A stretch of DNA of 64,000 bases from a virus: IMG/VR virus record IMGVR_UViG_3300034684_000292, positions 1-64,000 of that record; one strand, 5' to 3'. The position numbers and the translations under genes were made by a program. This document shows, one piece after another, positions 1 through 64,000 of the stretch. A model generated the notes under the pieces. It saw only the letters and a list, made by a program, of their open reading frames with translations. It was not told the origin of the DNA and did not search any database. Positions within the stretch are counted from its first letter, which is position 1. Every line of letters starts with the position of its first letter.

Positions 1-751
1 CAATATTACCATTACTGTTCCATTGTATATTTCCATCAGCGATAAATCCACTTCCGTCAAATTTGAATTTTACTTTTCCGCCTGCGGCAGTAATTTCTCC
101 TGTCTTTCCGTCAATGATAATATTCGGCACAAAGTCTGCCTGACCCGAATAATCCGCAGCGACGCCATTTACAGTTCCCCTTAACGAAATCAGTTTATCG
201 TCTTTGAAAATAAGGTTCGCAAGGTTGGCCTCTTCACCTATCAAAACCTTAACCGCCAAACTTTCCATCCAAGTAACTGGTACATACCCGGCAGGTGTCT
301 TTCCGCCTGTGGGAGCTACATCGGCCGTAACCTCGCCCTTACTTGAAAGGGTGTACCAATAACTTTCAGCTGCGCTTGCTCCACGAACATAGATATAATC
401 CCTTACCTCGTTTGTATATCGATGAGTATCGCCTTCAACCCACTCCTTCTGAACAACAATCGGTCCCGGTAAACCTTCATCTCCTTTCTCCCCATACGTG
501 CCGATGATAACAGGATTTGTGGTCGAAGAAGTGCCGTCGGTATAGATTGTAGTCTCATATCTCCACAAATACTTATTAGTAGGCGTAAGGACAGCATCAG
601 ATGGATTTGTTGTCCATCCAGATGTTTCACGTGTTACTCCACTCGCAAGACTTGTAGCAAGGTAAAATTCCTTAACCAACGAAATGCCTTTTCCAGGAAG
701 GCCGTCCTTCGGCCGTCGCTTTACTACCGTACTTCCTTGATATACTGCCAT
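1..751 (-). CDS. Collagen-like tail fibre protein, N-terminal part (truncated by window edge)
   Basis: This reading frame starts at an ATG at 751 and runs off the left edge after 250 codons without a stop. Two short Gly-X-Y collagen-like tracts are visible, KDGLPGKG at residues 15-22 and GEKGDEGLPGP at residues 87-97. They are followed by beta-rich, Gly/Thr-rich sequence. Collagen-like repeats at the start of a beta-structured protein are common in trimeric phage tail fibres, so an exposed, host-contacting fibre is the likely role. The start lies one base after the stop of the upstream 123-residue gene, in the same tail-fibre cluster. The C-terminal half and any receptor-binding tip lie outside the window. 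Confidence 0.75.
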   Translation of the reverse strand, partial: MAVYQGSTVVKRRPKDGLPGKGISLVKEFYLATSLASGVTRETSGWTTNPSDAVLTPTNKYLWRYETTIYTDGTSSTTNPVIIGTYGEKGDEGLPGPIVVQKEWVEGDTHRYTNEVRDYIYVRGASAAESYWYTLSSKGEVTADVAPTGGKTPAGYVPVTWMESLAVKVLIGEEANLANLIFKDDKLISLRGTVNGVAADYSGQADFVPNIIIDGKTGEITAAGGKVKFKFDGSGFIADGNIQWNSNGNI

Positions 752-752
752 A

Positions 753-1124
753 TCACAAGCTATTAATTACATTGTTTGCAATTTCTTTCGCTCTAACCCT
801 GAATGCCTGATAATCGTTGTACTCGGCGATGTATTCGGCACGCTTTGCATCGGTTAGGTTGGAGGTTGTGTCTTTTGCCATCTCATGATTAGCAATGATA
901 GACTCTACTTTACTTTGTTCGTACTTAGAGCGTATCAATGCCGATACTATTTCAGCATACGACCGTCCTTCTACATCTACATTCTCGCAAATGTATTTTT
1001 TTACATCGCCGTCTTCATCCGCAACAGGCACATCTTCGTAATCGAAGAAAATGCGCAATAACGTTCCTTCCTTAATTACATTCATTGTAGGAAGAGTTCC
1101 TTCATAATTTCCGCTACATTTCAT
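753..1124 (-). CDS. Small tail-module protein of unknown function
   Basis: A 123-residue acidic protein sits between the lectin-like adhesin and the collagen-like fibre. The N-terminal half looks beta-rich. The C-terminal half (from about residue 55) is helical, charged and Ala-rich. I do not recognise a family. Its size and position between fibre genes would suit a fibre accessory or assembly protein, but that is inference from context only. The ATG at 1124 follows the adhesin stop by 19 bases, so it belongs to the same operon. Confidence 0.7.
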   Translation of the reverse strand: MKCSGNYEGTLPTMNVIKEGTLLRIFFDYEDVPVADEDGDVKKYICENVDVEGRSYAEIVSALIRSKYEQSKVESIIANHEMAKDTTSNLTDAKRAEYIAEYNDYQAFRVRAKEIANNVINSL

Positions 1125-1143
1125 ATCTTATTAGTTTAAATAG

Positions 1144-2457
1144 TTATATGTCTTTTCCGTTTACAAAATTTAGCATTCCATAATATGCAAGCCGAGAACT
1201 GAATTGAGGTTCAGAATCTCCAATACTCCACATTGAATCGATAGAAAAGAGACCATTCTGTGAACCACCATCGTCCGAGCCTCCTCCAAACATACACATA
1301 CTACCCATATCATTCCCATAAAAATAATCCGCCCAATATGATGTTGAATTACCTCCAAGACTAACAGGAAATATATCAAAATATTCACCAAGAATTATGC
1401 GCTGAATGTAATTTGACGTTGTTGGTCTAACAAGTTGCCTATATTTACCCTGAGGTGCCACACCAAGTTCATCCTCTGTAGGTATCCTATTTCCCTCATA
1501 TAAGAATATTTCAGTACCAAATTGGCTCCCATACGGCGTCGAACCAAAATAAACCCCTTGTATTATCTCCCACAACCATCCATAAGGGTCTTCAATACCC
1601 ATAAGGTTAACTCGACTACAATTATCTCCAACAATACTTCCGTTTGTTACTACTATCGGAATATTTCCAAAATTATCTCCAAGACTTCTTGTTGCACCCG
1701 TAACAAAAGATAACGAAGGAATAAGTAAATTTTTTCGTGTACTTCCTCCAATCCCATATCCTAATCTTGCTTGAATATTAGTATCCCCATACTCAGATAA
1801 TCCTAACATCACCATAAGTTTCCTCGCATTGTAATCAACTAATCCCCAATTACCTCCCCAATATTGGGCAGCATTCCAGTATCCATTAATGGATTCAAAC
1901 GTAGTAACCAACACATTCGAACGTGATACAAGAGCTGAACCCGTCACATTTCCTTTATACGCTCCAATTACGTTGTACAGTCCACCGTGAGCATTTCCAA
2001 TATAATGCCCTCCGATAGGAAGCTGAGACATCCACAAAACGGGTAATCCAGTTACACTGTCTGTCTGTACACGATAATATAGTCTCGGAGAGATAAACAT
2101 AACATTACCTTCACCTTCATCTAATCGAGTGCCATCAGAATAGTAAAAACTACTATTTGGATGAAGCTTTGCAGCTCTACCTTCAGGTGTTACCAAATAT
2201 CTCCCACTTTGTGATTTATACTCTTCCCAAGCTGTAAGGTTTCCTATTCTACCATAATTTGTGGAAGTCTGATATGCATGCTTAATTGGTACTCCCCACG
2301 CTACCTGTCGAAGCAATTGTTCGTCTCCGGCATTGATTGCGTTCATGAAGTCTTCAAGCTTAATTCTCCGAACACTTCCGCCAACCTCTATCAAAACCGA
2401 ATTTGTTCTTAGCATTGAACTCACAAGAGTTTCGCTGCCTAATGTTTTTTTTGCCAT
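1144..2457 (-). CDS. Receptor-binding adhesin with C-type-lectin-like C-terminus (DGR-target-like)
   Basis: The 437-residue protein has a short helical N-terminus (residues about 1-50) and a long beta-rich body. Its C-terminus resembles the C-type-lectin / formylglycine-enzyme-like fold of phage tropism determinants: a GIEDPYGWLWE motif at residues 287-297, a Tyr/Trp-rich STSYWADYFY stretch at 371-380, a Gly/Ser loop at 391-402 and a closing SSRLAYYG at 420-427. In known diversity-generating retroelement (DGR) targets this last segment is the variable region, ending in a conserved Arg-Leu strand. The likely role is receptor recognition at the tail tip. No reverse transcriptase or template repeat was found in the window, so active diversification is unproven. 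The lectin-fold call is by motif resemblance only. Confidence 0.75.
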   Translation of the reverse strand: MAKKTLGSETLVSSMLRTNSVLIEVGGSVRRIKLEDFMNAINAGDEQLLRQVAWGVPIKHAYQTSTNYGRIGNLTAWEEYKSQSGRYLVTPEGRAAKLHPNSSFYYSDGTRLDEGEGNVMFISPRLYYRVQTDSVTGLPVLWMSQLPIGGHYIGNAHGGLYNVIGAYKGNVTGSALVSRSNVLVTTFESINGYWNAAQYWGGNWGLVDYNARKLMVMLGLSEYGDTNIQARLGYGIGGSTRKNLLIPSLSFVTGATRSLGDNFGNIPIVVTNGSIVGDNCSRVNLMGIEDPYGWLWEIIQGVYFGSTPYGSQFGTEIFLYEGNRIPTEDELGVAPQGKYRQLVRPTTSNYIQRIILGEYFDIFPVSLGGNSTSYWADYFYGNDMGSMCMFGGGSDDGGSQNGLFSIDSMWSIGDSEPQFSSRLAYYGMLNFVNGKDI

Positions 2458-2468
2458 ATTGTTAATTA

Positions 2469-3482
2469 TTAAAATGTTACTTCTGCCATTACATCTACAT
2501 CGTAGTAATTACCGTTGCGGTCTGTCTCAGTAGTCGTCACAACAATCGTATTTGTTGCGGACGTTTTCAACGACGTCCAATCCTCTCTGTTCATCACATC
2601 TAATCGCCATACAGCGCCGGCAGGTGCATATACTGCGCCCGTTTTCATGTTTACGATTTTTGCCGTAACTGTCACATTATTTCCTTCTGAAACCATTTTA
2701 TTCGCCGATGTTATCTCGACAATTACTTTGTACTCGTCCGACACGTCCATGATGCGTATCCCCGCACGTGCAATAACAGGTTCGCCTACTGCGCTTGTCT
2801 TGTATATTTCTACAATGAAAAGCTGCGCTCCACCGATATCTTCACGTGTTACAGTAATGTTTTTCTGACCGACTTTTTCAGGCCATTCAACAAAATCTTT
2901 AAACCATTTCGTATGATAACTCATAATTTGAGTAACACCCTGAAACAGCTTCGTTGTAAGATTAGTTGATGTAACATCGCTTGATAGTGTTTCCGTTTCT
3001 GCAAGTATCGTTGCATAATACGAGCTTGCACCCATCTTCTGTATAACAATCTCCAATTCGCCAGATAACGTGTATTCAACTCCTGCAACGCTTACCTGCG
3101 TAGTGTAGGAAAGAATATCCCCTGCTACATTTATTGAGCTCGCAAGATTCTTTACAATCTTAATGTGCCCCTCATCGTTTATCTGAAACTTACTTGTAGA
3201 ATCATTTGTCCAACCTCCAACAGTAGTTCCATTAAAATTCAACAATGTTCCATTATAAGACCAGCTGTGAGATAGTATGTTAACTACCAATCCACGAGTA
3301 GAAACAATATTTGGTATCCGAATAGGTTGATTTTCCGGTATCTCCCAATTAGGAGCTATCGCCCCACTGACTTCGTCTATTGCCTGAAACAAAGGTATTC
3401 CGTTATTCCCAAACGTAAGAATAAGACTATCAGAAGACCGAAGCCTTTTGATAGTAATGGAATTTTGTGCGCTAAATGCCAT
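2469..3482 (-). CDS. Tail fibre/baseplate protein with Ig-like beta domains
   Basis: A 337-residue, Ser/Thr/Val/Ile-rich protein with no hydrophobic leader. The C-terminal 100 residues, around a YKVIVEI strand and the segment NNVTVTAKIV, have the alternating pattern of an Ig-like or big-type beta-sandwich. The N-terminal region has repeated short beta strands. No enzymatic motif is seen. It lies in the fibre cluster and overlaps the small gene upstream by 11 bases, so it is probably cotranslated. The likely role is a structural distal-tail or fibre component. The exact family is not recognised. Confidence 0.7.
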   Translation of the reverse strand: MAFSAQNSITIKRLRSSDSLILTFGNNGIPLFQAIDEVSGAIAPNWEIPENQPIRIPNIVSTRGLVVNILSHSWSYNGTLLNFNGTTVGGWTNDSTSKFQINDEGHIKIVKNLASSINVAGDILSYTTQVSVAGVEYTLSGELEIVIQKMGASSYYATILAETETLSSDVTSTNLTTKLFQGVTQIMSYHTKWFKDFVEWPEKVGQKNITVTREDIGGAQLFIVEIYKTSAVGEPVIARAGIRIMDVSDEYKVIVEITSANKMVSEGNNVTVTAKIVNMKTGAVYAPAGAVWRLDVMNREDWTSLKTSATNTIVVTTTETDRNGNYYDVDVMAEVTF

Positions 3483-3693
3483 AGTTTTCGTTTTTTATTA
3501 GTCGTTTAATATATTGGTTTGTATATATCTTAGCCCCAAGTTGTTTAACCCTTGCGTCTATGTCTCCTTCAAGGTGAGGGTTATTCAATACCTCATTCTG
3601 ATTTAGAACAATCAAATCTCCTTTTTTAAAGTGCCCCACTGTATCGATATTAATATCGACTGCTTTTTTTATTGTTGTTACAATGTACTTCAT
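3472..3693 (-). CDS. Small hypothetical protein in the tail-fibre cluster
   Basis: A 73-residue, Lys/Asn/Ile-rich protein starting at an ATG at 3693. It overlaps the downstream Ig-like tail gene by 11 bases and follows the stop of the upstream tail gene by 2 bases. The sequence reads as a small mixed alpha/beta fold, with a GHFKKGDLIVL segment like a short beta barrel strand pair. No family is recognised. Tight packing within the fibre operon suggests a small structural or assembly partner of the adjacent tail proteins. Confidence 0.6.
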   Translation of the reverse strand: MKYIVTTIKKAVDINIDTVGHFKKGDLIVLNQNEVLNNPHLEGDIDARVKQLGAKIYTNQYIKRLIKNENYGI

Positions 3694-3695
3694 AA

Positions 3696-4889
3696 TTAAT
3701 TGTTTATATAGTCATTTCCATCTGTATCCGTATAATCATTAGTTCCATCAGTTAGCCCATAAAAAGCACCCTTTTGTTCGGTTTTTACGTATATGTCCAT
3801 CCAATCGTCAAGATATGTATTTCCTATACCTGTGCGATTAAGTTCAACTACAACTTTACTTCCCTCCTGCCACTCCATTTCATCAATGGTAGCCGTATCG
3901 GTGTACCAAACCATCCGTAAAATTGGTTCCGGAATACGGACAATCTCACCATTAAAGTGTACCATAGCAAAATTTCTATGTAATGTTTCGCCTGGATTGA
4001 TTGAAACAGCACTCATCGGTTCAATCGAGAACGGAGGATAAACACGTACAACGGAACATTGCTGCCTTGCAACTTCCCTTGTACCTTCTTTGATTAATAT
4101 AAGAAAATCTCCTTTTTCTATTGTCCGTAAATCGAACACAATTGAAGTAAGCCCTATCGAAATAACTTCTAAATCAAACTCAGACATAGGTGTAAGCGTT
4201 TGACCCGTAATTCTATATAGCTCAACTGTATATCCCGATGTTACCTGTTGTGAACCCTTTGTTACTAATAGATTAATTCTTCGTTCATAAGAATTTCCGT
4301 CAATAGCATTAGACCTTTCACCCGCATCTATTCCATTTGCTACTTTATAATCATACATTAGTAGCTTATCAAGAAACGGGTTATATTTCATTACAGGGTC
4401 ATCTCCAATAGACAATTCATAAGTATCATCAACCTTATCTAATGTACTTAATAAAATTGTCTCGGTTTTAATAGGTACGTTTATTCCTGTCCTCATATCA
4501 GGTAAAACCGCCTCAAAATGTAGTTCAACCTTCTCTTCAACAGGTATATTACGAAAGATTGTTATAGCCCCACGATTATCTCCTGTGCCCTCGATACTAT
4601 ACAATCCATTCCATGCTGACAACGTGGAAATATCAACATTATTTACAAACCATTTCATTGATGCTAATAACCTATTAGCAATATGAGCTGTCCAACTACC
4701 ATCTGAAGCATCAGCAAGCACCTTAGGAAGAATGGCGAGAGGAGTTATACTCCTGTCCGGGATGTATTCATTTTGAACAGGGTCATATACCTGACTGCTC
4801 GGGCTCGCAGGCGTGAGAATCTTTAAACTTACCGCAGTTGTCAATGGCTGGTATTCTCGCCTAATTCGTTTTTTGTTTTCTACTATCAT
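3696..4889 (-). CDS. Tail structural protein, beta-rich
   Basis: A 397-residue beta-rich protein, starting at 4889 with a 4-base overlap with the upstream 519-residue tail gene (ATGA-type coupling). The basic N-terminus (residues 1-15) is followed by repeated strands and a C-terminal Asp/Thr/Asn-rich tail. No catalytic motif or membrane segment is present. It sits in a run of fibre-type proteins and is best called a tail fibre or distal baseplate structural protein. I cannot name a family. Confidence 0.7.
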   Translation of the reverse strand: MIVENKKRIRREYQPLTTAVSLKILTPASPSSQVYDPVQNEYIPDRSITPLAILPKVLADASDGSWTAHIANRLLASMKWFVNNVDISTLSAWNGLYSIEGTGDNRGAITIFRNIPVEEKVELHFEAVLPDMRTGINVPIKTETILLSTLDKVDDTYELSIGDDPVMKYNPFLDKLLMYDYKVANGIDAGERSNAIDGNSYERRINLLVTKGSQQVTSGYTVELYRITGQTLTPMSEFDLEVISIGLTSIVFDLRTIEKGDFLILIKEGTREVARQQCSVVRVYPPFSIEPMSAVSINPGETLHRNFAMVHFNGEIVRIPEPILRMVWYTDTATIDEMEWQEGSKVVVELNRTGIGNTYLDDWMDIYVKTEQKGAFYGLTDGTNDYTDTDGNDYINN

Positions 4890-6445
4890 ATTGTTAAGTT
4901 CATTATTGCCGTTTCACTTCCTGACGAAGCAACAAATCTAAACAGAGTACTTATACCTGCTCCTAAATCAGAGTAGGTTTGAGTATGCTGAAGAGTTATA
5001 TGGCCGTTAAAATCCTGATGTGCTATGTTCCATGCATCATCCTCCGCTTGATTGCCGCTTTCCCTTGTTACCTGCCATTCCTCAACCTCTGCAGTAACAT
5101 CGTCTAACCCCTTCATCACCTTGCAGGTTATATCCATGCTTTCGCCAAATGCAAGAAAATTGTCGCCTCCATTATCTATAATGAGTTCATACGGTGCATT
5201 TACTATTTGCTGAAGGTGACCATAGAAATAACCGTTACCAATTACCTGTCCACTACCCGTAAAGTTAGTGCCACCCAAATGAAATCCGTCAAGCTTTCCT
5301 TCTATACCATAGATGTTATTCTCTCCGTATTCCCATGTAGTCATATTACGGAGACGGATGGAATATTCCGTAGTGGAATAAGAACAAGCTTGTCTATCAG
5401 GATTAGTAGGATTAGCATAGCACGCAAAGTGCATGAAAGGCTTCGGGTGATTAAGTTGAGTCCATCTTTCCGATGTTCCTCTTAATACATACCTGAATTG
5501 TCCATTTGTAGCTGTATCGAGTATCTCCGTTATCCTGAAATAGCTCGTGTTAAATCCCTGTATGTGAAAATTACCATTGCGTTGGTCTTCGCTCTCCGTA
5601 TCATTTTGTCCATCGAAATTGTGATAGATACCCTGACACAAATCGTCAACATCGATAGCGCCAAATTCCCCGTCTTCCAATTTTAAAGTAATAATTCCAC
5701 TTTGAAGCTCATTTCCATTTTCGTCCTTATCTATCTCTACCGATTCGATTATACCAGCACCAAACGTTTGCCAATAAACTCCGGTATATACAAGCGTTCT
5801 ATTATATCTCAATTCCGGCACTTCGAGAAATTCCCACAGCCGAAGACTCCGCAATTCTGCTGCTCCATTCTCATCAATTCTACCACCACTGCCAAGCAAT
5901 CCGGGAATGTAATTTCCAATCTTAATCCCATCTAAGAATGTAATAACCTTTTGTGCTATATCTTCAATATCTTTCCGCAGATATTTGGCATCAGGCTGAT
6001 TCTCTACGATACTCAAAAAGTTCTTAGCCTGTTCGGCAGTCATGTGAACATCCCTTGCAGTTTCGGGAATATCCAAATCTCCAATTGCCCTTATATCTTC
6101 AAGTTGTTGATGTGAGGTAGCCGAGAAAGCATACATAAATGTCCAACCACCCTCAATTCTCCTGTAAAAACCTCTTCGTGCAGGGTCTGGGTCTTCGAGT
6201 ACGGAAACAAGTTCTCCGTTCTTCAACGGATAACCATCATCTCTTATAGGATTAAATCTGTCGGCTATCATTGCATCAAAGTTTGCATAAACTTTTGACA
6301 CACGTAAATATTGCAAGTTATTTAATCTAACCCACAATTCGTTTACACCTTCGGGGCCTATTGTCAAGTCATAAAACGACTTGTTTATTTTTGCCCTTAC
6401 AGATAAACCTTTTTCACCATTATAAATAGGGTCGTACTCTGTCAT
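4886..6445 (-). CDS. Large tail fibre/baseplate-associated protein with C-terminal Ig-like domain
   Basis: A protein of about 519 residues. The N-terminal segment MTEYDPIYNGEKGLSVR looks like a conserved attachment region. A helical segment follows (about residues 110-165), then extended beta-rich sequence, and the C-terminal 90 residues look like an Ig-like sandwich. The frame can be extended upstream to a TTG at 6475, adding 10 residues; I prefer the ATG at 6445 because TTG starts are rare in such hosts. A structural role in the host-contacting tail is inferred from size, composition and neighbours. It is the first long gene of the fibre module. Confidence 0.72.
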   Translation of the reverse strand: MTEYDPIYNGEKGLSVRAKINKSFYDLTIGPEGVNELWVRLNNLQYLRVSKVYANFDAMIADRFNPIRDDGYPLKNGELVSVLEDPDPARRGFYRRIEGGWTFMYAFSATSHQQLEDIRAIGDLDIPETARDVHMTAEQAKNFLSIVENQPDAKYLRKDIEDIAQKVITFLDGIKIGNYIPGLLGSGGRIDENGAAELRSLRLWEFLEVPELRYNRTLVYTGVYWQTFGAGIIESVEIDKDENGNELQSGIITLKLEDGEFGAIDVDDLCQGIYHNFDGQNDTESEDQRNGNFHIQGFNTSYFRITEILDTATNGQFRYVLRGTSERWTQLNHPKPFMHFACYANPTNPDRQACSYSTTEYSIRLRNMTTWEYGENNIYGIEGKLDGFHLGGTNFTGSGQVIGNGYFYGHLQQIVNAPYELIIDNGGDNFLAFGESMDITCKVMKGLDDVTAEVEEWQVTRESGNQAEDDAWNIAHQDFNGHITLQHTQTYSDLGAGISTLFRFVASSGSETAIMNLTI

Positions 6446-6520
6446 AAATTGAGAAAATAAGGGCAATCCGTACAATTCTGTACAAACCGCCCCTTTTTAA
6501 TGAAATGTCCTTTTCCCTGC

Positions 6521-6760
6521 TTATGCAACAGGATTAATCACTTTCCAATCCGCAACCGCTTTGTTTTCTGCTATACGCACGTAAAACACTTTCGTAGCCG
6601 TCGCAGCAACATTTGTAAACTGAGAGCCCTTAGGGAATTGTTTAATGTCTTCAACAATTACATCATCAACATCCTCAATAGCACCCTCACCCATAGCCAC
6701 CGAATAATGACGTGTCTTATCGGCCGGGTTTAAAATAACAAGTTTCTGTACTTTTGCCAT
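6521..6760 (-). CDS. Small acidic protein, first gene of the tail-fibre transcription unit
   Basis: A 79-residue protein with a compact beta-rich look and no Cys, membrane segment or recognisable family motif. It lies about 30 bases downstream of a canonical Bacteroidetes-type promoter (6790..6821) and is followed by the fibre genes. A small abundant virion component, such as a decoration or fibre-cap protein, would suit a gene with its own promoter next to tail genes, but nothing in the sequence proves that. Confidence 0.65.
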   Translation of the reverse strand: MAKVQKLVILNPADKTRHYSVAMGEGAIEDVDDVIVEDIKQFPKGSQFTNVAATATKVFYVRIAENKAVADWKVINPVA

Positions 6761-6789
6761 GTTCGTAATATTTAAATATTTTTACATGC

Positions 6790-6821
6790 CAAAGATAACT
6801 AATTTATTTATTGCCTACAAA
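6790..6821 (-). promoter_or_regulatory. Bacteroidetes-type promoter upstream of the tail-fibre unit
   Basis: Read on the minus strand, TTTG (6821-6818) is followed after 20 bp by TATCTTTG (6797-6790), an exact match to the -33 TTTG / -7 TAnnTTTG arrangement. It overlaps the last codons of queE and would start transcription near 6784, about 25 bases before the ATG at 6760. Confidence 0.7.
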
Positions 6822-7522
6822 TTTCTCGGAATAAATAAATCGGATAATTCCGACCTGTTTTTATCGTACAGAATAGCCATTTTATGAATTTGCATGTTTA
6901 TATCCACATCGAGGTTATCCTCAAATATTTTGTTCAGAAGTTCTATGTATCCCATTTTAGAACCCCAGAATAATCCGGCAGTTCTGTGAGAAACTTTGTT
7001 TTCCAGAGTTTTATAGAAATTCTTCATAAATTGATAGTCTTTTTCATCGTAAATTACAAACTTGAAGTAATCGTTCTTACCCATGAATTTGTAATTCTCA
7101 GATAGCATTCTGTGGTTTTCACCCGTACTCGGCCCTTTCACATCCAAAATAATAAATACATTATCAAATTCCTTGTACTTCTCAATCTTCATTGAACCGT
7201 TTGTTTCGATAACTACATTTATTCCTTCATCCTTAAAAGAACCAAGTAAATCTCCTACTTTTTGCAAAAGAGGTTCTCCACCTGTAAGACATACAAGTTT
7301 TACGTTGTATTTCTTTACTTCATTTACTATCTCCTCTTCGGACATAACCTTACCGCTCCCAATTTCGAGCGCTTCGGGAGTATCACAAAGAGTCCCAAAT
7401 GTTTTCTTGTAACAACGTATGTTACAACCGGCCAATCTTACGAACACGCACTTGGCTCCCATCCCGAAGGGATTAACCTCTCCCATAAATGCGGGATAAA
7501 TTGTATTAATTCTAAGCGACAT
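6815..7522 (-). CDS. queE: 7-carboxy-7-deazaguanine synthase (QueE), radical SAM
   Basis: QueE converts 6-carboxy-tetrahydropterin to 7-carboxy-7-deazaguanine, the third step of preQ0 synthesis. The 235-residue protein has the N-terminal FVRLAGCNIRC segment, three cysteines for the [4Fe-4S] cluster (C33, C37, C46) and the CDTPEAL sequence typical of QueE. The SAM-binding TGGEPLL motif is at residues 80-86. The second and third cysteines are eight residues apart instead of the usual two, so the cluster loop is longer than in textbook QueE. It overlaps the upstream 150-residue gene by 11 bases and closes an operon with queC and dpdA. In this phage it should supply preQ0 for DNA modification. 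Confidence 0.92.
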   Translation of the reverse strand: MSLRINTIYPAFMGEVNPFGMGAKCVFVRLAGCNIRCYKKTFGTLCDTPEALEIGSGKVMSEEEIVNEVKKYNVKLVCLTGGEPLLQKVGDLLGSFKDEGINVVIETNGSMKIEKYKEFDNVFIILDVKGPSTGENHRMLSENYKFMGKNDYFKFVIYDEKDYQFMKNFYKTLENKVSHRTAGLFWGSKMGYIELLNKIFEDNLDVDINMQIHKMAILYDKNRSELSDLFIPRNL

Positions 7523-7964
7523 AAATAAATTCCTCTTTAGTTAAATATGGTTTGAACTCCAATAATCTGTTTTTGTACACTCCTACAAAGTACCCAATAG
7601 CTATTACGATTACTTCTCTCAGATAATCCTGTTTTTTGTAAGTTTCCAAAAAATTGAGTAGTCTTGTTTGTCTTTCATCAACCGACTGCTCAAGATACTT
7701 TTCAACATTTTCCCTGTTTCTCCGCAACTCTATATGAGAACGTATAGAAAGCGCATAAGTTTGAAGCTCGTAAAAATTTACCATTTCTGCCAATGCAGCC
7801 GTTATAAGTGCCTTGTTATTGGTTGCATAAATTTTATCGAGCTCCACAGTTATTTTTCTTTTCGATTGATTGAGTACTTTCTCGAATTGTTCCCTGTTTT
7901 CGGCTTTTTTCATATCGTTGTACTCAACTACTGCTCCGACTAAACTGTTATACAGTGTATCCAT
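7512..7964 (-). CDS. Hypothetical helical protein between queE and dpdA
   Basis: A 150-residue, almost entirely helical, charged protein with no Cys cluster and no signal peptide. A moderately hydrophobic segment near residues 115-130 (VIVIAIGYFVGVY) could be a buried helix or a weak membrane segment. It overlaps both queE (11 bases) and the next basic gene (17 bases), so it is translated in the deazaguanine operon. No family is recognised, and whether it takes part in modification is unknown. Confidence 0.65.
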   Translation of the reverse strand: MDTLYNSLVGAVVEYNDMKKAENREQFEKVLNQSKRKITVELDKIYATNNKALITAALAEMVNFYELQTYALSIRSHIELRRNRENVEKYLEQSVDERQTRLLNFLETYKKQDYLREVIVIAIGYFVGVYKNRLLEFKPYLTKEEFIYVA

Positions 7965-8310
7965 TTTTACTCTTCTTTTTTAGTATTCTGTTTATTTTCT
8001 TAATCCTTCGTGTCAATAGACCAAATTTTCTCGGAGGTAGTATGTCTCTTCCTTCAAGACCATCTTTTAAATCATTCTGCAATTTAAGTTTTTCTCTAAT
8101 TAATCTCTCATGCGACCAACTTTCCTTAGGTGCATTTGGATAATCGTCATGTTTCCAAAAACCATCCACAAAAACTTGTTTCTTACCCTTATACACTCTG
8201 TGTGTTTTAGAGATATATTGAGTGTCTCCAATATTTCTGAGATGTTTTCTTATAACACTCTTTTTATTTTTTCCGCTTCGTAAGTGTTGTTTTACATTAG
8301 TTTGTTTCAT
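7948..8310 (-). CDS. Small basic hypothetical protein in the deazaguanine operon
   Basis: A 120-residue protein, strongly basic throughout (Lys/Arg/His-rich), with charged helices at its C-terminus. The composition suggests nucleic-acid or virion contact. It overlaps the upstream Cys-rich gene by 14 bases and the downstream helical gene by 17 bases, as expected for translational coupling. No recognised domain. Confidence 0.62.
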   Translation of the reverse strand: MKQTNVKQHLRSGKNKKSVIRKHLRNIGDTQYISKTHRVYKGKKQVFVDGFWKHDDYPNAPKESWSHERLIREKLKLQNDLKDGLEGRDILPPRKFGLLTRRIKKINRILKKKSKNGYTV

Positions 8311-9058
8311 TTCGTTTGCTCTTTCGTGAAACTTTTACCTTTTCGGGTATTTCTTCAAAGTCGGTAACCTCACCAATATCCTTACGTGAATCTGCTACTT
8401 CCTCAATTTCTATTGGTTTAGATTCCTCAATTGCAGGTTTGGAACTTCCACCGAATATCTTGGCAAGTATTCCACCGCCTGTATCGGATGCTCTACCTGT
8501 TGCAGTTACGTTAAGTGAGAATTTTTCTCTTTCGGAATCGATTTTCATTCCCACCAATCCCAACAATCGGTCAATTTCTGAGGATAACCCCACATCTGGA
8601 ACTCCTCCGTCAAGTTTTTCATACAAAGATGCTCTCTGAACTCTTTCATATTGCAATTTAGTCATAAAATCAATCATTCCCGTAGCATCCTTTGGTCTGT
8701 TTTCGCCCCAATCTATTACACATTCATGGTCTTTTCTGTACATCGGGCATTTATCGAATATGTAACAAGTATTACAATTTATTCCCATGCCCAAATCATT
8801 CATGGAAATTTTAGTATCTCTCTTTATTATAGCAACAATATCAAACTCCTCACTCCATATATCCATAGGGTGAGTTTTGATATTTTCCAGATAAACATCC
8901 TTGCATTCCTCAAGGTCTTCCATTGTTTGTTTGCAGGTAATGCAATCCGGAAAATTTCCTTTCTGAAAGAACGGACACAGATGTTTCTTTAAATCCTCTT
9001 CTGTATCCGCACTTTTTATCAATGCTATTCTGCTTGCTATACTATCACTTATTTTCAT
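8297..9058 (-). CDS. Cys-rich putative zinc-binding protein with acidic C-terminal tail
   Basis: This 253-residue protein has two cysteine clusters in its first 115 residues: a CPFF...DCITC group near residues 28-42, and a CNTC-x5-CP-x7-C group near 95-113. These look like two structural metal sites. The middle holds a helical segment with QYERVQRASLYEKLDGG (about residues 135-151), which looks like a conserved functional core. The last 60 residues are low-complexity Glu/Lys/Ser. It overlaps dpdA by 14 bases. I cannot assign a family. A DNA-binding adaptor or a small-terminase-like protein are guesses from the metal sites and charged tail. Confidence 0.65.
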   Translation of the reverse strand: MKISDSIASRIALIKSADTEEDLKKHLCPFFQKGNFPDCITCKQTMEDLEECKDVYLENIKTHPMDIWSEEFDIVAIIKRDTKISMNDLGMGINCNTCYIFDKCPMYRKDHECVIDWGENRPKDATGMIDFMTKLQYERVQRASLYEKLDGGVPDVGLSSEIDRLLGLVGMKIDSEREKFSLNVTATGRASDTGGGILAKIFGGSSKPAIEESKPIEIEEVADSRKDIGEVTDFEEIPEKVKVSRKSKRNETN

Positions 9059-10010
9059 AGTAAGAAACTACCTTATTGGTAAGTTTTAAGTTTGCATATT
9101 TAAGTACCTCTTTACGGAATCCCATCCAACCGAGTAAATTCATTTTGTTTATGGAAGTTCTGTCCTCAGTTTTAGTTACTTTATCGATATCAACTCCGAT
9201 TTGTTCATACGCATACCTGTTTGCTTTTCGCAAATATTTTCTTTTGTAATCTATGGTTCTAAAATTTTTTCCGTCATAATCATACGTTGTACCGAAACGT
9301 ACCCCACCTAACCACGTTACAGAATCCGCAGAAAAGAATGGGTATCTTTTAAGTAAATCAAATTCAGTCCATGCAAATCCATGTATTCTCCTGTTATAAT
9401 ACTTGGCTAATTGGTATATTTTTGCTGCTTGTTCCTTATGAACCTGATTAACTCCCACATACTCATATCTCTTCATGTAATATTTCAGTGAATCCAATAT
9501 AGTAGAATAAACATTTCCTTCATGCGCAACATATACAATTTGTATCCCATCTTTCTCCAACGGTTCAAAGTATTTTTGGTTCCACTTATGTACAACTTCC
9601 TGACCTACAATAGAATCAATATCCAAATTAGCTGCACAAAAAATATACTTTTTATGCTCCCTAATCCAAGCAATATACTCCTCCAAATAAGGAATCCAGA
9701 ACTTTTCATGCCTTGCTTCTTCATATTCGGGAGTACCTTCTCCAAATTTGGAAGCAAAAGAAAATGCTCCTGAATCCGTCATAAATAAACCCCCTTGTTC
9801 TTTTATCAAAGGTAACATTTTATCGTAATATTCGAGACTTTTCTTCAAATAAAAATACGAAACAAGCATCTCCCGTATTCCAAAATCGTAAAGCTGTTGA
9901 AAATCTCCTGTTGATGAAGCCGAGAAAAACAATACAGATTTATTTTTGTGTTTTGAATAAGCGGTGAGCTCTTTTGATTTCCTCGTAGTATAACCTCGAA
10001 TACTGCTCAT
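9045..10010 (-). CDS. dpdA: DpdA-like DNA 7-deazaguanine transglycosylase
   Basis: Phage DpdA proteins are relatives of tRNA-guanine transglycosylase that swap guanine in DNA for a 7-deazaguanine base. This protein of about 321 residues has the TGT-like MTDSGAFSF motif (Asp near residue 79), corresponding to the DSGGFQ active-site loop. It also has HGFAWTEFDLLKRYPFFSAD followed by SVTW, whose Asp (near 229) sits where the nucleophile is expected. The barrel segments KYIFCAANLDID and VYVAHEGNV are present. The usual C-terminal zinc-binding and PUA RNA-binding parts of tRNA TGT appear absent, which fits a DNA substrate. The frame opens at a TTG two codons earlier (10016); I use the ATG at 10010, which leaves a 71-base overlap with queC. 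Confidence 0.88.
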   Translation of the reverse strand: MSSIRGYTTRKSKELTAYSKHKNKSVLFFSASSTGDFQQLYDFGIREMLVSYFYLKKSLEYYDKMLPLIKEQGGLFMTDSGAFSFASKFGEGTPEYEEARHEKFWIPYLEEYIAWIREHKKYIFCAANLDIDSIVGQEVVHKWNQKYFEPLEKDGIQIVYVAHEGNVYSTILDSLKYYMKRYEYVGVNQVHKEQAAKIYQLAKYYNRRIHGFAWTEFDLLKRYPFFSADSVTWLGGVRFGTTYDYDGKNFRTIDYKRKYLRKANRYAYEQIGVDIDKVTKTEDRTSINKMNLLGWMGFRKEVLKYANLKLTNKVVSYYENK

Positions 10011-10659
10011 CTTCAATTAATTTATAAGTGTATATAAAATCGTCTTCGGTTATGGGACTATCAAATAGTCGATGTTCATAGATTCCGTTATTGATTAAAG
10101 CTACTGCCCGATTAAAACAAACTCTGCATCTTCCACAACCTTTATCGGATACTCCGGAATAACAAGAACGAGCTTCCTGTATAAGTTTTACAGGCATTCC
10201 TTTTTCAATGGCAAGTGCAACCATCTCGGTTTTTGTCTTATCCTGAAATGGTGCATAAAATCCATAATTCTCATTTTTCCATCCCATATCCATGATACAG
10301 TTCTTATTTAGATGTTCAAACATCTTGTTTATATCTCTGATAAACTTTTTATCCTTATCGGGAGCATCATCATGTTTATTAAATCCAAAATAAACATGTT
10401 GTCCATACTGCATACCAATAGTTCCGAGCAATAAATTCCTGTAAGGAAGATAACTGTTTGCTCTTTCATATTCCCCTATCGGAAGTTCCTTTATAATAAG
10501 TCTGTTTTGATACCTTTTAGGTAGTGTATGTAAATGTTCAATCTCTTTTTGTGAATATACAGTTTTCATATCCACATACAACAATACATTAGGTCTTATA
10601 AGCCATTCCTGTAATAAGGAATCGAAGCCTCCCGAAAATAATAAAACTTTCTTTTCCAT
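9940..10659 (-). CDS. queC: 7-cyano-7-deazaguanine synthase (QueC), preQ0 synthesis
   Basis: QueC uses ATP and ammonia to turn 7-carboxy-7-deazaguanine into preQ0. The 239-residue protein has the PP-loop SGGFDS at residues 9-14, the YLPYRNLLL segment at 70-78 typical of QueC, and a four-cysteine zinc site (C166, C175, C178, C181) in the SCYSGVSDKGCGRCRVC stretch. It is the first gene of the queC-dpdA-(three unknown genes)-queE operon and overlaps dpdA by about 70 bases. A terminator hairpin (10699..10725) separates it from the histone-like peptide gene upstream. No clear promoter lies between that hairpin and the start, so readthrough may matter. Confidence 0.92.
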   Translation of the reverse strand: MEKKVLLFSGGFDSLLQEWLIRPNVLLYVDMKTVYSQKEIEHLHTLPKRYQNRLIIKELPIGEYERANSYLPYRNLLLGTIGMQYGQHVYFGFNKHDDAPDKDKKFIRDINKMFEHLNKNCIMDMGWKNENYGFYAPFQDKTKTEMVALAIEKGMPVKLIQEARSCYSGVSDKGCGRCRVCFNRAVALINNGIYEHRLFDSPITEDDFIYTYKLIEDEQYSRLYYEEIKRAHRLFKTQK

Positions 10660-10698
10660 AAAATAATAACTTTATCTTAGTAAAATCATAGATAACAA

Positions 10699-10725
10699 AA
10701 AGGAACTCTATAAAAGAGTTCCTTT
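10699..10725 (-). terminator. Rho-independent-type terminator after the H1-like peptide gene
   Basis: A perfect 10-bp stem (10699-10708 pairing with 10716-10725) with a 7-base loop. On the minus strand it is followed by a T-rich run. It lies 9 bases after the stop of the 42-residue peptide gene and before queC. Confidence 0.8.
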
Positions 10726-10734
10726 AAATTCACC

Positions 10735-10863
10735 TTACTTCGGTGATTTTGAAGCCGTTTTAGCTCCACCTCTACCGGTAGCTCTTCCGCCAGCTTTACG
10801 ACGAGTAGCTCGTTTTGCAGCAGGTTTAGCAGCAGGTTTGGTTGCCGTTCTTGTTCGTGCCAT
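10735..10863 (-). CDS. 42-residue histone-H1-like basic peptide
   Basis: A short gene read directly from the sequence: ATG at 10863, stop at 10735-10737, 42 codons. The product is made almost only of Ala, Lys, Arg, Thr, Gly and Pro, with TKPAAKPAAKRATRRK near residues 8-23 and a GGRATGRGGAK tail. It has no acidic residue, no Cys and no aromatic. This is the composition of histone-H1/AlgP-type C-terminal tails that bind and condense DNA. It has its own canonical promoter (10934..10964) and its own terminator, so it is a single-gene unit that could be strongly expressed. Its neighbour is a SpoVS/Alba-type protein. A nucleoid or packaged DNA-condensing role is inferred. Confidence 0.8.
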   Translation of the reverse strand: MARTRTATKPAAKPAAKRATRRKAGGRATGRGGAKTASKSPK

Positions 10864-10933
10864 AATTGTAATTATTAAAGCGCACAGCAGTATTATTTTA
10901 TATAAAGCGATTAGCCGTTATAACCGCTCGGTG

Positions 10934-10964
10934 CAAATATACGAAGTATATTCCAATTGTCAAA
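10934..10964 (-). promoter_or_regulatory. Canonical Bacteroidetes promoter for the H1-like peptide
   Basis: On the minus strand, TTTG (10964-10961), 19 bp, then TATATTTG (10941-10934). Both boxes match the -33/-7 consensus exactly. The predicted start near 10928 gives a leader of about 65 bases before the ATG at 10863. Confidence 0.82.
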
Positions 10965-10981
10965 TTATTTCCATAGAATTT

Positions 10982-11254
10982 TTATACTCTGTGATAAATA
11001 ATTCTCAGGTCTATTGCAGTAACACCGTCTTCGGAAGTTTGAAATGATGGTTGTATTCCCAACACAATTCCTGTTTTAATAAAAAATTTATTTGCAAGAA
11101 TAACTCCTTTTACCGCCTGATTTAGTGCTCCAGCTCCTATAACCCTTATGACAATAGGGGTTGTGGGGTCTTTTTTCCACAGCCCATGAATACTCCCCGA
11201 TAGTCTTTTTGCATCCGTTGATGTTTTACATCTAAGTTCGTACCTTTCATCCAT
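10982..11254 (-). CDS. spoVS: SpoVS-family protein (Alba superfamily)
   Basis: This 90-residue protein matches the whole length of stage V sporulation protein S. A basic N-terminal strand is followed by VIRVIGAGALNQAVKGVILA at residues 35-54, which carries the family signature GAGALNQAVKA, and a C-terminal VTAIDLRI strand. SpoVS proteins have an Alba-like fold and are thought to bind nucleic acid. In Firmicutes they influence sporulation, and other bacteria use them as regulators. Here the gene precedes the histone-like peptide, so a nucleoid or regulatory role on phage or host DNA is plausible. A weaker promoter (11284..11315) lies upstream. Confidence 0.85.
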   Translation of the reverse strand: MDERYELRCKTSTDAKRLSGSIHGLWKKDPTTPIVIRVIGAGALNQAVKGVILANKFFIKTGIVLGIQPSFQTSEDGVTAIDLRIIYHRV

Positions 11255-11283
11255 AATAAATTCCTAATTATCGGTTTGTGCCG

Positions 11284-11315
11284 CAAATCTAATAATTATT
11301 CATCAACTTTGGAAA
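11284..11315 (-). promoter_or_regulatory. Probable promoter upstream of the SpoVS-like gene
   Basis: TAGATTTG (11291-11284) matches the -7 box exactly. Twenty bp upstream is TTTC (11315-11312), one mismatch from TTTG. The predicted start is about 25 bases before the ATG at 11254. It lies just past the end of the nuclease gene upstream. Confidence 0.45.
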
Positions 11316-11700
11316 TATACTTGGCTATTTTTTCAATATCCTCAGGTCGAACCAATAATAAATACCCTTTTTCGCCTTTTTGTTTTATGGCCACAATGGG
11401 AACTTTCTTCTCAACTTTAGCTTTTGACTCAGTATCTTTAAATAAACTCCACAGCGAAAACTTATTTCTGAGTTTGCATTCTATGTACAACTCTTCATGT
11501 AATGAATCGCTATTTGTATTATGCCTGCTATTACTACCCGATAACGGAACTCTTTCCGTACCGAAAAATTTAGCAACAGTTCTTTCAAATCCTTTCCAGC
11601 TTGTTTTGGAAGTAGGATGTTTTACAACTACTCCGTTTTTTCTGACTTGGTCTTTTTTGACTTTGCCTCTTTTTAATATGTTTCCTTTTCTAACAGGCAT
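11296..11700 (-). CDS. PD-(D/E)XK nuclease, Holliday-junction-resolvase-like
   Basis: A 134-residue protein with the layout of small archaeal/phage Hjc-like endonucleases. Glu39 is in the WKGFERTVAKFF helix. A GSNSRHNTNSD loop provides an Asp near residue 65, and ELYIECKLR contains the E-x-K catalytic pair (E74, K76). The first 35 residues form a Lys/Arg-rich tail. The likely role is resolving recombination or replication intermediates, or trimming DNA before packaging. It is one of three PD-(D/E)XK nucleases in the window. It overlaps the upstream 75-residue gene by 11 bases. Confidence 0.7.
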   Translation of the reverse strand: MPVRKGNILKRGKVKKDQVRKNGVVVKHPTSKTSWKGFERTVAKFFGTERVPLSGSNSRHNTNSDSLHEELYIECKLRNKFSLWSLFKDTESKAKVEKKVPIVAIKQKGEKGYLLLVRPEDIEKIAKYISKVDE

Positions 11701-11917
11701 TTGACAAAGATAGTAAAATTCCTATACTTATTGTTCCCTCCAAAATAAAAAATTTATTGTTGGAAGGATTCCATTCGGAATAAATACCAAATAATGTATC
11801 TTTCAATATACACGTACTACCTCCGTTTTTAAATTTTTCGATTCTGTAAAGAATTCCGTTATGATAATTCCTAACATAATCTCCAACTTTATATGCGTCC
11901 AAATTATTAATTTCCAT
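11690..11917 (-). CDS. Small hypothetical protein
   Basis: A 75-residue protein with a KVGDYVRNYHNGILYRIEKF segment (residues 10-29) resembling a small SH3-like or tudor-like barrel strand set, and a hydrophobic C-terminal end. It is separated by 2 bases from the upstream gene and overlaps the nuclease gene by 11 bases. No family assigned. Confidence 0.55.
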   Translation of the reverse strand: MEINNLDAYKVGDYVRNYHNGILYRIEKFKNGGSTCILKDTLFGIYSEWNPSNNKFFILEGTISIGILLSLSNAC

Positions 11918-11919
11918 AA

Positions 11920-12354
11920 CTACACTCTGCTATCAACTCCCCTTCTCGTAAGTTCTCTACTTAACATTGTGAGTACATTGGTAAACGATTCCAATTTACC
12001 CGCAAGTAAATCCTTATACATTTCAGCCTCTTCAAGGTCTTTAAGTAATTCCTCAGAAGAAACTTTTGCATCGTACCTCTTGTCGGTTATTTTATTAAAC
12101 TTGGAAGCCACAATCTGTTTTGTATATTCCATATCGTATTTTGATTTGCATTCCGCAAATACTGCACATGCTTCAATGTGTCTGTCCTCAGTATATTCCC
12201 TCCAAGCGGTGTATCTCGAAATCAAGTTGCCCAATTCATCCGAAGTTAAATCGGATACTCTTGTTGGCATTGTTGGAAGTCCTCCTTTTGGAGGAGGTAC
12301 TTCATCAAAAATTTCCCTAAATTTCTTTAGCGGGTTCTTTCTTATTGTTGGCAT
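11920..12354 (-). CDS. Hypothetical helical protein
   Basis: A 144-residue charged helical protein. A basic, Pro-rich N-terminus (MPTIRKNPLKKF and a PPPKGG turn) precedes long helices with coiled-coil character from about residue 35 to the end. It overlaps the next gene upstream by 38 bases. The location between nuclease genes suggests a DNA-metabolism accessory factor; no domain is recognised. Confidence 0.6.
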   Translation of the reverse strand: MPTIRKNPLKKFREIFDEVPPPKGGLPTMPTRVSDLTSDELGNLISRYTAWREYTEDRHIEACAVFAECKSKYDMEYTKQIVASKFNKITDKRYDAKVSSEELLKDLEEAEMYKDLLAGKLESFTNVLTMLSRELTRRGVDSRV

Positions 12355-12643
12355 GGTAAATTTCGTTTATGTTTAAATACACAACTCCTATAAAAGATTT
12401 ACTCCAATGTGCCTGATAGCGAATATAAAATTCTTCATTCTTACCATGAATCGGTTTGAAGTTATCGAACCTCACAAAATTTTCATCAAATTCTTTTAGA
12501 AGTTCCGAAATCTCATTTATCTGAGTTTTGTATTTCTCTTTAATATCCGGACTAAGATATTCAAATCCGTTATTGTCAAAAGTAAGTTCCGGGTACTTCT
12601 TCTGAAATTTAATAAGTCTGCGCTTTATTTCTTTTGCGTCCAT
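12317..12643 (-). CDS. Hypothetical protein
   Basis: A 108-residue protein with a Lys-rich helical N-terminal half and an aromatic-rich C-terminal half (YIRYQAHWSKSFIGVVYLN near residues 73-91). It starts 3 bases after the stop of the Cas4-like nuclease gene, so it is cotranscribed with it. No family recognised. Confidence 0.6.
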   Translation of the reverse strand: MDAKEIKRRLIKFQKKYPELTFDNNGFEYLSPDIKEKYKTQINEISELLKEFDENFVRFDNFKPIHGKNEEFYIRYQAHWSKSFIGVVYLNINEIYHANNKKEPAKEI

Positions 12644-12645
12644 AG

Positions 12646-13497
12646 TTATTCTTTAAAACAATGTGAAACAAACGGACAATTCATAGCTCTTTCACAAAAT
12701 CTGTCAGGACATACTCTATCAGGTACTTCCTTAGTCTGTACACTTTTAATAATCTTGTCCATTTTCTTGTCGGCTATTTCGAGTTGTTCCTCGTTAATTG
12801 GAAGCCAATGTTCAAGCATTTCCGATGTATCCTTATTTATATACAGATACAGTATGTATTTTGCCGATAACTCCCTTCCATATAAGGAAGCCTGAAACTC
12901 ATGTTTCTTAAACGGTTTGAAAGATACTTTTTTGAAGTTCCACGAATTTGTAGTTTTTATTTCCAAAACCGTTCTCTCAGGAAACACTCCGTCTTTAAAT
13001 ATACCGTCGGCTTTACCGTTTATGTAGCGGGCTTCATTTATAACGGGAACTTCTGCCTGTTCAAGAAGTCCCAATTGATAGAGTATGTTCTGAACATAAA
13101 CATGGTTCCATGTACCTGAATCAAAAATCCTTTGCAATTGCCCCGATATAGTGGAAACTTTCGGGTCTGTAATCGGAGTTTTGCTCAAATCGTAATACAG
13201 CATTCTTGGACAATCATCCAATAAAGAACTCGGATGAAATACATTCTTAGCTCTTAAATCGGGAGCCATTACAAGGGAGTACAATTTCTGAAACTCAGTA
13301 AAAAACACTTCCCTATTGAAGTCTTCCATTGCATCGAGCAATACTTTAAGTTGTCTTTTTATTCCCGTAACAGAGAATGCTCCGGCAGAAGTAATTCCTG
13401 CGGAGCACGCTTTGTCAATCTCCAATACTATTGAAGGTTTTTCACTTTCAACGGCTTTGGAAATCCTACCAATCATTTCTCCTATACCTCTTTTCAT
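12646..13497 (-). CDS. RecB/Cas4-like PD-(D/E)XK exonuclease with iron-sulfur cysteines
   Basis: A 283-residue protein with the Cas4/AddB-type nuclease layout: Cys96 in SLLDDCPRMLYYD, His132, the GKADGIF motif with Asp164, LEIKT with Glu179 and Lys181, and the Q-motif FQASLYG (Gln202). A C-terminal cysteine set (C263, C268, C274, C280) would, together with Cys96, hold a [4Fe-4S] cluster. Such enzymes are 5'-3' exonucleases that feed recombination by exposing single strands. Near the UvsX, resolvase and helicase genes it most likely serves phage recombination or replication. Its ATG overlaps the stop of the 57-residue gene upstream (ATGA). Confidence 0.82.
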   Translation of the reverse strand: MKRGIGEMIGRISKAVESEKPSIVLEIDKACSAGITSAGAFSVTGIKRQLKVLLDAMEDFNREVFFTEFQKLYSLVMAPDLRAKNVFHPSSLLDDCPRMLYYDLSKTPITDPKVSTISGQLQRIFDSGTWNHVYVQNILYQLGLLEQAEVPVINEARYINGKADGIFKDGVFPERTVLEIKTTNSWNFKKVSFKPFKKHEFQASLYGRELSAKYILYLYINKDTSEMLEHWLPINEEQLEIADKKMDKIIKSVQTKEVPDRVCPDRFCERAMNCPFVSHCFKE

Positions 13498-13667
13498 AAC
13501 TTTATGATTTTAGCTTGTATGACTTTTACCTCAGACTCTATCTCTTCCTCAGTAGGTTGGTAAGATTTGTGTTTCCTCGCCTTTATATGCTCTACGGCAT
13601 TATTCCTGATAGCCCTTTTGAAATTTTCTGCCCTGTAATCAGTATTATAATCCATGCTGCAATCCAT
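13494..13667 (-). CDS. 57-residue hypothetical protein
   Basis: A short gene found by reading the gap: ATG at 13667, TGA at 13494-13496 overlapping the start of the Cas4-like gene. The product is charged and helical, with an Asp/Tyr-rich N-terminus, a basic middle (HIKARKHKSY) and an acidic PTEEEIESEV stretch. A promoter lies immediately upstream and the stop/start coupling to the nuclease is tight, which supports it being real. A second in-frame ATG at 13655 is possible. Confidence 0.6.
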   Translation of the reverse strand: MDCSMDYNTDYRAENFKRAIRNNAVEHIKARKHKSYQPTEEEIESEVKVIQAKIIKL

Positions 13668-13683
13668 GTTGTAATTAATTGAA

Positions 13684-13715
13684 TGAATATACAGATAACT
13701 AAAATAAGTTCCAAA
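13684..13715 (-). promoter_or_regulatory. Promoter upstream of the 57-residue gene and Cas4-like nuclease
   Basis: TTTGGAA begins at 13715 (minus strand), with 20 bp from TTTG to TATATTCA (13691-13684), one mismatch from the -7 consensus. The sequence around it closely resembles the promoters at 17832, 22043, 29432 and 33183. Confidence 0.6.
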
Positions 13716-13726
13716 TTTTCCGGCAA

Positions 13727-14224
13727 TTATTTTACTGTATGATAATTTATAATTGCCGTTGAAAAATATGGAGTCTCATGTATATCCAATATTTGCATTC
13801 CAAATTTACCCAACTTAAAATTTATTCTGCGCAAATTTCCGTACTCATCTTTATATAACTTGGAATTTACTTTTGCATTATACCCTTTAAGGTTACTGAA
13901 ATTAATCCAATACGCCAAATAGTGAGGAGTTCCAAATTGTACAGAAATAAGTTTTCCGTCAGATTCCCTGTAACCGCATCTTATAGCGGTTACCTCCTTA
14001 TCGTAAACATTGTTCACAACATACACAAGAAATCCTGTTTCTTCTCCAACGGGAGTACCTACAACTTTTTCAAATTCTTCCCGATTTACTTTTCCCACAT
14101 ACTTTTGCATATTATCCGCTCGCAAATCGAATTGAACTTCCTGTGTTTTTACTTCTTCCGTAAAATTCTGTGCGCCGAGTAACTGTGTTAGCAACAACGC
14201 TAAAATAATCATTACATTTTTCAT
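13727..14224 (-). CDS. Secreted hypothetical protein with signal peptide
   Basis: A 165-residue protein beginning with a clear Sec signal peptide: MKN, then a Leu/Ile/Val-rich core (residues 4-16) and a small-residue cleavage site near LGAQ (about 18-19). The mature part is beta-rich and basic, with one Cys. It is therefore predicted to be exported to the host periplasm or envelope. Exported phage proteins can act in lysis, superinfection exclusion or host modulation; nothing here tells which. It stands apart from the structural and lysis genes, downstream of the HExxH-VWA gene and a 144-base gap. Confidence 0.72.
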   Translation of the reverse strand: MKNVMIILALLLTQLLGAQNFTEEVKTQEVQFDLRADNMQKYVGKVNREEFEKVVGTPVGEETGFLVYVVNNVYDKEVTAIRCGYRESDGKLISVQFGTPHYLAYWINFSNLKGYNAKVNSKLYKDEYGNLRRINFKLGKFGMQILDIHETPYFSTAIINYHTVK

Positions 14225-14368
14225 ACTGTTTCCATTTTAATTGTTTAAAAATTTAGTTTTAAAATAACCGCCTCAAGTACGACTGCTCCTACGATTTTAC
14301 GTCCGTGTCGTTTCTAACCTATCCCATGACTTTTACTTGGGCTGCAAGACGGAAAAGCCCCACAGCTT
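14225..14368 (-). other. Non-coding gap, locally G+C-rich, possible structured RNA
   Basis: There is no reading frame of useful length in either direction. About half the bases from 14270 to 14365 are G or C, clearly above the flanking genes. On the minus strand, a 6-bp stem (14353-14358 with 14365-14370) at the end of the VWA gene is followed by TTTTCC and could be a terminator. A second possible 5-bp pairing (GGGCT/AGCCC) overlaps it. The rest may be a leader or small RNA for the secreted-protein gene. No canonical promoter seen. Confidence 0.35.
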
Positions 14369-16399
14369 TTATACTATATAATTCTTTGCGTTTTGCAGGG
14401 TAGCTTTCTTTATTACTTTTCCCAAATCAAAAGCAAGACTACTCATATCCGAAAGTATTACGTAGTGAGTAAACATTGTCTTGGGGTCATACGAAGGGTT
14501 AATACATACCTGAACAACCGAAAATCCTTTCTTTTCAACTTTTTGAACACTCACTTTTGTATGCTCAACCGCCGAAAGTCCCCCATAACCATCTGCACAT
14601 GGAGCTCCATCGGAAAGGATAAAAAACAATGCAGGTAAATTTGTTTGTTTTCTAACTCTTGCAGCAACTTCCATAATTGCAGTTCCGTCTCTGTTTTGAG
14701 AATATGCGGCTACAGAACCGAGTGCATATTTGGGGTGGTAACCTTTTTCTCTGTAAACACTCAACTCTGTTGCACCCGAATATCGTATATCTCCTGTATG
14801 TCCATAGATGTATAACTCTACATTCGATATTTTACCTACCGCTTCATTAATTAAAACCGCAGTATCCCTTGCAGCAACAATCCTACTTCCATCCATTGAA
14901 CCACTCTCATCGATTAAAACAACGATTGCAACTTTATCCGTTTTTACTTCTCCTTCCCGTATATAAACATTTGGAACTCCTTGATATGCTTCCGCAAGTT
15001 TGTTAGTATCGAGTAGTCCGTGTCGCATACCTCTGTGTATGTATTTATACTCCCGATTGTTTCCTTTCAATACCTTAGAAATTGCAGGAACAAATCTCCG
15101 AACCCTACTTAAAGAATCCATGTATTTTTCCTTGTTATCCTTTCGTTTTGAAAAGAAACTGTCTTTTGAAGAACCTCTGTCGAGTGTACCTTCCAACTCT
15201 TCCGCAAATGTTGCTCCTTCTCTTGTTTTAAGTTCATCACTTACTTCATGAGATTTTGCACCAACATCCGCATCATCAGTAATCTTATCGAGCTTGGGAA
15301 TTATTTTCCGAGAATCACCCAACAATTTATCGAGCGCTTTTTCGGAAATTTCTTCGGGAGACATAGTTTTTACCTCACTACTTCCACTTCCCTTACCACC
15401 TTTACTACTTTCTCCTTCACCCTCACTTTCATCACTACCATCACTTTTGGAATCACTCGAACTTTTTCCACTTTCACTTCCTTCATCACTTCCACTTTCA
15501 GCATCCTCACCTTCACTACCCTCTTCACCAGAACCTTCGGAAGACATTTTTTTCTCCTCTTCCTCACGTAATTTTTCTACATAGAACTCCTTAAAAATTT
15601 CGTAAACACCTACTGCCGTATCAACAACATCTTCCGTATCCGTAGGATAAGGTAAAACTAAATCCTTAACTGTGGCCAAATGATAGCCGAAGAAAGTTAT
15701 ATTCTCTCTTTTAAGATACTTCGGATACCTTATAATATATAGGAAAGTGTTTATCAGTTTCTCAAGGTCAGTCATCTCCGATTCTCTCGGAACTACAAAA
15801 TCCAAATAGTATTGGTCGAAATAAAAGTACTTACTCTTTTCCAAGAAACGTGTCAATCCGGGTTTATCTTCCCCCAATAATTGTTCAATTCTCTCATCCT
15901 CTATAATATTTGCAAGGACTTTTATTATCTGTTTCTCATCATCGGAATAAGATTTGTAATCGAGTACCCTTGATAAACCTCCAAACTGTGTGTACCTCAA
16001 ATGGCATCCTTCGTGTATGGTAGTACCCAAGAATGTATCGATTCTTTCTCCTACGGAAAGTTCCTCATCATCAAACATCTTTGTTGATAGAGTAACCGTT
16101 TTCCCATCGGTAAACGAATCTTCACCTTTTGAAATTTTGATGTTAACCTTCATAGGAGGGTCAACTACCGCCATCATATCCTTTGCAAGGTCATAAGCAA
16201 GTCTTATAGCTTCTTTCTTGGTTGGCTCTTTTACAAAAAATGAGGAATAACTGTCATCCTCACCTAATGTTTTTTCCCAACCTAACCGATGTTTATCGGT
16301 GGCTCTAACGTATGTTTCTCCATCACGTTCAAACCAATCCTTCATCAAATCGTTTATATCCTCATCGGTTAACGTGTACGATTTATCTATTACTGACAT
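14369..16399 (-). CDS. VWA-domain protein with N-terminal HExxH metallopeptidase-like motif
   Basis: A 676-residue protein. Residues 129-133 read HEGCH (HExxH zinc-site type), with candidate third ligands in the EDERIEQ helix about 35 residues later. Residues about 285-350 are an extreme Ser/Glu/Gly/Asp linker. The C-terminal 200 residues are a von Willebrand A domain with the MIDAS motif VVLIDESGSMDGS. The layout matches metallopeptidase-VWA partners of MoxR ATPases and also resembles phage proteins annotated CobT-like. The MoxR-like ATPase gene ends 1 base before this start, so the two are almost certainly one chaperone machine. Its substrate is unknown. Confidence 0.82.
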   Translation of the reverse strand: MSVIDKSYTLTDEDINDLMKDWFERDGETYVRATDKHRLGWEKTLGEDDSYSSFFVKEPTKKEAIRLAYDLAKDMMAVVDPPMKVNIKISKGEDSFTDGKTVTLSTKMFDDEELSVGERIDTFLGTTIHEGCHLRYTQFGGLSRVLDYKSYSDDEKQIIKVLANIIEDERIEQLLGEDKPGLTRFLEKSKYFYFDQYYLDFVVPRESEMTDLEKLINTFLYIIRYPKYLKRENITFFGYHLATVKDLVLPYPTDTEDVVDTAVGVYEIFKEFYVEKLREEEEKKMSSEGSGEEGSEGEDAESGSDEGSESGKSSSDSKSDGSDESEGEGESSKGGKGSGSSEVKTMSPEEISEKALDKLLGDSRKIIPKLDKITDDADVGAKSHEVSDELKTREGATFAEELEGTLDRGSSKDSFFSKRKDNKEKYMDSLSRVRRFVPAISKVLKGNNREYKYIHRGMRHGLLDTNKLAEAYQGVPNVYIREGEVKTDKVAIVVLIDESGSMDGSRIVAARDTAVLINEAVGKISNVELYIYGHTGDIRYSGATELSVYREKGYHPKYALGSVAAYSQNRDGTAIMEVAARVRKQTNLPALFFILSDGAPCADGYGGLSAVEHTKVSVQKVEKKGFSVVQVCINPSYDPKTMFTHYVILSDMSSLAFDLGKVIKKATLQNAKNYIV

Positions 16400-16400
16400 A

Positions 16401-17603
16401 TTATCTCGCCGTTAATGCTTTATACACTGTACTTCTTTCACCTTCCAATTTTGTTCCTTCAAACAATGGAAGTATAACCAATTCCAACGATTTAATGAGT
16501 GGCCATCCATCAGACAGCAACTCTGCAACCATTAGAGTTTCCCTTGTCGAAATAGACGAACTCACTTCCTGTTTGGCATACATATTACGGATATTCTCCG
16601 CAATTCTTACCACATTGAGTGCATCACCTTTTCCAATACCCGTTCGTATTTGTAAGATTTGTTGCTCCTGGTCGGGTTTCAGATAGTCCAATTCAATCGG
16701 AAAAAACCTGTTCACAAGTGCCTTATCCATACTCATTGTACCCGTATATTCAGCTCCTATATTTGCAGTAGCAACAAAACAACAATCTTCATGAACAGGA
16801 ATTTGTCTTTTATCGGATGCACCTGCAATCTCGACAGGCAAACTTCTTCTGTCGTCCAAACACGGAAACAGAATATTGTTTGTAGTTACGGGAGCTCTCG
16901 ATAATTCGTCCAATAACAGAACTCCCTCTTCCTGTACATCCTGTGTAAACTTTGCGTAATCAAATACGGAAACACCTCCCTCAGCCAATCGGTGAACTCC
17001 GAGTAATCCTGCGACAGGGTCATACATAGAACCCATGTCATATACTCGGAAAGCCTTTCCAATTTTTGCGGCAGCAATTCTTACAAGGGATGTTTTACCA
17101 GAACCCGTAGGCCCGATTATCATTGTATTGATACCGTTTACGATATTTCTTATTAAAAGATACCAAATATCCCTGTCCACATAAAATCCTTCTTTAATAT
17201 CGGGAGGTGAAAGTGCCTCATTTCCGATAAGTTTTTCAAGATACGAACCTCTGCGTGCAGGTGGAGTGTCCGATGTATGTGCAGGTTCCGGTGCAGATAC
17301 GGTTGCACCTATGAATTTTGCATACGCTTCCAACATTTCCATAGGTGGTACATGTGAAGGTTCTCTGTATGCAGTTGTATCCGGCAAACACGGATAAATT
17401 TTTCCCGCAACATAAAATCCAGAACCTGCTTCCAAACTTTCTGTACCAAATACCGTTCCGACAGGATACATTGCTCTTATCGGTTTGTCGGCCTGCACAT
17501 TTAAGTTTTCGTTTATTGGCAAACCGTCTAATGTCTGACCTGCAATAGGTCTTAACCGTATGCGTGATTTCTCCGTAACGGTCTTCATAAAATAATACTT
17601 CAT
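16401..17603 (-). CDS. MoxR/CobS-like AAA+ ATPase
   Basis: A 400-residue AAA+ protein. The N-terminal 120 residues are a beta-rich, Pro-containing extension. The ATPase core has Walker A GPTGSGKT at 164-171, Walker B VLLLDE at 228-233, and sensor/arginine-finger sequence including FVATANIGAEYTGT and ALVNRFFPIEL. MoxR ATPases work with VWA proteins to insert metals or remodel protein complexes, and cobaltochelatase CobS is the best-known relative. Here it is 1 base from the VWA gene. Two adjacent start options (ATG at 17603 or 17588) differ by 5 residues. Confidence 0.87.
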   Translation of the reverse strand: MKYYFMKTVTEKSRIRLRPIAGQTLDGLPINENLNVQADKPIRAMYPVGTVFGTESLEAGSGFYVAGKIYPCLPDTTAYREPSHVPPMEMLEAYAKFIGATVSAPEPAHTSDTPPARRGSYLEKLIGNEALSPPDIKEGFYVDRDIWYLLIRNIVNGINTMIIGPTGSGKTSLVRIAAAKIGKAFRVYDMGSMYDPVAGLLGVHRLAEGGVSVFDYAKFTQDVQEEGVLLLDELSRAPVTTNNILFPCLDDRRSLPVEIAGASDKRQIPVHEDCCFVATANIGAEYTGTMSMDKALVNRFFPIELDYLKPDQEQQILQIRTGIGKGDALNVVRIAENIRNMYAKQEVSSSISTRETLMVAELLSDGWPLIKSLELVILPLFEGTKLEGERSTVYKALTAR

Positions 17604-17616
17604 AATTCTGTGGGGT

Positions 17617-17826
17617 TTAAAATTTATTGTTTCGCTCTAATCTATAAATAATATCTTCTGCGTCTGTCTCCGTTAAATCTTTATGTATGGTGGACTTTTT
17701 AATACGTGAGTTGTCCGATAACTTCATATATTTAATTACCTTATATCCGCCATGAAGTTGTTTGTGTTTCTCATATCCCAACAGTTCCCAAGTAACCGTT
17801 TTATAAGATTTATTTTTGTGTTTCAT
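17617..17826 (-). CDS. Small basic hypothetical protein
   Basis: A 69-residue Lys-rich protein. The frame opens 20 codons earlier, but that extension reads through the promoter at 17832..17863, so I place the start at the ATG at 17826. With that promoter the mRNA would begin almost at the start codon. The protein ends 13 bases before the MoxR gene and may be cotranscribed with it. No family recognised. Confidence 0.58.
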   Translation of the reverse strand: MKHKNKSYKTVTWELLGYEKHKQLHGGYKVIKYMKLSDNSRIKKSTIHKDLTETDAEDIIYRLERNNKF

Positions 17827-17831
17827 TGTTA

Positions 17832-17863
17832 TAAATATAGCAATAACTAAATTAATTTCCAAA
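17832..17863 (-). promoter_or_regulatory. Promoter for the MoxR-VWA unit
   Basis: TTTG (17863-17860, extended TTTGGAA), 20 bp, then TATATTTA (17839-17832). It lies between the resolvase gene and the 69-residue gene. The predicted start near 17826 coincides with the ATG, suggesting a leaderless or very short-leader transcript. Confidence 0.65.
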
Positions 17864-18214
17864 CTACTTCCTGTTTGCCATTTCAATTAAAAACTGCAAG
17901 TCATCGTAATCTATAACGGCTAAACTTTTCTTTTCAGTTTCAAAAGTTACAATAAATACAGGTATTTTTCCTGCTCTACATCGTTTCAACATTTTAAACC
18001 ACTCCTTCAAAGTAATACTGTAAGATTTATTTGCCGTTGTTTTGGCCTCAACTTCACAATAATCCGTAACCACATCATTCTGTGATAATGTGGCTCCGGA
18101 ATTTATTGTAGTTTTACCCCTTAGTACTTTGGCAATATTTGATTCCTGTCTTTTGGAACGTTTCCGTGTAGTTTCACCATCAATCAATTCCTCAAGATAC
18201 TTGTACTTTGCCAT
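17864..18214 (-). CDS. Holliday junction resolvase-like PD-(D/E)XK nuclease
   Basis: A 116-residue protein with the compact Hjc-type active site: Glu24 in RKRSKRQESNIAKVL, an SGA turn, Asp47 in SQNDVV, and CEVEAKTT with Glu56 and Lys58. A YSITLKEWFKM helix follows, as in these resolvases. It lies 1 base after the UvsX-like recombinase gene, which suits a role in resolving recombination intermediates or branched DNA before packaging. It differs in sequence from the second Hjc-like protein at 11296. Confidence 0.75.
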   Translation of the reverse strand: MAKYKYLEELIDGETTRKRSKRQESNIAKVLRGKTTINSGATLSQNDVVTDYCEVEAKTTANKSYSITLKEWFKMLKRCRAGKIPVFIVTFETEKKSLAVIDYDDLQFLIEMANRK

Positions 18215-18215
18215 A

Positions 18216-19349
18216 CTATTTTTGTTTCAGAATCTCATCCTCAATTTCCTTTATCAAACCCGAAGTTTCGAGTTCTACTGCAAGATTGTCCATACCCTGT
18301 ACTCTAAGGTCTCCGTAGCTATACCAAGAACCCTTTCTTTCAACAATACCATAACGCAAACCCAACTCTACAATTTGTTCATTGGTATTTGTTTTATGTG
18401 CAGGCACAGCTCCATAATCCACATACGCATAAAACAGTGTACCCGACCTACCGTTTGTACCGAGTTTATTCTTCTTACATGTTAAAGATATATTCCTACC
18501 GACAATCAAATCTCCTTCCGTACCCTCACCCTGTATTTCTTTTAATGGTTTACAAAATACGGAAAGCGATTTTGCACGTTTTAATTGTCCACCGTTTTTA
18601 ACCTGCGAAGGGTCTCCAAACACCAACCCCACTTTTGTGTACTCGGAATTTACAACTCCAAGAGTAGCTTGTCCATGAGGGTTGGAATTAATTGCAGATT
18701 GAAATTTTCTGAAAGCTTTATTCCAGAAACGGGCATTTGATGCCATTTGTTGGTCTTCCATAGATTTATCCGTTTCATCATCGGGCCCGATAGCCGATAA
18801 AGAATCTATAATTACCAAACTTATTGTAGGGTCTGATAATAATGCCTGAGTAATATCCACCGCCTGAGACAACATAACAGGGTTAACTATAATCAACCCT
18901 TCATTATCGATTCCGAAATTTTCGCCCCACTCCTGAGTGTAAGTGCCTTCAATATCCACAAGTGCAACTCTTCTGTGTTCAGGTTCACGTTCAGGTTTGT
19001 AACCTCTCCGCAATTTGTAACTCAATAATTCCTTTACAACTCCTTCCTTAGCATACTCGAATTTTACAAAAGCATTAGGCTCGTTATTTGCCCAATCGAA
19101 TCTTTGAAATTGTCCTATTGCATCATAAAACAGATAACTTTTCAGAGAACCGTTCTCACCGTAATGCTCTATAATTCTTCCGACAGGAAATCCACCATCG
19201 GTTACATAGTTGTACATCGGAATCGTACTTCTTATTTTTAGACACTCCGGCATATCCGATGCCGTATGGACTATGCCCTCACCCATTGTAGTATTGAATT
19301 TACCCAATATGGAATTTAACGAACTTGTTGTAGTTGTCTTTCTGCTCAT
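18216..19349 (-). CDS. RecA/UvsX-like recombinase
   Basis: A 377-residue strand-exchange ATPase. Walker A is GENGSLKS at residues 64-71; the Leu where RecA has Gly resembles T4 UvsX, which has Phe there. Walker B is LVIIDSLSAIGPDDE, with the Asp at 182. Loop segments around FQSAINSNPHGQATLGVVNSEYT and the Lys-rich QLKRAKSLSVF fit the RecA core. It would coat single strands made by the Cas4-like nuclease and SSB-covered gaps, and drive recombination-dependent replication. It overlaps the polymerase gene by 4 bases and precedes a resolvase gene. Confidence 0.88.
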   Translation of the reverse strand: MSRKTTTTSSLNSILGKFNTTMGEGIVHTASDMPECLKIRSTIPMYNYVTDGGFPVGRIIEHYGENGSLKSYLFYDAIGQFQRFDWANNEPNAFVKFEYAKEGVVKELLSYKLRRGYKPEREPEHRRVALVDIEGTYTQEWGENFGIDNEGLIIVNPVMLSQAVDITQALLSDPTISLVIIDSLSAIGPDDETDKSMEDQQMASNARFWNKAFRKFQSAINSNPHGQATLGVVNSEYTKVGLVFGDPSQVKNGGQLKRAKSLSVFCKPLKEIQGEGTEGDLIVGRNISLTCKKNKLGTNGRSGTLFYAYVDYGAVPAHKTNTNEQIVELGLRYGIVERKGSWYSYGDLRVQGMDNLAVELETSGLIKEIEDEILKQK

Positions 19350-21235
19350 ACTAATGAAGTAATTAATGAATAATCAAATCTTTTTTCGTAACTCGGAATA
19401 AAATCATCTTTCATTTCACTCCAATCTTTTATAATTTTACCCTCAACCAGCAAAGGTATATCCAATTTAACCGTGTTTTCCATACAGTCAATAAGAATGT
19501 CCCTCGCTTCAATCATGTCCGATATTTTAGGTTCAAACAATACCTCATCATGAACCTGCAATATAAACGGACAATCCATTCCGATTTTTTTGAACGCTTC
19601 AACCGCTTTGATTGTGGACAATTTTACTATCTCTGCACCCGTACCCTGAATAATGGTATTAACTCCTTGTCGCAATGCAGCAAAATATGCACCGTTGTCT
19701 CCACCATACGTTGTTCCTTTCTTTGCATCTGGTAACCTTCTTATTCTGCCATGAAGTGTTTTAACGTAACCATTCTTAACGGCAAATTTTTCGACACCCT
19801 CTTTCCACTTTGCAAAACCGTAATAAACTCTATGATATTCATCAATGATACGTTTGGCTTCGGTTATGTTTATTCCCAAGAAATCTGCAAGTTTACCCGG
19901 CCCCATTCCGTACAAAATACCGAAGTTTACAATCTTAGCACTTTTTCTCTTAATGTGCAACCTGTTTGAAACATCCGTATGTGCATCTCCACCGTTAAGA
20001 TACAAATCGATAAGAATGGGGTCTTTACTCATGTGAGCCATAACCCGCAATTCAAGTTGTGAATAATCGTAATTTAAAAAAACCCTTCCCTCACGTGGAA
20101 TGAATGCTTTTCTTATCGGAAATTTATCGTTGTTTGGTTGATTCTGTAAATTGGGGTTACTACTTGCAAAACGTCCTGTTACAGTACCCAACGAATTTAA
20201 ATCTCCCCTCAAAATATCATTCTCATCAAGCAATTCCGGGATACTTTTGATATAACCACTGTCCAATTTATTTAATTCCGAATATTCATCCAGAAGTTCA
20301 CCGACTTTTATACCCGATGAAGCCCATGCAGAAAAAGTTTTTGAATCCGTACTCAGTGCTCCTGTTCTTGTTTTACCGATTACAGGAAGTCTCATTTTAT
20401 CGAAAAATACTTCCTGTTTCTGTTTGGGAGAATTTAGATTAAATACACATCCGCATTCCTTGTAAATCTCATTAAGTAACTTGTCGATTTCAATTCCAAT
20501 TTGCACTTGCATTTCTTCAAGTAAACTTCTGTCAATTTTTACACCTCTTATTTTGGCATCTTTCAGAATGGGAACAAGGGGTAACTCCATCCTATCATGA
20601 ACACGTTTTGCATCCATATCCATCAACTTGTAATATCTGTAAAATACTTGTGTAGTCCAATAAGCATCTTCACCAGAATAAGTAGCAAGCGATTCCAGAA
20701 ACTTTTCTCCTTCAACTGCCCAATCGATACGGCTCCATTTTTTACCACACCATTCCTCGAATGTTTGTTTATCGACAGAAAAATCCGTTCGTACAAGTTT
20801 TTCAAGATTCTTCTCTTTATCCGGGTCATACAAATGAACCATGATAAGAGTATCTGCGAGCAAATTATAACCCGTAATTCCATTCATCTCGAAAACCATC
20901 GTATCAAACTTTGCATTGTGGGCTACAAGTCCCTCCAATCTACCGCTCATAAGTGAGCATCCTTCACCACCAAACAACGGGAAATACTTATTGCATACCT
21001 CTGCAATATCCTTAATCGGTATTCCTTTGCCGAAAAAATAATCCGTAGGTATGAATATCGGGTCTTTCAAATCCTGATGTAACGATAATCCCAACGGAGT
21101 TGCATTGTAATCCAACGATACTGTTTCCCAATCGAAAACGACAGGTATCTTCCTGTCCAATTTTTTAAAGTATTGTTCAATATCGTCTTTTGTTTCCGCA
21201 AGTAATACGTTTACATATCCTTTTAATACTCTCAT
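19346..21235 (-). CDS. Family A DNA polymerase with 3'-5' exonuclease domain
   Basis: A 629-residue replicative polymerase of the Pol I type, without the 5' nuclease domain. The DEDD proofreading motifs are intact: FDWETVS (D35, E37), AHNAKFD (D111) and YSGEDAYWT (Y186, D190). Polymerase motif A is NYDYSQLELR (D390, E395), motif B is RKSAKIVNFGILYG (R430, K434, Y442-G443) and motif C is VHDEVLF (D563, E564). All catalytic residues for a proofreading polymerase are present. A terminator lies just upstream, after the SSB gene, and UvsX follows with a 4-base overlap. Confidence 0.95.
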   Translation of the reverse strand: MRVLKGYVNVLLAETKDDIEQYFKKLDRKIPVVFDWETVSLDYNATPLGLSLHQDLKDPIFIPTDYFFGKGIPIKDIAEVCNKYFPLFGGEGCSLMSGRLEGLVAHNAKFDTMVFEMNGITGYNLLADTLIMVHLYDPDKEKNLEKLVRTDFSVDKQTFEEWCGKKWSRIDWAVEGEKFLESLATYSGEDAYWTTQVFYRYYKLMDMDAKRVHDRMELPLVPILKDAKIRGVKIDRSLLEEMQVQIGIEIDKLLNEIYKECGCVFNLNSPKQKQEVFFDKMRLPVIGKTRTGALSTDSKTFSAWASSGIKVGELLDEYSELNKLDSGYIKSIPELLDENDILRGDLNSLGTVTGRFASSNPNLQNQPNNDKFPIRKAFIPREGRVFLNYDYSQLELRVMAHMSKDPILIDLYLNGGDAHTDVSNRLHIKRKSAKIVNFGILYGMGPGKLADFLGINITEAKRIIDEYHRVYYGFAKWKEGVEKFAVKNGYVKTLHGRIRRLPDAKKGTTYGGDNGAYFAALRQGVNTIIQGTGAEIVKLSTIKAVEAFKKIGMDCPFILQVHDEVLFEPKISDMIEARDILIDCMENTVKLDIPLLVEGKIIKDWSEMKDDFIPSYEKRFDYSLITSLV

Positions 21236-21255
21236 ACTTCAATAACAATAAAATT

Positions 21256-21282
21256 GGCACACCCTCATAATAAGAGTGTGCC
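21256..21282 (-). terminator. Terminator after the SSB gene
   Basis: A 7-bp stem (21256-21262 with 21276-21282), with two further pairs after a one-base mismatch. On the minus strand it is followed by AATTTTATTGTTATT. It lies between the SSB stop and the polymerase start, so polymerase expression may depend on readthrough. Confidence 0.72.
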
Positions 21283-21302
21283 CTCAGTAAAATTAATTCC
21301 AA

Positions 21303-22004
21303 TCAATCCTCAGAATCATCATAAACATAACCCTTCTCATCGATTTCGTCCGAAGTAGGTGGTTGACAAAGTTCCTCCGCAGTAGGATAATCGTCATCCC
21401 ATTTAATGGGCTTAACTCTTCTATCCTCATCATCAAAAGCAATCTCGAAATTGTACGATGTATTTTTTCCACCACCGCTTCGTGTAACTTCGAGAACCAT
21501 TTCGTCCAATTCCTTACCCTTTTTATCGACAAGTTGTTTCAATTGTTGTGCAACGGTCGAATTTACTTTCCAAATTTTGAGAATGGGCTTATCATGATTG
21601 AATCTTGATTTCTCCTTGTTCCATGTTCCACGTGAATCGAGAACCATAAATGCAGCTCTCCAAACTTGTTTGATTCCAGATGAACACATTACACAATGTT
21701 TTCCCGTGTTTAACTGACAAGGGACTAATTTCCAATTTCCTTTTGAATCTTTTACAGAATGAGCATCGTAGCAATACGGCTCTGCCTGCAAAAACTGAAT
21801 TTGTGCACTTTCACCATCTTTCAACCAGAAGTCTCTTACAGAAGATTCAGCTTCCTCACGTCTTTCAGCGACTTCCTTTTGTCTTCGTGCAACTGCACCC
21901 CATCCTTGTACAGACTTGTCAGTCTTACTTGGTGCACTCTCATGTTTTCTACCCTCTAAACGACTTGACCGTCTCGGTAGTTCTTCTCTTTTTGTTGTTG
22001 GCAT
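21303..22004 (-). CDS. Single-stranded DNA-binding protein, gp32-like
   Basis: A 233-residue protein with a basic, unstructured N-terminus (residues 1-35), a core containing GWGAVARRQKEVAERREE, DFWLKDGESAQIQFL, a Cys/His cluster (PCQLNTGKHCVMC) that may bind zinc as in T4 gp32, and an acidic C-terminal tail ending in DDSED. The tail is where phage SSBs recruit partners. The frame opens earlier at 22082, but that extension crosses the promoter at 22043..22074, so the ATG at 22004 (MPTTKREE) is chosen. It has its own promoter and terminator, as expected for a highly expressed SSB. Confidence 0.83.
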   Translation of the reverse strand: MPTTKREELPRRSSRLEGRKHESAPSKTDKSVQGWGAVARRQKEVAERREEAESSVRDFWLKDGESAQIQFLQAEPYCYDAHSVKDSKGNWKLVPCQLNTGKHCVMCSSGIKQVWRAAFMVLDSRGTWNKEKSRFNHDKPILKIWKVNSTVAQQLKQLVDKKGKELDEMVLEVTRSGGGKNTSYNFEIAFDDEDRRVKPIKWDDDYPTAEELCQPPTSDEIDEKGYVYDDSED

Positions 22005-22042
22005 AATCTTAAAAATTTTTGTTGTTAATTGCATTGACTTTA

Positions 22043-22074
22043 TAAATATACTAAAATGTAAATTACATTCCAAA
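22043..22074 (-). promoter_or_regulatory. Promoter for the SSB gene
   Basis: TTTG (22074-22071, extended TTTGGAA), 20 bp, then TATATTTA (22050-22043). The predicted start near 22037 leaves a leader of about 33 bases before the ATG at 22004. Confidence 0.65.
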
Positions 22075-22078
22075 CACG

Positions 22079-22675
22079 TCAAGTTATCCTTACCTTTATG
22101 GTTACTTCCATTGCTTCATCGGAAGTCTCGTAATTAATCAGGGTTACTTTATGCCGTGTAACAAGTTCAAGTGCATGGTTCTTTAAATCAATGTCCCTGT
22201 CGACACTACCTACACACCTTGCTTTTATACTGCACGTATCTCCAATATAAGATGAAGCCGTAGCAATAGTAATGTCATCAGAAACGGTTGTGAATGAAGT
22301 ACCCTTAGGTTTTACCTCATCATCAGGTGCCGGCACCCACCCGTTAGTTTCTCCAATACTTTCCTCATATAGTGGGTCTGAATCTTCATCATACTGAGGA
22401 AACGCCTCTATAACCCACCTAATCAAATATTTGTTATTGGTATATCCGGCACCCGAAATTACATTGTGTATCTTATTGCGTTTTACTTCCAACCTATCAT
22501 CACCTATTCTTTCATTAACATACCAAATAAGTACCCGTGTAGGATTCTCCACAACAAATTTCTTAAACATGCTCTCGTATTCTTCATTCCACTTATCCGT
22601 TCTAACAATTGTCATGAGAGGTGGAATATTAAATCTTTCGTCATCCTTATTCAAGGAGCCCATCAATACTTCCAT
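22079..22675 (-). CDS. Hypothetical protein between primase and SSB
   Basis: A 198-residue acidic protein. The N-terminal 95 residues are helical with a conserved-looking RVLIWYVNERIGDDRLEVK stretch. The middle is Pro/Asp-rich, and the C-terminal 70 residues are beta-rich. It starts 2 bases after the primase stop, in the replication operon. No family is recognised; a replication accessory role is inferred only from position. Confidence 0.65.
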   Translation of the reverse strand: MEVLMGSLNKDDERFNIPPLMTIVRTDKWNEEYESMFKKFVVENPTRVLIWYVNERIGDDRLEVKRNKIHNVISGAGYTNNKYLIRWVIEAFPQYDEDSDPLYEESIGETNGWVPAPDDEVKPKGTSFTTVSDDITIATASSYIGDTCSIKARCVGSVDRDIDLKNHALELVTRHKVTLINYETSDEAMEVTIKVRIT

Positions 22676-22677
22676 AT

Positions 22678-23577
22678 TTATTTGAGTTTTAATTTTTCCC
22701 GCATTTCAAGATAACCATCCCATTCCATAGTCATTTGATAGGAATAGGTAAAATAATCCGTTGCATTATCAAATGCTTTTTTCCATACTTTCGGACTTAT
22801 ACATTCCGCAGGGTCTTTCTGTGTATATGGTATCAATAAAATCTCCACATGTTTATGCAATTTATGGTAGTCCTTTTCGATTGCAATTCTACCCGGCAAA
22901 TCATTGTCTCTTGCAAGATATACTTTCTTAAATCCATATAGCATTTCCGCTTGTTCATCACTCAAAGATGTTCCCAAAGTTGCACAGGCATTATATCCGT
23001 GTTGATACAGTCTGAACACATCCGAATATCCTTCAACAAGTATTACGTAGTCAAATGATGTGTCCAGATTGTACAAGTAATGTTTCTTATCGAAAAAAGA
23101 TGAGTTGCTTACAAATCTCCTGACACCATCCTTGCGTTTCTGATAACCGAGCAATTTTCTCGGAGTTACGAAACTGTCATAAAACGGTATTACGGAATAT
23201 CCATCGTCCGTAGTTCCCAATCTGAAATGCTCCAATACTTCCCTTTTAAAACCACGCTTTAAAAATGTCTCAGGTAATTCGAGATTCCAATAAATATCGA
23301 GTTCAAAATCCTTTTTCTTTGGAGTGTAATCCGTTAATCTTACATATTCAACCGCATCAAAATATCCTACCCCCATTCGTGTAGTGAGTAATTTTATGAG
23401 AGACCCTTTGGCTTCACAGCTAAAACAATGATAAGCATTAATATCCGGACTTAAAAAGAAACTTTGCCGACCACTACCATCTGTGTGATTTTCCCTGAAA
23501 GGGCATTCCATTCGTATCTGTCCATTACTCATTACACGTGGGTTGTATTTTTCCAATACTTCCAGCAACGGTTTCAT
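22678..23577 (-). CDS. DnaG-like DNA primase
   Basis: A 299-residue primase. The zinc-binding motif reads CPFRENH (C25, H31) and CFSC (C51, C54), as in CHC2 primases. The TOPRIM domain is visible as YVILVEGYSDVF (Glu182, Asp186) and YLARDNDLPG (D224, D226), the metal-binding acidic residues. It is shorter than bacterial DnaG and lacks an obvious C-terminal helicase-binding domain, which is common in phages with a separate DnaB-like helicase, as here. It overlaps the downstream 2-TM gene by 4 bases. Confidence 0.9.
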   Translation of the reverse strand: MKPLLEVLEKYNPRVMSNGQIRMECPFRENHTDGSGRQSFFLSPDINAYHCFSCEAKGSLIKLLTTRMGVGYFDAVEYVRLTDYTPKKKDFELDIYWNLELPETFLKRGFKREVLEHFRLGTTDDGYSVIPFYDSFVTPRKLLGYQKRKDGVRRFVSNSSFFDKKHYLYNLDTSFDYVILVEGYSDVFRLYQHGYNACATLGTSLSDEQAEMLYGFKKVYLARDNDLPGRIAIEKDYHKLHKHVEILLIPYTQKDPAECISPKVWKKAFDNATDYFTYSYQMTMEWDGYLEMREKLKLK

Positions 23578-23966
23578 TTTGTATCTTTTCTTATTTTACA
23601 TGCGCTTTCCATTTTACTTATCAGCTCGGTTAAAGATTCTATCGAATCGTTTAACGACCTTGTACTTTCTGTACTTTTGGAAACTTTGTTACCGAGTGTT
23701 CCTATGTGTGCTCTAAGAGTTATAATATCATTACCCAGCGGCCTTAAAATTTCTCTCAGTTTTACCAAAAATCTTGTATTTCCTACAATAGCATTGTACA
23801 GCCTGAGTATTCCGAAAGCAATAACTCCCAATAACAATATTCCTACTCTCAAGTAAAATTCGATTCCTCCACCGTTTATTAGTGGACTTACTACCCAATA
23901 AATAACTCCCAAAATAATTAAAATTATAACTCCTATCAGAGACCAATAAATAATTCTGTTTCCCAT
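23574..23966 (-). CDS. Membrane protein with two transmembrane helices and coiled coil
   Basis: A 130-residue protein. Residues about 5-28 and 38-58 are strongly hydrophobic helices, followed by a long Ser/Thr/Lys helical tail with heptad character. It sits among replication genes, overlapping the primase gene by 4 bases and the upstream gene by 31 bases. It might anchor replication to the membrane or act in the envelope; nothing identifies its family. Confidence 0.65.
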   Translation of the reverse strand: MGNRIIYWSLIGVIILIILGVIYWVVSPLINGGGIEFYLRVGILLLGVIAFGILRLYNAIVGNTRFLVKLREILRPLGNDIITLRAHIGTLGNKVSKSTESTRSLNDSIESLTELISKMESACKIRKDTK

Positions 23967-24346
23967 AACTCCAAATAATTTATTTTTTGTTTGAACGTTT
24001 GAATAATTTGTGGCATACTTTTGCCACTATCCTTCTCCATTTTCATCCACTTTTTTATGTATGGCTCAATTTCAGTTGGTTTATTTGGCAACTCCCTATT
24101 GGAAACTGCAAAAGCTCCTGTCTCGGACTCCAAAATACCAATATCTCCATTGTCGGTTTTACCGAAGTAGTACAAAGAATTCTTGTACCTGATTTCGTGC
24201 GTGTACTTTATTGTACGAAACACATCCCATACATTATACCCAAATCCGTGATACAGATAAAGAGGGTATTTGTAAACTCCTTTTCGTTTAATTATTTCCA
24301 TGTCGATTATTTCCATGTCAATTGCATCCATATCGATTATATCCAT
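23936..24346 (-). CDS. Hypothetical protein with N-terminal five-residue repeats
   Basis: A 136-residue protein whose first 20 residues are four copies of a five-residue unit (MDIID, MDAID, MEIID, MEIIK). Each unit begins with an ATG, so any of them could serve as the start. The rest is aromatic- and Lys-rich (KYPLYLYHGFGYNVWDVFRT near residues 26-45) with a helical C-terminus. The function is not recognised. It overlaps the gene above by 10 bases and the membrane-protein gene below by 31 bases. Confidence 0.6.
   Translation of the reverse strand: MDIIDMDAIDMEIIDMEIIKRKGVYKYPLYLYHGFGYNVWDVFRTIKYTHEIRYKNSLYYFGKTDNGDIGILESETGAFAVSNRELPNKPTEIEPYIKKWMKMEKDSGKSMPQIIQTFKQKINYLELWETELFIGL
24287..24346 (-). 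repeat. Four tandem 15-bp coding repeats, each with an in-frame ATG
   Basis: Four consecutive 15-bp units (ATGGAnnnAATnnAn type) at the 5' end of the 136-residue gene. Copies differ by a few bases each. The unit length is a multiple of three, so gain or loss of a copy keeps the frame. Confidence 0.75.
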
Positions 24347-24705
24347 AATGTAAGTATTCCAATTTGTGAATCCGTTATATTGTTGAGTAATAAATTTTGT
24401 CCAACTTCCACTAACAGGTTCTTTGTTGAAGTGAAGAAGTAATATCTCTTTTCTTCGATGGTTTGTAATCCGTCACGTAAAACTTCTTTAATATCGTCAT
24501 AACAATATTCTCTAAGAATATTTGTGCCCGTACTTGCCTCAGTGAGTACATAGTAACCGTTCATTCCGGGAACTTCCGTAATTAAAAACCACCAATGATA
24601 TTTCTTGAAGTACCCGATACATCTTGTTTCTACAATATCCCCACTGTCCAACCGTATATATGCAAGTTTATCGCACCTGTTTATGTACGTACCTTTAAAA
24701 ATCAT
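24337..24705 (-). CDS. Hypothetical protein
   Basis: A 122-residue protein beginning MIFKGTYI at the ATG at 24705, which overlaps the helicase stop by 11 bases. A TTG eight codons earlier is possible but less likely. The sequence is beta-rich at the N-terminus with aromatic residues (KKYHWWFLI) and ends in an aliphatic helix. No family recognised. Coupled to the helicase gene. Confidence 0.6.
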   Translation of the reverse strand: MIFKGTYINRCDKLAYIRLDSGDIVETRCIGYFKKYHWWFLITEVPGMNGYYVLTEASTGTNILREYCYDDIKEVLRDGLQTIEEKRYYFFTSTKNLLVEVGQNLLLNNITDSQIGILTLWI

Positions 24706-25948
24706 CTTTAATTTCAGGTTTTGCCTCAACGGGCAGCGTTAATGAATGAACCATTCTCGTTAAATCGTTCTGAAACATCAATACTGTTTCCGGAGTAACT
24801 CTCCTGCCTTTTACAACTTCCAATCCTATTAAATCGTGATATTTCATATCCGCATCCTGATACATTCGGAATGCAATATCCGAATCTTGCGTATAAGAAC
24901 TCGAATAGGCAAAATCGTCCTGTCCATCGAAACCTTTTGACACTCCCTTACCAGAACCACGCTTTAATTGAGTGGAATTAATTATCGGAGATTTCCTACT
25001 TTTGGTAATCCGTTTTAATCCACGTGTTACATACGTTATCTTTTCCCATCCTTCACCAAGTTTTGGCTCCATTAAATATGAACCGTCCACAAATGTTGCC
25101 GCAGGTTGATACAAATCGATATACATTTCCAATTCTTCGAGTGTCATGCAACTGTACACAATTCTTATATGTGAACGTTTCATTTTACGAAGTCCGTCAA
25201 AATACTTTTTCTTTTGACTTCTTGTAAGTGTCCCACTCAAAAAATCTCTGTAAGGTAGTGAGAATTTGATACAGTCCAATCGTTCTTTGATTTCGTCTTC
25301 TCCCATTTCGTTGGTTACAAACAATATTTCCTTAAACTCACCCGTTTCCTTGTATATTTTCTGCAACTCTTTTTCCAGAAGATGCGTAAGATATACCATT
25401 AACCAAGTTTTTCCTGCACCTCCACGACCTCCTATGGTTATAACGTCCGTTCGTCTGTAACCGTAAAACAGTTTGTCCATATCGGGTGCACCCATACTCA
25501 AATAGGTAACACCACCTGTCCGTGCACGTTCAAGGTATTCTTCAATACGCAATGCCGAATCCTCAGAATACAAAGTGTCCTTTGTTTCGGTAGCAGTATT
25601 GGCCAATGATGAAACCAACTCCTGCAATTCGGAAAAACTGTCCAATGGGTCTTTGGAAAAATCCTTCAATATAACAGGGACTTTATCCGTTAAAGTTGCA
25701 TACAGGTATCTGTTTTTCAATTCTCCCAAATAGTAAGAAGGTGTGGAATCCACTTCCGATGCAGATAATTTGTATTTATCGCAGAAAGTTTTTACTCCCA
25801 TCATTTCGCCCGATTCCTTAACGTAATCGAGTGCCTCCTTATATTTTACTACTTCGGTGGAATCAAGCCACTTCCTGTTAACGGAAACAAGTGTTCTTTG
25901 GTCTTTGCGTTGCAAACACGCAATTATCAATTTCTCTCCTACTGTCAT
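24695..25948 (-). CDS. DnaB-like replicative helicase
   Basis: A 417-residue helicase of the DnaB/RecA-fold type. The N-terminal 110 residues are helical like a DnaB N-terminal domain. The Walker A motif is GGRGGAGKT at 173-181, and later segments FVTNEMGE, TFVDGSYLM and INSTQLKRGSG correspond to DnaB motifs H1a to H4. It overlaps the loader gene by 4 bases. With the DnaG-like primase downstream it forms the phage primosome. No N-terminal primase fusion is present. Confidence 0.9.
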   Translation of the reverse strand: MTVGEKLIIACLQRKDQRTLVSVNRKWLDSTEVVKYKEALDYVKESGEMMGVKTFCDKYKLSASEVDSTPSYYLGELKNRYLYATLTDKVPVILKDFSKDPLDSFSELQELVSSLANTATETKDTLYSEDSALRIEEYLERARTGGVTYLSMGAPDMDKLFYGYRRTDVITIGGRGGAGKTWLMVYLTHLLEKELQKIYKETGEFKEILFVTNEMGEDEIKERLDCIKFSLPYRDFLSGTLTRSQKKKYFDGLRKMKRSHIRIVYSCMTLEELEMYIDLYQPAATFVDGSYLMEPKLGEGWEKITYVTRGLKRITKSRKSPIINSTQLKRGSGKGVSKGFDGQDDFAYSSSYTQDSDIAFRMYQDADMKYHDLIGLEVVKGRRVTPETVLMFQNDLTRMVHSLTLPVEAKPEIKDDF

Positions 25949-26562
25949 ACCAACTTATCTTTCAACTGTTTTTGAATTATTTTACGATAATCCTTTCCTC
26001 TGACACATACACCAACTACGGCTTCATTAAGTAGTGAACCAATATCCTCAGAGAAAACATCTCTTACATATTTTGGGTCTGTATTGGAGGCAATCCACAA
26101 TGGTTTTCCCATTTGAACTCTGTATCGTATAACAGATTCTACAACTCTTTTTACCAAATCGGGAAGTGGTACAGGCTTCCCCGTCTTATCGACATTCTTA
26201 CCGAACTCGTCTATTGCGAGAAAATCTATGTTCCTTAGAACATTATTCAAATCACGCCTTTCTTCATCAGAATACCAGCCGGCAGTAAATTTATCGACAA
26301 TTTCATCCATCGAAAACATTCTTACCTTGTAGCCACGATTCAATAACTCCTTCATGGAACATGCCAACAAGTGAGTTTTGCCTGTACCGTTACTTCCATA
26401 CAAATACAAACCGAGACCCTCAACTCCATCAGGATACCTGTCCAAATAATTTTTGACAATCCCCAACGCCTCATCATCATTTGTAAAATCGTCAAATGTT
26501 TTATTGTGCCATAGAGATTTTATTCCACAATACAGATAGTAGTCTTTTGTCTTTTTGTCCAT
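25945..26562 (-). CDS. DnaC-like helicase loader (AAA+)
   Basis: A 205-residue AAA+ ATPase with Walker A GSNGTGKT (56-63) in the LYLYGSNGTGKTHLLACS context of DnaC/DnaI loaders. Walker B is FLAIDEFGKN (D117-E118 region), and sensor I is ASNTDPKYV. It would load the DnaB-like helicase encoded immediately downstream with a 4-base overlap. Length matches DnaC-type loaders. Confidence 0.88.
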   Translation of the reverse strand: MDKKTKDYYLYCGIKSLWHNKTFDDFTNDDEALGIVKNYLDRYPDGVEGLGLYLYGSNGTGKTHLLACSMKELLNRGYKVRMFSMDEIVDKFTAGWYSDEERRDLNNVLRNIDFLAIDEFGKNVDKTGKPVPLPDLVKRVVESVIRYRVQMGKPLWIASNTDPKYVRDVFSEDIGSLLNEAVVGVCVRGKDYRKIIQKQLKDKLV

Positions 26563-26564
26563 AA

Positions 26565-27314
26565 CTAAAATGTTCCGTCATCATCAATAGCAGAATCCTT
26601 AACTCTCATATAATCCTTACCGTGTGAAATTCCTTTGGTAAGTGCCCCGAATATTTCATCTTTCATAACAGCAACCAACGTTAAAGTGGGAACTCCCTTC
26701 TTTTTGTAAGCATCAAAATTCAATGTTCCCTCTACAATTATTGCAAACGTAGTATGTCTGTCATAAACTTTAAGTATGTTGCTTGTTTGATAAAATTCCA
26801 CTTTGTTTCTAATATTGTACACTTCTCCTCCGGTGTAAACTTCATATAAGAGTCCGTGCAATTCCGTAAAGTCTCCGGGTGTAAGTTTTTGTACTCTTTC
26901 CACCATGTTGTTTATTTCCTTCCGCACATACTTGGCTCTCGATTTGTTTCTTGCGCTTTTTGTATATGCAGATAACTTTTCGGATAAAAATTCCTTACTT
27001 AAATCGAATATCGAACTCTTAACTTCAAACGGAAAAAACCTTCTTCCTCTGAACTCTCCGAGAAGTATTTTACCCTCATAAAATTCAATAAGTCCCTCGT
27101 TTCCCAACTCATTGAGTGCCTCATATATTTTGTCCGAATCCCATTCGGAAAAATAATCATAAACGTCCTCTTCCGAGAGTACAGAAAAAGCAAATCTCTC
27201 ATCATCCAAAACTCCTGATGTAATATTAGACAACAAAGCCATATAGATAATATGCTTCAAACCGACTAACTCGGTTATTGGCATACCCTTTCGTATCCGC
27301 AAAAGTCCGTTCAT
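26565..27314 (-). CDS. Hypothetical replication-operon protein
   Basis: A 249-residue protein, 2 bases upstream of the helicase-loader gene. The N-terminal 95 residues look like a winged-helix arrangement (ELVGLKHIIYMALLSN, then acidic helices and a LIEFYEGKILLGEF hairpin). The middle is a basic helical segment (RNKSRAKYVRKEIN) and the C-terminus is beta-rich. A replication initiator or loader partner is possible by position, but no known family is recognised. Confidence 0.62.
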   Translation of the reverse strand: MNGLLRIRKGMPITELVGLKHIIYMALLSNITSGVLDDERFAFSVLSEEDVYDYFSEWDSDKIYEALNELGNEGLIEFYEGKILLGEFRGRRFFPFEVKSSIFDLSKEFLSEKLSAYTKSARNKSRAKYVRKEINNMVERVQKLTPGDFTELHGLLYEVYTGGEVYNIRNKVEFYQTSNILKVYDRHTTFAIIVEGTLNFDAYKKKGVPTLTLVAVMKDEIFGALTKGISHGKDYMRVKDSAIDDDGTF

Positions 27315-27315
27315 T

Positions 27316-27573
27316 TCAACTCTTACTTATCACATCCTTAACTTGTACTTCCAACTCGGCCGTAATCAATTCATCGGCTATTTCAAATGTTTTTTGAATT
27401 TTCGCCAACATTTTCTCGTCGGGTTCTATCGGAAGTGTAACACCAATGGTAATCTTTGCACTCTCATAGTTTCCGAGATTTTTTGTCAACGACTTTTCGT
27501 AATAAACATAACCGTCTTCGGTTCTTGTTATATCCGGCTCTTTGATTGTTTTTGGTTTCTTACTGATTGGCAT
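27316..27573 (-). CDS. Small hypothetical protein
   Basis: An 85-residue protein with a basic MPISKKPKTIKEP start and a beta-strand core (DGYVYYEKSL, AKITIGVTLPI), ending in an acidic helix. Overlaps the MerR-like gene by 14 bases. Its short MPxxKK start is shared with several other proteins of this module. Function unknown. Confidence 0.6.
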   Translation of the reverse strand: MPISKKPKTIKEPDITRTEDGYVYYEKSLTKNLGNYESAKITIGVTLPIEPDEKMLAKIQKTFEIADELITAELEVQVKDVISKS

Positions 27574-27871
27574 ATCTTTCCCTTTCTTCTTTAAATATTA
27601 GATGTATCTTGGTTATATCCTCAGGGTCTGGCTCTTTATACTGCGGAAAATTGAGTATAATCGGCTTAACTCTTTCGACAAGAGTCTTAGGATAATACCT
27701 TATAGAATTATACCTGATAGGTGCATCGGGAATTACTCCCTCCTTTTCATACCTTCTTATGGTATGGGAAGTTCTGTCAACTTCCCTTGCAAATCCCGTA
27801 ATCGTAAGACATGAAACAAGTTTACCGTTAATCTTGAATGTCTTACTGTTATCCCTTACTTTCCTACTCAT
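27560..27871 (-). CDS. MerR-like helix-turn-helix DNA-binding protein
   Basis: A 103-residue protein starting MSRKVRDN at an ATG at 27871, which overlaps the stop of the upstream gene by 8 bases. The frame opens 15 codons earlier, inside that gene. Residues about 22-65 read as a MerR-type winged helix: LTITGFAREVDRTSHTIRRY, then EKEGVIPDAPIRYNSIRYY. It lacks a long dimerisation helix or effector domain. It could be an excisionase-like or regulatory DNA-binding protein controlling this module or marking a replication site. Confidence 0.72.
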   Translation of the reverse strand: MSRKVRDNSKTFKINGKLVSCLTITGFAREVDRTSHTIRRYEKEGVIPDAPIRYNSIRYYPKTLVERVKPIILNFPQYKEPDPEDITKIHLIFKEERERYANQ

Positions 27872-28403
27872 CGAAATCTGAACCTCCTTTATCACCCGAA
27901 ACAACTGAAAAAGCATAAGTACGAGTAGGCTCGTACAGTCTCAAAGCATCCTCATTTGAAATTTCTCCTGAGGAAATCATTCGTGCAAGTTCATCCTCAT
28001 CCACATATTCCTTAACTTTGATAACACTGTCCGCAATACCCAATTCACGTATTACATTCATTGCATCACTTCTTAATGAGGCAGAATTTCTTGCAGTTCT
28101 CTTCATGATAATCTCGGTATCGAGATACGGAAGTCTGCATTCCTTACTACCCGTAGGAAGTTCAACTTCATTGGCATCCATATATGTTTCCAAAGTAGGA
28201 CGTATCTTATTGCAATCCTTAGTCAATAAGGATATTGCCTTTTTCTTGTTCATATACTCGAACGCTTGTAATGCAATTTCGTCCTGTTTATGTGTTACCG
28301 ATTTTGGAATAGGTGTTTTCTCGGTCGATTTAGTCCCCTTAGTTGGCTCCATACCAACTCTCTCGGAACGTTTTTCTATTTTTTCTACTTTTCTGACAGG
28401 CAT
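27864..28403 (-). CDS. Hypothetical protein, charged and helical
   Basis: A 179-residue protein with a basic N-terminal tail (MPVRKVEKIEKRSERVG), a long helical middle and a VKVKEYVDEDELARMISSG segment near the C-terminus. It is the first gene after a terminator (28432..28461). No canonical promoter was found in the 82-base gap. No domain recognised; a DNA-metabolism accessory is likely from context. Confidence 0.62.
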   Translation of the reverse strand: MPVRKVEKIEKRSERVGMEPTKGTKSTEKTPIPKSVTHKQDEIALQAFEYMNKKKAISLLTKDCNKIRPTLETYMDANEVELPTGSKECRLPYLDTEIIMKRTARNSASLRSDAMNVIRELGIADSVIKVKEYVDEDELARMISSGEISNEDALRLYEPTRTYAFSVVSGDKGGSDFDE

Positions 28404-28431
28404 AATTTTTTTCGCTTTAAATTAAAAAATA

Positions 28432-28461
28432 AAATCGAGATAGATTTCTCTACCTCGATTT
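28432..28461 (-). terminator. Strong rho-independent-type terminator after the tudor-like gene
   Basis: An 8-bp stem (28432-28439 with 28454-28461) continued by three more pairs after one A/C mismatch, with a 6-base loop. On the minus strand it is followed by TTTTATTTTTTAATTT. It lies just downstream of the 295-residue acidic protein. Confidence 0.85.
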
Positions 28462-28485
28462 CTCACTAAACACGAGGCCGATTTA

Positions 28486-29373
28486 TTAACCAATCCTTTT
28501 AATTTTGGTATGTACCTCAGGGTCGATTACATCTTCCGTGTCGTCTTCGTATGCGACCGTAACAGCAAGACCCTTCCTCGTTTTCTTGATTGATTTTACT
28601 TCTCCGTTGTACCATTCGTCAAAGTCGTCTCCTGCCCAATATACGGAAACTTTGTCTCCTTCTTCGAGGTCTTCCAATTCAACCAATTCCTCTTTCGGTT
28701 TTTTGGTCGATTTTTCTTTGCCCTTCGATTTTGGTTTTTCGACAACTTTTTTCTTTGTTTCTCCAGAAATAACTGCCGCAAGTTGTTCTGCAACATCATC
28801 AATTTCGATTGATTCGTCGCCCTCGAAATTGTCAATGATTCCTGCAACCGCATCCTCATCAACTTCATCTCCAAGTGCAACAAGTTTGGAAATGGTTTTC
28901 TTTTTGTTCAGTGTCCCACTGTCAAAATCTTCGAGAATTTTTACGACCGTTTCAACAACGGTTTCGTCAACAGCCGTTTCTTCTTCGTCCTCAACATCTT
29001 CGGCAGAATCATCCTCAGGTTCTTCTCCACCTTCCATTGCATCGAGGATAAGTTCACGCAATTTTTTGTTTGTGTTCTTCCCTTCGTAATCCGCAGGGTC
29101 AATACCAAATTCGTCTTTCAGAATTTTGGTAAGTTCCTTCACAGATTTTTCCATCAGTTCATCCTCAGTATAGGAAGGAACTTCCTTTTCTTCGGGTGCA
29201 GCCTCAGGTGCAGATTTTGCAGTTGTAGTTTTAGGCTCATTTGATTCCGCAAAATCACCCATACTCATTACAGGTAAAAATACTTTACCCTCATGTTGAA
29301 TAGCTTCAACTTCTAATCCGGCAGGAAATTGGGCCACAACGGTAGCCGTCGGTTTAACTTTTCCGAGTTTCAT
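28486..29373 (-). CDS. Acidic protein with SAP/HeH-like and tudor-like domains
   Basis: A 295-residue modular protein. Residues about 65-112 (YTEDELMEKSVKELTKILKD onward to KKLRELILDA) resemble a HeH/SAP helix-extension-helix DNA-binding unit. Next is a highly acidic linker (GGEEPEDDSAEDVEDEEE) and a helical part. Then comes a Lys-rich linker, and the last 60 residues (EEGDKVSVYWAGDDFDEWYNG onward) have the SH3-like barrel pattern of tudor/chromo-type domains. It has its own promoter and terminator, like the SSB gene, so high expression is likely. A DNA- or nucleoid-associated role is inferred. Confidence 0.7.
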   Translation of the reverse strand: MKLGKVKPTATVVAQFPAGLEVEAIQHEGKVFLPVMSMGDFAESNEPKTTTAKSAPEAAPEEKEVPSYTEDELMEKSVKELTKILKDEFGIDPADYEGKNTNKKLRELILDAMEGGEEPEDDSAEDVEDEEETAVDETVVETVVKILEDFDSGTLNKKKTISKLVALGDEVDEDAVAGIIDNFEGDESIEIDDVAEQLAAVISGETKKKVVEKPKSKGKEKSTKKPKEELVELEDLEEGDKVSVYWAGDDFDEWYNGEVKSIKKTRKGLAVTVAYEDDTEDVIDPEVHTKIKRIG

Positions 29374-29431
29374 AAATTTAATTTTTTAATGATTAATAAA
29401 AAGCTTTGTGTTTTCGTTTTTGAAAGCAATG

Positions 29432-29463
29432 TAAATATACGGATAACTAAATTTAGTTCCAAA
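29432..29463 (-). promoter_or_regulatory. Promoter for the tudor-like gene
   Basis: TTTG (29463-29460, extended TTTGGAA), 20 bp, then TATATTTA (29439-29432). The predicted start near 29426 gives a leader of about 53 bases. Confidence 0.65.
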
Positions 29464-29469
29464 TCATGC

Positions 29470-29703
29470 TTAAATTTCCTCGTTAACTGTTATAATCAAA
29501 TGATTGCAACCGTACATAACAAACAGTGGAGTTCCTGCGTTTATGGGAAATACCTCAAACCTCTTTCCGGCAGGAACGTTATCCGTAATTCTCCTTAAAA
29601 CAGTTTCATAATCTCCCACAATTTCGATTATACCCCCGACAGGCATTGCATAAAGCTCCGCATATTGTTCGGGAGTATTGTCTTCTCTGATAACAATGCT
29701 CAT
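29470..29703 (-). CDS. Small hypothetical protein
   Basis: A 77-residue acidic, beta-rich protein, overlapping the upstream gene by 4 bases. It ends just before the promoter of the tudor-like gene. No motif recognised. Confidence 0.55.
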   Translation of the reverse strand: MSIVIREDNTPEQYAELYAMPVGGIIEIVGDYETVLRRITDNVPAGKRFEVFPINAGTPLFVMYGCNHLIITVNEEI

Positions 29704-29957
29704 ACTCTTATACAGTTTTGCAAATACAAATCCATACTTATTTCGGGATAAGTTTCCGCAAGCGAGAAAAATTTATCCAACTTGCAGAGTTGTCCACCAA
29801 TACTTATTACGGTTCCGTGTGCAGAACTGTAAACAACTGCCACGTTTTTATTCCACGTAATGTGTTTTTGTGCATCCTTTTCGATTTCCTTACATGCGGC
29901 TTTGAAAGCCTCTTCTGCGGAAATTACTTTTTTGATTTTATCTTCAATTGTTGCCAT
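29700..29957 (-). CDS. Small hypothetical protein
   Basis: An 85-residue protein with a helical N-terminus (IKKVISAEEAFKAACKEIEKD) and a beta-rich middle (NVAVVYSSAHGTVISIGG). It is coupled by a 4-base overlap to the next gene. No family recognised. Confidence 0.55.
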   Translation of the reverse strand: MATIEDKIKKVISAEEAFKAACKEIEKDAQKHITWNKNVAVVYSSAHGTVISIGGQLCKLDKFFSLAETYPEISMDLYLQNCIRV

Positions 29958-29983
29958 TTTAATACTATTTTTATGTTACTTAA

Positions 29984-30190
29984 TTACTGTTTATCGTTTA
30001 GTAAATCGCCGATTGTTACCATTCCGTTGTCATCCTTAGGTTTCCATTGAGGAAGGTTAATATTCCAAACAGGAAGTAATTTGAAATTTCTGATTTGAGG
30101 GTAACCCTTAATCAATGTTTCAAATTCCTCAACACGAATTTCTTCCAAAAGTCTGATTGTTTTTTCTTTTGTGTCAACTTCCATTCTCAT
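29984..30190 (-). CDS. Small hypothetical protein
   Basis: A 68-residue protein with an acidic helical first half and a Pro/Trp-containing second half (LPVWNINLPQWKPKDD). The ATG at 30190 is 4 bases after the preceding stop. Function unknown. Confidence 0.5.
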   Translation of the reverse strand: MRMEVDTKEKTIRLLEEIRVEEFETLIKGYPQIRNFKLLPVWNINLPQWKPKDDNGMVTIGDLLNDKQ

Positions 30191-30194
30191 AAGC

Positions 30195-30377
30195 TTAGTT
30201 TTTAGTGTTTATAAATTTTTCGTACAAATCATCCGCCGCTTTTTGCGATAACTCCAATACTTTCTGTTCACTGTTACTCTGTTTGACAGCACCGAGTACT
30301 TCCACAGATAACGACAAAATGCGTTGCACTATCCAATTTTTTAATTGCGCTTGTTGTATAACATCCAAATCTTTCAT
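30195..30377 (-). CDS. Small helical hypothetical protein
   Basis: A 60-residue helical protein starting MKDLDVIQQAQLKNWIV. It overlaps the C-terminal 104 bases of the upstream 127-residue frame in another phase, an unusually long overlap for this genome. Its neat spacing to the next gene (4 bases) favours it being real. Confidence 0.5.
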   Translation of the reverse strand: MKDLDVIQQAQLKNWIVQRILSLSVEVLGAVKQSNSEQKVLELSQKAADDLYEKFINTKN

Positions 30378-30657
30378 ACTTTAAAATTTTATAGACTATT
30401 ATTTTAATTTCTTCGATTCCGGCTTTGGTTAATCTGTCGAAACGACTTTCATTCATATACGGAGTAATTAGTCTCCATTGTCCATTAACAACTTTACCGA
30501 CTACCTCAGGTTCTCCAATATCCGAATAGAACATGTTGCAGTACTCTTCCTTTGCTTCAATATCGGTTTCTCTGTCAACTCTGAGATACGGCCCCGTGAA
30601 TAAGCACCTTTTAGGTCTCGAACTCACGGAAATTAATGTCCCTACCAAAAATTTCAT
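30274..30657 (-). CDS. Hypothetical protein with long C-terminal overlap
   Basis: A 127-residue frame. The first 90 residues look like a normal folded protein (FTGPYLRVDRETDIEAKEEY, then GEPEVVGKVVNGQWRLITPYM). The last 35 residues, which overlap the 60-residue gene, are Cys-rich and of odd composition. In another phase a stop occurs just before the next ATG, near 30382, so the true end may be there if a base is missing or a frameshift occurs. Function unknown. Confidence 0.5.
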   Translation of the reverse strand: MKFLVGTLISVSSRPKRCLFTGPYLRVDRETDIEAKEEYCNMFYSDIGEPEVVGKVVNGQWRLITPYMNESRFDRLTKAGIEEIKIIVYKILKYERFGCYTTSAIKKLDSATHFVVICGSTRCCQTE

Positions 30658-30667
30658 CTCGTGTACT

Positions 30668-31252
30668 CTATCTTGTGTACTTCTTGTAATTTAAAAATCG
30701 GAAATTGTGAAATGCTTTTCTGTACAACAGGTAATCCCAATCACTTGCAAATCTTTCGGACTCCAATTCAAAACAAGTCCGTCTTCTTATTTCACTGTAC
30801 GGAACTTTTTTACCTATTGTAAGTACAATTCCGATAACATTCAGCCAATAAAAAATTGTGGGAACAAACGGTAACAGAACAATCCACTCCCATGTACTTG
30901 TAAACATTAATACGAGTATTACAGGCAATGCCGCAGTTATCAGTTCCCGCTGTTGATGAATATGTATTCTTTCATGATTTAAAATATCCACAGGTTTTTC
31001 AACCGCCAAATCTTTGCGGATAAAAAAGAACGGATAAAATGCCCATGCAGGATACCTCAATTTGGAAACAATTACAGGAAATCCGCTTCTTAAACCTCCG
31101 CCGACAAAATTAAGGAAACTGACTACTTTTGCAAGCCACTTGTAGTCATACCCCTGACCTTTGTTATCGATGTAGTCGATTATTTCCCTACTTTTTTGAC
31201 CGTGTCTTTTAATGTTTCTGACTTCACTCTGTCCCTTTTTCATCTTCATCAT
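30668..31252 (-). CDS. Membrane protein with HExxH-type zinc motif
   Basis: A 194-residue protein with a basic N-terminus and at least two hydrophobic helices (about residues 107-122 and 124-147). Just before them is a DILNHERIHIHQQRE segment (HERIH at about 93-97) fitting a zinc metallopeptidase site. A later FELESERFASDWDYL segment could supply the third ligand. The arrangement resembles M48/M56-type membrane metalloproteases, but the protein is small. A possible role is processing membrane or envelope proteins of the host. It overlaps the two-TM gene upstream by 29 bases. Confidence 0.68.
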   Translation of the reverse strand: MMKMKKGQSEVRNIKRHGQKSREIIDYIDNKGQGYDYKWLAKVVSFLNFVGGGLRSGFPVIVSKLRYPAWAFYPFFFIRKDLAVEKPVDILNHERIHIHQQRELITAALPVILVLMFTSTWEWIVLLPFVPTIFYWLNVIGIVLTIGKKVPYSEIRRRTCFELESERFASDWDYLLYRKAFHNFRFLNYKKYTR

Positions 31253-31457
31253 CGATTAAATCGTTATTACCCTCAACATCCGTTTGGTTCATTGTCTCAT
31301 AATGTCCAAACAATAGCATTGCAAGAAATGTAAACGGAACATAAAGCCAGAACACTTTTGCATTTCCTGTCTGTAAATACACATACATAGGCCCCAATAT
31401 CATCATTCCAATGATTAGAGCCTTTACCAATTCCCTGAAAAATCTTACTACATTCAT
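31224..31457 (-). CDS. Small two-transmembrane protein
   Basis: A 77-residue protein with hydrophobic helices at about residues 11-29 and 35-51 and an acidic C-terminal tail (DDEDEKGTE). It lies between the SF2 helicase and the HExxH membrane protein and overlaps the latter. It could be a holin-like or partner subunit; topology alone cannot decide. Confidence 0.6.
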   Translation of the reverse strand: MNVVRFFRELVKALIIGMMILGPMYVYLQTGNAKVFWLYVPFTFLAMLLFGHYETMNQTDVEGNNDLIDDEDEKGTE

Positions 31458-31459
31458 TT

Positions 31460-33001
31460 TTATAAAATATTATTGATGCTTTTTATTCCACTCAAATAAA
31501 CATTACCCTCGTAAGTAGCATTTATCTTTATAAACTTCTTTGCATTATTAAAAACCGCATAAGACAAAGGACATTCATCCAACGGATAGATACATATCGG
31601 TTCTTTCTTATCCGGATGTTGTCTAAGTATCCTACCGATAGCCTGTTCGGTATCCTTTAACGGCAAATCCAATATCAATGTATCCAATCTGTCAATATCG
31701 AGACCCTCTTTTGCCAATTGCATAACACCCAATATGAGTTTGCAGTCGTTTTGCAAAAACTTTCTGTCGGTTTCGTTCATTTTGTTTGTTTCAGAAATAA
31801 CAAGTATCGGCTTATACTTGCCGAATATTTTATACATGGCTTTGAGTGTATCCTTTCGTTTAGACAGAAACAGTACGGTTCTTCCTTTATCAAGACTTTC
31901 CTTAACCACTTTGGTTAGAACTTTTCTCCTTTTGGAATTCTCAGTTAAATAACTTTCCACAGTCGTGTACTGTAATTTCTCTGCCTTACTTAGTGCTCTG
32001 CGTATCTCAAAATACACCGACTTTGTAATAACCCTATCATTAAGGTCTTTAATCAAATCGTCCTCATAATTCTTTGGAGGTTTAAATTCGCAAAAACTTT
32101 CAGTAAAGTTAACGGAAACATTTTTAAATTCCAAATAGTCCAAAACTTTCTGAGTAACAAACTTCCTGTTTACTGCACCTCTTACTTCAATGCCCGTAGG
32201 TATCGTATAAACTTTAGCCGGTGGAAATCTGCTATCCATTTTCATGTAATGGCCGAAATGATACTTTAAAATTTTATGAACTCCGTCAGCCCTGCGAAAT
32301 GTAGCCGTAAGTGCAGTTCTGAATTTTGCAGGTATTTCGTTTAGTATTGGTAAATAAGTTTCTGCACCGACTCTGTGTGCTTCATCCAATATTACGTGTC
32401 CTATATTTTTGATTAACTCCTTAGGTAATATTCTCACCGAAAAAGTATCCATTACGATAATGGTAAAATCGTTATCCGTTTGTATTTCCTTATCCGTTGA
32501 GGTAACAACAACCGAAGTACAATCCGTAAATTCTTCAATTCGTTCTTTCCATTGATTTGCCAAATAATAAGTGGGAACTAAAATCATGGTCTTAACTCCC
32601 CTCATCAATGCAATATATAAAGCTATCACGGTTTTACCTGAACCGCAGCTTGCCTCAATAAGAATGCCTGTACTTCTATTTATATCATCCAAATTGTCAT
32701 TGATAAATGTTTCCTGATAGTCCCTCAGTTTTTTGTTGAATCTAACGGTGGAAAGTTTCTCACCTGTCCAACTTAGTTTATCGGGCTCACCAAAATAATA
32801 TCTCGGCAAAACATATTTGTCTTCTTCCTTAGTTAAGTAACAAATATACTTCTCGATTTTTTTGTAAAACCTACCATGTCCAAATCTGACAAAATTCTCA
32901 TACTCCGGATTAGGTAAAGTCAAATCGGTTATTACTTCATCCAACGTGGTTCCACGTGAGACTATTTCCTTTTCGGTTAAATAGAGATTACTTTCTTTCA
33001 T
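31460..33001 (-). CDS. SF2 DNA helicase (UvsW/RAD25-like)
   Basis: A 513-residue superfamily 2 helicase. A LRDYQ Q-type motif sits at 92-96. Walker A is EASCGSGKT (116-124), and the DEAH box is VILDEAHRVGAE (206-209). TATFRRADG is motif III, and motif VI is QAIGRILRQHP near residue 463. UvsW-type helicases branch-migrate and unwind recombination and origin R-loops. It is the first long gene of the DNA-metabolism module. A 50-residue gene upstream overlaps its start (ATGA). Confidence 0.88.
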   Translation of the reverse strand: MKESNLYLTEKEIVSRGTTLDEVITDLTLPNPEYENFVRFGHGRFYKKIEKYICYLTKEEDKYVLPRYYFGEPDKLSWTGEKLSTVRFNKKLRDYQETFINDNLDDINRSTGILIEASCGSGKTVIALYIALMRGVKTMILVPTYYLANQWKERIEEFTDCTSVVVTSTDKEIQTDNDFTIIVMDTFSVRILPKELIKNIGHVILDEAHRVGAETYLPILNEIPAKFRTALTATFRRADGVHKILKYHFGHYMKMDSRFPPAKVYTIPTGIEVRGAVNRKFVTQKVLDYLEFKNVSVNFTESFCEFKPPKNYEDDLIKDLNDRVITKSVYFEIRRALSKAEKLQYTTVESYLTENSKRRKVLTKVVKESLDKGRTVLFLSKRKDTLKAMYKIFGKYKPILVISETNKMNETDRKFLQNDCKLILGVMQLAKEGLDIDRLDTLILDLPLKDTEQAIGRILRQHPDKKEPICIYPLDECPLSYAVFNNAKKFIKINATYEGNVYLSGIKSINNIL

Positions 33002-33150
33002 ATTCCAAAATTGTCCAACCTTGTTGCTGCACCAATCAGTTTTATATTACTTTTAAAGATTAAATTCTTATATAATATAAATATATAATACTTATAGGTC
33101 TGCACCTTAGTCCATTCTTTTATGAATTTTAGCGCCTTTAAAACTCTCAT
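32998..33150 (-). CDS. 50-residue hypothetical protein coupled to the helicase
   Basis: A short frame read from the gap: ATG at 33150, TGA at 32998-33000 overlapping the helicase ATG. The product is basic and aromatic (KFIKEWTKVQTYKYYIFILY near residues 8-27). It lies downstream of the promoter at 33183..33214. The stop/start overlap supports translation, but the A+T-rich codons keep this tentative; it may be a leader peptide. Confidence 0.4.
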   Translation of the reverse strand: MRVLKALKFIKEWTKVQTYKYYIFILYKNLIFKSNIKLIGAATRLDNFGI

Positions 33151-33164
33151 TTTTGCATAAAATT

Positions 33165-33223
33165 TTCGGGTTGAAAGGAATATAAATATACATAAAACTA
33201 TTTATACTTCCAAACAACCCGAA
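33165..33223. repeat. 9-bp inverted repeat flanking the helicase promoter
   Basis: TTCGGGTTG at 33165-33173 and CAACCCGAA at 33215-33223 are exact reverse complements separated by 41 bp that contain both boxes of the promoter 33183..33214. It could be an operator pair, or a long-loop hairpin ending the structural transcript. Confidence 0.55.
33183..33214 (-). promoter_or_regulatory. Promoter for the helicase unit
   Basis: TTTG (33214-33211, extended TTTGGAA), 20 bp, then TATATTTA (33190-33183). It marks the boundary between the structural genes and the DNA-metabolism genes. Confidence 0.65.
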
Positions 33224-33250
33224 GATTATTTTTAAGTGTATGAAAATGAG

Positions 33251-34456
33251 TTATTTAAGATAAAATTCGATAATACTTGCCGGTATCTGTATTAGTGTAT
33301 CTGTACCAAGTTTGCCCATATTTGTATATGCCGAAGTTTTATTTTCGCCCACAAACCACGTATCTGTTTGTCCAGACCAAGTTATTGCTAAACCAATAAA
33401 AGGCTCTCCATTATTCAGGAAAATTCCATATACAGGAGTAACAACTCCCGTTCCATATATTACTAAATTGACATTGTTTAGAAGAGCTGTTATCTGTGCT
33501 CCAACTGAATAGGCACTAAAAGTTCTTGCAGTGGGTGAAGTAACAAGTGTCCCACCCGTGTATGCATTCTGTGGAACAGCTATCTTATTGTAAGGAATAA
33601 TGAAAGATGTTTGTGCATCCGAAAGACTAATAACGTACATATAAAGATGCCTCGTATTTCCATCCGTAGTTATATTTATAGTTGGAATATCCAAAAATAG
33701 TCTTCCTCTTTTATGAATTAATTTTGCCCCATTAATTTCAGGAAGTGAAGAATCCGATTTTAATGTAACATAAGCTTCCGATATAGCAGGGTCTTCATAT
33801 TCAATTCTGTTGGAAACAACACTTAATGCTTCATCATAAGACATTCCATTGTTGATTTTTGAAGGAACGGAAGTATTGTATTTAAATTTTCCTCCTTGAA
33901 ATAACAGTGAACTTCCTCTCGGAATTCCATTAACAGTAACAGAAAAATTGAGTCCGATTCTTTCAATTTTTGCAACAATTCCAATCAGATTGTTCAGAGT
34001 ATTAGGGGTTTCCGTAAGAACGTATGTCTCATTAGAGTACACCTCATGGTCGGCAGCTGCCTTAGATGTTCCATCCGTGAAAAAAGCGCCGGATATTTTC
34101 CTACCGGCATCACCTGCATAATCGACAATACTCTTAGTAGCCGTAAGACACATAAAAACAGGTACTGTTCCGTAAGGAGCAACAAGTGGAGTTGAAGCCG
34201 GTGGAGTAAATGCCACACCTTCAATTTCCATATAGGTACATGTAGGAGTAACCGTAATATTTCCGTTTGAATAAGAAACAGTAACATCCAAATCGGTAAT
34301 AAATCCCACTCTTCGGTCAAGAGCCTTACCCTGTTCGGTAAGTTGAGTAATCTGTCTGTTCAAATCGGGAGCCGTAATTAAATTTGGAGCCCCCTTAAAG
34401 ATTGTTTTTGCAATCTTTTTAGCCTTGTCAAAAGGTTTGTCTAATATTGCACTCAT
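33251..34456 (-). CDS. Baseplate-proximal tail fibre protein
   Basis: A 401-residue protein, the last gene of the virion operon, overlapping the gpI-like gene by 4 bases. The N-terminus is helical and basic (KPFDKAKKIAKTIFKG), then a coiled segment (NRQITQLTEQGKALDRR), then a long Thr/Ser/Val-rich beta body. In P2-like and T4-like orders the genes after gpI encode fibres, so it is likely the fibre or adaptor attached to the baseplate. No collagen repeats or chaperone domain seen. Confidence 0.72.
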   Translation of the reverse strand: MSAILDKPFDKAKKIAKTIFKGAPNLITAPDLNRQITQLTEQGKALDRRVGFITDLDVTVSYSNGNITVTPTCTYMEIEGVAFTPPASTPLVAPYGTVPVFMCLTATKSIVDYAGDAGRKISGAFFTDGTSKAAADHEVYSNETYVLTETPNTLNNLIGIVAKIERIGLNFSVTVNGIPRGSSLLFQGGKFKYNTSVPSKINNGMSYDEALSVVSNRIEYEDPAISEAYVTLKSDSSLPEINGAKLIHKRGRLFLDIPTINITTDGNTRHLYMYVISLSDAQTSFIIPYNKIAVPQNAYTGGTLVTSPTARTFSAYSVGAQITALLNNVNLVIYGTGVVTPVYGIFLNNGEPFIGLAITWSGQTDTWFVGENKTSAYTNMGKLGTDTLIQIPASIIEFYLK

Positions 34457-35097
34457 ATATAGTAACTGTTTAAAAGTTTATGGAAATAAAAATCTGTACC
34501 CGCTTGGAAAGTGAAGTTTATGGTTACCTGTTGACCAAAGCCGAGTTGTTCCTTAATATTTGAACGTATATAATCCTCAATAACTATTCTTTCATCTTCA
34601 TGAGCCCCATCAAAATACAAAGATTTGATGGTAAAACTTATCGATACGGGGCTTGTTAAGTCTTCCGTATCACCCACAAGAAAATAACCTATATCCTCAG
34701 AATCATTAAACAAAGTTCCCTGTGTTTTTGAATCCAATAAAAGAAAAGTAGGATAACTCCAATAATCCGAATCATCAACTGTAACCTCACCCAGAGTAAG
34801 TACACTTAACCACAATTCGAGTCCGATTTTACTTCCACGAAGTCCCGTTATTGTACCCACATTAAGTAAATATTGCTGAATAATCTGTACCGGCATACTC
34901 GCAGGAATATAAACTCCATAATCCGCAAGTTGCATGGTCATCCATTTTCTGTTTAGAAACAAAACAGGGTTATGAAGTTTAACCGCCCTTGATATTTCCG
35001 AGAATTTGTAGTCATACAGAGCATCCAACACATCTATAAAATCCGATGTATTTACACCCTGTATGGCTGCCTCAGGTATTCTTTTCCTAAATTGCAT
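34453..35097 (-). CDS. Baseplate wedge protein, P2 gpI-like
   Basis: A 214-residue protein directly after the gpJ-like gene, which is the canonical J-I order. The N-terminal region (PEAAIQGVNTSDFIDVLDAL) and the LNVGTITGLRGSKIGLELWL segment resemble gpI/phage tail protein I. The C-terminal half is beta-rich. It would link wedge protein gpJ to the fibre encoded next. It overlaps gpJ by 11 bases. Confidence 0.72.
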   Translation of the reverse strand: MQFRKRIPEAAIQGVNTSDFIDVLDALYDYKFSEISRAVKLHNPVLFLNRKWMTMQLADYGVYIPASMPVQIIQQYLLNVGTITGLRGSKIGLELWLSVLTLGEVTVDDSDYWSYPTFLLLDSKTQGTLFNDSEDIGYFLVGDTEDLTSPVSISFTIKSLYFDGAHEDERIVIEDYIRSNIKEQLGFGQQVTINFTFQAGTDFYFHKLLNSYYI

Positions 35098-36595
35098 TTA
35101 CTCTGACTGTTATTGCCTCCGAAGGAGTTGTTCTGAATATTTCCGTTTCACTCAAATAAACATCGGGAAGAATCTTTTCAGTACCATCGAAGTACTTAAA
35201 AGCCACACTTTGTATTCCTGTCAAAGAAGTTCTTATAGCCATCTCCACATTTGCCTTAATGAAATTTCCACCATACTTGGCATTGATTCGGGGGTTGGTA
35301 AAATCCTGTATAACCCTTGTAACTCCTTCGGTAACGGTGCTCATATTGGTTCCATAAGCAACTATAACCTCAACAACTACCTTAGTCGCCGTAAGAGAAA
35401 TTTTTTCCAGAAGGTTTACATAGTTATTGTCAACATACCTGCCTACATATCCCGCCATAAGTGTGGGATGAAAATCTTCCGCAAGTATGGCAATTTCCGA
35501 AACGGTAAGATTATCCGAAACTCCCTTAGGAATTACATAATAAATAACTTCCCTTCCGCTTAAAACTACTTTGGCTTGATGTACAAACGAAAAACCTTTC
35601 AATATTTGTTCGGCTACTTTTTCGTTTATTGCTGCACGTTTTGTACCAAAATACAACGGTGCTTTTTCTTTTATTGCCGATAATGGTTCGGGGTCTGCAC
35701 CGTTTAATGCAGGTGTAACCATTAACGCCGAAAGAATAGGTCTCTCAGGTAAACTGTCATGTACTACTGCCACATTTGTATCCATGTTACCCTTACTACC
35801 GATAGTTGTTCTGTAACCGACCCTTATAAGTTTTCCCGTTGCAGGAGTTAACCCGTATCCATCACTTCCGAAGTAAATAGTAACTTCACCGTTTTCCTCA
35901 GGTAGTGCGATGTAATGAGGGCTATCCGAAGAAGACCTTCCGAAGTTATTAACTCTCGTGTATCTTATATTGTCGATAATTACGTAAATACTGTCAATAT
36001 CTATATTCTTTTTGCTCAAAAATATGTTGTGCCCGTTATAAGTAACATCTTCGGCAATATGTGTACCTTCTTTTAGAATTACTTGTTTTGACAGTTCCGC
36101 AGAAGAAATTTCCACAGTAAAAGCCTCATCATTCGTAAATTCGATACCTCCGACCGCAATAGTTACATCTCCTCGTTCGTATGTAACTTCCTCCCCCGCA
36201 ACAAATTGAAGTGAAAAAGTTGCCGAAGCACCCTTACATGTTGTGGGAATGTATCCCATAGAAGAAGCCCGTGAAAAAGCATTACTGTAAGACCTCATCT
36301 TGCGTAAAATGCTCTCATTTGCAAAAGCATTGATGTACCAGAAATCCTTTTCGGAAAATAATGCCATAAGCTCAACCAAAAACATCCCAAAATCAGACTT
36401 GCTCCTGTCAGTCCATTGAGGAAACAATGAATCCGCAAGCGAATTTGCCTTATCGACCATCTGTATCATTGTTACATTAGTCAATAAGTCCTCTTCCGGT
36501 ATAATCAAAAATTGAGAATATCTCTGCAATTTCTGTAATGTCGATAAATCCAGAGAATTGAAATATTCTATAAGTTGTTCCTTAGTCTGAGCCAT
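35087..36595 (-). CDS. Baseplate wedge protein, gpJ/gp6-like
   Basis: A 502-residue protein with the baseplate J-like layout. The helical N-terminus includes QWTDRSKSDFGMFLVELMAL, followed by a beta domain with an EENGEVTIYFGSDGYGL motif near residue 236. The C-terminal part is repetitive alpha/beta (FTNPRINAKYGGNFIKANVE). gpJ-like proteins form the wedge ring of contractile tails. Its neighbours are gp25-like and gpI-like genes, as in P2, T4 and other contractile systems. Confidence 0.85.
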   Translation of the reverse strand: MAQTKEQLIEYFNSLDLSTLQKLQRYSQFLIIPEEDLLTNVTMIQMVDKANSLADSLFPQWTDRSKSDFGMFLVELMALFSEKDFWYINAFANESILRKMRSYSNAFSRASSMGYIPTTCKGASATFSLQFVAGEEVTYERGDVTIAVGGIEFTNDEAFTVEISSAELSKQVILKEGTHIAEDVTYNGHNIFLSKKNIDIDSIYVIIDNIRYTRVNNFGRSSSDSPHYIALPEENGEVTIYFGSDGYGLTPATGKLIRVGYRTTIGSKGNMDTNVAVVHDSLPERPILSALMVTPALNGADPEPLSAIKEKAPLYFGTKRAAINEKVAEQILKGFSFVHQAKVVLSGREVIYYVIPKGVSDNLTVSEIAILAEDFHPTLMAGYVGRYVDNNYVNLLEKISLTATKVVVEVIVAYGTNMSTVTEGVTRVIQDFTNPRINAKYGGNFIKANVEMAIRTSLTGIQSVAFKYFDGTEKILPDVYLSETEIFRTTPSEAITVRVNAI

Positions 36596-36596
36596 G

Positions 36597-36959
36597 TCAT
36601 ATAAATATTACATCATTAATTTTAGTCTTGTCATCAAGTATGACCTCATAATTGAGTAAAAGATGGTACTCCGTTCTGTTGGAAACATCATAACCAATAT
36701 CCATACCCTTAACTTTAATGTTCGGAACGTACTGTTCAAGTCCTTTTTGGAGCTTACCGAGAATCAAAGTTCTGTTAAGCTGCAAAGTTGACAGAGGTTT
36801 CTGCACCAAAGATAAGAAATCTGCTCCATAATCGGAAAGATAAACCCTAAATTTATCGAAGGTACAGTAAAACCATAAAGAATCTTTTACTTTTATGTTT
36901 CCTTCGGTAAGCTGAAACCTTCCGTTCTGTAATTGAAATCTGCAAGTTAGTCCTCTCAT
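36597..36959 (-). CDS. Baseplate wedge protein, gp25/gpW-like
   Basis: A 120-residue protein in the gp25/lysozyme-like wedge position immediately before gpJ. The central SLVQKPLSTLQLNRTLILGKLQ helix and the C-terminal RTEYHLLLNYEVIL strand fit the family. The N-terminus is beta-rich. It would join the sheath to the wedge. It lies 1 base from the gpJ start. Confidence 0.7.
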   Translation of the reverse strand: MRGLTCRFQLQNGRFQLTEGNIKVKDSLWFYCTFDKFRVYLSDYGADFLSLVQKPLSTLQLNRTLILGKLQKGLEQYVPNIKVKGMDIGYDVSNRTEYHLLLNYEVILDDKTKINDVIFI

Positions 36960-36960
36960 G

Positions 36961-37233
36961 TTAATTAATTTTTGCCGGTTTTATAGATGTAACAGTAGCC
37001 GGCCCGGATGCCGTAGTTACACTTATATGCGTATTATTCACAACTATGTCTCCACTCTGAACGTATGAATGTACAGATTTGGCCACTACTTCCGCAATTT
37101 TTCCTACAACTGTATCAATAATGGCCTCAGGACTTTCATCCTCATTACCGTTTTGAGCATTTAGTGATTGTTCAATGAGTGCATCCTTAATGCCCTCAAA
37201 CAAATCCTTTTTTAGTTTACTTACATCAAGCAT
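36961..37233 (-). CDS. Small baseplate-module protein
   Basis: A 90-residue protein with a helical first half and a Val/Thr-rich beta C-terminus (GDIVVNNTHISVTTASGPAT). It lies between the spike-base and gp25-like genes, where small spike or PAAR-tip proteins are usual. No PAAR motif is visible; the C-terminal repeated strands could form a small trimeric beta tip. Confidence 0.6.
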   Translation of the reverse strand: MLDVSKLKKDLFEGIKDALIEQSLNAQNGNEDESPEAIIDTVVGKIAEVVAKSVHSYVQSGDIVVNNTHISVTTASGPATVTSIKPAKIN

Positions 37234-37651
37234 CTTTTAATGGTTTAATAAGATTCTCAATTTCCTCCAAATCGGTCTTTATTTCGGTGAGTTTCTGAAT
37301 CGTATTCGGCATAAAAGGCATTGGCCCGATAGCCGTATTTGTCTTAGCCTTTAACAGCAACTCCACTAATTCCATATTTATACTTAGAAGCCGTTCAAAC
37401 AGATTATAATTTTCCGAATTTGCACCCTTTACAGGATAAAATCCAATAATAAAACTGTTATCGGTTTTACCCTCATACGTAAGAAGCGCCAGAAAAGAAT
37501 CCTTGTTTTCATCAATCCATTTTTGGGAAGGAATAGGAACATCCATACCCGTAACGGCAATGGGAGCATAAAAATGTTCACCCGTTCTGCGCTTTACTTG
37601 GTATAAGTTACCCTTAGTTTTACCCGTAATTTTAGCAAATTCAATCATCAT
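37226..37651 (-). CDS. OB-fold baseplate spike/hub protein (gpV/gp5 N-terminal-like)
   Basis: A 141-residue protein. The N-terminal 80 residues read as an OB-like beta barrel (GNLYQVKRRTGEHFYAPIAV, then DSFLALLTYEGKTDNSFIIGFY), as in the gpV/gp5 spike base. The C-terminus is helical and coiled-coil-like, unlike a beta-helix needle, so the tip may be in the next small gene. It overlaps the hub gene by 4 bases. Confidence 0.65.
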   Translation of the reverse strand: MMIEFAKITGKTKGNLYQVKRRTGEHFYAPIAVTGMDVPIPSQKWIDENKDSFLALLTYEGKTDNSFIIGFYPVKGANSENYNLFERLLSINMELVELLLKAKTNTAIGPMPFMPNTIQKLTEIKTDLEEIENLIKPLKDA

Positions 37652-39018
37652 TTCCTAAATTCTAATTCGGTAATTGGCCCCTGACTACCCCATATATGTT
37701 TCAATCCCATAAGTAAATATTTGCCCTCAGAAGTTTTTGAAGTGTATCTTAGTATTCCTCGAACATTGTACACTTGTTGGGAACGTATCCGTAAATCCTG
37801 TGCACAAGTTGCAGTTACAGTAATTCCCATAAGTGCCCTGTCAAAAACAGCCATTTCCTCATCATATACCTCCTTAATTCGATAATAATACCTCGCGAAA
37901 TTTGGACTTTCATCCTCAGGATTCTTAACTCCACTCGACCACTCCAAAGAAGTAGGGTCAGAGTTTCTTATTTTCTCAGCAATATCGGGTCTATTCTCAT
38001 GAATATATTGAATGCGTGATTCATCCAATTCATAAAATCTTACAACACGTTTACCGTCCTGTTCTGTAATTTCGGCAATAGCTTCAGTATACTCACCCGT
38101 TTCCTTGTTAAAGTACATGGCAGACCTCGAAACAGAAGCCGCCATAGATATGTCCTCATCAATAGTAACATCCCATATTAATCTTGGTCGATTATACTCT
38201 AAATATCTTTGGCTGTGCATCTCTTCATCCCGAATATCCTTTACTCCATAAGTACCTTGAAGAGGATAAAGAAAGTTTATTTCCTCATTATAAGAACGAG
38301 AAGCCTTTTCGGTATCTATAAAATAAAGTTTTTCAACACCATCTTCGTATGAAATCCATAATGTACACCCATGTTGTGTAGCCAATTCATTTAAGAATGC
38401 CCAATCGGTAACTCCTTTTTGATGTTTGGCCGATTCGAGAGTAAACGATTTATTTGCAACTTTCTTAGGAAGAATAATAGCACCAATTTCCACACCATCC
38501 TCTTTTGAGATTCCCTCAATAACTTCCCGTAACTGAATACTGTCTTTTCCTTTTAAGAAATTTCTTGAACTGTCCGGGTCAGGATACGTAATGTACTTTG
38601 GCTCTTTCCCCATTTGAGTATATCCGTAACTGTATGCAGTAACAGTGAATTTTGCCCTTCCGTTGTTTGGCAATTCGGTTCTTATGCGTACAATGGTTCC
38701 GGAAAATACTTTTCGCAATGAACTACCTTCATCCGTATAGAATCCACCATACAATACAACCCATTGACCCCAAATCATTCTTTGAATAAGAACATCCGCA
38801 TCTTTATCAATTGTAAATGTGAGTACGTTCAGTAAACTTGCTTGTTCCTCGTAAATTACATCTCCACCAACAAATGATTCCACATCGATATACTCTCCAT
38901 TATTGTCGAGTAGTTTTTTCTCGCCTCTCGATATAAAGTTATCATCCGATGCAGGTTTAGAGCCCGGAGAATATACTCTTATTTTAAATTCGTTCTGTGT
39001 AGGTCTATACAGTCCCAT
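37648..39018 (-). CDS. Baseplate hub protein, gpD/gp27-like
   Basis: A 456-residue protein with the two-barrel plus connector layout of gpD/gp27 hub proteins. The signature region is WAFLNELATQHGCTLWISYE near residues 205-224, typical of late control D proteins. The C-terminal barrel (RIRSQQVYNVRGILRYTS, then KYLLMGLKHIWG) also fits. It would connect the tail tube to the spike. It overlaps the LysM protein gene by 14 bases. Confidence 0.82.
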   Translation of the reverse strand: MGLYRPTQNEFKIRVYSPGSKPASDDNFISRGEKKLLDNNGEYIDVESFVGGDVIYEEQASLLNVLTFTIDKDADVLIQRMIWGQWVVLYGGFYTDEGSSLRKVFSGTIVRIRTELPNNGRAKFTVTAYSYGYTQMGKEPKYITYPDPDSSRNFLKGKDSIQLREVIEGISKEDGVEIGAIILPKKVANKSFTLESAKHQKGVTDWAFLNELATQHGCTLWISYEDGVEKLYFIDTEKASRSYNEEINFLYPLQGTYGVKDIRDEEMHSQRYLEYNRPRLIWDVTIDEDISMAASVSRSAMYFNKETGEYTEAIAEITEQDGKRVVRFYELDESRIQYIHENRPDIAEKIRNSDPTSLEWSSGVKNPEDESPNFARYYYRIKEVYDEEMAVFDRALMGITVTATCAQDLRIRSQQVYNVRGILRYTSKTSEGKYLLMGLKHIWGSQGPITELEFRK

Positions 39019-39316
39019 AGATTACTTTGTTTGTATCGGAATCCCTGATTATAACCTTAGGAAGTTTCAAAACATCTCCAAGTTTCCAATCATCAGGCAT
39101 TCTTGGAGGGTTATTATCCGCAATATATGTCCACATATAAGATAAACCTCTGCCAAAAATTCTTTCGGCAATTACATACAGGTCTTCATTCGCTTTTACA
39201 ATATATTCGTACCATTCCACAGTTACGGAAGGGTCTTTTATCGGATAATGTGCAACCTTACCTCCCAATAACTGAAAAACAAGTCTTTTTTTGGTATAAA
39301 AATTGGAATTTATCAT
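39005..39316 (-). CDS. LysM-domain baseplate protein
   Basis: A 103-residue protein whose C-terminal half is a LysM unit: KANEDLYVIAERIFGRGLSY, NNPPRMPDDWKLGDVLKLP. LysM-containing small proteins (gpX/gp53 type) sit between the tube initiator and hub in contractile tails, as here. It is 4-base coupled to the CIS-tube protein gene. Confidence 0.78.
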   Translation of the reverse strand: MINSNFYTKKRLVFQLLGGKVAHYPIKDPSVTVEWYEYIVKANEDLYVIAERIFGRGLSYMWTYIADNNPPRMPDDWKLGDVLKLPKVIIRDSDTNKVIYGTV

Positions 39317-40098
39317 TGTATTTTACCCTCCCAATCAATTTGCCTGTTTATATTTGCATATTCCGTAACCGCAAATTCTATATCTACGGTTGCCCTTATA
39401 GGAGTTAAGTCCTTATCAAACAATGTGTAAGTTACAGGAGCACTTTTTACGAAACCTTCCAGATAAATTGGGCCGAGTGCCAATACTACAACATCAGGTG
39501 GTCTAAACTGTACAGAAGTAACTACTCCACCTTCCGCAAATTTAGGTGTGGGTTTATTATCCAATTTTGCAGGGTACAGAAACGACTGTAATCTTTCAAC
39601 CTCAGGAAGTACTCCTCTCTCATGTACCCTTGTTATTGAATAAGCACTTCCCACATAATCGAAATTTCCCGTTTCATCCCTTCCCTCAGGTGATATACTG
39701 TTAGCCTCAGTCGAGTTATACGCAGTAGGTCTGAAAAAAGAAGTCTTGCTTTGCGGTGTATTGTCCAGAAATAATTGAAAAGTTATTATTCTTTCACCAC
39801 CACCGTTCCATATATAGTCGTTATACGCCAAACCCCCATAAGGTCTTACTTCATACAGAGTTTCCTTAACATCGGAAATTTCCGCAGGGTTAAATTGGAA
39901 ATAATAAGCCTCAGAAAAATCAATTTCTCTTTTGCGCAAAGATTCTCTCGGAATCATTATTCCCCTTGTATTTGTGTATCCACGAGGGTATCTTGAAGGG
40001 TTATCCGAAATACTTCCCGAAATTCGTTGAAATATGGAGCGAAATGCTCCCATTCCAACTACTGCTCCTGTACTTATTAAGTCTTTTCGTGTTGCCAT
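39313..40098 (-). CDS. Tail-tube initiator/CIS tube-like baseplate protein
   Basis: A 261-residue protein with YYFQFNPAEISDVKETLYE near residues 66-84 and a GGGERIITFQLFLDNTP strand set. This FNP-...-ITFxLxLD pattern marks the contractile-injection-system tube/hub adaptor family that usually precedes or contains LysM. Here the LysM domain is on the next gene. It bridges tube and hub. Confidence 0.75.
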   Translation of the reverse strand: MATRKDLISTGAVVGMGAFRSIFQRISGSISDNPSRYPRGYTNTRGIMIPRESLRKREIDFSEAYYFQFNPAEISDVKETLYEVRPYGGLAYNDYIWNGGGERIITFQLFLDNTPQSKTSFFRPTAYNSTEANSISPEGRDETGNFDYVGSAYSITRVHERGVLPEVERLQSFLYPAKLDNKPTPKFAEGGVVTSVQFRPPDVVVLALGPIYLEGFVKSAPVTYTLFDKDLTPIRATVDIEFAVTEYANINRQIDWEGKIQ

Positions 40099-40099
40099 A

Positions 40100-42139
40100 T
40101 CATCCTCCTGTTCTCACTTTATTTTGACGTTGCATATCTTCAAGTATTTTCTTAACTTGTGCAGCAAGTAAATATTCATCAATACCCCCACCCTTATGTA
40201 CAATAATTTGAACCGCTCCATTGCTGAGGTTAAACGTTGAGGGTTGCTCATTAGTTGCAGGTGTAGTCTTCGGTGCAGAAGGTGCTTGAATAATCGGGTT
40301 GACATTTACAGCTCCTGCCGAAGAACTTTCCCTCGACATATCCACAGAAGGTGTTGCCGGAACTTTATTGTCTCCCGTAATAAATGGAACACTGTATCCC
40401 CGTGCATTTGCAATATCCTGTGCCGACATGGTTACATCCTCATTTGCACCACGCAGCCAATTAGTAACACCTGAAATACCCTTACCAACAATATTTTTTA
40501 ATTTAGTCCACAATCCCGTAAGTGCATCGATAACTCCTTTTATAGGTTGAACAATCCATTTGTCTATCCACTTTCCGACAGTTGTATCCTTAAATTTTGT
40601 CCACATATTTGTAATCCATTCTCCAATATTGGAAAAAAATTCACCGATAGGCTTAAATATTTTGGTTTTTACCCATTTCCAAGCATCTTCAAGTTTTGCT
40701 CTAACATTTACATACACCCACATTAAGGAATTCCATACAAGTTTCAATGCTTCCTTAATCATTGTAAAGGTGTTATTCACAAAATTACGAAACTGCTCAG
40801 ATTTTTTGTACAGTAAAACAAGCCCGGAAATAGCAAGTGCAATCCAACCAATAGGGTTACTTGCAGTAAATAACCTAAGTATTGCTTTTGTTCCGGCAAG
40901 TAATATCTTAGGTAAATTAATTATTATCCCTTTAATGAGCCTGAAACCTTTTACTGCACCCTGAACAATAGACAATAACCTTCCCGCCATTGGGAATACT
41001 ATCTTAAAAGCCTTAGTTACAGGAGCAAATAACCCGCCCGTGAATATAGCTTTTATCATCCTGTTAAAGGTTTTCATTCTTCCTATTCCGACAAGGAGTA
41101 AAGTGTTCATGGCTCTGACAGATGCAAGTGCAGCCTCACTAATAACAAACACTTTTTTCAACCCCCAAAATACGAGAAGTACCTTAGCAATACCCTTTAT
41201 TAATCCGCCATATTCATCAAAGAAGTCCTTTACACGTAATTTCCAGAATTCCAACCAAACTACAAGCGACCTCATGCGCTCTGCAAAAGTCTCACTTGAA
41301 CCGAGCATCATGTTGGTTGCATTTTTAGCTTGTCTTCCTAACCATAAGATAACTTTTCCCACTTGTTTTACAGTCCAACCAAGTATGATACCGATTCCCT
41401 CTCCATATTGTTTTATCATTTGAAAGTTTCTTGCAAATGCTTCCGCAATTCCTTTCAGTGCGGAGTTGGTCATACCCGTTAAACTGCTTGGGTCATTAGG
41501 CCTACCGACAATTGCTTGCATGAATCCTGCCCAAGTACCCTTTAACCTTGTCATTTGGTCTTGAATAGTTTCAAAGTCCTCCTTGATTAATTGTTGCAAA
41601 CCCTTGTGTTGCTTAACGAAGTTAAGTATAGCCTGTTGCCTCATTAGGGTATTAGCCGGGTACATTTCAAAATACCTTGCAGCTCTTTGTGTGAGCAATC
41701 CCATATCGACAAGTGCTCCCATACTGCCAGAAATTCCGCTGGAAATTGCTTGAGCAAATTCGGAGAATGAACGTCCTGTGGCATGTGCAGCCTTATTAAT
41801 CCATTCGAGATTTTCCCCTACTTTAACGCCGGCAGACATGAGTTCATTCATTCCACGTAGTTGGTCATCCACTGTAAAATAAGATTGACCTTTTATCAAA
41901 CGTTCCTGTGCCTGTTCCATTGCTCTCATAGTGGAAATCATTCCACCGAATCGCAAAGCATTTTCCCGCAAAGTATTGTTGAATTCCGTAGCCGTTCTAT
42001 TCAGTGAATAAAAAGCAGAGGCTAACGTAAGAGATGCCCCCGCTAACCTCGTAATTCTCGCAACTGTTTGTTGTGCAATGTTTATTCCAAAATCGTATGT
42101 AAATTGGGAGCCATTCCCTGTTACTTTTCCATTAGCCAT
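40100..42139 (-). CDS. Tape measure protein
   Basis: A 679-residue, mostly helical protein with hydrophobic segments in the middle (GGLIKGIAKVLLVFWGLKKV; IGWIALAISGLVLLY), repeated amphipathic helices with Trp, and a Ser/Pro-rich C-terminal stretch. It lies between tail assembly chaperone-type genes and baseplate genes, the standard position. From the general ruler relation of about 0.15 nm per residue, the tail would be roughly 100 nm long. No lytic domain is evident. It overlaps the upstream small gene by 8 bases. Confidence 0.88.
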   Translation of the reverse strand: MANGKVTGNGSQFTYDFGINIAQQTVARITRLAGASLTLASAFYSLNRTATEFNNTLRENALRFGGMISTMRAMEQAQERLIKGQSYFTVDDQLRGMNELMSAGVKVGENLEWINKAAHATGRSFSEFAQAISSGISGSMGALVDMGLLTQRAARYFEMYPANTLMRQQAILNFVKQHKGLQQLIKEDFETIQDQMTRLKGTWAGFMQAIVGRPNDPSSLTGMTNSALKGIAEAFARNFQMIKQYGEGIGIILGWTVKQVGKVILWLGRQAKNATNMMLGSSETFAERMRSLVVWLEFWKLRVKDFFDEYGGLIKGIAKVLLVFWGLKKVFVISEAALASVRAMNTLLLVGIGRMKTFNRMIKAIFTGGLFAPVTKAFKIVFPMAGRLLSIVQGAVKGFRLIKGIIINLPKILLAGTKAILRLFTASNPIGWIALAISGLVLLYKKSEQFRNFVNNTFTMIKEALKLVWNSLMWVYVNVRAKLEDAWKWVKTKIFKPIGEFFSNIGEWITNMWTKFKDTTVGKWIDKWIVQPIKGVIDALTGLWTKLKNIVGKGISGVTNWLRGANEDVTMSAQDIANARGYSVPFITGDNKVPATPSVDMSRESSSAGAVNVNPIIQAPSAPKTTPATNEQPSTFNLSNGAVQIIVHKGGGIDEYLLAAQVKKILEDMQRQNKVRTGG

Positions 42140-42419
42140 TGAAGTTGTTTTTATTACGGTCTTCGGACTCCTTTTTTATGAGCTCCATTTCCATCTTAAA
42201 TAACTTATCCCTTTCGTCGGCATCCATTTGAAGAATCGTATCGTACCCTTGTCCGAGACGTTTCATCAATATATACGCTTTTGACGTTAAGTCGTATTGT
42301 TCTCCTTCATCCTCCGCCAATTCTTTCGGTGGAAAAAGAATACCCTTGTTCGCCGACCATTGTGTAAACATAGGGTATTCTTTGTACCATAATTGAAAAA
42401 CATCCGGGCAAAACGTCAT
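42132..42419 (-). CDS. Small tail assembly chaperone-like protein
   Basis: A 95-residue acidic, helical protein ending in a Lys/Glu/Asn-rich tail, located immediately before the tape measure, where tail assembly chaperones are encoded. It overlaps the upstream gene by 4 bases (ATGA) and the tape-measure gene by 8 bases. No slippery sequence for a G/GT-type frameshift was evident at this junction. Confidence 0.6.
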   Translation of the reverse strand: MTFCPDVFQLWYKEYPMFTQWSANKGILFPPKELAEDEGEQYDLTSKAYILMKRLGQGYDTILQMDADERDKLFKMEMELIKKESEDRNKNNFNG

Positions 42420-43300
42420 TCCGAGAAAAAATTGGAAGCCTCCATAACCATAGGAATCTCCCTCTGTTCATCACATCCGCAAGGCTCGTAATAAGCAAAC
42501 GGAAGTGTAGGCAGATACTCTGTAAGTGCTTCTCGAACTTTACGTAAATCCGAACCGTCCAAGTGCTCATTAAAAATTTTGAGCCCGTAGTAAGTATGAA
42601 ATTCTTTTGGCAGAATATCTTGAACATTTCCATAATCGTCCAAACACTGTATTTCCAATAAACAATCCATTGCGATACGCCTCCAGAATCCTATGCTATC
42701 AGAAATATATTTCTCGTTTCTGATTGCGTCTTCAAGCAACGGTGGTCTAAATACAAAACGTTTGAACTCCATTTCGGTGAGTCCTTGATATTCTTCCTTA
42801 TCCGTAAGTTTTGAAATTTTAGGAGGTTTAAATCCATACTTCATATCCACAACAATATGCGAATAATCGGTAACAGATTCCATAGTTTCCTTAGTTTCGG
42901 GAAGAAAATCGATTTTATCCAAATCAATGTCCGCAATTAATTTTCTTCCGCAATACTTACAAATAACTTCCTGTTTAGGTATAAAACTAACCCATACTCT
43001 GCGATGAATCTCAACCAATAAAGTATTGATGTCCGCAAGAGTTAGCTTGTTTACAACCATAGGAATAGTTACAGACCCGTCTTTAAGGTATTTTTCCCTT
43101 ACTTCCGAACCTATTTCATACTGTCCAATATTTTTTACAGCGGCCGAAACGACGTTTCCCTGCCATGTGTACGGTTTCTCAGAGAGTTTTTTCAGAAAAA
43201 TTTTCTCCGCAACACCATTTGTTCTAAGTAATTCTACGTCCTTATGAATTTCTCCGTTAAGATGTAATCCAACGGGTAATTCAAAAAATAATCCTTCCAT
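42416..43300 (-). CDS. Putative tail/baseplate assembly chaperone with zinc ribbon-like CxxC
   Basis: A 294-residue protein between the tail tube and the small chaperone gene. A CKYCGRKLIADIDLDKIDF segment (C near 112 and 115) and a later pair in PCGCD (about 276-279) could bind zinc. The FxLP-G-x-HLNGEIHKDVELR start is typical of proteins in this tail position that resemble T4-type baseplate-hub assembly chaperones. The role is inferred from order and this N-terminal pattern. Confidence 0.62.
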   Translation of the reverse strand: MEGLFFELPVGLHLNGEIHKDVELLRTNGVAEKIFLKKLSEKPYTWQGNVVSAAVKNIGQYEIGSEVREKYLKDGSVTIPMVVNKLTLADINTLLVEIHRRVWVSFIPKQEVICKYCGRKLIADIDLDKIDFLPETKETMESVTDYSHIVVDMKYGFKPPKISKLTDKEEYQGLTEMEFKRFVFRPPLLEDAIRNEKYISDSIGFWRRIAMDCLLEIQCLDDYGNVQDILPKEFHTYYGLKIFNEHLDGSDLRKVREALTEYLPTLPFAYYEPCGCDEQREIPMVMEASNFFSE

Positions 43301-43333
43301 TTTTCTTCGTTTAGTGTTTGTTCAAAATTCTAA

Positions 43334-43795
43334 TTACGCTCCAACAGGTATGATATACCATCCATCACAAGTAGCCGTGTAGCTTACAGTATATTTGTCC
43401 TGCCCACCAACATCATAAGTAGGATGTTGCTCCGACATGAATCTGAAATTTTCAAATACTATTGTAAATACCTCACGTCCATTGTGTAATTTTACTGCTC
43501 TGACAGGTAACTTTAATCCTGTTTCTATCATGGTAGTAACAAGTGCTTCCATTGCACGGTCTGCTTCATTACCCTGATAGGTTCTTGTTAAAGTCATTTC
43601 TCCATAGTCAATGAGTTGGTCGCTGAAGTTAAACTTCCTGTTTGTACCACCATCAACAATTTGAACAGTTCCCGACTGTTTTTGTACTCCATCGAGAGTC
43701 TCAAATATTCCGTTGCTCAGTATTCCGGGTACGGGTATTTCCAAATACCATCCGTTTACTACATAAGCATCTTGGGGTTTCTGCGGTTTAGCCAT
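43334..43795 (-). CDS. Tail tube protein
   Basis: A 153-residue protein directly after the sheath gene, the canonical sheath-tube order. NGWYLEIPVPGI and GTVQIVDGGTNRKFNFSDQ lead into LTRTYQGNEADRAMEALV. This matches the contractile tail tube family (gp19/CIS Hcp-like), including its length. It should polymerise around the tape measure. Confidence 0.88.
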   Translation of the reverse strand: MAKPQKPQDAYVVNGWYLEIPVPGILSNGIFETLDGVQKQSGTVQIVDGGTNRKFNFSDQLIDYGEMTLTRTYQGNEADRAMEALVTTMIETGLKLPVRAVKLHNGREVFTIVFENFRFMSEQHPTYDVGGQDKYTVSYTATCDGWYIIPVGA

Positions 43796-43796
43796 A

Positions 43797-45506
43797 TTAT
43801 TGTGTTATTGAAGTTAATATCCCATCATTTCGTTGAAGTGAAATCTTAATGCTCTCCGTACATTCCGTAGGAACATACAGAACATCAATATTCAACACTT
43901 TCCTGTCCTGAGTTGGAGGGTTGTTTGATTTATCACATATTCCCATATATGCCTTAGCAAAAGGAATACTTCTTTCCAAAGCTCCATTGTCATATTCGCC
44001 CTTGAAGAATGTTTCCAATTCAACAAGCGCTTCACGTCTCAATTCGGGAGTGTTAGGTTTTTGTTCGAGAAATCTCATACTTTCAAACAAGCTCCTCGAA
44101 TAGTACGAAGTTTGCATTCTGATATGTATGCTTTGATACAGAGGGTCAGTCGAATAAGACCTTGAAGTTCCTACATAGAAACCTTTGTTTTCTACATACT
44201 GTATTACGTTACAGGTAAATTCCCGAACAACTCTGTTGATTACTGTTTGGGATAATCTTGCAGGAACAACATCCAAAACCGTATTAAATACGGAATCAAC
44301 CCCTGCCGGTGGAATATGAATAAAATCACCCTGTATGTAAGGAGTTCTTATATATCCTGCACCCAATATAGCACCAATAGCCGGTATCAATACAATATTT
44401 CCGAGTTCATCAGGCACTTTAACCCATCCCATGTAACCGGCCATGTAACTTGTACCAGCCGATTGCAATTCCATAGCATACAATTCAGCCGTACCTGCAT
44501 CCGCATTTAAAGGAAGATTGATAACCCCAATCGGCCCTTTTCTGTTTTCGAGATATTGTTTGAATATTTTCTCCAAAGATAGTGTATGAAATTCCGTATG
44601 CGCCAATATTTGAACATCATATCCGTCAAAACATGCAAAACCCTTAGGCTCAATTGCACTTTCCACAGGGTAAAAATCACTTTCGGAAACGGTTCCATCA
44701 AGTCCACCTGTAAGTGTTGCCGTGTAAGAAACATCATCCCTCACTTTTATGGCCGCACCTGTAACTGCAACAAAAGCCCTGCTTGTAAGAAGTGCCGATG
44801 TATTTGATGTAATACTTTGTACAGTTCCGATGAGTTTTCCTGTGGAATCATATAAAACGCTTCCAACCTTTAAAGCCGTAAGAAAAGATGTACCGACACC
44901 CGTAAGATTATTCGAGGATAAAGTAGTAGTTACAGTACCCACAACATTTTTCATAACTATCTTGGGAATTTCATTCGTGAATTCCACGATAGCATACTTG
45001 CTGACCCTGTTTACAGAACTTTGAATTTCCGCCAGAGAAGCACCCTGATATTGCTCAATGTCCTCACCATATTCAATAGTAAGTAGGAAAGCATCCTTAG
45101 CTCTATATCCGTAAGAATATAGAGTAACTTTTATGTTGTTTCCCCAAACACCGGCATCCTTACTGCCCTTATATCCGGCAGTAACATTCATGGTAGCTTC
45201 CTCTCCTAACGGTGCAGTTCCTGTTGCAGCAACAGCATCCTCTCCAACAACCCTTGCTACATAAAGGGTAACAGGGGCATTTCCAACCTCATCAAAGATG
45301 TTTTTTACGATTCTTGGGCCGAAAAAGTTAGGGTCTTGTCCTCCAAAAATAACATTAAGGTCTTCAATAGAAGACACTTTGTTAGGCTGGAATGCAGCAC
45401 CCCGAACAAATTGACCCAAAATTCCAATATTCCTCTTTGAAGGCCCTTTGTAAGAAGTAGCCCCTTTGGCTACGTCTTCAATAATTGTTAATCCAATATC
45501 GTTCAT
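43797..45506 (-). CDS. Contractile tail sheath protein
   Basis: A 569-residue sheath. The N-terminal domain (GATSYKGPSKRNIGILGQFVRG; KNIFDEVGNAPVTLYVARVVG) and the C-terminal core (VENKGFYVGTSRSYSTDP; IRMQTSYYSRSLFESMRFLE) match the phage tail sheath fold. A Thr/Ser/Val-rich region of about residues 185-270 looks like a surface insertion domain. One base separates it from the tube gene. Contraction would drive the tube through the envelope, which makes this a myovirus. Confidence 0.93.
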   Translation of the reverse strand: MNDIGLTIIEDVAKGATSYKGPSKRNIGILGQFVRGAAFQPNKVSSIEDLNVIFGGQDPNFFGPRIVKNIFDEVGNAPVTLYVARVVGEDAVAATGTAPLGEEATMNVTAGYKGSKDAGVWGNNIKVTLYSYGYRAKDAFLLTIEYGEDIEQYQGASLAEIQSSVNRVSKYAIVEFTNEIPKIVMKNVVGTVTTTLSSNNLTGVGTSFLTALKVGSVLYDSTGKLIGTVQSITSNTSALLTSRAFVAVTGAAIKVRDDVSYTATLTGGLDGTVSESDFYPVESAIEPKGFACFDGYDVQILAHTEFHTLSLEKIFKQYLENRKGPIGVINLPLNADAGTAELYAMELQSAGTSYMAGYMGWVKVPDELGNIVLIPAIGAILGAGYIRTPYIQGDFIHIPPAGVDSVFNTVLDVVPARLSQTVINRVVREFTCNVIQYVENKGFYVGTSRSYSTDPLYQSIHIRMQTSYYSRSLFESMRFLEQKPNTPELRREALVELETFFKGEYDNGALERSIPFAKAYMGICDKSNNPPTQDRKVLNIDVLYVPTECTESIKISLQRNDGILTSITQ

Positions 45507-45539
45507 ATTTAAAATTTTATTAGCTAATAAATGCCCCTT

Positions 45540-45962
45540 TTATTTTATAAGTAGTCCTATAATTGCTCCCACAGATACACTTACTACTCCGACTCTAATC
45601 ATATTTTTGTTATGCTTCCTTTTATTGTCCTTAATAGTTTGGTCGAGATGTTCAATGTATCCCTTAGATTCCTCATATTGTTTCTTCGTTAAGTTAATAA
45701 TAGAATCTTGTTGTTGTGAAACTTTACTCAACTCCTGATACATTTGATTTGTATATTGGAGCTCCTTCTTTAAATACAGATTTACCTCTTTCAGATTATT
45801 ATAGCCGTTAATTGTTCTGTTGATTATTATCATCTGAGGAACAGTAATAGCTATAATAGTATCACCTTTCTGAGAAATCATTTTCGCCGGATAAGTAGTC
45901 TGACAAAAACCGTAAGTTTGCATCAGTACCAGCATAAACAAGCCAATTATCCACTTTTTCAC
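45540..45962 (-). CDS. Outer spanin-like/lysis protein with signal peptide and C-terminal TM
   Basis: A 140-residue protein with an N-terminal signal sequence (MKKWIIGLFMLVLMQTYGFC; the Cys at 20 could be a lipidation site, though the box is atypical). A long Gln/Lys coiled coil follows, then a C-terminal hydrophobic segment (RVGVVSVSVGAIIGLLIK). Its 5' end is embedded in the 3' end of the preceding coiled-coil membrane gene by 101 bases. That nested arrangement is typical of Rz/Rz1 spanin pairs. A lysis role is inferred. Confidence 0.6.
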   Translation of the reverse strand: MKKWIIGLFMLVLMQTYGFCQTTYPAKMISQKGDTIIAITVPQMIIINRTINGYNNLKEVNLYLKKELQYTNQMYQELSKVSQQQDSIINLTKKQYEESKGYIEHLDQTIKDNKRKHNKNMIRVGVVSVSVGAIIGLLIK

Positions 45963-46209
45963 CTTGCTTCTCGATATAAATTATAGTACCCTGTACTTTT
46001 GTAATTTCAACTTTCAGGCTATCGATGGTTTCCTTACCTGCCAAAATTCTCCTGTTTAGAGAATTTATGGAATCTTGCAACATTTCGATTTTCTTTTCGT
46101 AAATGTCCTGTTCCGTAGGTTTAGATTTCCTTATAAATATTGCCCATACAAATATAAGAATAATAACTACCCCTACAAAAATAATCCAATATTTATTGTT
46201 TTTAATCAT
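45862..46209 (-). CDS. Inner spanin-like protein (one TM plus coiled coil)
   Basis: A 115-residue protein starting MIKNNKYW at an ATG at 46209, which overlaps the upstream stop by 8 bases. A longer reading to 46263 would intrude into the neck gene. Residues about 8-26 form one TM helix, followed by a long coiled coil (KKIEMLQDSINSLNRRIL). This is the inner-membrane half expected of a spanin pair, with the second gene nested in its end. Confidence 0.6.
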   Translation of the reverse strand: MIKNNKYWIIFVGVVIILIFVWAIFIRKSKPTEQDIYEKKIEMLQDSINSLNRRILAGKETIDSLKVEITKVQGTIIYIEKQGEKVDNWLVYAGTDANLRFLSDYLSGENDFSER

Positions 46210-46663
46210 CCCATTCAGCCATGTCAATCCATTTTCCTTCATCATCCCAATAACCCGTTTCAAGAATCCATTTTACACCGTTCTCATCATATTCAGGAAA
46301 CGTTCTTATAAGTCCCTGTCTTACGTATGGTAGTAATTGTTCAATTTCCTTTTGTGCCACATGCACATATTGTGTTGGAAGTAGTCTTATCGAACCCGCA
46401 TTAAACGGAAGTTCCACCATAAAATTTACAATAGACGCCACTACATATTTTCCGGGCTGAGGTTGTATGTACTCAAAATCGAAAGGAAGAGACCCTAATG
46501 GAGCCAGCCTCACATAAGGTGCATAAACATTTATGGGAAGTTTACCCGAATTGACTAAATTTTCCGCAATTACTCTGCTTTCAAGAATACATGTTTCCTT
46601 GATATAATCAATAGCCGCTTGTTTTGCGCCCTTTAAATCGGTTATGGTAAATCCTACTGTCAT
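46202..46663 (-). CDS. Neck/tail-completion protein
   Basis: A 153-residue acidic protein between the head-completion genes and the sheath. The N-terminal helix (KGAKQAAIDYIKETCILESR) and beta-rich core with LPFNAGSIRLLP suggest a small neck or tail-terminator subunit. No firm family match. It is 4-base coupled to the upstream 75-residue gene. Confidence 0.6.
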   Translation of the reverse strand: MTVGFTITDLKGAKQAAIDYIKETCILESRVIAENLVNSGKLPINVYAPYVRLAPLGSLPFDFEYIQPQPGKYVVASIVNFMVELPFNAGSIRLLPTQYVHVAQKEIEQLLPYVRQGLIRTFPEYDENGVKWILETGYWDDEGKWIDMAEWDD

Positions 46664-46887
46664 CTTTCAATAAGTCCTATATTTAATGGTATCACAAAAT
46701 CCTCAGGTACTTCAATAGTTTGCTTGGGTGCAATAGATACAGCCTTACCGTTTATATCAAGCTCGATTTTGTTGTTACTTATATTCCACACTTTCCTTGT
46801 TGCAGGTTTTTTTGGAGCACTTTTTGCTTTTGGAGTAGTTTTTTCGGTTACTACATCCGTTTTTTCGGTTGTTAGTTCTTTATCCAT
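46660..46887 (-). CDS. Small structural-module protein
   Basis: A 75-residue protein with a Lys/Thr/Pro-rich disordered N-terminus (residues 1-30) and a small beta C-terminal domain (NKIELDINGKAVSIAPKQTIEV). It resembles the short head or neck accessory proteins found near capsid genes. Coupled on both sides by overlaps of 4-8 bases. Confidence 0.55.
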   Translation of the reverse strand: MDKELTTEKTDVVTEKTTPKAKSAPKKPATRKVWNISNNKIELDINGKAVSIAPKQTIEVPEDFVIPLNIGLIER

Positions 46888-47464
46888 TTTGTTTTGGTGT
46901 TACAGTTAATACAATATTCTTTACAAGTTCCACTTCCTTAGGTTCGGTTAAGTATATCCAAGCCGATAAATTAAATTCCATATTAGTTTCAAAAATTCCG
47001 TCGCTTCTCGGAATATCCGTCATTCTCATAGTGTAAGGAACAACATCTCCGATAATATCGCCGTCTATTATTTTTTGGTTGAATATAAAACCAACCTCAA
47101 CATTAAATCTGCGTTGGAAATAATCCCTCAATAAAATAGATTCTTTGTATCCTTTTGATGCAAGTCCTACATCATATCTGAAATTCATCCATACAGGGTT
47201 CCTGTATATAAAAGCGGTTAAACCGTCCTCAGAAACTCCACTTATCCTTGTTTTCATATCGATAAACCATTCAGGCTTCATTTCAGGAGCATAATCCTGT
47301 ATGGTAGTGCACGGATAAGTCTCAGGAGTATTTTCTACATAATTATAGCTGGACTTTTTAAAATATCTGCTCGGAACATGAATAAAATCATTTCCCACAG
47401 GAACATGTATCCCATGAAACAATTTAAAAAATTCCGTATTTACCTGAGTTATCGAAGTTAGCAT
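46880..47464 (-). CDS. Neck protein/tail terminator-like
   Basis: A 194-residue protein with TRISGVSEDGLTAFIYRNPVWMNFRYDVGL and MEFNLSAWIYLTEP segments, beta-rich, in the head-tail junction cluster. Such sequences fit a neck or tail-terminator protein that joins head and contractile tail. Family assignment is tentative. Its stop and the neighbouring starts overlap by single bases. Confidence 0.6.
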   Translation of the reverse strand: MLTSITQVNTEFFKLFHGIHVPVGNDFIHVPSRYFKKSSYNYVENTPETYPCTTIQDYAPEMKPEWFIDMKTRISGVSEDGLTAFIYRNPVWMNFRYDVGLASKGYKESILLRDYFQRRFNVEVGFIFNQKIIDGDIIGDVVPYTMRMTDIPRSDGIFETNMEFNLSAWIYLTEPKEVELVKNIVLTVTPKQNG

Positions 47465-47859
47465 TACAGCATCCGTTTATATTTCTGTTTAGTATATTTC
47501 TCTACAAATTTAGCGATTTTATCCTCAGCTCTATCGAACATGTCCCTTTGTTTTTCGTCAATTTCCAAGTATTTCGGCTCAGAAGTATTTACATGAGCAA
47601 ACATATCGGATATTCTTTTACTCTCCTTTTTACGATATGCAGCATCCCATGCCTCAGCTTCACTTTTAGTAGTAGGAGGTTTGTAAATATCCTCCACAGG
47701 TGTCTGTGGTACTGTCGGCTTATTGGTTGGAACACTTTTTGGCTTACCGATATTGCCAAAAATTCCCTTGAAACCAACACGTCTTTTGTACGGTTTGACT
47801 TCAAAGGTTTTACCATCCTCACTTCTACGATAGCCCTTAACGATTATTTCCTTTGCCAT
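47464..47859 (-). CDS. Basic structural-module hypothetical protein
   Basis: A 131-residue basic protein starting MAKEIIVKGYRRSEDG at the ATG at 47859 (a TTG three codons earlier is unlikely). Pro/Thr-rich linker near residues 35-55, then charged helices. Located between the gp10-like and neck genes. Likely a virion or assembly component; no family recognised. Confidence 0.55.
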   Translation of the reverse strand: MAKEIIVKGYRRSEDGKTFEVKPYKRRVGFKGIFGNIGKPKSVPTNKPTVPQTPVEDIYKPPTTKSEAEAWDAAYRKKESKRISDMFAHVNTSEPKYLEIDEKQRDMFDRAEDKIAKFVEKYTKQKYKRML

Positions 47860-48295
47860 TGTTTTCAAAAAAATCTATGATTCGTTGTTCAGCCTCATCC
47901 TTAAAATCCCTATATGTAAATCTCCAAACAGGAAATCCGGGAACATGTTTATCCTTAGTTCCATATTCCAAAATCATGGCAAGTTGCAAGTTGGTTAAAC
48001 CGTTTTTTCTTGGAGTATCCATTACAGATACAGAAGTTCCTTCTCTGTAAATGGACTCAATTAACTCACCCGTACTAATCATCGGAACATCACTTCCCTT
48101 TCTGTCAATTGTACTCTCAGCAAGTTCAAACCCGTAAGTATTGTTCTCAATATTTTCAATAATGGTATCCATAAAATCCTGAGCAATTTCCTCACCGAGC
48201 ATTTGCATGTCGTTCTCAAAATCCGCAACTCTCGGTTTTTTAAAACCCGGTGGTGGTTTTAGTAGTGCCTTAGGCATTCTTGGAAACTTTCTCAT
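47837..48295 (-). CDS. HK97 gp10-like head-tail/tail-completion protein
   Basis: A 152-residue protein carrying the gp10/gpG-type pattern: DVPMISTGELIESIYREGTS, AMILEYGTKDKHVPGFPVWR and a helical C-terminus. These proteins complete the tail or joining region. Its basic Pro-rich start (KFPRMPKALLKPPPGFKKP) is unusual. The position between capsid and sheath genes supports the call. Confidence 0.72.
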   Translation of the reverse strand: MRKFPRMPKALLKPPPGFKKPRVADFENDMQMLGEEIAQDFMDTIIENIENNTYGFELAESTIDRKGSDVPMISTGELIESIYREGTSVSVMDTPRKNGLTNLQLAMILEYGTKDKHVPGFPVWRFTYRDFKDEAEQRIIDFFENNGKGNNR

Positions 48296-48474
48296 AATTC
48301 CATGTCGTCTTTATACTCAACGGGTAATTTTCTTTCTTCATATTCAATATCTGCACCGTACCTGTTTTCTCTGAAATTTACAGGAATTTTCTTTGCTCTC
48401 GGAATAATAGATTTGGGATTCTCAAGAGTAATTTTCTTTTCCTCAATAGGTGCTCTAACCTCCTTTTGTAGCAT
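48292..48474 (-). CDS. Small basic virion-module protein
   Basis: A 60-residue, Lys/Glu/Arg-rich protein without hydrophobic core, coupled by 4 bases to the gp10-like gene and overlapping the upstream gene by 20 bases. Could be a short accessory or linker protein; no family. Confidence 0.5.
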   Translation of the reverse strand: MLQKEVRAPIEEKKITLENPKSIIPRAKKIPVNFRENRYGADIEYEERKLPVEYKDDMEL

Positions 48475-48892
48475 CTTTCAAAAATATTTGAATTGCAATA
48501 CAACTTCCATACATCTCTTCAAGATAGTCGATTTTGTCGATAACCTGAACAGCTCCATTAAAATGAATAACGGTTTTGTCCTTATCAACTCTGTAAGTTC
48601 CTAATTTAGGTAATACCTGTAATGGAGATAAGTAAACTATTCCGTTTACCAAATTGGTTATTCCGTACTTTTCCCTTGTTCTTGTGGAAATATCTTTTTC
48701 GTAAAGTGCATTAAACGTATATTCCACAGAATCCCGTTTACTGTCTCCTACAAACATATCCAAATCAAACTCACCGTCTGTGGGTGTCTCTACAACGGAA
48801 AAAATTTCCATAGTTAGTGTATGAGGTGTACTCATTATCTTATTGTGGAAATTCTTTTGATATACTTTGAAAGCCGATTCGTTTATCAACAT
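48455..48892 (-). CDS. Head completion/connector protein
   Basis: A 145-residue mixed alpha/beta protein. The C-terminal half (KTVIHFNGAVQVIDKIDYLEEMY) is beta/helix and the middle carries a YGITNLVNGIVYLSPL segment. It lies between the 294-residue neck gene and the gp10-like gene, so a head-closure role is likely. Family not certain. Confidence 0.6.
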   Translation of the reverse strand: MLINESAFKVYQKNFHNKIMSTPHTLTMEIFSVVETPTDGEFDLDMFVGDSKRDSVEYTFNALYEKDISTRTREKYGITNLVNGIVYLSPLQVLPKLGTYRVDKDKTVIHFNGAVQVIDKIDYLEEMYGSCIAIQIFLKDATKGG

Positions 48893-48897
48893 CCCAA

Positions 48898-49782
48898 TTA
48901 TGATTGCTTAGATACGATTCCTCTCGATAACGGTGATAACGTAAACGGATAAGAATCGTAGTATGCTCTGAAATCCAAATCTCGTACAAGATTAAGTCTT
49001 CCACCCATAACAGTATCTTTCCGTAATGAGTAATCACCGAAATCTTCTTCAATAAGTCCTCTCAGATATAACATGAGTTTATACCAAAATGAGTATCTGT
49101 CTCCCCATGTATTATCGGAGCCAACTCTATTGAAATCCTCATAAAAATACCCCTGAGTAACATCTTCGGTAATTGAAAATACAGAACCTATATTTACGGT
49201 TGTGCTCGAAGGTAATGTAACTCCACTTCCCGCAGTATAATTGCTACCATCGGAAAAAGTCTCACCCACGTGTGTAACAGCATTCTCATAAAGTCTTCTT
49301 CGTTCAACCAACTTATAGGATACCCATATAGCCATGTGTTTTTCGGAAGGTCTTTTGAGTTTAGCCACTATTTCGTCTGTAACTTCAACATTAGGTAAAT
49401 CCAATACTTTAAGATAGTAGTTCTTAATCTCATCGATTAAAGATGAATCCGAAAAGAAATACCTTCTGTACAGAGTAACATTTTCCGTTAAATCGGTTTC
49501 TCTGGGCATCAATGAAGTGCTTGGCTCATCATTCTTAAAATAAGGAGTGAATGCAAGTACTACTCCGTCATCCAGCAATTTGTTTGTAAGCTCGTACAGA
49601 GTAGGATAATCCGTAAACTCATACAAGGTTTCCGAACCAGACTTAGTTATCCTAAGTAGGTCTTTATCTACTTTTACAGCTGCATCAGCCGACTGTTTTA
49701 AAGTAAATGCCGGAATTATGAAGCGGTCAAAGGTTAGCTCTCTGACCGACATCATAATCTCTTGTAGTGTTACCGAAGCCAT
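48898..49782 (-). CDS. Neck/head-completion protein
   Basis: A 294-residue protein with a helical N-terminus (TLQEIMMSVRELTFDRFIIP), a middle RPSEKHMAIWVSYKLVERRR helix and an aromatic-rich C-terminus. It follows the capsid genes directly, where large neck (head-completion) proteins of contractile-tailed phages are encoded. No enzymatic motif. Confidence 0.62.
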   Translation of the reverse strand: MASVTLQEIMMSVRELTFDRFIIPAFTLKQSADAAVKVDKDLLRITKSGSETLYEFTDYPTLYELTNKLLDDGVVLAFTPYFKNDEPSTSLMPRETDLTENVTLYRRYFFSDSSLIDEIKNYYLKVLDLPNVEVTDEIVAKLKRPSEKHMAIWVSYKLVERRRLYENAVTHVGETFSDGSNYTAGSGVTLPSSTTVNIGSVFSITEDVTQGYFYEDFNRVGSDNTWGDRYSFWYKLMLYLRGLIEEDFGDYSLRKDTVMGGRLNLVRDLDFRAYYDSYPFTLSPLSRGIVSKQS

Positions 49783-49784
49783 AC

Positions 49785-50051
49785 TTATTTTCTGTAAGCC
49801 TTACGAGAATTAGTAAGAATAGCTGCTACATCCACAGGAACTTTCTGGTCGGTGCCCTTACGGAATTTATACTTTGCTCCACCAATAGTGGCATCAACAT
49901 CCTCAAGTGTATGTATCTCTACCAACTTTTTTGTATCCTTAGATACTTTCACTTCGATAGTCGGTGCTACCTCTACTTCTTCGTTAATTTCTACCTCGTT
50001 TACAGGTGTAATTTTAATCTCTTTTTCTTCAATATCTGCTTTCTTAGCCAT
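49785..50051 (-). CDS. Small acidic/basic head-module protein
   Basis: An 88-residue protein. The N-terminal 40 residues are Glu/Lys/Val repeats (EEKEIKITPVNEVEINEEVE), probably disordered, and the C-terminal half holds a small beta unit (GGAKYKFRKGTDQKVPVD) typical of head-associated small proteins. It lies after the capsid terminator. Confidence 0.58.
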   Translation of the reverse strand: MAKKADIEEKEIKITPVNEVEINEEVEVAPTIEVKVSKDTKKLVEIHTLEDVDATIGGAKYKFRKGTDQKVPVDVAAILTNSRKAYRK

Positions 50052-50076
50052 AATGTAAAGTATTTATAAATTTAAA

Positions 50077-50089
50077 AGGGCAAAGCCCT
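50077..50089 (-). terminator. Possible terminator after the major capsid gene
   Basis: A 5-bp G+C stem (50077-50081 with 50085-50089), 3-base loop, followed on the minus strand by TTTTAAATTT. Short but well placed, 9 bases after the capsid stop; may give partial termination. Confidence 0.45.
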
Positions 50090-50097
50090 CACTACTC

Positions 50098-51093
50098 TTA
50101 TGCAGTGAGAGCTTTGACAATATTACGTTCTTCAAGAATTCCTGTTCCCCAAATACCATACCATCCGAGAGTATGTTTACGACCTAACTCTACAACTCCA
50201 TCATCACGAAGTTCCACATCAAGTGCAACACCCCATGCGTAAGCATTATCTCCAAAGAACACTGCCTCATAAGCATCCGTAACAGTTGCTCCTGCACCGT
50301 ATTTTTCTGCAATACCGGCCGCATTTAGATGGGGCATTTGAGTTGACTCTATAAAAATACATCCTTCGTACATACCAACTTCACCTACATACAATTGTCT
50401 TCGTCCCATATAAGTATTGGCATTAATCCAATCCTTATCATCTCGAAGCTGACGTAATTGATGAGGGTGTGCTATACATACGTAGTAATCTCCATTAATT
50501 CTTGGTGCATCATTGGTTGCCAATACTTCAACGGCATCCTTAACAGTCTTAGTTGTAAGTCCGTCGTTAGTAGCAAGGTCTGAAAGAGAAGTAGCATCTC
50601 CACCGTAAACAACGTTTGGAGTAAGTAATACGGCATCTCTAAATTGTCCGTCAAGAACAACCGCCATATTGTTAGCCAACAATCTACTTGCATCGCCTAA
50701 TACATCAAGTAATGAAGTTCTAAGTAAGTATTCCGTAACTTGTATAGAGTTTGCTTGTTCCTTTACAGGTATTACAATCTCGGAAGTACTCATACCTTCC
50801 GGTGTAAGAACATCCGATTCATTTAGAGTTCCACCACCAGCCAAATTTCCATATTTTACGAACACAATAGCTTTTCCACGAACAGCCTGTAAATCTCGTT
50901 TGACTTTTGCAAATTGCAAAAAACGAAGTCTCGGCTGAGCCTGAAACATAACTTCTTGTGAGTAAAAATCACGTACTGCCTGAGGGATAGACGTATAACC
51001 GCCTTCATTTGCAGAAGCCGAAGTTGTTTCCCCAAACACAAAAATGCTCGAAATGGCCAAAATTCCGGCCATCATTAAAATAATAGTTACCAT
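50098..51093 (-). CDS. Major capsid protein, N4-gp56-like, with N-terminal hydrophobic leader
   Basis: A 331-residue protein. From about residue 30 it matches the N4-gp56 major capsid pattern: YTSIPQAVRDFYSQEVMFQA, FVKYGNLAGGGTLNESD, NSIQVTEYLLRTSLLDVL and HPHQLRQLRDDKDW. The first 28 residues are unexpected: a hydrophobic run (TIILMMAGILAISSIFVF) then GETTSASA, looking like a signal peptide. Capsid proteins are not exported, so the segment may be removed by a prohead protease, aid scaffold or membrane-associated assembly, or reflect a start chosen too far upstream (no other in-frame ATG gives a good family N-terminus). Flanked by the putative scaffold gene and a terminator. Confidence 0.82.
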   Translation of the reverse strand: MVTIILMMAGILAISSIFVFGETTSASANEGGYTSIPQAVRDFYSQEVMFQAQPRLRFLQFAKVKRDLQAVRGKAIVFVKYGNLAGGGTLNESDVLTPEGMSTSEIVIPVKEQANSIQVTEYLLRTSLLDVLGDASRLLANNMAVVLDGQFRDAVLLTPNVVYGGDATSLSDLATNDGLTTKTVKDAVEVLATNDAPRINGDYYVCIAHPHQLRQLRDDKDWINANTYMGRRQLYVGEVGMYEGCIFIESTQMPHLNAAGIAEKYGAGATVTDAYEAVFFGDNAYAWGVALDVELRDDGVVELGRKHTLGWYGIWGTGILEERNIVKALTA

Positions 51094-51122
51094 GTCTTAA
51101 GTTTTTGTTTTTATTTTGTTAT

Positions 51123-51869
51123 TTACTGACCCTGTCCGTACATGCTGCTAAGCTGCTCCTGTAACGCCTTCCGATTTTTTGCAAATTCTTCGGGTGTCAT
51201 TCGTTTAGGAAAAGCCGGTGCATTTACGTCTGGGGCTTGCCGACGTGGTATAGGTGAAATTTGGCTTTCAGTTACCATTGGTTCCACAACATGTTGTGTA
51301 GGAGCTTGTATCTGTTGTTCCAATGTCTGTTTCTGAATAAGTGGGTCAACAACTTTTCCTCCCGTAGGAGTAGGTGTGTTTGCACTTGGGTATGATGCTC
51401 GGATTCTAATGGATTCTTTCAATGAGCTTTCAAGTTCTTCTTTAGTGTTCCCTTTTACCAATTCCGGTATACACGTGGCTAAATTTTCTCGTATCAGTTT
51501 TTCCCTGTACTCGTTAAGTTCAATAGCTTTACGTTCGGCATCCGTATCGATTATCGGTTTAACGGCTTCATTAATAGCCGCTCTGACTGTACTTTCAATA
51601 TCCGCTTTGGTAACAAACGAGTTCTTCAAGGCCTCGATAAGTTTTTTCTCGTCAAAAGGGGCAGATGACGGTTCCACTTCTACGGTTCTCAAATCATCAA
51701 TCTGTTTCCTCAAAGCATCAATCTGTGAGTACAATTTCGATTTCTCTACTTTTGCCACTTCTGAAATTAAACTTTTAAGTTCTGGGGTTTCTGAAATTTT
51801 GTAAGTAACATCCGCAATCGTAATACTTTCCGGGATTCGTGCTTCTGGGTTTGTTTGTTCTTCTTTCAT
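51123..51869 (-). CDS. Putative capsid scaffolding protein
   Basis: A 248-residue, mostly helical, charged protein (SLISEVAKVEKSKLYSQIDA coiled coil; ERKAIELNEYREKLIREN) with a Pro/Gln/Thr-rich C-terminal part and a final helical AKNRKALQEQL. Scaffolds of this composition are encoded just upstream of the major capsid gene, as here. No protease motif was recognised, so processing would need another enzyme. Confidence 0.65.
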   Translation of the reverse strand: MKEEQTNPEARIPESITIADVTYKISETPELKSLISEVAKVEKSKLYSQIDALRKQIDDLRTVEVEPSSAPFDEKKLIEALKNSFVTKADIESTVRAAINEAVKPIIDTDAERKAIELNEYREKLIRENLATCIPELVKGNTKEELESSLKESIRIRASYPSANTPTPTGGKVVDPLIQKQTLEQQIQAPTQHVVEPMVTESQISPIPRRQAPDVNAPAFPKRMTPEEFAKNRKALQEQLSSMYGQGQ

Positions 51870-51906
51870 CTTATTTCTTCATTAGAAAAGTTACTCCTGT
51901 TAGTAC

Positions 51907-52086
51907 TTACTTAATAATCCGTTTACGTAATTGTTCCGTCCCACCATTCAATGTAGCTTGAGACATGTTTTCTCTCGATACAAGTGGTGCTTCGGGTGTA
52001 CCCGGATTAACGAATTTGTCGGATACTGCCTTGCTGGTATCCTTTGCAACATCGTGCAAATCCTCTGCATTAATTTTGTTGTTCAT
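51907..52086 (-). CDS. 59-residue hypothetical protein in the head operon
   Basis: Read directly from the gap: ATG at 52086, TAA at 51907-51909. The 59-residue product has an amphipathic N-terminal half (MNNKINAEDLHDVAKD), a Pro-rich middle and a basic end (EQLRKRIIK). Located between portal and scaffold. Possibly a small head accessory protein; no family. Confidence 0.55.
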   Translation of the reverse strand: MNNKINAEDLHDVAKDTSKAVSDKFVNPGTPEAPLVSRENMSQATLNGGTEQLRKRIIK

Positions 52087-52129
52087 CTTTCTAAAAATTA
52101 TTAATTAAACAATAAATCTGATAGCACCT

Positions 52130-52160
52130 CAAAATTATAACAAATAAATTGAAATGCGAA
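52130..52160 (-). promoter_or_regulatory. Weak promoter candidate before the 59-residue head gene
   Basis: TAATTTTG (52137-52130) fits the -7 pattern; the -33 position, 19 bp upstream, reads TTCG (52160-52157), one mismatch. It would serve the small head gene and capsid operon. Weak because the region is A+T-rich. Confidence 0.3.
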
Positions 52161-52175
52161 ATATATTTTAGATTT

Positions 52176-53759
52176 TTATTCTTTTTCCATTTGCTCAGTA
52201 TCTTCCTGATTAGTATCCTCAGTATCCTCCGTATTATAAGAACCTTCATTTTCGGTGGCTCCACTTCCCATTCCATTCATAGTTCCCGAACCAAGCATCT
52301 CCTGCAATTTTACTTGCAACATTGCTTGTTCAATCATATCCTCATCAATTTCCTCAAGTAATTCGGGTACATTTTGTTTACCCATGCGTTCCATCCACTC
52401 TCTGCGTGAACCGATTTTGAGTTGGCTTTCAAGTTGTGCTCTTTGCAAATCCTCCATTTTGTCTCTTGGAAATCCGAAAGCGAAAACAGGTACAATCTGC
52501 ATTTCCGTAAGAAAGTTTTTATTTTTGGAAAATACTCTTTTAAGTCTCTCATCATTTGGATTCTCAATATTGAGAATTCTCATAATCATTGAATTTATTC
52601 TGGTAATTCCTTCTCCGTACATTGTAGCCTTTAAATTGGCTTGTTGTACCAGAGGTTGATATGTAATCTGCAATGCAGCCGCAGAAGTATTGCTTATTGC
52701 CTGTATTTTACCGAGTGCATTTTCAGGTACATCCGATAATTCGTGCATAGCCAATTTCAGGTCTCTCGCAAAATTTGTGGCCGCAGAAATATCCACATCC
52801 AAACCAAGATTAAATACATTAGCTTCCGCAGGTAATCCCGACCATATCTGACCGAGTCCTTTTTTCAGTGATTTTGCCGATGCACCCGTTATTACGGTTG
52901 TAGGTGTAACATGATAATCTATAACCGACTTTATTGTCTGCATCAATTCATTGTACACCTTATTTATCTTCAATATATCGTTTGCATCCGACTTACCATA
53001 ATACCCCGCCGAATTTGGCCTATTCTTAATATGTATAACAGGGATAAAACCGTATTTGTTCTTATCCTTTTTCTCCTCAAATTTCTGAACATTGTTAAGT
53101 TCAACACCTTTTTGATACCATTCGCTTATGTGAGTTTTACTTATTTCCCTAACCCACATTTTATATCCGCTTTTAGTGGTTTTTGGGTCGAGTGTCTGCC
53201 GTATCCGTATAGATTTTATATCGTTGAAATCTCCATTATTGAATTCCGGGAATGTTTGCCTACTGTCATAAACTTCAATTTTACAGAATTTTTCGGTATC
53301 ATCCCAATTAATTCCAATCCAACAATCTCCCGTTATACTTCCCATTTGCAACATTTCGTAAGCAACCGTTTCTTTTCCCGATTTACCCCAATGATACATC
53401 ATGAGTTGTTCAACATCCTTTTCAAGTTCCCTGTCTATTTGCTCCGAATAAAAACTTTTTACCTGAAATGAGAATGCTTCCTCACCAAGTAAAAACATGA
53501 TAACTTTATCTATGAAAGCCCTTATGTAATTGAATGAAAGCAATCCGTCATTGAAATCCTTGTAGTGTAACCCCTCATAAAATTTCCAAAACAGATAGTA
53601 TTTTGTTACTCTGTCGAGTTCCCATTCACTGTCATTTACAATATTCTGAGATACAAAAGACCTCAATATTGTGGTGGCTTCTCCAAGTGGTTTAGCATCG
53701 GGATTCCAATGCTGGCTCATAGGATAACCACTGTAACTGTTATAATCTATACTGCTCAT
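52176..53759 (-). CDS. Portal protein
   Basis: A 527-residue portal. The clip/stem region reads YHWGKSGKETVAYEMLQMGSITGDCW, with a KNRPNSAGYYGKSDANDILKINKVYNELMQ helix set, and the C-terminal crown is acidic and Gln/Glu-rich. Its place directly after terminase and before scaffold and capsid is canonical. It would form the dodecameric DNA-entry vertex. It starts 2 bases after the terminase stop. Confidence 0.85.
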   Translation of the reverse strand: MSSIDYNSYSGYPMSQHWNPDAKPLGEATTILRSFVSQNIVNDSEWELDRVTKYYLFWKFYEGLHYKDFNDGLLSFNYIRAFIDKVIMFLLGEEAFSFQVKSFYSEQIDRELEKDVEQLMMYHWGKSGKETVAYEMLQMGSITGDCWIGINWDDTEKFCKIEVYDSRQTFPEFNNGDFNDIKSIRIRQTLDPKTTKSGYKMWVREISKTHISEWYQKGVELNNVQKFEEKKDKNKYGFIPVIHIKNRPNSAGYYGKSDANDILKINKVYNELMQTIKSVIDYHVTPTTVITGASAKSLKKGLGQIWSGLPAEANVFNLGLDVDISAATNFARDLKLAMHELSDVPENALGKIQAISNTSAAALQITYQPLVQQANLKATMYGEGITRINSMIMRILNIENPNDERLKRVFSKNKNFLTEMQIVPVFAFGFPRDKMEDLQRAQLESQLKIGSRREWMERMGKQNVPELLEEIDEDMIEQAMLQVKLQEMLGSGTMNGMGSGATENEGSYNTEDTEDTNQEDTEQMEKE

Positions 53760-53761
53760 AT

Positions 53762-55408
53762 TTAATAAGAATTTCTTTTAATTGCACCAACTACATCCTT
53801 TACTCCCTGATAAAGTGGGTTGTCCAAAACTTCCATTTCAAGAGTTTCCTCCTTTTCGTTATTTGCGGCTAAACATGCAAGTCCCAAACTATCCACATAA
53901 TCATCGAAATAACCATCCGACTTTTCGCATACCATATAGGAGCCGTTAAAATATTTCTGACAGTTTTTAATCTGCTCCTCGAATTTTATATATTGTGAAG
54001 AACTTCTTACCGTCTTATTTGCCGGTATGATAATTCTTTTTGCAGCAATATCCGAAGTAAGACTGTACCACATATCCGACTTGCTTTGTGAAGTAAACGG
54101 ATAGGGTTCTATATTTACATACTCTCCGCAAGCATAAATAAGTCTGTCAACAACGGGCTTACCAACACCCGTATAGTCAACAAAGATAGTGGAAATATTG
54201 TATTCCACAATAGCATCCAATATTGCATGATGTTGTATCTCGTAGTCAAGCCCTCCCAAGTCAACCCAATTTAGAATTTCCTTAGTTGGAACTTCAAAAA
54301 TATCCTCGTTTTCAACTACTCTGACTATCGTAAGAACCGTGCTTGCAGGACTTTTACCAATATCCAATCCCGCAACAATGTAATCCCCGTCTTTTGGAAC
54401 TCCGAAACCCTTTTTACGGTTAATCAATTTATTGTAATCGTTATCCGTAATGAGCATTCCACTTTCCAAATCCCAAATAAGTGCATACGCAAGTTTAAAT
54501 TCCTGAGAATCCTCACCCCAACGACTTCGTTTTCTAAGTACATCGGCTTCATAATTAAGGTGGAACCTCCTACCATCCTTTTCATACTGCAAACGTCTGT
54601 CATTTATAATTCGCTTGTATGCAAATTCCAAATGATTACGTATTCTTGGGTCGTCTAATTTTCTATCCCTGTTTCTATTGTATTGTATCTCATTCCAAAA
54701 ATGATTCTTTTGTGTACCCGTTGTACCTACCTTTATAATAGTACCACCTGTACTCGAAACCATAGGTTCTATACTTTTGGTAGCAATAAAATCGTCCACA
54801 TCTTGTGCTTCCTCAATTATAATAAGGTCGTATGTCTTAGATTCAATTTTTGATTGTTTACTTGCCGTTTGACCCATAAGATATGAGCCATTACTTAATT
54901 CAAGTCTTACTTCACTTTCCGCATAAATATCAATATCGGGGTCGGCCATTATCATTTCCGCATTTGCAGAGTTCAACCTTAACATTGCCCTCGAATATGT
55001 AGTAGCAACTTGGTCTGATTGTGGAGCAAAAAGTCCAACCCTGAAACCCGTGCTGAATTGGTCTAAATCGGGAATAATCTTTGCAAGTGCAGGCATAAGT
55101 ACTGTAAGAGTATCTATAACAAATGCCATAACCTCAGATTTACCTGACTGTCTCGATAACAGTACCGTCTTTACATCCCCTGAAAAAGTTATTACGGAAT
55201 AAATAATCGAATATGCAATCTCATATTGATATTCATACAATGAAAGTCCTGTAAGTACTCTTCCGAATTCTATAATTTTACCCGTTATCTCATGTGCGTC
55301 GAAAGATACTGTTTTTCCTTTTAGGGAATCTGTTGAAATATCGTCAAATTCCGTTCCCTCTGTTGCAAAAACATACCCCGAATCTCCTAATTTTGTTTTT
55401 CTACTCAT
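53762..55408 (-). CDS. terL: Terminase large subunit
   Basis: A 548-residue packaging motor. Walker A is LLSRQSGKS (83-91), Walker B ends YDLIIIEEAQDVDD (E199-E200). The C-terminal RNase-H-like nuclease has IVAGLDIGKSPAST (first Asp), TIFVDYTGVGKP (second acidic site) and a DDYVDSLGLA Asp near the end. All motor and nuclease motifs seem intact. Its start overlaps queD by 4 bases. The small terminase gene was not identified. Confidence 0.93.
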   Translation of the reverse strand: MSRKTKLGDSGYVFATEGTEFDDISTDSLKGKTVSFDAHEITGKIIEFGRVLTGLSLYEYQYEIAYSIIYSVITFSGDVKTVLLSRQSGKSEVMAFVIDTLTVLMPALAKIIPDLDQFSTGFRVGLFAPQSDQVATTYSRAMLRLNSANAEMIMADPDIDIYAESEVRLELSNGSYLMGQTASKQSKIESKTYDLIIIEEAQDVDDFIATKSIEPMVSSTGGTIIKVGTTGTQKNHFWNEIQYNRNRDRKLDDPRIRNHLEFAYKRIINDRRLQYEKDGRRFHLNYEADVLRKRSRWGEDSQEFKLAYALIWDLESGMLITDNDYNKLINRKKGFGVPKDGDYIVAGLDIGKSPASTVLTIVRVVENEDIFEVPTKEILNWVDLGGLDYEIQHHAILDAIVEYNISTIFVDYTGVGKPVVDRLIYACGEYVNIEPYPFTSQSKSDMWYSLTSDIAAKRIIIPANKTVRSSSQYIKFEEQIKNCQKYFNGSYMVCEKSDGYFDDYVDSLGLACLAANNEKEETLEMEVLDNPLYQGVKDVVGAIKRNSY

Positions 55409-55938
55409 AGCACTCCTCTAATATCATATTCCATATCACCCATACTTAATCTGTACTCATTAAGTTCCTCATCAACTTTATTGGTAGCCGAGTAATGATA
55501 ATCGTTACAATCAACCCAACAATTAGGTGTCTCGTACAGTCTTACTTTTTCAACCCATATACCGTGTTTTTCCTTATCGAAAAACTTATTGGTTATATAG
55601 AAAATTTCCGATGCAATATTTTCCGCAGAAGGATTTACATCTTCCCCAGAACCAAGTCCCATCAACCACAACTTCCAACCGTTATTGTTTACAACTCCGA
55701 TTAATTCCTTATCCATCGGGTTTAACATAGCTGCATGGTCGAATCTGTCATCAATGAAAGAACCCAATACACGTTTCAACTCCTTAAAGTCTATTGCGTA
55801 TCCAATAGCTCTCAATACATCATAGCCGAAAGTTACTTCGGCTTTAAATCTGTGTCCGTGCAAATTGAAGCACTTAACACGCTCATTCATTACTCTGTGA
55901 GCCGTGTCAAATTCAAATGTTCTTGTTATCGTTTGCAT
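55405..55938 (-). CDS. queD: 6-carboxy-tetrahydropterin synthase (QueD)
   Basis: QueD makes 6-carboxy-5,6,7,8-tetrahydropterin from dihydroneopterin triphosphate. The 177-residue protein has the zinc histidines in FDTAHR (H14) and FNLHGHRF (H27, H29), the catalytic Cys23, the DDRFDHAAMLN motif (D67, H68), PSAENIASEIF and a YETPNCW end motif. It is coupled to the terminase gene and about 45 kb from the queC-dpdA-queE operon. Together they supply preQ0. Its start overlaps the KTSC gene end by 26 bases. Confidence 0.92.
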   Translation of the reverse strand: MQTITRTFEFDTAHRVMNERVKCFNLHGHRFKAEVTFGYDVLRAIGYAIDFKELKRVLGSFIDDRFDHAAMLNPMDKELIGVVNNNGWKLWLMGLGSGEDVNPSAENIASEIFYITNKFFDKEKHGIWVEKVRLYETPNCWVDCNDYHYSATNKVDEELNEYRLSMGDMEYDIRGVL

Positions 55939-56149
55939 AATTGTTTCTTATTGTATAGGAATAATTGTCCTTTATTCTGCTGGCAAAAAATTCTCCCTTA
56001 CTTTCAGCCTTTACAAACTTAGTCCAAACTTGTGGATAAACATTTTTGTATATGTAAGTAAGTCTCGGCCTATTCAAAAAAACTATAAACAGCTCATGAG
56101 TATTTCTGGAATAGTCTATGCTTCTAATGTTTCTCGACTTAACGTTCAT
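55913..56149 (-). CDS. KTSC-domain protein
   Basis: A 78-residue protein (ATG at 56149; a TTG 7 codons upstream is less likely). SRNIRSIDYSRNTHELFIVF, RPRLTYIYKNVYPQVWTKF and AESKGEFFASRI follow the KTSC consensus: S-I-x-Y, L-x-V-x-F, Y-x-Y-x-V and A-x-S-K-G-x-F. KTSC domains occur as single-domain proteins or fused to nucleic-acid enzymes such as lysyl-tRNA synthetase; function is unknown. A second KTSC protein is at 61252. Confidence 0.78.
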   Translation of the reverse strand: MNVKSRNIRSIDYSRNTHELFIVFLNRPRLTYIYKNVYPQVWTKFVKAESKGEFFASRIKDNYSYTIRNNYANDNKNI

Positions 56150-56175
56150 ATCCTTTCCGTTTGGATACAAAAATA

Positions 56176-56197
56176 GGGAATATTTTTCAATATCCCC
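56176..56197 (-). terminator. Terminator before the KTSC-queD unit
   Basis: A 9-bp stem (56176-56184 with 56189-56197, one G-T pair) closed by a GAAA loop on the minus strand and followed by TATTTTTG. It ends transcripts coming from the paralogous gene pair. Confidence 0.75.
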
Positions 56198-56285
56198 TAA
56201 TTTAATTACTTATTTCAATTCCTGCCATAGTAAGAAATAAATTAATCATACCATGCAGGTTTCACAATTCCACCTTCCCATTTTT

Positions 56286-56762
56286 TCATCTTACTATGAA
56301 ATATATACCATTAACCCTACTAACAGTTCTATTTTTAGGGTTAGTAATAATATATTCCTTATACTTATTATCATCTGTACTTTCGCCAATTAACTTTTCG
56401 GCCATACTTTCATAACTTCTTTTATGCCCATTTTTAGTCCAAGTATTATTAGCCTCCTTATGGAATTTGTTATACTCTTTTTTGCCCAGAGCCTTTATAA
56501 GGGTATTCTCAACTTTAAGAGCCGTTTCATTCTCAGGGTCATTATCTTTATTCCAATTATACCACACTTTAAAATCACCTAAGCTAACAGGAATTTTCGA
56601 CAACTCTTTACGTGTTTTAAGTTCTTCACCGGAACCCACTTTTTTGAGTGCCTCCTTAGCCATACTTGCAGCATCATATTTAGCCGTGTGTTGTTTAACC
56701 TGTGTAACTTTTCCCGATTTAGTTTTACGTGTGTGAGCTCTTACAATTTTTTCCTTCTTCAT
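56286..56762 (-). CDS. Paralogous basic protein A (AHTRKTKSGK family)
   Basis: A 158-residue protein starting MKKEKIVRAHTRKTKSGK at the ATG at 56762 (the frame opens 12 codons earlier, over an A+T-rich leader). The basic N-terminal motif, with QVKQHTAKYDAASMAKEAL, is nearly the same as in the next gene upstream (56840..57289). The remaining part (KKEYNKFHKEANNTWTKNGH region) is charged and helical and differs between the two. The shared segment may be a DNA-binding or virion-entry tag. Confidence 0.62.
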   Translation of the reverse strand: MKKEKIVRAHTRKTKSGKVTQVKQHTAKYDAASMAKEALKKVGSGEELKTRKELSKIPVSLGDFKVWYNWNKDNDPENETALKVENTLIKALGKKEYNKFHKEANNTWTKNGHKRSYESMAEKLIGESTDDNKYKEYIITNPKNRTVSRVNGIYFIVR

Positions 56763-56783
56763 AGCAATTAATTTTTTAATTAT

Positions 56784-56821
56784 AAAAGTCTTCTCCACTT
56801 CTAAGAGTATTGAAGACTTTT
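56784..56821 (-). terminator. Terminator between the paralogous genes
   Basis: A perfect 10-bp stem (56784-56793 with 56812-56821) with an 18-base loop; the stem arms end in A/T runs and are followed on the minus strand by ATAATTAAAAAATT. Confidence 0.7.
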
Positions 56822-56839
56822 ACCCGTTATGAACATTTC

Positions 56840-57289
56840 CTACTTAGACCCTTTGGGGTTAAATACAGCTTTACCTCCCTTCTTGAAGGTAACATAGTCC
56901 GTGATGTTATTCTCAAGATAATCTCCAGCACCTTTTCCATACTTGGCATCCAATTTTTTCTTTTGCCTGTTAAGACTATTTTCAGCCTTTTTATACCCTT
57001 TAAAAGGTTTACCTGTTTCTTGTTCATTGTAAAGACCACTGTCCATAGCATCCCAAGCCTTAAACAACTCGACAGCTGCCGGGTCTTTAAGCATGTTGTC
57101 AAGGTGAAGGTCTTTGTTAAAAACTCCACCTTTTTTACTTGCAATCTCCATACCTGCACCCTTCTTATTTTTAAGGGCTTCTTTTGCCATATCAGAAGCA
57201 TCGTATTTAGCTACGTGCTGCCTTACCTGAACGGTTTTACCCGACTTAGTTTTGCGGGTATGCGCTTTCACTACTTTTTCTTTTTTCAT
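56840..57289 (-). CDS. Paralogous basic protein B (AHTRKTKSGK family)
   Basis: A 149-residue protein sharing the N-terminal MKKEKVVKAHTRKTKSGK motif and QVRQHVAKYDASDMAKEAL with its neighbour; the rest (AWDAMDSGLYNEQE; LNRQKKKLDAKYGKGAGDYL) is unrelated. Two adjacent genes with one common N-terminus and different bodies suggest duplication with domain replacement. Function unknown. The motif recurs in other phage and bacterial proteins with unknown roles. Confidence 0.65.
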   Translation of the reverse strand: MKKEKVVKAHTRKTKSGKTVQVRQHVAKYDASDMAKEALKNKKGAGMEIASKKGGVFNKDLHLDNMLKDPAAVELFKAWDAMDSGLYNEQETGKPFKGYKKAENSLNRQKKKLDAKYGKGAGDYLENNITDYVTFKKGGKAVFNPKGSK

Positions 57290-57341
57290 AAATTTCTAAT
57301 CTTTGAATGTTTAATGTTTGTTATTTATTGCTCCTACACAA

Positions 57342-57626
57342 TCATTTTTCTAATCTGTATTTTACAGTCCGAACGATGTAAGTTTTTTTACTTAATCGTC
57401 CAATACCAAAATACTCACATAACTTTCTTAGCACTTCAAAACTAACTGCACCCTTATCGTAAAGATAAGGTCGAATAGCTTGCCCTCCCATTTTCTCACC
57501 AATATCGGTTTTAAGGAAATTGGCAACTCCACCATAATTCTTTTCAATGTGGCTCCTTATCCTTTGTTTTATTTCCTCTATTTCGATAAGTTCACCATTT
57601 TCTGTGTTTACTTTTCTTCTTGCCAT
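57342..57626 (-). CDS. Putative helix-turn-helix DNA-binding protein
   Basis: A 94-residue protein with a basic MARRKVNTENGE start and a helical core, KQRIRSHIEKNYGGVANFLK then GGQAIRPYLYDKGAVSFEVL. The latter has the pattern of a Cro/XRE-like HTH with KLCEYFGIG. It overlaps the upstream gene by 19 bases. It might regulate phage genes; there is no visible effector domain. Confidence 0.58.
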   Translation of the reverse strand: MARRKVNTENGELIEIEEIKQRIRSHIEKNYGGVANFLKTDIGEKMGGQAIRPYLYDKGAVSFEVLRKLCEYFGIGRLSKKTYIVRTVKYRLEK

Positions 57627-57925
57627 AGTAATTTAATTTTTGTGGTTGGTTCTAATTTCCCTTCATAAGAAACCAATCCTAATTTTTCACCCATTAAAAT
57701 TAGCATTTTAATTATTTGAAGATAAGGAGTCCATTGTTCTCCATCCTTACGAACATGTCCCAAAGATAATATAAATTCTCCATTCTTTTCACTAATTTGT
57801 GAAAGCATTGATTTAATATTTTCTTTTTGTTCCCAGAATGTTTTTCTTACACCGATAACTCCATCAATCTCCACTATTACATGCTCAAACCATATATTCT
57901 CAACATTATAAGTTCTTAGTTCCAT
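57608..57925 (-). CDS. Hypothetical protein
   Basis: A 105-residue protein starting MELRTYNVENIWF at the ATG at 57925 (a TTG two codons earlier is less likely). Mixed alpha/beta: a beta N-terminus (FEHVIVEIDGVIGVRKTF), then helices. It overlaps the HTH-like gene downstream by 19 bases. No family. A repeat cluster lies just upstream of it. Confidence 0.6.
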   Translation of the reverse strand: MELRTYNVENIWFEHVIVEIDGVIGVRKTFWEQKENIKSMLSQISEKNGEFILSLGHVRKDGEQWTPYLQIIKMLILMGEKLGLVSYEGKLEPTTKIKLLWQEEK

Positions 57926-57954
57926 TTTCAATATTCAATTATAAAAGCACTATA

Positions 57955-58020
57955 TTTTTGCACTTCATAGCAACCGTTTTATATGCACTTCATACGGTGG
58001 TTTTATAGGTACTTTATAGG
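57955..58020. repeat. Three ~25-bp degenerate direct repeats in an intergenic region
   Basis: The core [AT]GCACTTCATA occurs at 57961 and 57986, and a diverged copy (GGTACTTTATA) begins near 58009, giving spacings of 25 and 24 bp. Each is preceded by TTTTATA-like sequence. The copies lie in the 146-bp gap between the 34-residue membrane protein and the 105-residue gene. They may bind a repressor or act as an iteron-like element. Confidence 0.5.
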
Positions 58021-58071
58021 GACGTTTTAGACTGTTTTAAGTAGTTTCAAGCGTTCAAATAATTCGTACAC

Positions 58072-58176
58072 TCATAGCAACAAAAGCACCACCACAACAA
58101 AGAGAAGGAATTTCCAAAACTTCTTTTTTGTCAATAGGTACAGTACTAAAAAAGTAATTACGAAAGTTAGTAACAT
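58072..58176 (-). CDS. 34-residue two-helix micro-membrane protein
   Basis: A short frame read from the gap: ATG at 58176, TGA at 58072-58074. The product is hydrophobic except for a KKKFWK break: MLLTFVITFLVLYLL, then a basic turn, then FLLFVVVVLLLL. That is two short membrane helices. It starts 1 base after the preceding stop (58178), as genes of this operon do. A small membrane-active or holin-like protein is possible, but the evidence is length and hydropathy only. Confidence 0.45.
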   Translation of the reverse strand: MLLTFVITFLVLYLLTKKKFWKFLLFVVVVLLLL

Positions 58177-58177
58177 A

Positions 58178-58411
58178 TCAAAATCTGTTTAGATTATTAA
58201 TTAATTCCTCTTCCGTGTAACCACGTGCATCCAACATACCCTTAAAATTGTCAACTACATATTGGCTGCTCTTAAAGTATGTCATCACCCAAATAATTTT
58301 ATCGTGCCAAGTAACGTAATACTTGCCCTCACTCTTCACTACTTTAAAAGTTTGACCCAAATACTCAAACTCTTTAAGTACTCTTTGATTACTGTTTAAT
58401 AAGTCTCTCAT
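58178..58411 (-). CDS. Small hypothetical protein
   Basis: A 77-residue protein: a beta-strand core (TFKVVKSEGKYYVTWHDK) flanked by helices, ending in LINNLNRF. It ends 1 base before the micro-membrane gene start. No recognised family. Confidence 0.58.
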   Translation of the reverse strand: MRDLLNSNQRVLKEFEYLGQTFKVVKSEGKYYVTWHDKIIWVMTYFKSSQYVVDNFKGMLDARGYTEEELINNLNRF

Positions 58412-58431
58412 AATCTTTGCAATGTTAGTAA

Positions 58432-59697
58432 TTATTTTTTATTTTCCAAAATCTTGTACCATTTATCAAACTTCATTATTCCTATTCCTTTACCATAGCA
58501 AATTCCGAAGTCCGTATTGGTTATGGTTCTTACTTTAAATTCGCCATCCTCAAATATTTTGATTTTGTCTCCAACTTTTAACTCGTCCGTAAACAGAATA
58601 TCCTGCGGTGCATATAAACCAACAACGACGCACAAACAGGATAAAATGTTTGCATTCTCAACCGTGTTCTTTAGTAACTTACTATTGTAAGAAACATCAT
58701 TATCCTTCACAATTGGATTCTCAAGTAACTCCTCGAACGTAATTTCTCCACTTGCAAACTTCATAAGTTGCGGCATAACCTTCGGCTCATAATGCAGAAT
58801 ATATTTTTCTATAAACGGAACCGCCGGAATAAATTTTCCATCAACTTCAATTTTATCTCCTTTTAAAATACCCACCTCTTTACATTCCGGTAAAGATGTA
58901 CCGACAAAATCCGTTCGTATTGCCTTTTTAGGTTTGTCCGAGAACGTTGTATCATCCTTAACCAATTCTTCCAGCATTGTTAGCATTTTTGCATATCTTA
59001 TTTTTCGTTCTTTCCATTTCTTAATAATTTTACCAGCATTAACTCTCCACTTCCTATTCGGAATCATTTGTTGAAAATCCAGAGGGTCAAATTTTGTTTC
59101 AACTCCTTTTCTTATTGCTTCAATTTTATTGATGACTTTTTCTCTTAAATCATCAATAGATACTTTTGCCTCTCTGACTTGTGGAGTTACCAACTTTTCT
59201 CCGTTCTCTTTTGCCTTTTGCATATCCTCAGGACTTGTTTCTTTAATAGGTTTATCAAACCAATCACCCAATTCTCTCGGAGTAGGTATTCCTTCAAATG
59301 GAGTATCCACAATCGAGTAGTTATCCCGAATGTCCTCAACAATAAATCCTTTTTCATTATCGAACTTCATCCGATAATCACGGAAATAAAGTTTTCCTTT
59401 TTTGATAGGACAATCCTCATTGAACCTATCTTTAAGATAGCGTTGGTAGGTTATGAAACTTGCCTCTCCTACTTCAATATCGTCCACCGTTAAATCGGAA
59501 AACGATTTTAATTTCTTCACCGTCTTTTTTACAGGGTCTGTAACTACGTATTTGCATCCGTCTTTACCGTTAACAATATCTCCCTTGTTCAACGGTGCAA
59601 CTTCCTGTTTTTTGTTCCTCTTGGAAGTTTTCTTTTCAACTTTACTTTTTCTTTTTGTTACTATTGCCGATAGAGCGACTTTTGAAATCTTTTTCAT
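58432..59697 (-). CDS. Large hypothetical protein
   Basis: A 421-residue protein. Its basic, Lys-rich N-terminus (residues 1-33) is followed by a small beta unit (GDIVNGKDGCKYVVTDPVKKT) similar in kind to barrel segments. A long charged middle with helices follows, and the C-terminus is a second beta unit (GDKIKIFEDGEFKVRTITNTDF). I do not recognise a fold or catalytic motif. It lies upstream of the micro-membrane genes and 11 bases after the next gene. Confidence 0.62.
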   Translation of the reverse strand: MKKISKVALSAIVTKRKSKVEKKTSKRNKKQEVAPLNKGDIVNGKDGCKYVVTDPVKKTVKKLKSFSDLTVDDIEVGEASFITYQRYLKDRFNEDCPIKKGKLYFRDYRMKFDNEKGFIVEDIRDNYSIVDTPFEGIPTPRELGDWFDKPIKETSPEDMQKAKENGEKLVTPQVREAKVSIDDLREKVINKIEAIRKGVETKFDPLDFQQMIPNRKWRVNAGKIIKKWKERKIRYAKMLTMLEELVKDDTTFSDKPKKAIRTDFVGTSLPECKEVGILKGDKIEVDGKFIPAVPFIEKYILHYEPKVMPQLMKFASGEITFEELLENPIVKDNDVSYNSKLLKNTVENANILSCLCVVVGLYAPQDILFTDELKVGDKIKIFEDGEFKVRTITNTDFGICYGKGIGIMKFDKWYKILENKK

Positions 59698-59708
59698 ACG
59701 TTTATATT

Positions 59709-60395
59709 TTAGAAGTTTTTCATTGCCTCAATTGCTTTCTCCATATTCTTTTCAACGAATAGTGTTTGGTACAGCCACGTGGTAAGTACTCTGTAATCTT
59801 TTTTCTTTTCAAAGCGACTGTACTCTTCAAAGAACCTGTCCACTAATTTTTCATCCTCAGTTATATCGAAACTGATGAAAGCATTTACACCATCCCATAT
59901 ATCCTCATCCTCTTTTGAAATGGTATCATCCTCAGGGTCGAGTTCCACCCACTTATAAAAATCGTCCAATGTAAATTCCTTCTTGGTCAACTTTTTTACT
60001 ACCTCCTTATGAACTTGCGTTCCACTTCTCAGGTAGTTAAACGAACACATAATTCTCTTACCTTCCAAGTCCTCCAAACTCACAGAATATTTAGTCCTAC
60101 GTGTCGAGTACTCCACAACTTTATAAACCTCACCGTTAACTTCCCAATAACTTCCTAAGAAGTTACCCGTAAATGAAAGGTAACGATGCGCAGCCTCATT
60201 CGCAATGAAATTCTCCATTTCCGAGAACTCCATCTCACCACTTTCGGAAGTTTCTCTCATTGTAAATGTAGCTGTTGCCTGTTTATCACCTATTCTTATT
60301 TTTTCAATTTTAAATGACATACTATATTTTCCTTCAATGGACTTTAAGAAGTCCTCCAATTCTTTGGAAAACTTTTTTATTTTATCTCTTTCCAT
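59709..60395 (-). CDS. Hypothetical protein near topoisomerase IB
   Basis: A 228-residue acidic protein. A beta-rich N-terminal half (KIEKIRIGDKQATATFTMRE; GSYWEVNGEVYKVVEYS) is followed by helices and an acidic helical C-terminus. It overlaps the end of the topoisomerase gene by 14 bases. No motif recognised; a topoisomerase partner is possible only by position. Confidence 0.6.
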   Translation of the reverse strand: MERDKIKKFSKELEDFLKSIEGKYSMSFKIEKIRIGDKQATATFTMRETSESGEMEFSEMENFIANEAAHRYLSFTGNFLGSYWEVNGEVYKVVEYSTRRTKYSVSLEDLEGKRIMCSFNYLRSGTQVHKEVVKKLTKKEFTLDDFYKWVELDPEDDTISKEDEDIWDGVNAFISFDITEDEKLVDRFFEEYSRFEKKKDYRVLTTWLYQTLFVEKNMEKAIEAMKNF

Positions 60396-61137
60396 TTTTA
60401 ATTACAGGTCTAATTTGTTCAACATAATCCCACAACTTCGGGTCTATATAACTTGCCTTGCATACACCCGGAGTGTTGTTTAAATGTTCCGATACCTTAA
60501 CTGCAATTTCCTTAATCTCGGAATTGAATTCTCTTTTAGATTTTGGAAATTCTCTTTTCTCAATTTCACTTAGTGTTTCATACGCTACCATATTAGCCCT
60601 CATAGTTCTGAAATCTTTCGGACTAAAATTCTTACCGACATACGTCTTAATAAACTTGGTAAGCTCGTATGCACTTATTCCGAACAAGGTATCCTCGCAC
60701 ATCTCAACAAGCACTCTTACTTGTTTTGCCAGCTTTCCTTTAAGAAAGAAACTGTTTTCCACCTGTTTCTTACCTATAAAGTTTAGGCAAGTCTTGTGAG
60801 GTGCTACAATAATGTGCTCCGCTTTAAGAGTTGTTAGTCCGTATGTTTTTACGAACTCAGGCTTTTTCTTACTATTAGGATGAGGTTTTGTCATGTACCC
60901 TTCTGCAGAGTCTTCGTTTCCAACTCTTATACCCGTGTACATCATCAGCCTACACGCAAGTGCCAACCTTGCATTTTTTGTTATCCCATTTCCTTTTTCA
61001 ATCATACGGTTGAATTTCTCGTCAAGTTCTTCGAACCGCATTGCCAACTTAGTAGCTCTATTGAATTTACATTCATAACTACCCGCTGCGGGTCTCATGA
61101 ACTTATATTCCTTTCCATTTATCACTATTGTTTCCAT
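60382..61137 (-). CDS. Type IB DNA topoisomerase
   Basis: A 251-residue poxvirus/bacterial-type topoisomerase IB. Motifs: YTGIRVGNEDSAEG (Arg71), KTYGLTTLKAEHI, LNFIGKKQVEN (Lys124/125), FSPKDFRTMRAN (Arg177) and the NNTPGVCKASYIDP segment with the active-site Tyr at 230. The position of vaccinia His265 is Asn, as in bacterial-type enzymes. It relaxes supercoils by transient 3'-phosphotyrosyl breakage, useful during replication or packaging. Being small and complete, it should be active. The neighbouring genes are small and unknown. Confidence 0.88.
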   Translation of the reverse strand: METIVINGKEYKFMRPAAGSYECKFNRATKLAMRFEELDEKFNRMIEKGNGITKNARLALACRLMMYTGIRVGNEDSAEGYMTKPHPNSKKKPEFVKTYGLTTLKAEHIIVAPHKTCLNFIGKKQVENSFFLKGKLAKQVRVLVEMCEDTLFGISAYELTKFIKTYVGKNFSPKDFRTMRANMVAYETLSEIEKREFPKSKREFNSEIKEIAVKVSEHLNNTPGVCKASYIDPKLWDYVEQIRPVIKNGKR

Positions 61138-61138
61138 T

Positions 61139-61255
61139 TTATTTTCCGTAATAAATGATACACTCCACTATAAATGCTATCACTCTTATTGCGAGATAAC
61201 CACCTCCAATTATTATTGTGGCCATGACTGCTCTTTTATAAGTTTTCTCTTTCAT
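61139..61255 (-). CDS. 38-residue membrane micro-protein
   Basis: A short gene read from the gap: ATG at 61255 (overlapping the stop of the KTSC gene at 61252 in the ATGA manner), TAA at 61139-61141. The product has a basic start (MKEKTYKRAV) and a single hydrophobic helix with a Gly-rich kink (TIIIGGGYLAIRVIAFIVECIIYYG). It ends 1 base before the topoisomerase ATG at 61137. The tight spacing supports a real small membrane protein. Confidence 0.5.
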   Translation of the reverse strand: MKEKTYKRAVMATIIIGGGYLAIRVIAFIVECIIYYGK

Positions 61256-61479
61256 TTTAATTTCCTCCTAATCACTTTATATTGGCCTCTAATTTTAGTA
61301 GCATAGTAGCTACCTTTTGAAACCGCCCTTTTAAACATTGCTACTCTTTGTGAGGTTACTCCATAGTAACAATATATCATCTCACCTATTTGTATGTCAA
61401 GTCTCTTTTTATCCTTGTGGTAAGTAGCCGACTTGATAAAGCTACTTCTTAATTTGATTACAGTTTCCATATTACTCAT
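61252..61479 (-). CDS. KTSC-domain protein
   Basis: A 75-residue single-domain protein: SSFIKSATYHKDKKRLDIQI, EMIYCYYGVTSQRVAMFKRA, VSKGSYYATKIRG. This is the KTSC pattern of S-I/V-x-Y, L-x-I-x-I, Y-x-Y-x-V, and S-K-G-x-Y. The start at 61479 (MSNMETV) overlaps the upstream stop by 8 bases; ATG at 61470 is an alternative. Together with the copy at 55913 this makes two KTSC proteins in one window. Function of the domain is unknown. Confidence 0.7.
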   Translation of the reverse strand: MSNMETVIKLRSSFIKSATYHKDKKRLDIQIGEMIYCYYGVTSQRVAMFKRAVSKGSYYATKIRGQYKVIRRKLK

Positions 61480-61915
61480 TTATAGTATTGTTAATCCATT
61501 CTGAAACATATTCGATAAACTCTCCTATGGAAGTAGTCCAATACACTTCCTTTTCTTCGGTTGCGAAAGTGTAGTATTGTCCATCAACATATAAGTATCT
61601 TACTTGCGGATATTCCTTGTCAGGTTCTTGAGCTTCAATAACGAACTCTTCACCCTCCCAAGTAAATTTAATCCTATTTTTTATTAGTGCCTTGTACAAA
61701 CGGTCAATCCTTTTAAAGTAAACTTCCTCATCCTTCTTCACGGTTACTGAATAGTCCACCGAACTTGCTTCCAGATATGCGGGGTCATAAGGCTCTGCAA
61801 TTGTAATCTCAGGAGTCCATTCTTTTTCCAAATTTACTACTCTTCCCTTACTGTCATAGTCCCTCCTATCTTCGGGAAGGACTATTGCATTTTGAAATCT
61901 ATTATTCGTTTTCAT
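61472..61915 (-). CDS. Hypothetical protein
   Basis: A 147-residue acidic protein starting MKTNNRFQNAIV at the ATG at 61915 (the frame is open 18 codons further, into the gap and the upstream stop). A beta-rich middle (EEVYFKRIDRLYKALIKNRI, RYLYVDGQYYTFATEEKEVY) and a helical C-terminus. No family recognised. Confidence 0.58.
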   Translation of the reverse strand: MKTNNRFQNAIVLPEDRRDYDSKGRVVNLEKEWTPEITIAEPYDPAYLEASSVDYSVTVKKDEEVYFKRIDRLYKALIKNRIKFTWEGEEFVIEAQEPDKEYPQVRYLYVDGQYYTFATEEKEVYWTTSIGEFIEYVSEWINNTINE

Positions 61916-61928
61916 TACTGTTCCTTTC

Positions 61929-62327
61929 TTACCCAATGTATTCTTCAAACTGTTCCAGATAACTATCAAATATCCGAACAGCCTTTTCTATATACTGTTC
62001 CGTATAAGTAATGGCAGGAGCATCCAACTCCTCTTCAAATAATCCGTATGTGAACTCTCCCATAACAGGAGCCACAACGGCAATATTGTACCTCTTCCCA
62101 GAGGTGTAACTAAATTTACCATAAGTATCCTCATCCACCGCTTTTTTATACACGGCGATTAAATACTCCACGTATTCTCCGTCTTCAAAGTGTGTAAGGT
62201 AGAGTAGGTTTCTATTCATAGTTAAACTACCTTCACTAAAAATCTTTTTTACATCATCTAAAGTTTTCATAATTCTGAATTTAATTTTATAGCCTACTCT
62301 TTTCTTTGGTTTTTCGGCATCCACCAT
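61929..62327 (-). CDS. Hypothetical protein, first gene of the operon after the A+T-rich region
   Basis: A 132-residue protein with a KFRIMKTLDDVKKIF start region, beta-rich middle (EYVEYLIAVYKKAVDEDTYG) and an acidic C-terminal helix. The ATG at 62327 is 18 bases after a likely transcription start; an internal ATG (62270) would give MKTLDD, similar to the next gene. No family recognised. Confidence 0.55.
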   Translation of the reverse strand: MVDAEKPKKRVGYKIKFRIMKTLDDVKKIFSEGSLTMNRNLLYLTHFEDGEYVEYLIAVYKKAVDEDTYGKFSYTSGKRYNIAVVAPVMGEFTYGLFEEELDAPAITYTEQYIEKAVRIFDSYLEQFEEYIG

Positions 62328-62350
62328 TTTTGTTTGAATTTCAATGTTTA

Positions 62351-62381
62351 CAAAGGTAGTTATTTCTTATGTACTAACATA
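62351..62381 (-). promoter_or_regulatory. Probable promoter of the right-end gene cluster
   Basis: TACCTTTG (62358-62351) matches the -7 box; 19 bp upstream is TATG (62381-62378), one mismatch from TTTG. The predicted start near 62345 precedes the ATG at 62327. It overlaps a GTACTAACAT-type element. Confidence 0.45.
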
Positions 62382-62957
62382 CTGTTTTTTGTTAATAAAT
62401 TGTAAGTTTTAAAGCAATAACAGTAATCATATATAAAATAACGTTAAAACAGAGCATTTTTGTTAACATTGCTGATTTTCAGAGGGTTACAATTTGTTAG
62501 TACCCTAAAAATACATACTTCTTTATCGATAACACAAGGTAAATAACACAGGTAACCGTATGAATAACCATATAAACTACCATATAAACACCCTTACAAG
62601 TAACTACAAACATGCAGCACTAACATATAAATTAATTCCTACCGTAAAATTTTTACGTAAAAAGTACTCGTATAAACTACCCGAATATACATATATAAGA
62701 TTCCCACCGTTTTAGTTATTGTTTAAATAATTATGCGCCGGAAAATATATTGCCGGAAACATATCATTCGATAATATAAATAATGTAATCCAAATATTAC
62801 TTACCAGCATGTTATATATCCGTGTAGTATTATTCGTAGTATCTCATTCGTGTAATATAAATACATAAACTATCCACACATTACTACCCGCATGTTATTT
62901 GTCATGCACTAACTTTTGTCTCAATCTTGAAAAAATTCATTCTGTTTTATGTCGTGT

Positions 62958-63003
62958 AGCCCATCCAACCCGGAGTAAGAATCCCATTTAAGGGGTGGGG
63001 GCT
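62958..63003. other. G+C-rich hairpin inside A+T-rich DNA
   Basis: Left arm AGCCCATCCAACCC (62958-62971) and right arm GGGGTGGGGGCT (62992-63003) can pair as 5+3+3 base pairs with a 2-base bulge and one mismatch, loop of about 20 bases. On the + strand it is followed by GTCTTTTG, giving a terminator-like look in that direction. Confidence 0.4.
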
Positions 63004-64000
63004 GTCTTTTGAGCACAGGTATTTAATATATTCTATTCTACCCTTGTCTTATCTGTCTATATTCTTATAATTATTATTCTTATTCCGTCCATAAATAATT
63101 TATATTTCCGCATTATTTATATTCTTATTTACTCTTATATATTTCCGCAATTAGTTTATCCCGCAATTTTATGTTTTATATTCCCATATATCTATATCTC
63201 CGATAACAATAATATAGTTTATAATTATTCCCGCATTATCTAATCTGTCTTATTACTCTGTTTATGGTTATTAATTTATTATTTATCCCCGCCAATCTAA
63301 TCTTTTCCTATATTTCCGTTATTTAATATTCGTGATTACTTATTCTCATGGTTATATCTATGTAATATTACTTGTAATATTCTCTCATATATTAATCTCC
63401 GCAAATATATTCTTATATGTATTCTTATATGTATATATCTCCGTAGTTATATTCTTATATAGTGCGCCTTATTATAATAACTATTTCCGCAATTAATTAT
63501 TCTATGTATATATATATATATATATTCCCGCATTTAATTAATTCCCCGCAGTTATATTTCCGTAATTAAATATTTCCGCAAATATTTCCATAGTTATATG
63601 CGCCCATATAGTAATATTCTTATTAAATTACTTAATTGCGCTTATTAGTTATTCTTATTAGTTATTCTATATAAATCTGAGCAATTATAATTCTAATTCT
63701 GTGTAATTCTAATTATAATTTTGCGCAATTAATTCCGTAAAATAATTCCGTAATTAGATAATTCTGTAATTAAATTCCGTGTAATAAATTCTGTATATAT
63801 AACTATATAAATCCGTGTAATTAATATTCCAATTAAATGCGCAATTAATATCCTAACTAATTCCGCACAATAATATTCTATGTAATTAAATGCGCCAAAA
63901 TAACTAAATTCTTATTTAAACAATAAATAAAATAATCTGTAAATTCGCCGGTAAATTAGTTATTCCATTAAATATAACACATCTATAAGCCGCATGTATA

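Follow-up and report, generated by a model that had tools for sequence, protein, structure and literature searches.

A predicted self-sufficient preQ0 DNA-modification gene set with a DpdA encoded by two genes in a Bacteroides-type gut phage

The closest described systems to the locus reported here are the group 2 phages of Hutinet 2019, Escherichia phage CAjan and Mycobacterium phage Rosebush, which encode FolE, QueD, QueE, QueC, and DpdA, have no amidotransferase, and carry dPreQ0 (PMC6884629). The modified base accounts for ~32% of G in CAjan and ~28% in Rosebush, and deletion of dpdA from CAjan results in the loss of both the base and restriction resistance (PMC6884629).

The DNA analyzed here, referred to as the window, spans bases 1-64,000 of a virus record of 70,847 bases. 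Five activities are encoded by the record as a whole, namely FolE, QueD, QueE, QueC, and a DpdA homologue, as judged by Pfam, PHROG, and NCBIfam matches (Table 1). A first-pass annotation had named QueC, DpdA, QueE, and QueD, and all four open reading frames were recovered at the coordinates it gave, all on the minus strand; their family-match E-values are far beyond chance, and their key residues are kept in relatives that are ~49-67% identical. In the queC-dpdA-queE operon that it proposed, three more conserved ORFs lie between DpdA and QueE, one of them being the other half of DpdA. FolE, QueD, and the cluster occur together also in OP172706, G003, and G004, and no near-identical phage records were found. 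A defence-system library yielded nothing beyond generic QueC/QatC and viperin cross-matches.

Table 1. Genes of the predicted modification set and their conserved neighbours (window positions unless stated otherwise).
Feature	Position	Strand	Match or context
FolE (GTP cyclohydrolase I)	67,276-67,941 of the 70,847-base record	minus	Pfam 9.9e-59
QueD, 6-carboxytetrahydropterin synthase, 177 aa	55405..55938	minus	Pfam PTPS 8.9e-31
SpoVS-like protein, upstream of queC	10982..11254	minus	Pfam SpoVS 8.3e-11; same place in L004, L005, L006, L009, L010
QueC, 7-cyano-7-deazaguanine (preQ0) synthase, 239 aa	9940..10659	minus	Pfam QueC 4.3e-18; PHROG 1550 9.8e-25
DpdA N-terminal half, TGT-like TIM barrel, ~300-323 aa	9045..10016	minus	PHROG 887 positions 7-260, 4.8e-31
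DpdA C-terminal half, separate protein, 253 aa	8297..9058	minus	PHROG 887 positions 364-495, 4.2e-20
Basic ORF, 120 aa, conserved in cluster	7948..8310	minus	Same position in BS162P1 and MT835482
Conserved cluster ORF, 150 aa	7512..7964	minus	Same position in L004, L005, L006, L009; family matches weak
QueE	6815..7522	minus	PHROG 2076 6.4e-27; NCBIfam QueE models, best 3.6e-40

The tail sheath gene gives the virus the look of a myovirus; among isolated phages, the closest relative has a Bacteroides host. A DUF3109 gene (L002 6732-7280) overlaps the end of folE and adjoins folE also in BS162P1 and in the record of L004. Among 14 control genomes, a DUF3109 match was found only in Bacteroides, which agrees with a Bacteroidota host. 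Elsewhere in the window, a DNA topoisomerase of the eukaryotic type (IB) is encoded by this phage at 60382-61137 (Pfam 4.4e-19), and a likely pair of CobT-like (vWA) and CobS-like (AAA+) genes, as in other phages, is located at 14369-17603.

The first-pass annotation had reported no FolE and had expected dihydroneopterin triphosphate to be supplied by the host. The former is true inside the window only, and folE is located past the window end. Since the phage has its own FolE, the expected need for the host compound falls away, and the full route from GTP to preQ0 (FolE, QueD, QueE, and QueC) is, as far as the genes indicate, phage-encoded and self-sufficient. QueC displays the PP-loop (SGGFDS) and the four-Cys zinc site (C166-x8-C175-x2-C178-x2-C181) ascribed to it, both conserved in relatives; in L012, a radical SAM domain is fused to QueC (4014-5735, 573 aa). 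QueD, whose gene immediately precedes that of the large terminase, likewise carries both motifs named for it, C-x3-HGH and FDH. It matches the solved QueD 4ntm at 1.1e-5 and the NCBIfam QueD model at 9e-20, with a score (70.9) under the curated cut-off of 89.25.

QueE matches the solved QueE 4njg at 2.1e-10. The GGEP motif was correctly predicted, but its radical SAM cysteines are spaced CX3CX8C (C33, C37, and C46), not CX3CX2C. The same spacing is found in L004, L005, L006, and L010, while L012, L013, and L014 have the usual one and the QueE of Cellulophaga phage phi38:2 has CX3CX6C. The family tolerates variants of its Cys motif, one of which, CX14CX2C, has an NCBIfam model of its own. Because the spacing is conserved, we regard the QueE of this phage as a rare spacing variant that is likely functional. 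In a wider search, the CX3CX8C pattern matched 37 viral contigs, by pattern alone for most, and the corresponding DNA pattern matched five contigs from bacteria, of which four are QueE-like, so the idea that the spacing is unique to these phages was rejected. QueE-like ORFs with this spacing occur in a few uncultured bacteria (L046, L047, L049, and L050); no QueE of the phage clade was confirmed in bacterial genomes.

The identity of the final base was approached through the later steps of the pathway. The first-pass annotation had seen neither QueF nor a Gat protein and had suggested searching the rest of the genome for folE, queF, and gat-queC, a search that returned folE and neither of the other two. 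More specifically, no QueF was found in the 70.8 kb record, which may be incomplete, the single QueC of the record has no Gat domain, and no Pfam TGT was found in the record. No amidotransferase family appeared among 51 further proteins of the record, and the scans made, whose models included none specific to ArcS, returned no ArcS or QueF-L family. With no QueF, TGT, or amidotransferase found, unreduced preQ0, the 7-cyano base proposed at the outset, is the best prediction, and dPreQ0 is favoured all the more because published phages with equal gene content carry it (PMC6884629).

The same pathway might instead end in a base other than preQ0, namely a 7-amido, 7-carboxy, or 7-deaza base or a new derivative, either through the specificity of DpdA, which is not readable from its sequence, or through an unrecognised gene whose product might act on preQ0. 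Numerous phage ORFs lack a family assignment, and two conserved ORFs without an assigned function travel with the cluster. The 120-residue ORF, for which no family match was found, differs from its counterpart in L003 by 11 synonymous and 0 nonsynonymous changes. Furthermore, L010 has a 2OG-Fe(II) oxygenase gene (9249-9842) between its DpdA halves, which makes further oxidation of the base possible there, and mixed bases were detected by MS in phage nt-1 (PMC6884629). Against such a product stand a QueC that is intact by motif, the lack of any detected QueF, Gat, or amidotransferase family, and the dPreQ0 of the phages just cited, so that we consider a different final base unlikely. As a separate observation, the cluster of L004 includes a DNA methylase (N6_N4_Mtase) gene (8817-9554), located between the C-terminal DpdA half and the homologue of the 150-residue ORF.

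The DSGAF and SADS motifs that had been recognised in DpdA are present; alignment supports a TGT-type active site, and structure prediction supports a barrel. Using hhalign, the barrel aligned with the DpdA proteins of CAjan, JenP1, and Bipper (probability 99.5, E 1.9e-22), with DSGAF, HGF, and S-DS in register. D81, H212, and D231 align with CAjan DpdA and are invariant in the clade with split DpdA plus L012/L013. Since the DpdA2 type is described as having no such His (PMC6884629), its conservation here speaks against that type. AlphaFold2 modelled the barrel with a pLDDT of 78.9 and a pTM of 0.78, and its structure neighbours in a viral library include several named queuine tRNA-ribosyltransferase. 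A fold search of the PDB returned general TIM barrels, and because TGT is absent from the top 50 neighbours, this search supports a barrel, not TGT specifically. A sequence search of the PDB with the barrel gave nothing meaningful, and the barrel ORF has no Pfam match.

The ORF that had been taken as DpdA encodes the barrel and is only half of the protein, the C-terminal half being the next ORF (Table 1; PHROG 887 has 509 positions). The start codon of the barrel gene is uncertain; the TTG listed gives a 77-base overlap with queC. A scan of viral contigs with the C-terminal part yielded 30 loci, among which L017 is the same contig as L004. In 28 of them (L018-L045, some near-duplicates), the barrel and C-terminal part are fused in one ORF of 472-583 aa; the other two, L003 and L017, belong to the split clade. 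L012 and L013 also have fused DpdAs, of 674 and 682 aa. Split DpdA was found in all seven members of one clade (the window, L003, L004, BS162P1, MT835482, L009, and L010), which is monophyletic with support of 100/100 and groups with L012/L013 at 92/91 in a barrel tree that is silent on the order of split and fusion. Comparison of the window with L003 gave a pN/pS of 0.04 in the barrel and of 0.05 in the C-terminal half, indicating strong purifying selection on both. By homology, the protein belongs to the DpdA family as an apparent split variant carried on two polypeptides, and we read the DpdA of this phage as a two-chain enzyme.

Two further features of DpdA were noted. In the fused DpdAs that were aligned (L018-L045, L007, and L008), Ser or Ala occupies the position of the nucleophile Asp (e.g. 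VSSTSW, TAASTSW), and for this reason their activity is doubtful, or another residue is used. The barrels of L004 and MT835482 harbour an intein of 423-424 aa that comprises splicing and LAGLIDADG domains and extends the ORF to 732 aa (L004 5974-8172 and L006 9004-11202). The insertion point lies immediately behind the Asp-Ser pair of the active site, whose Asp is the catalytic one. The window DpdA has no intein, and no paper naming an intein in DpdA was found in the open-access literature.

The C-terminal half, DpdA-C, contains a Cys4 set (C95-x2-C98-x5-C104-x8-C113), all four residues of which are invariant in 23 sequences, and a second set (C28, C38, C41, and C51) added by the split clade. 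On the basis of these cysteines, DpdA-C is predicted to bind a metal, probably zinc. None of 23 members had a Pfam match above noise, no PDB sequence match to a solved relative was obtained, and AlphaFold2 produced only a poor model (pLDDT 52), so that assigning DpdA-C to DNA binding or site choice is guesswork.

With its separate gene and a fold that could not be modelled, DpdA-C might be an independent protein that lies beside DpdA by chance and is no subunit of it. However, a barrel is present at every viral-scan locus with DpdA-C, nearly always in the same ORF, and both parts belong to the same PHROG family, which makes a chance neighbour improbable. In its strictest form, the two-chain reading proposes an obligate two-subunit DNA guanine transglycosylase in this Bacteroides-type phage clade, with a catalytic barrel and a metal-binding subunit for DNA binding or site choice, and we hold the chances of that to be about even.

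We consider it quite likely that the phage combines a self-sufficient preQ0 pathway with a two-chain DNA guanine transglycosylase that puts preQ0 into phage DNA. From the genes, their motifs, the completeness of the set, and the conserved split, we infer activity, two-chain assembly, base identity, and protection as follows. FolE, QueD, QueE, and QueC would produce preQ0 from GTP. The DpdA-N barrel, bearing the catalytic Asp residues, would then replace guanines of the phage DNA with preQ0 through base exchange, Asp231 being the nucleophile, while DpdA-C, with a metal (probably zinc) bound, may position the DNA or choose the sites. The preQ0 in phage DNA would probably hide it from restriction enzymes.

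That the genes serve to raise host queuosine in tRNA, with no modification of phage DNA, was proposed by Hutinet et al. for phages that have preQ0 genes without DpdA (PMC6884629), but it is very improbable here, given that a DpdA-family barrel, of the kind that CAjan requires to insert the base into its DNA, is retained in the window phage and in its relatives, and that no Pfam TGT was found in the record. Least credible is an assembly or sequencing error, or a joining of the halves by programmed frameshifting: the window ORFs do share 14 bases, read in different frames, but the split is conserved across seven records with junctions that vary between a 17-base overlap and a 911-base gap holding two genes, the latter in L010, where the oxygenase gene is one of the two and this explanation is refuted.

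If the obligate two-subunit enzyme is real, targeting could be uncoupled from catalysis, something that neither fused nor solo DpdAs permit. Cui et al. 2023 reportedly added DpdA3, DpdA4, and further bases. With the barrel and its Cys-rich partner naturally separate, the question of how DpdA selects the guanines to replace could be tested with two purified proteins. The gene set also widens the predicted occurrence of 7-deazaguanine DNA to gut phages of the Bacteroides type, for which no earlier report was found in the open-access literature, and modified bases may disturb the sequencing of such phages as well.

Compared with the group 2 phages, the window phage shares the same five activities, the lack of a detected QueF or amidotransferase, and the predicted base. 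In contrast, its genes are scattered, it is myovirus-like with its nearest isolated relative on Bacteroides, and its DpdA is encoded by two genes, whereas CAjan DpdA is one barrel of 306 residues without a C-terminal part. Cellulophaga phage phi38:2, which has a Bacteroidota host, likewise encodes FolE, QueC, QueD, QueE, and DpdA, but has QueF in addition and a DpdA of 240 aa without the C-terminal part. Streptomyces phages BRock and GiJojo and their uncultured relatives (PHROG 887) share the barrel and the same C-terminal Cys4 part, but on one polypeptide of ~500 aa with Ser in place of the nucleophile Asp; around dpdA of BRock and GiJojo, the stretches read contain no annotated preQ0 genes. 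L012 and L013, sister to the split clade, keep the Asp and lie beside FolE, QueD, QueE, and a QueC-like ORF, but have a single polypeptide with ~200 extra residues mid-protein and a canonical QueE motif. Bacteroides phage BS162P1 (OP172706) carries a split DpdA with a barrel 66% identical to that of the window and the full gene set; its proteins are deposited as hypothetical proteins, and no report on its DNA chemistry was found in the open-access literature. As a whole, the genes are best described as a complete predicted set for preQ0 modification of DNA that belongs to a known kind, that of Hutinet group 2 with dPreQ0, and in which the two-gene DpdA is what is new.
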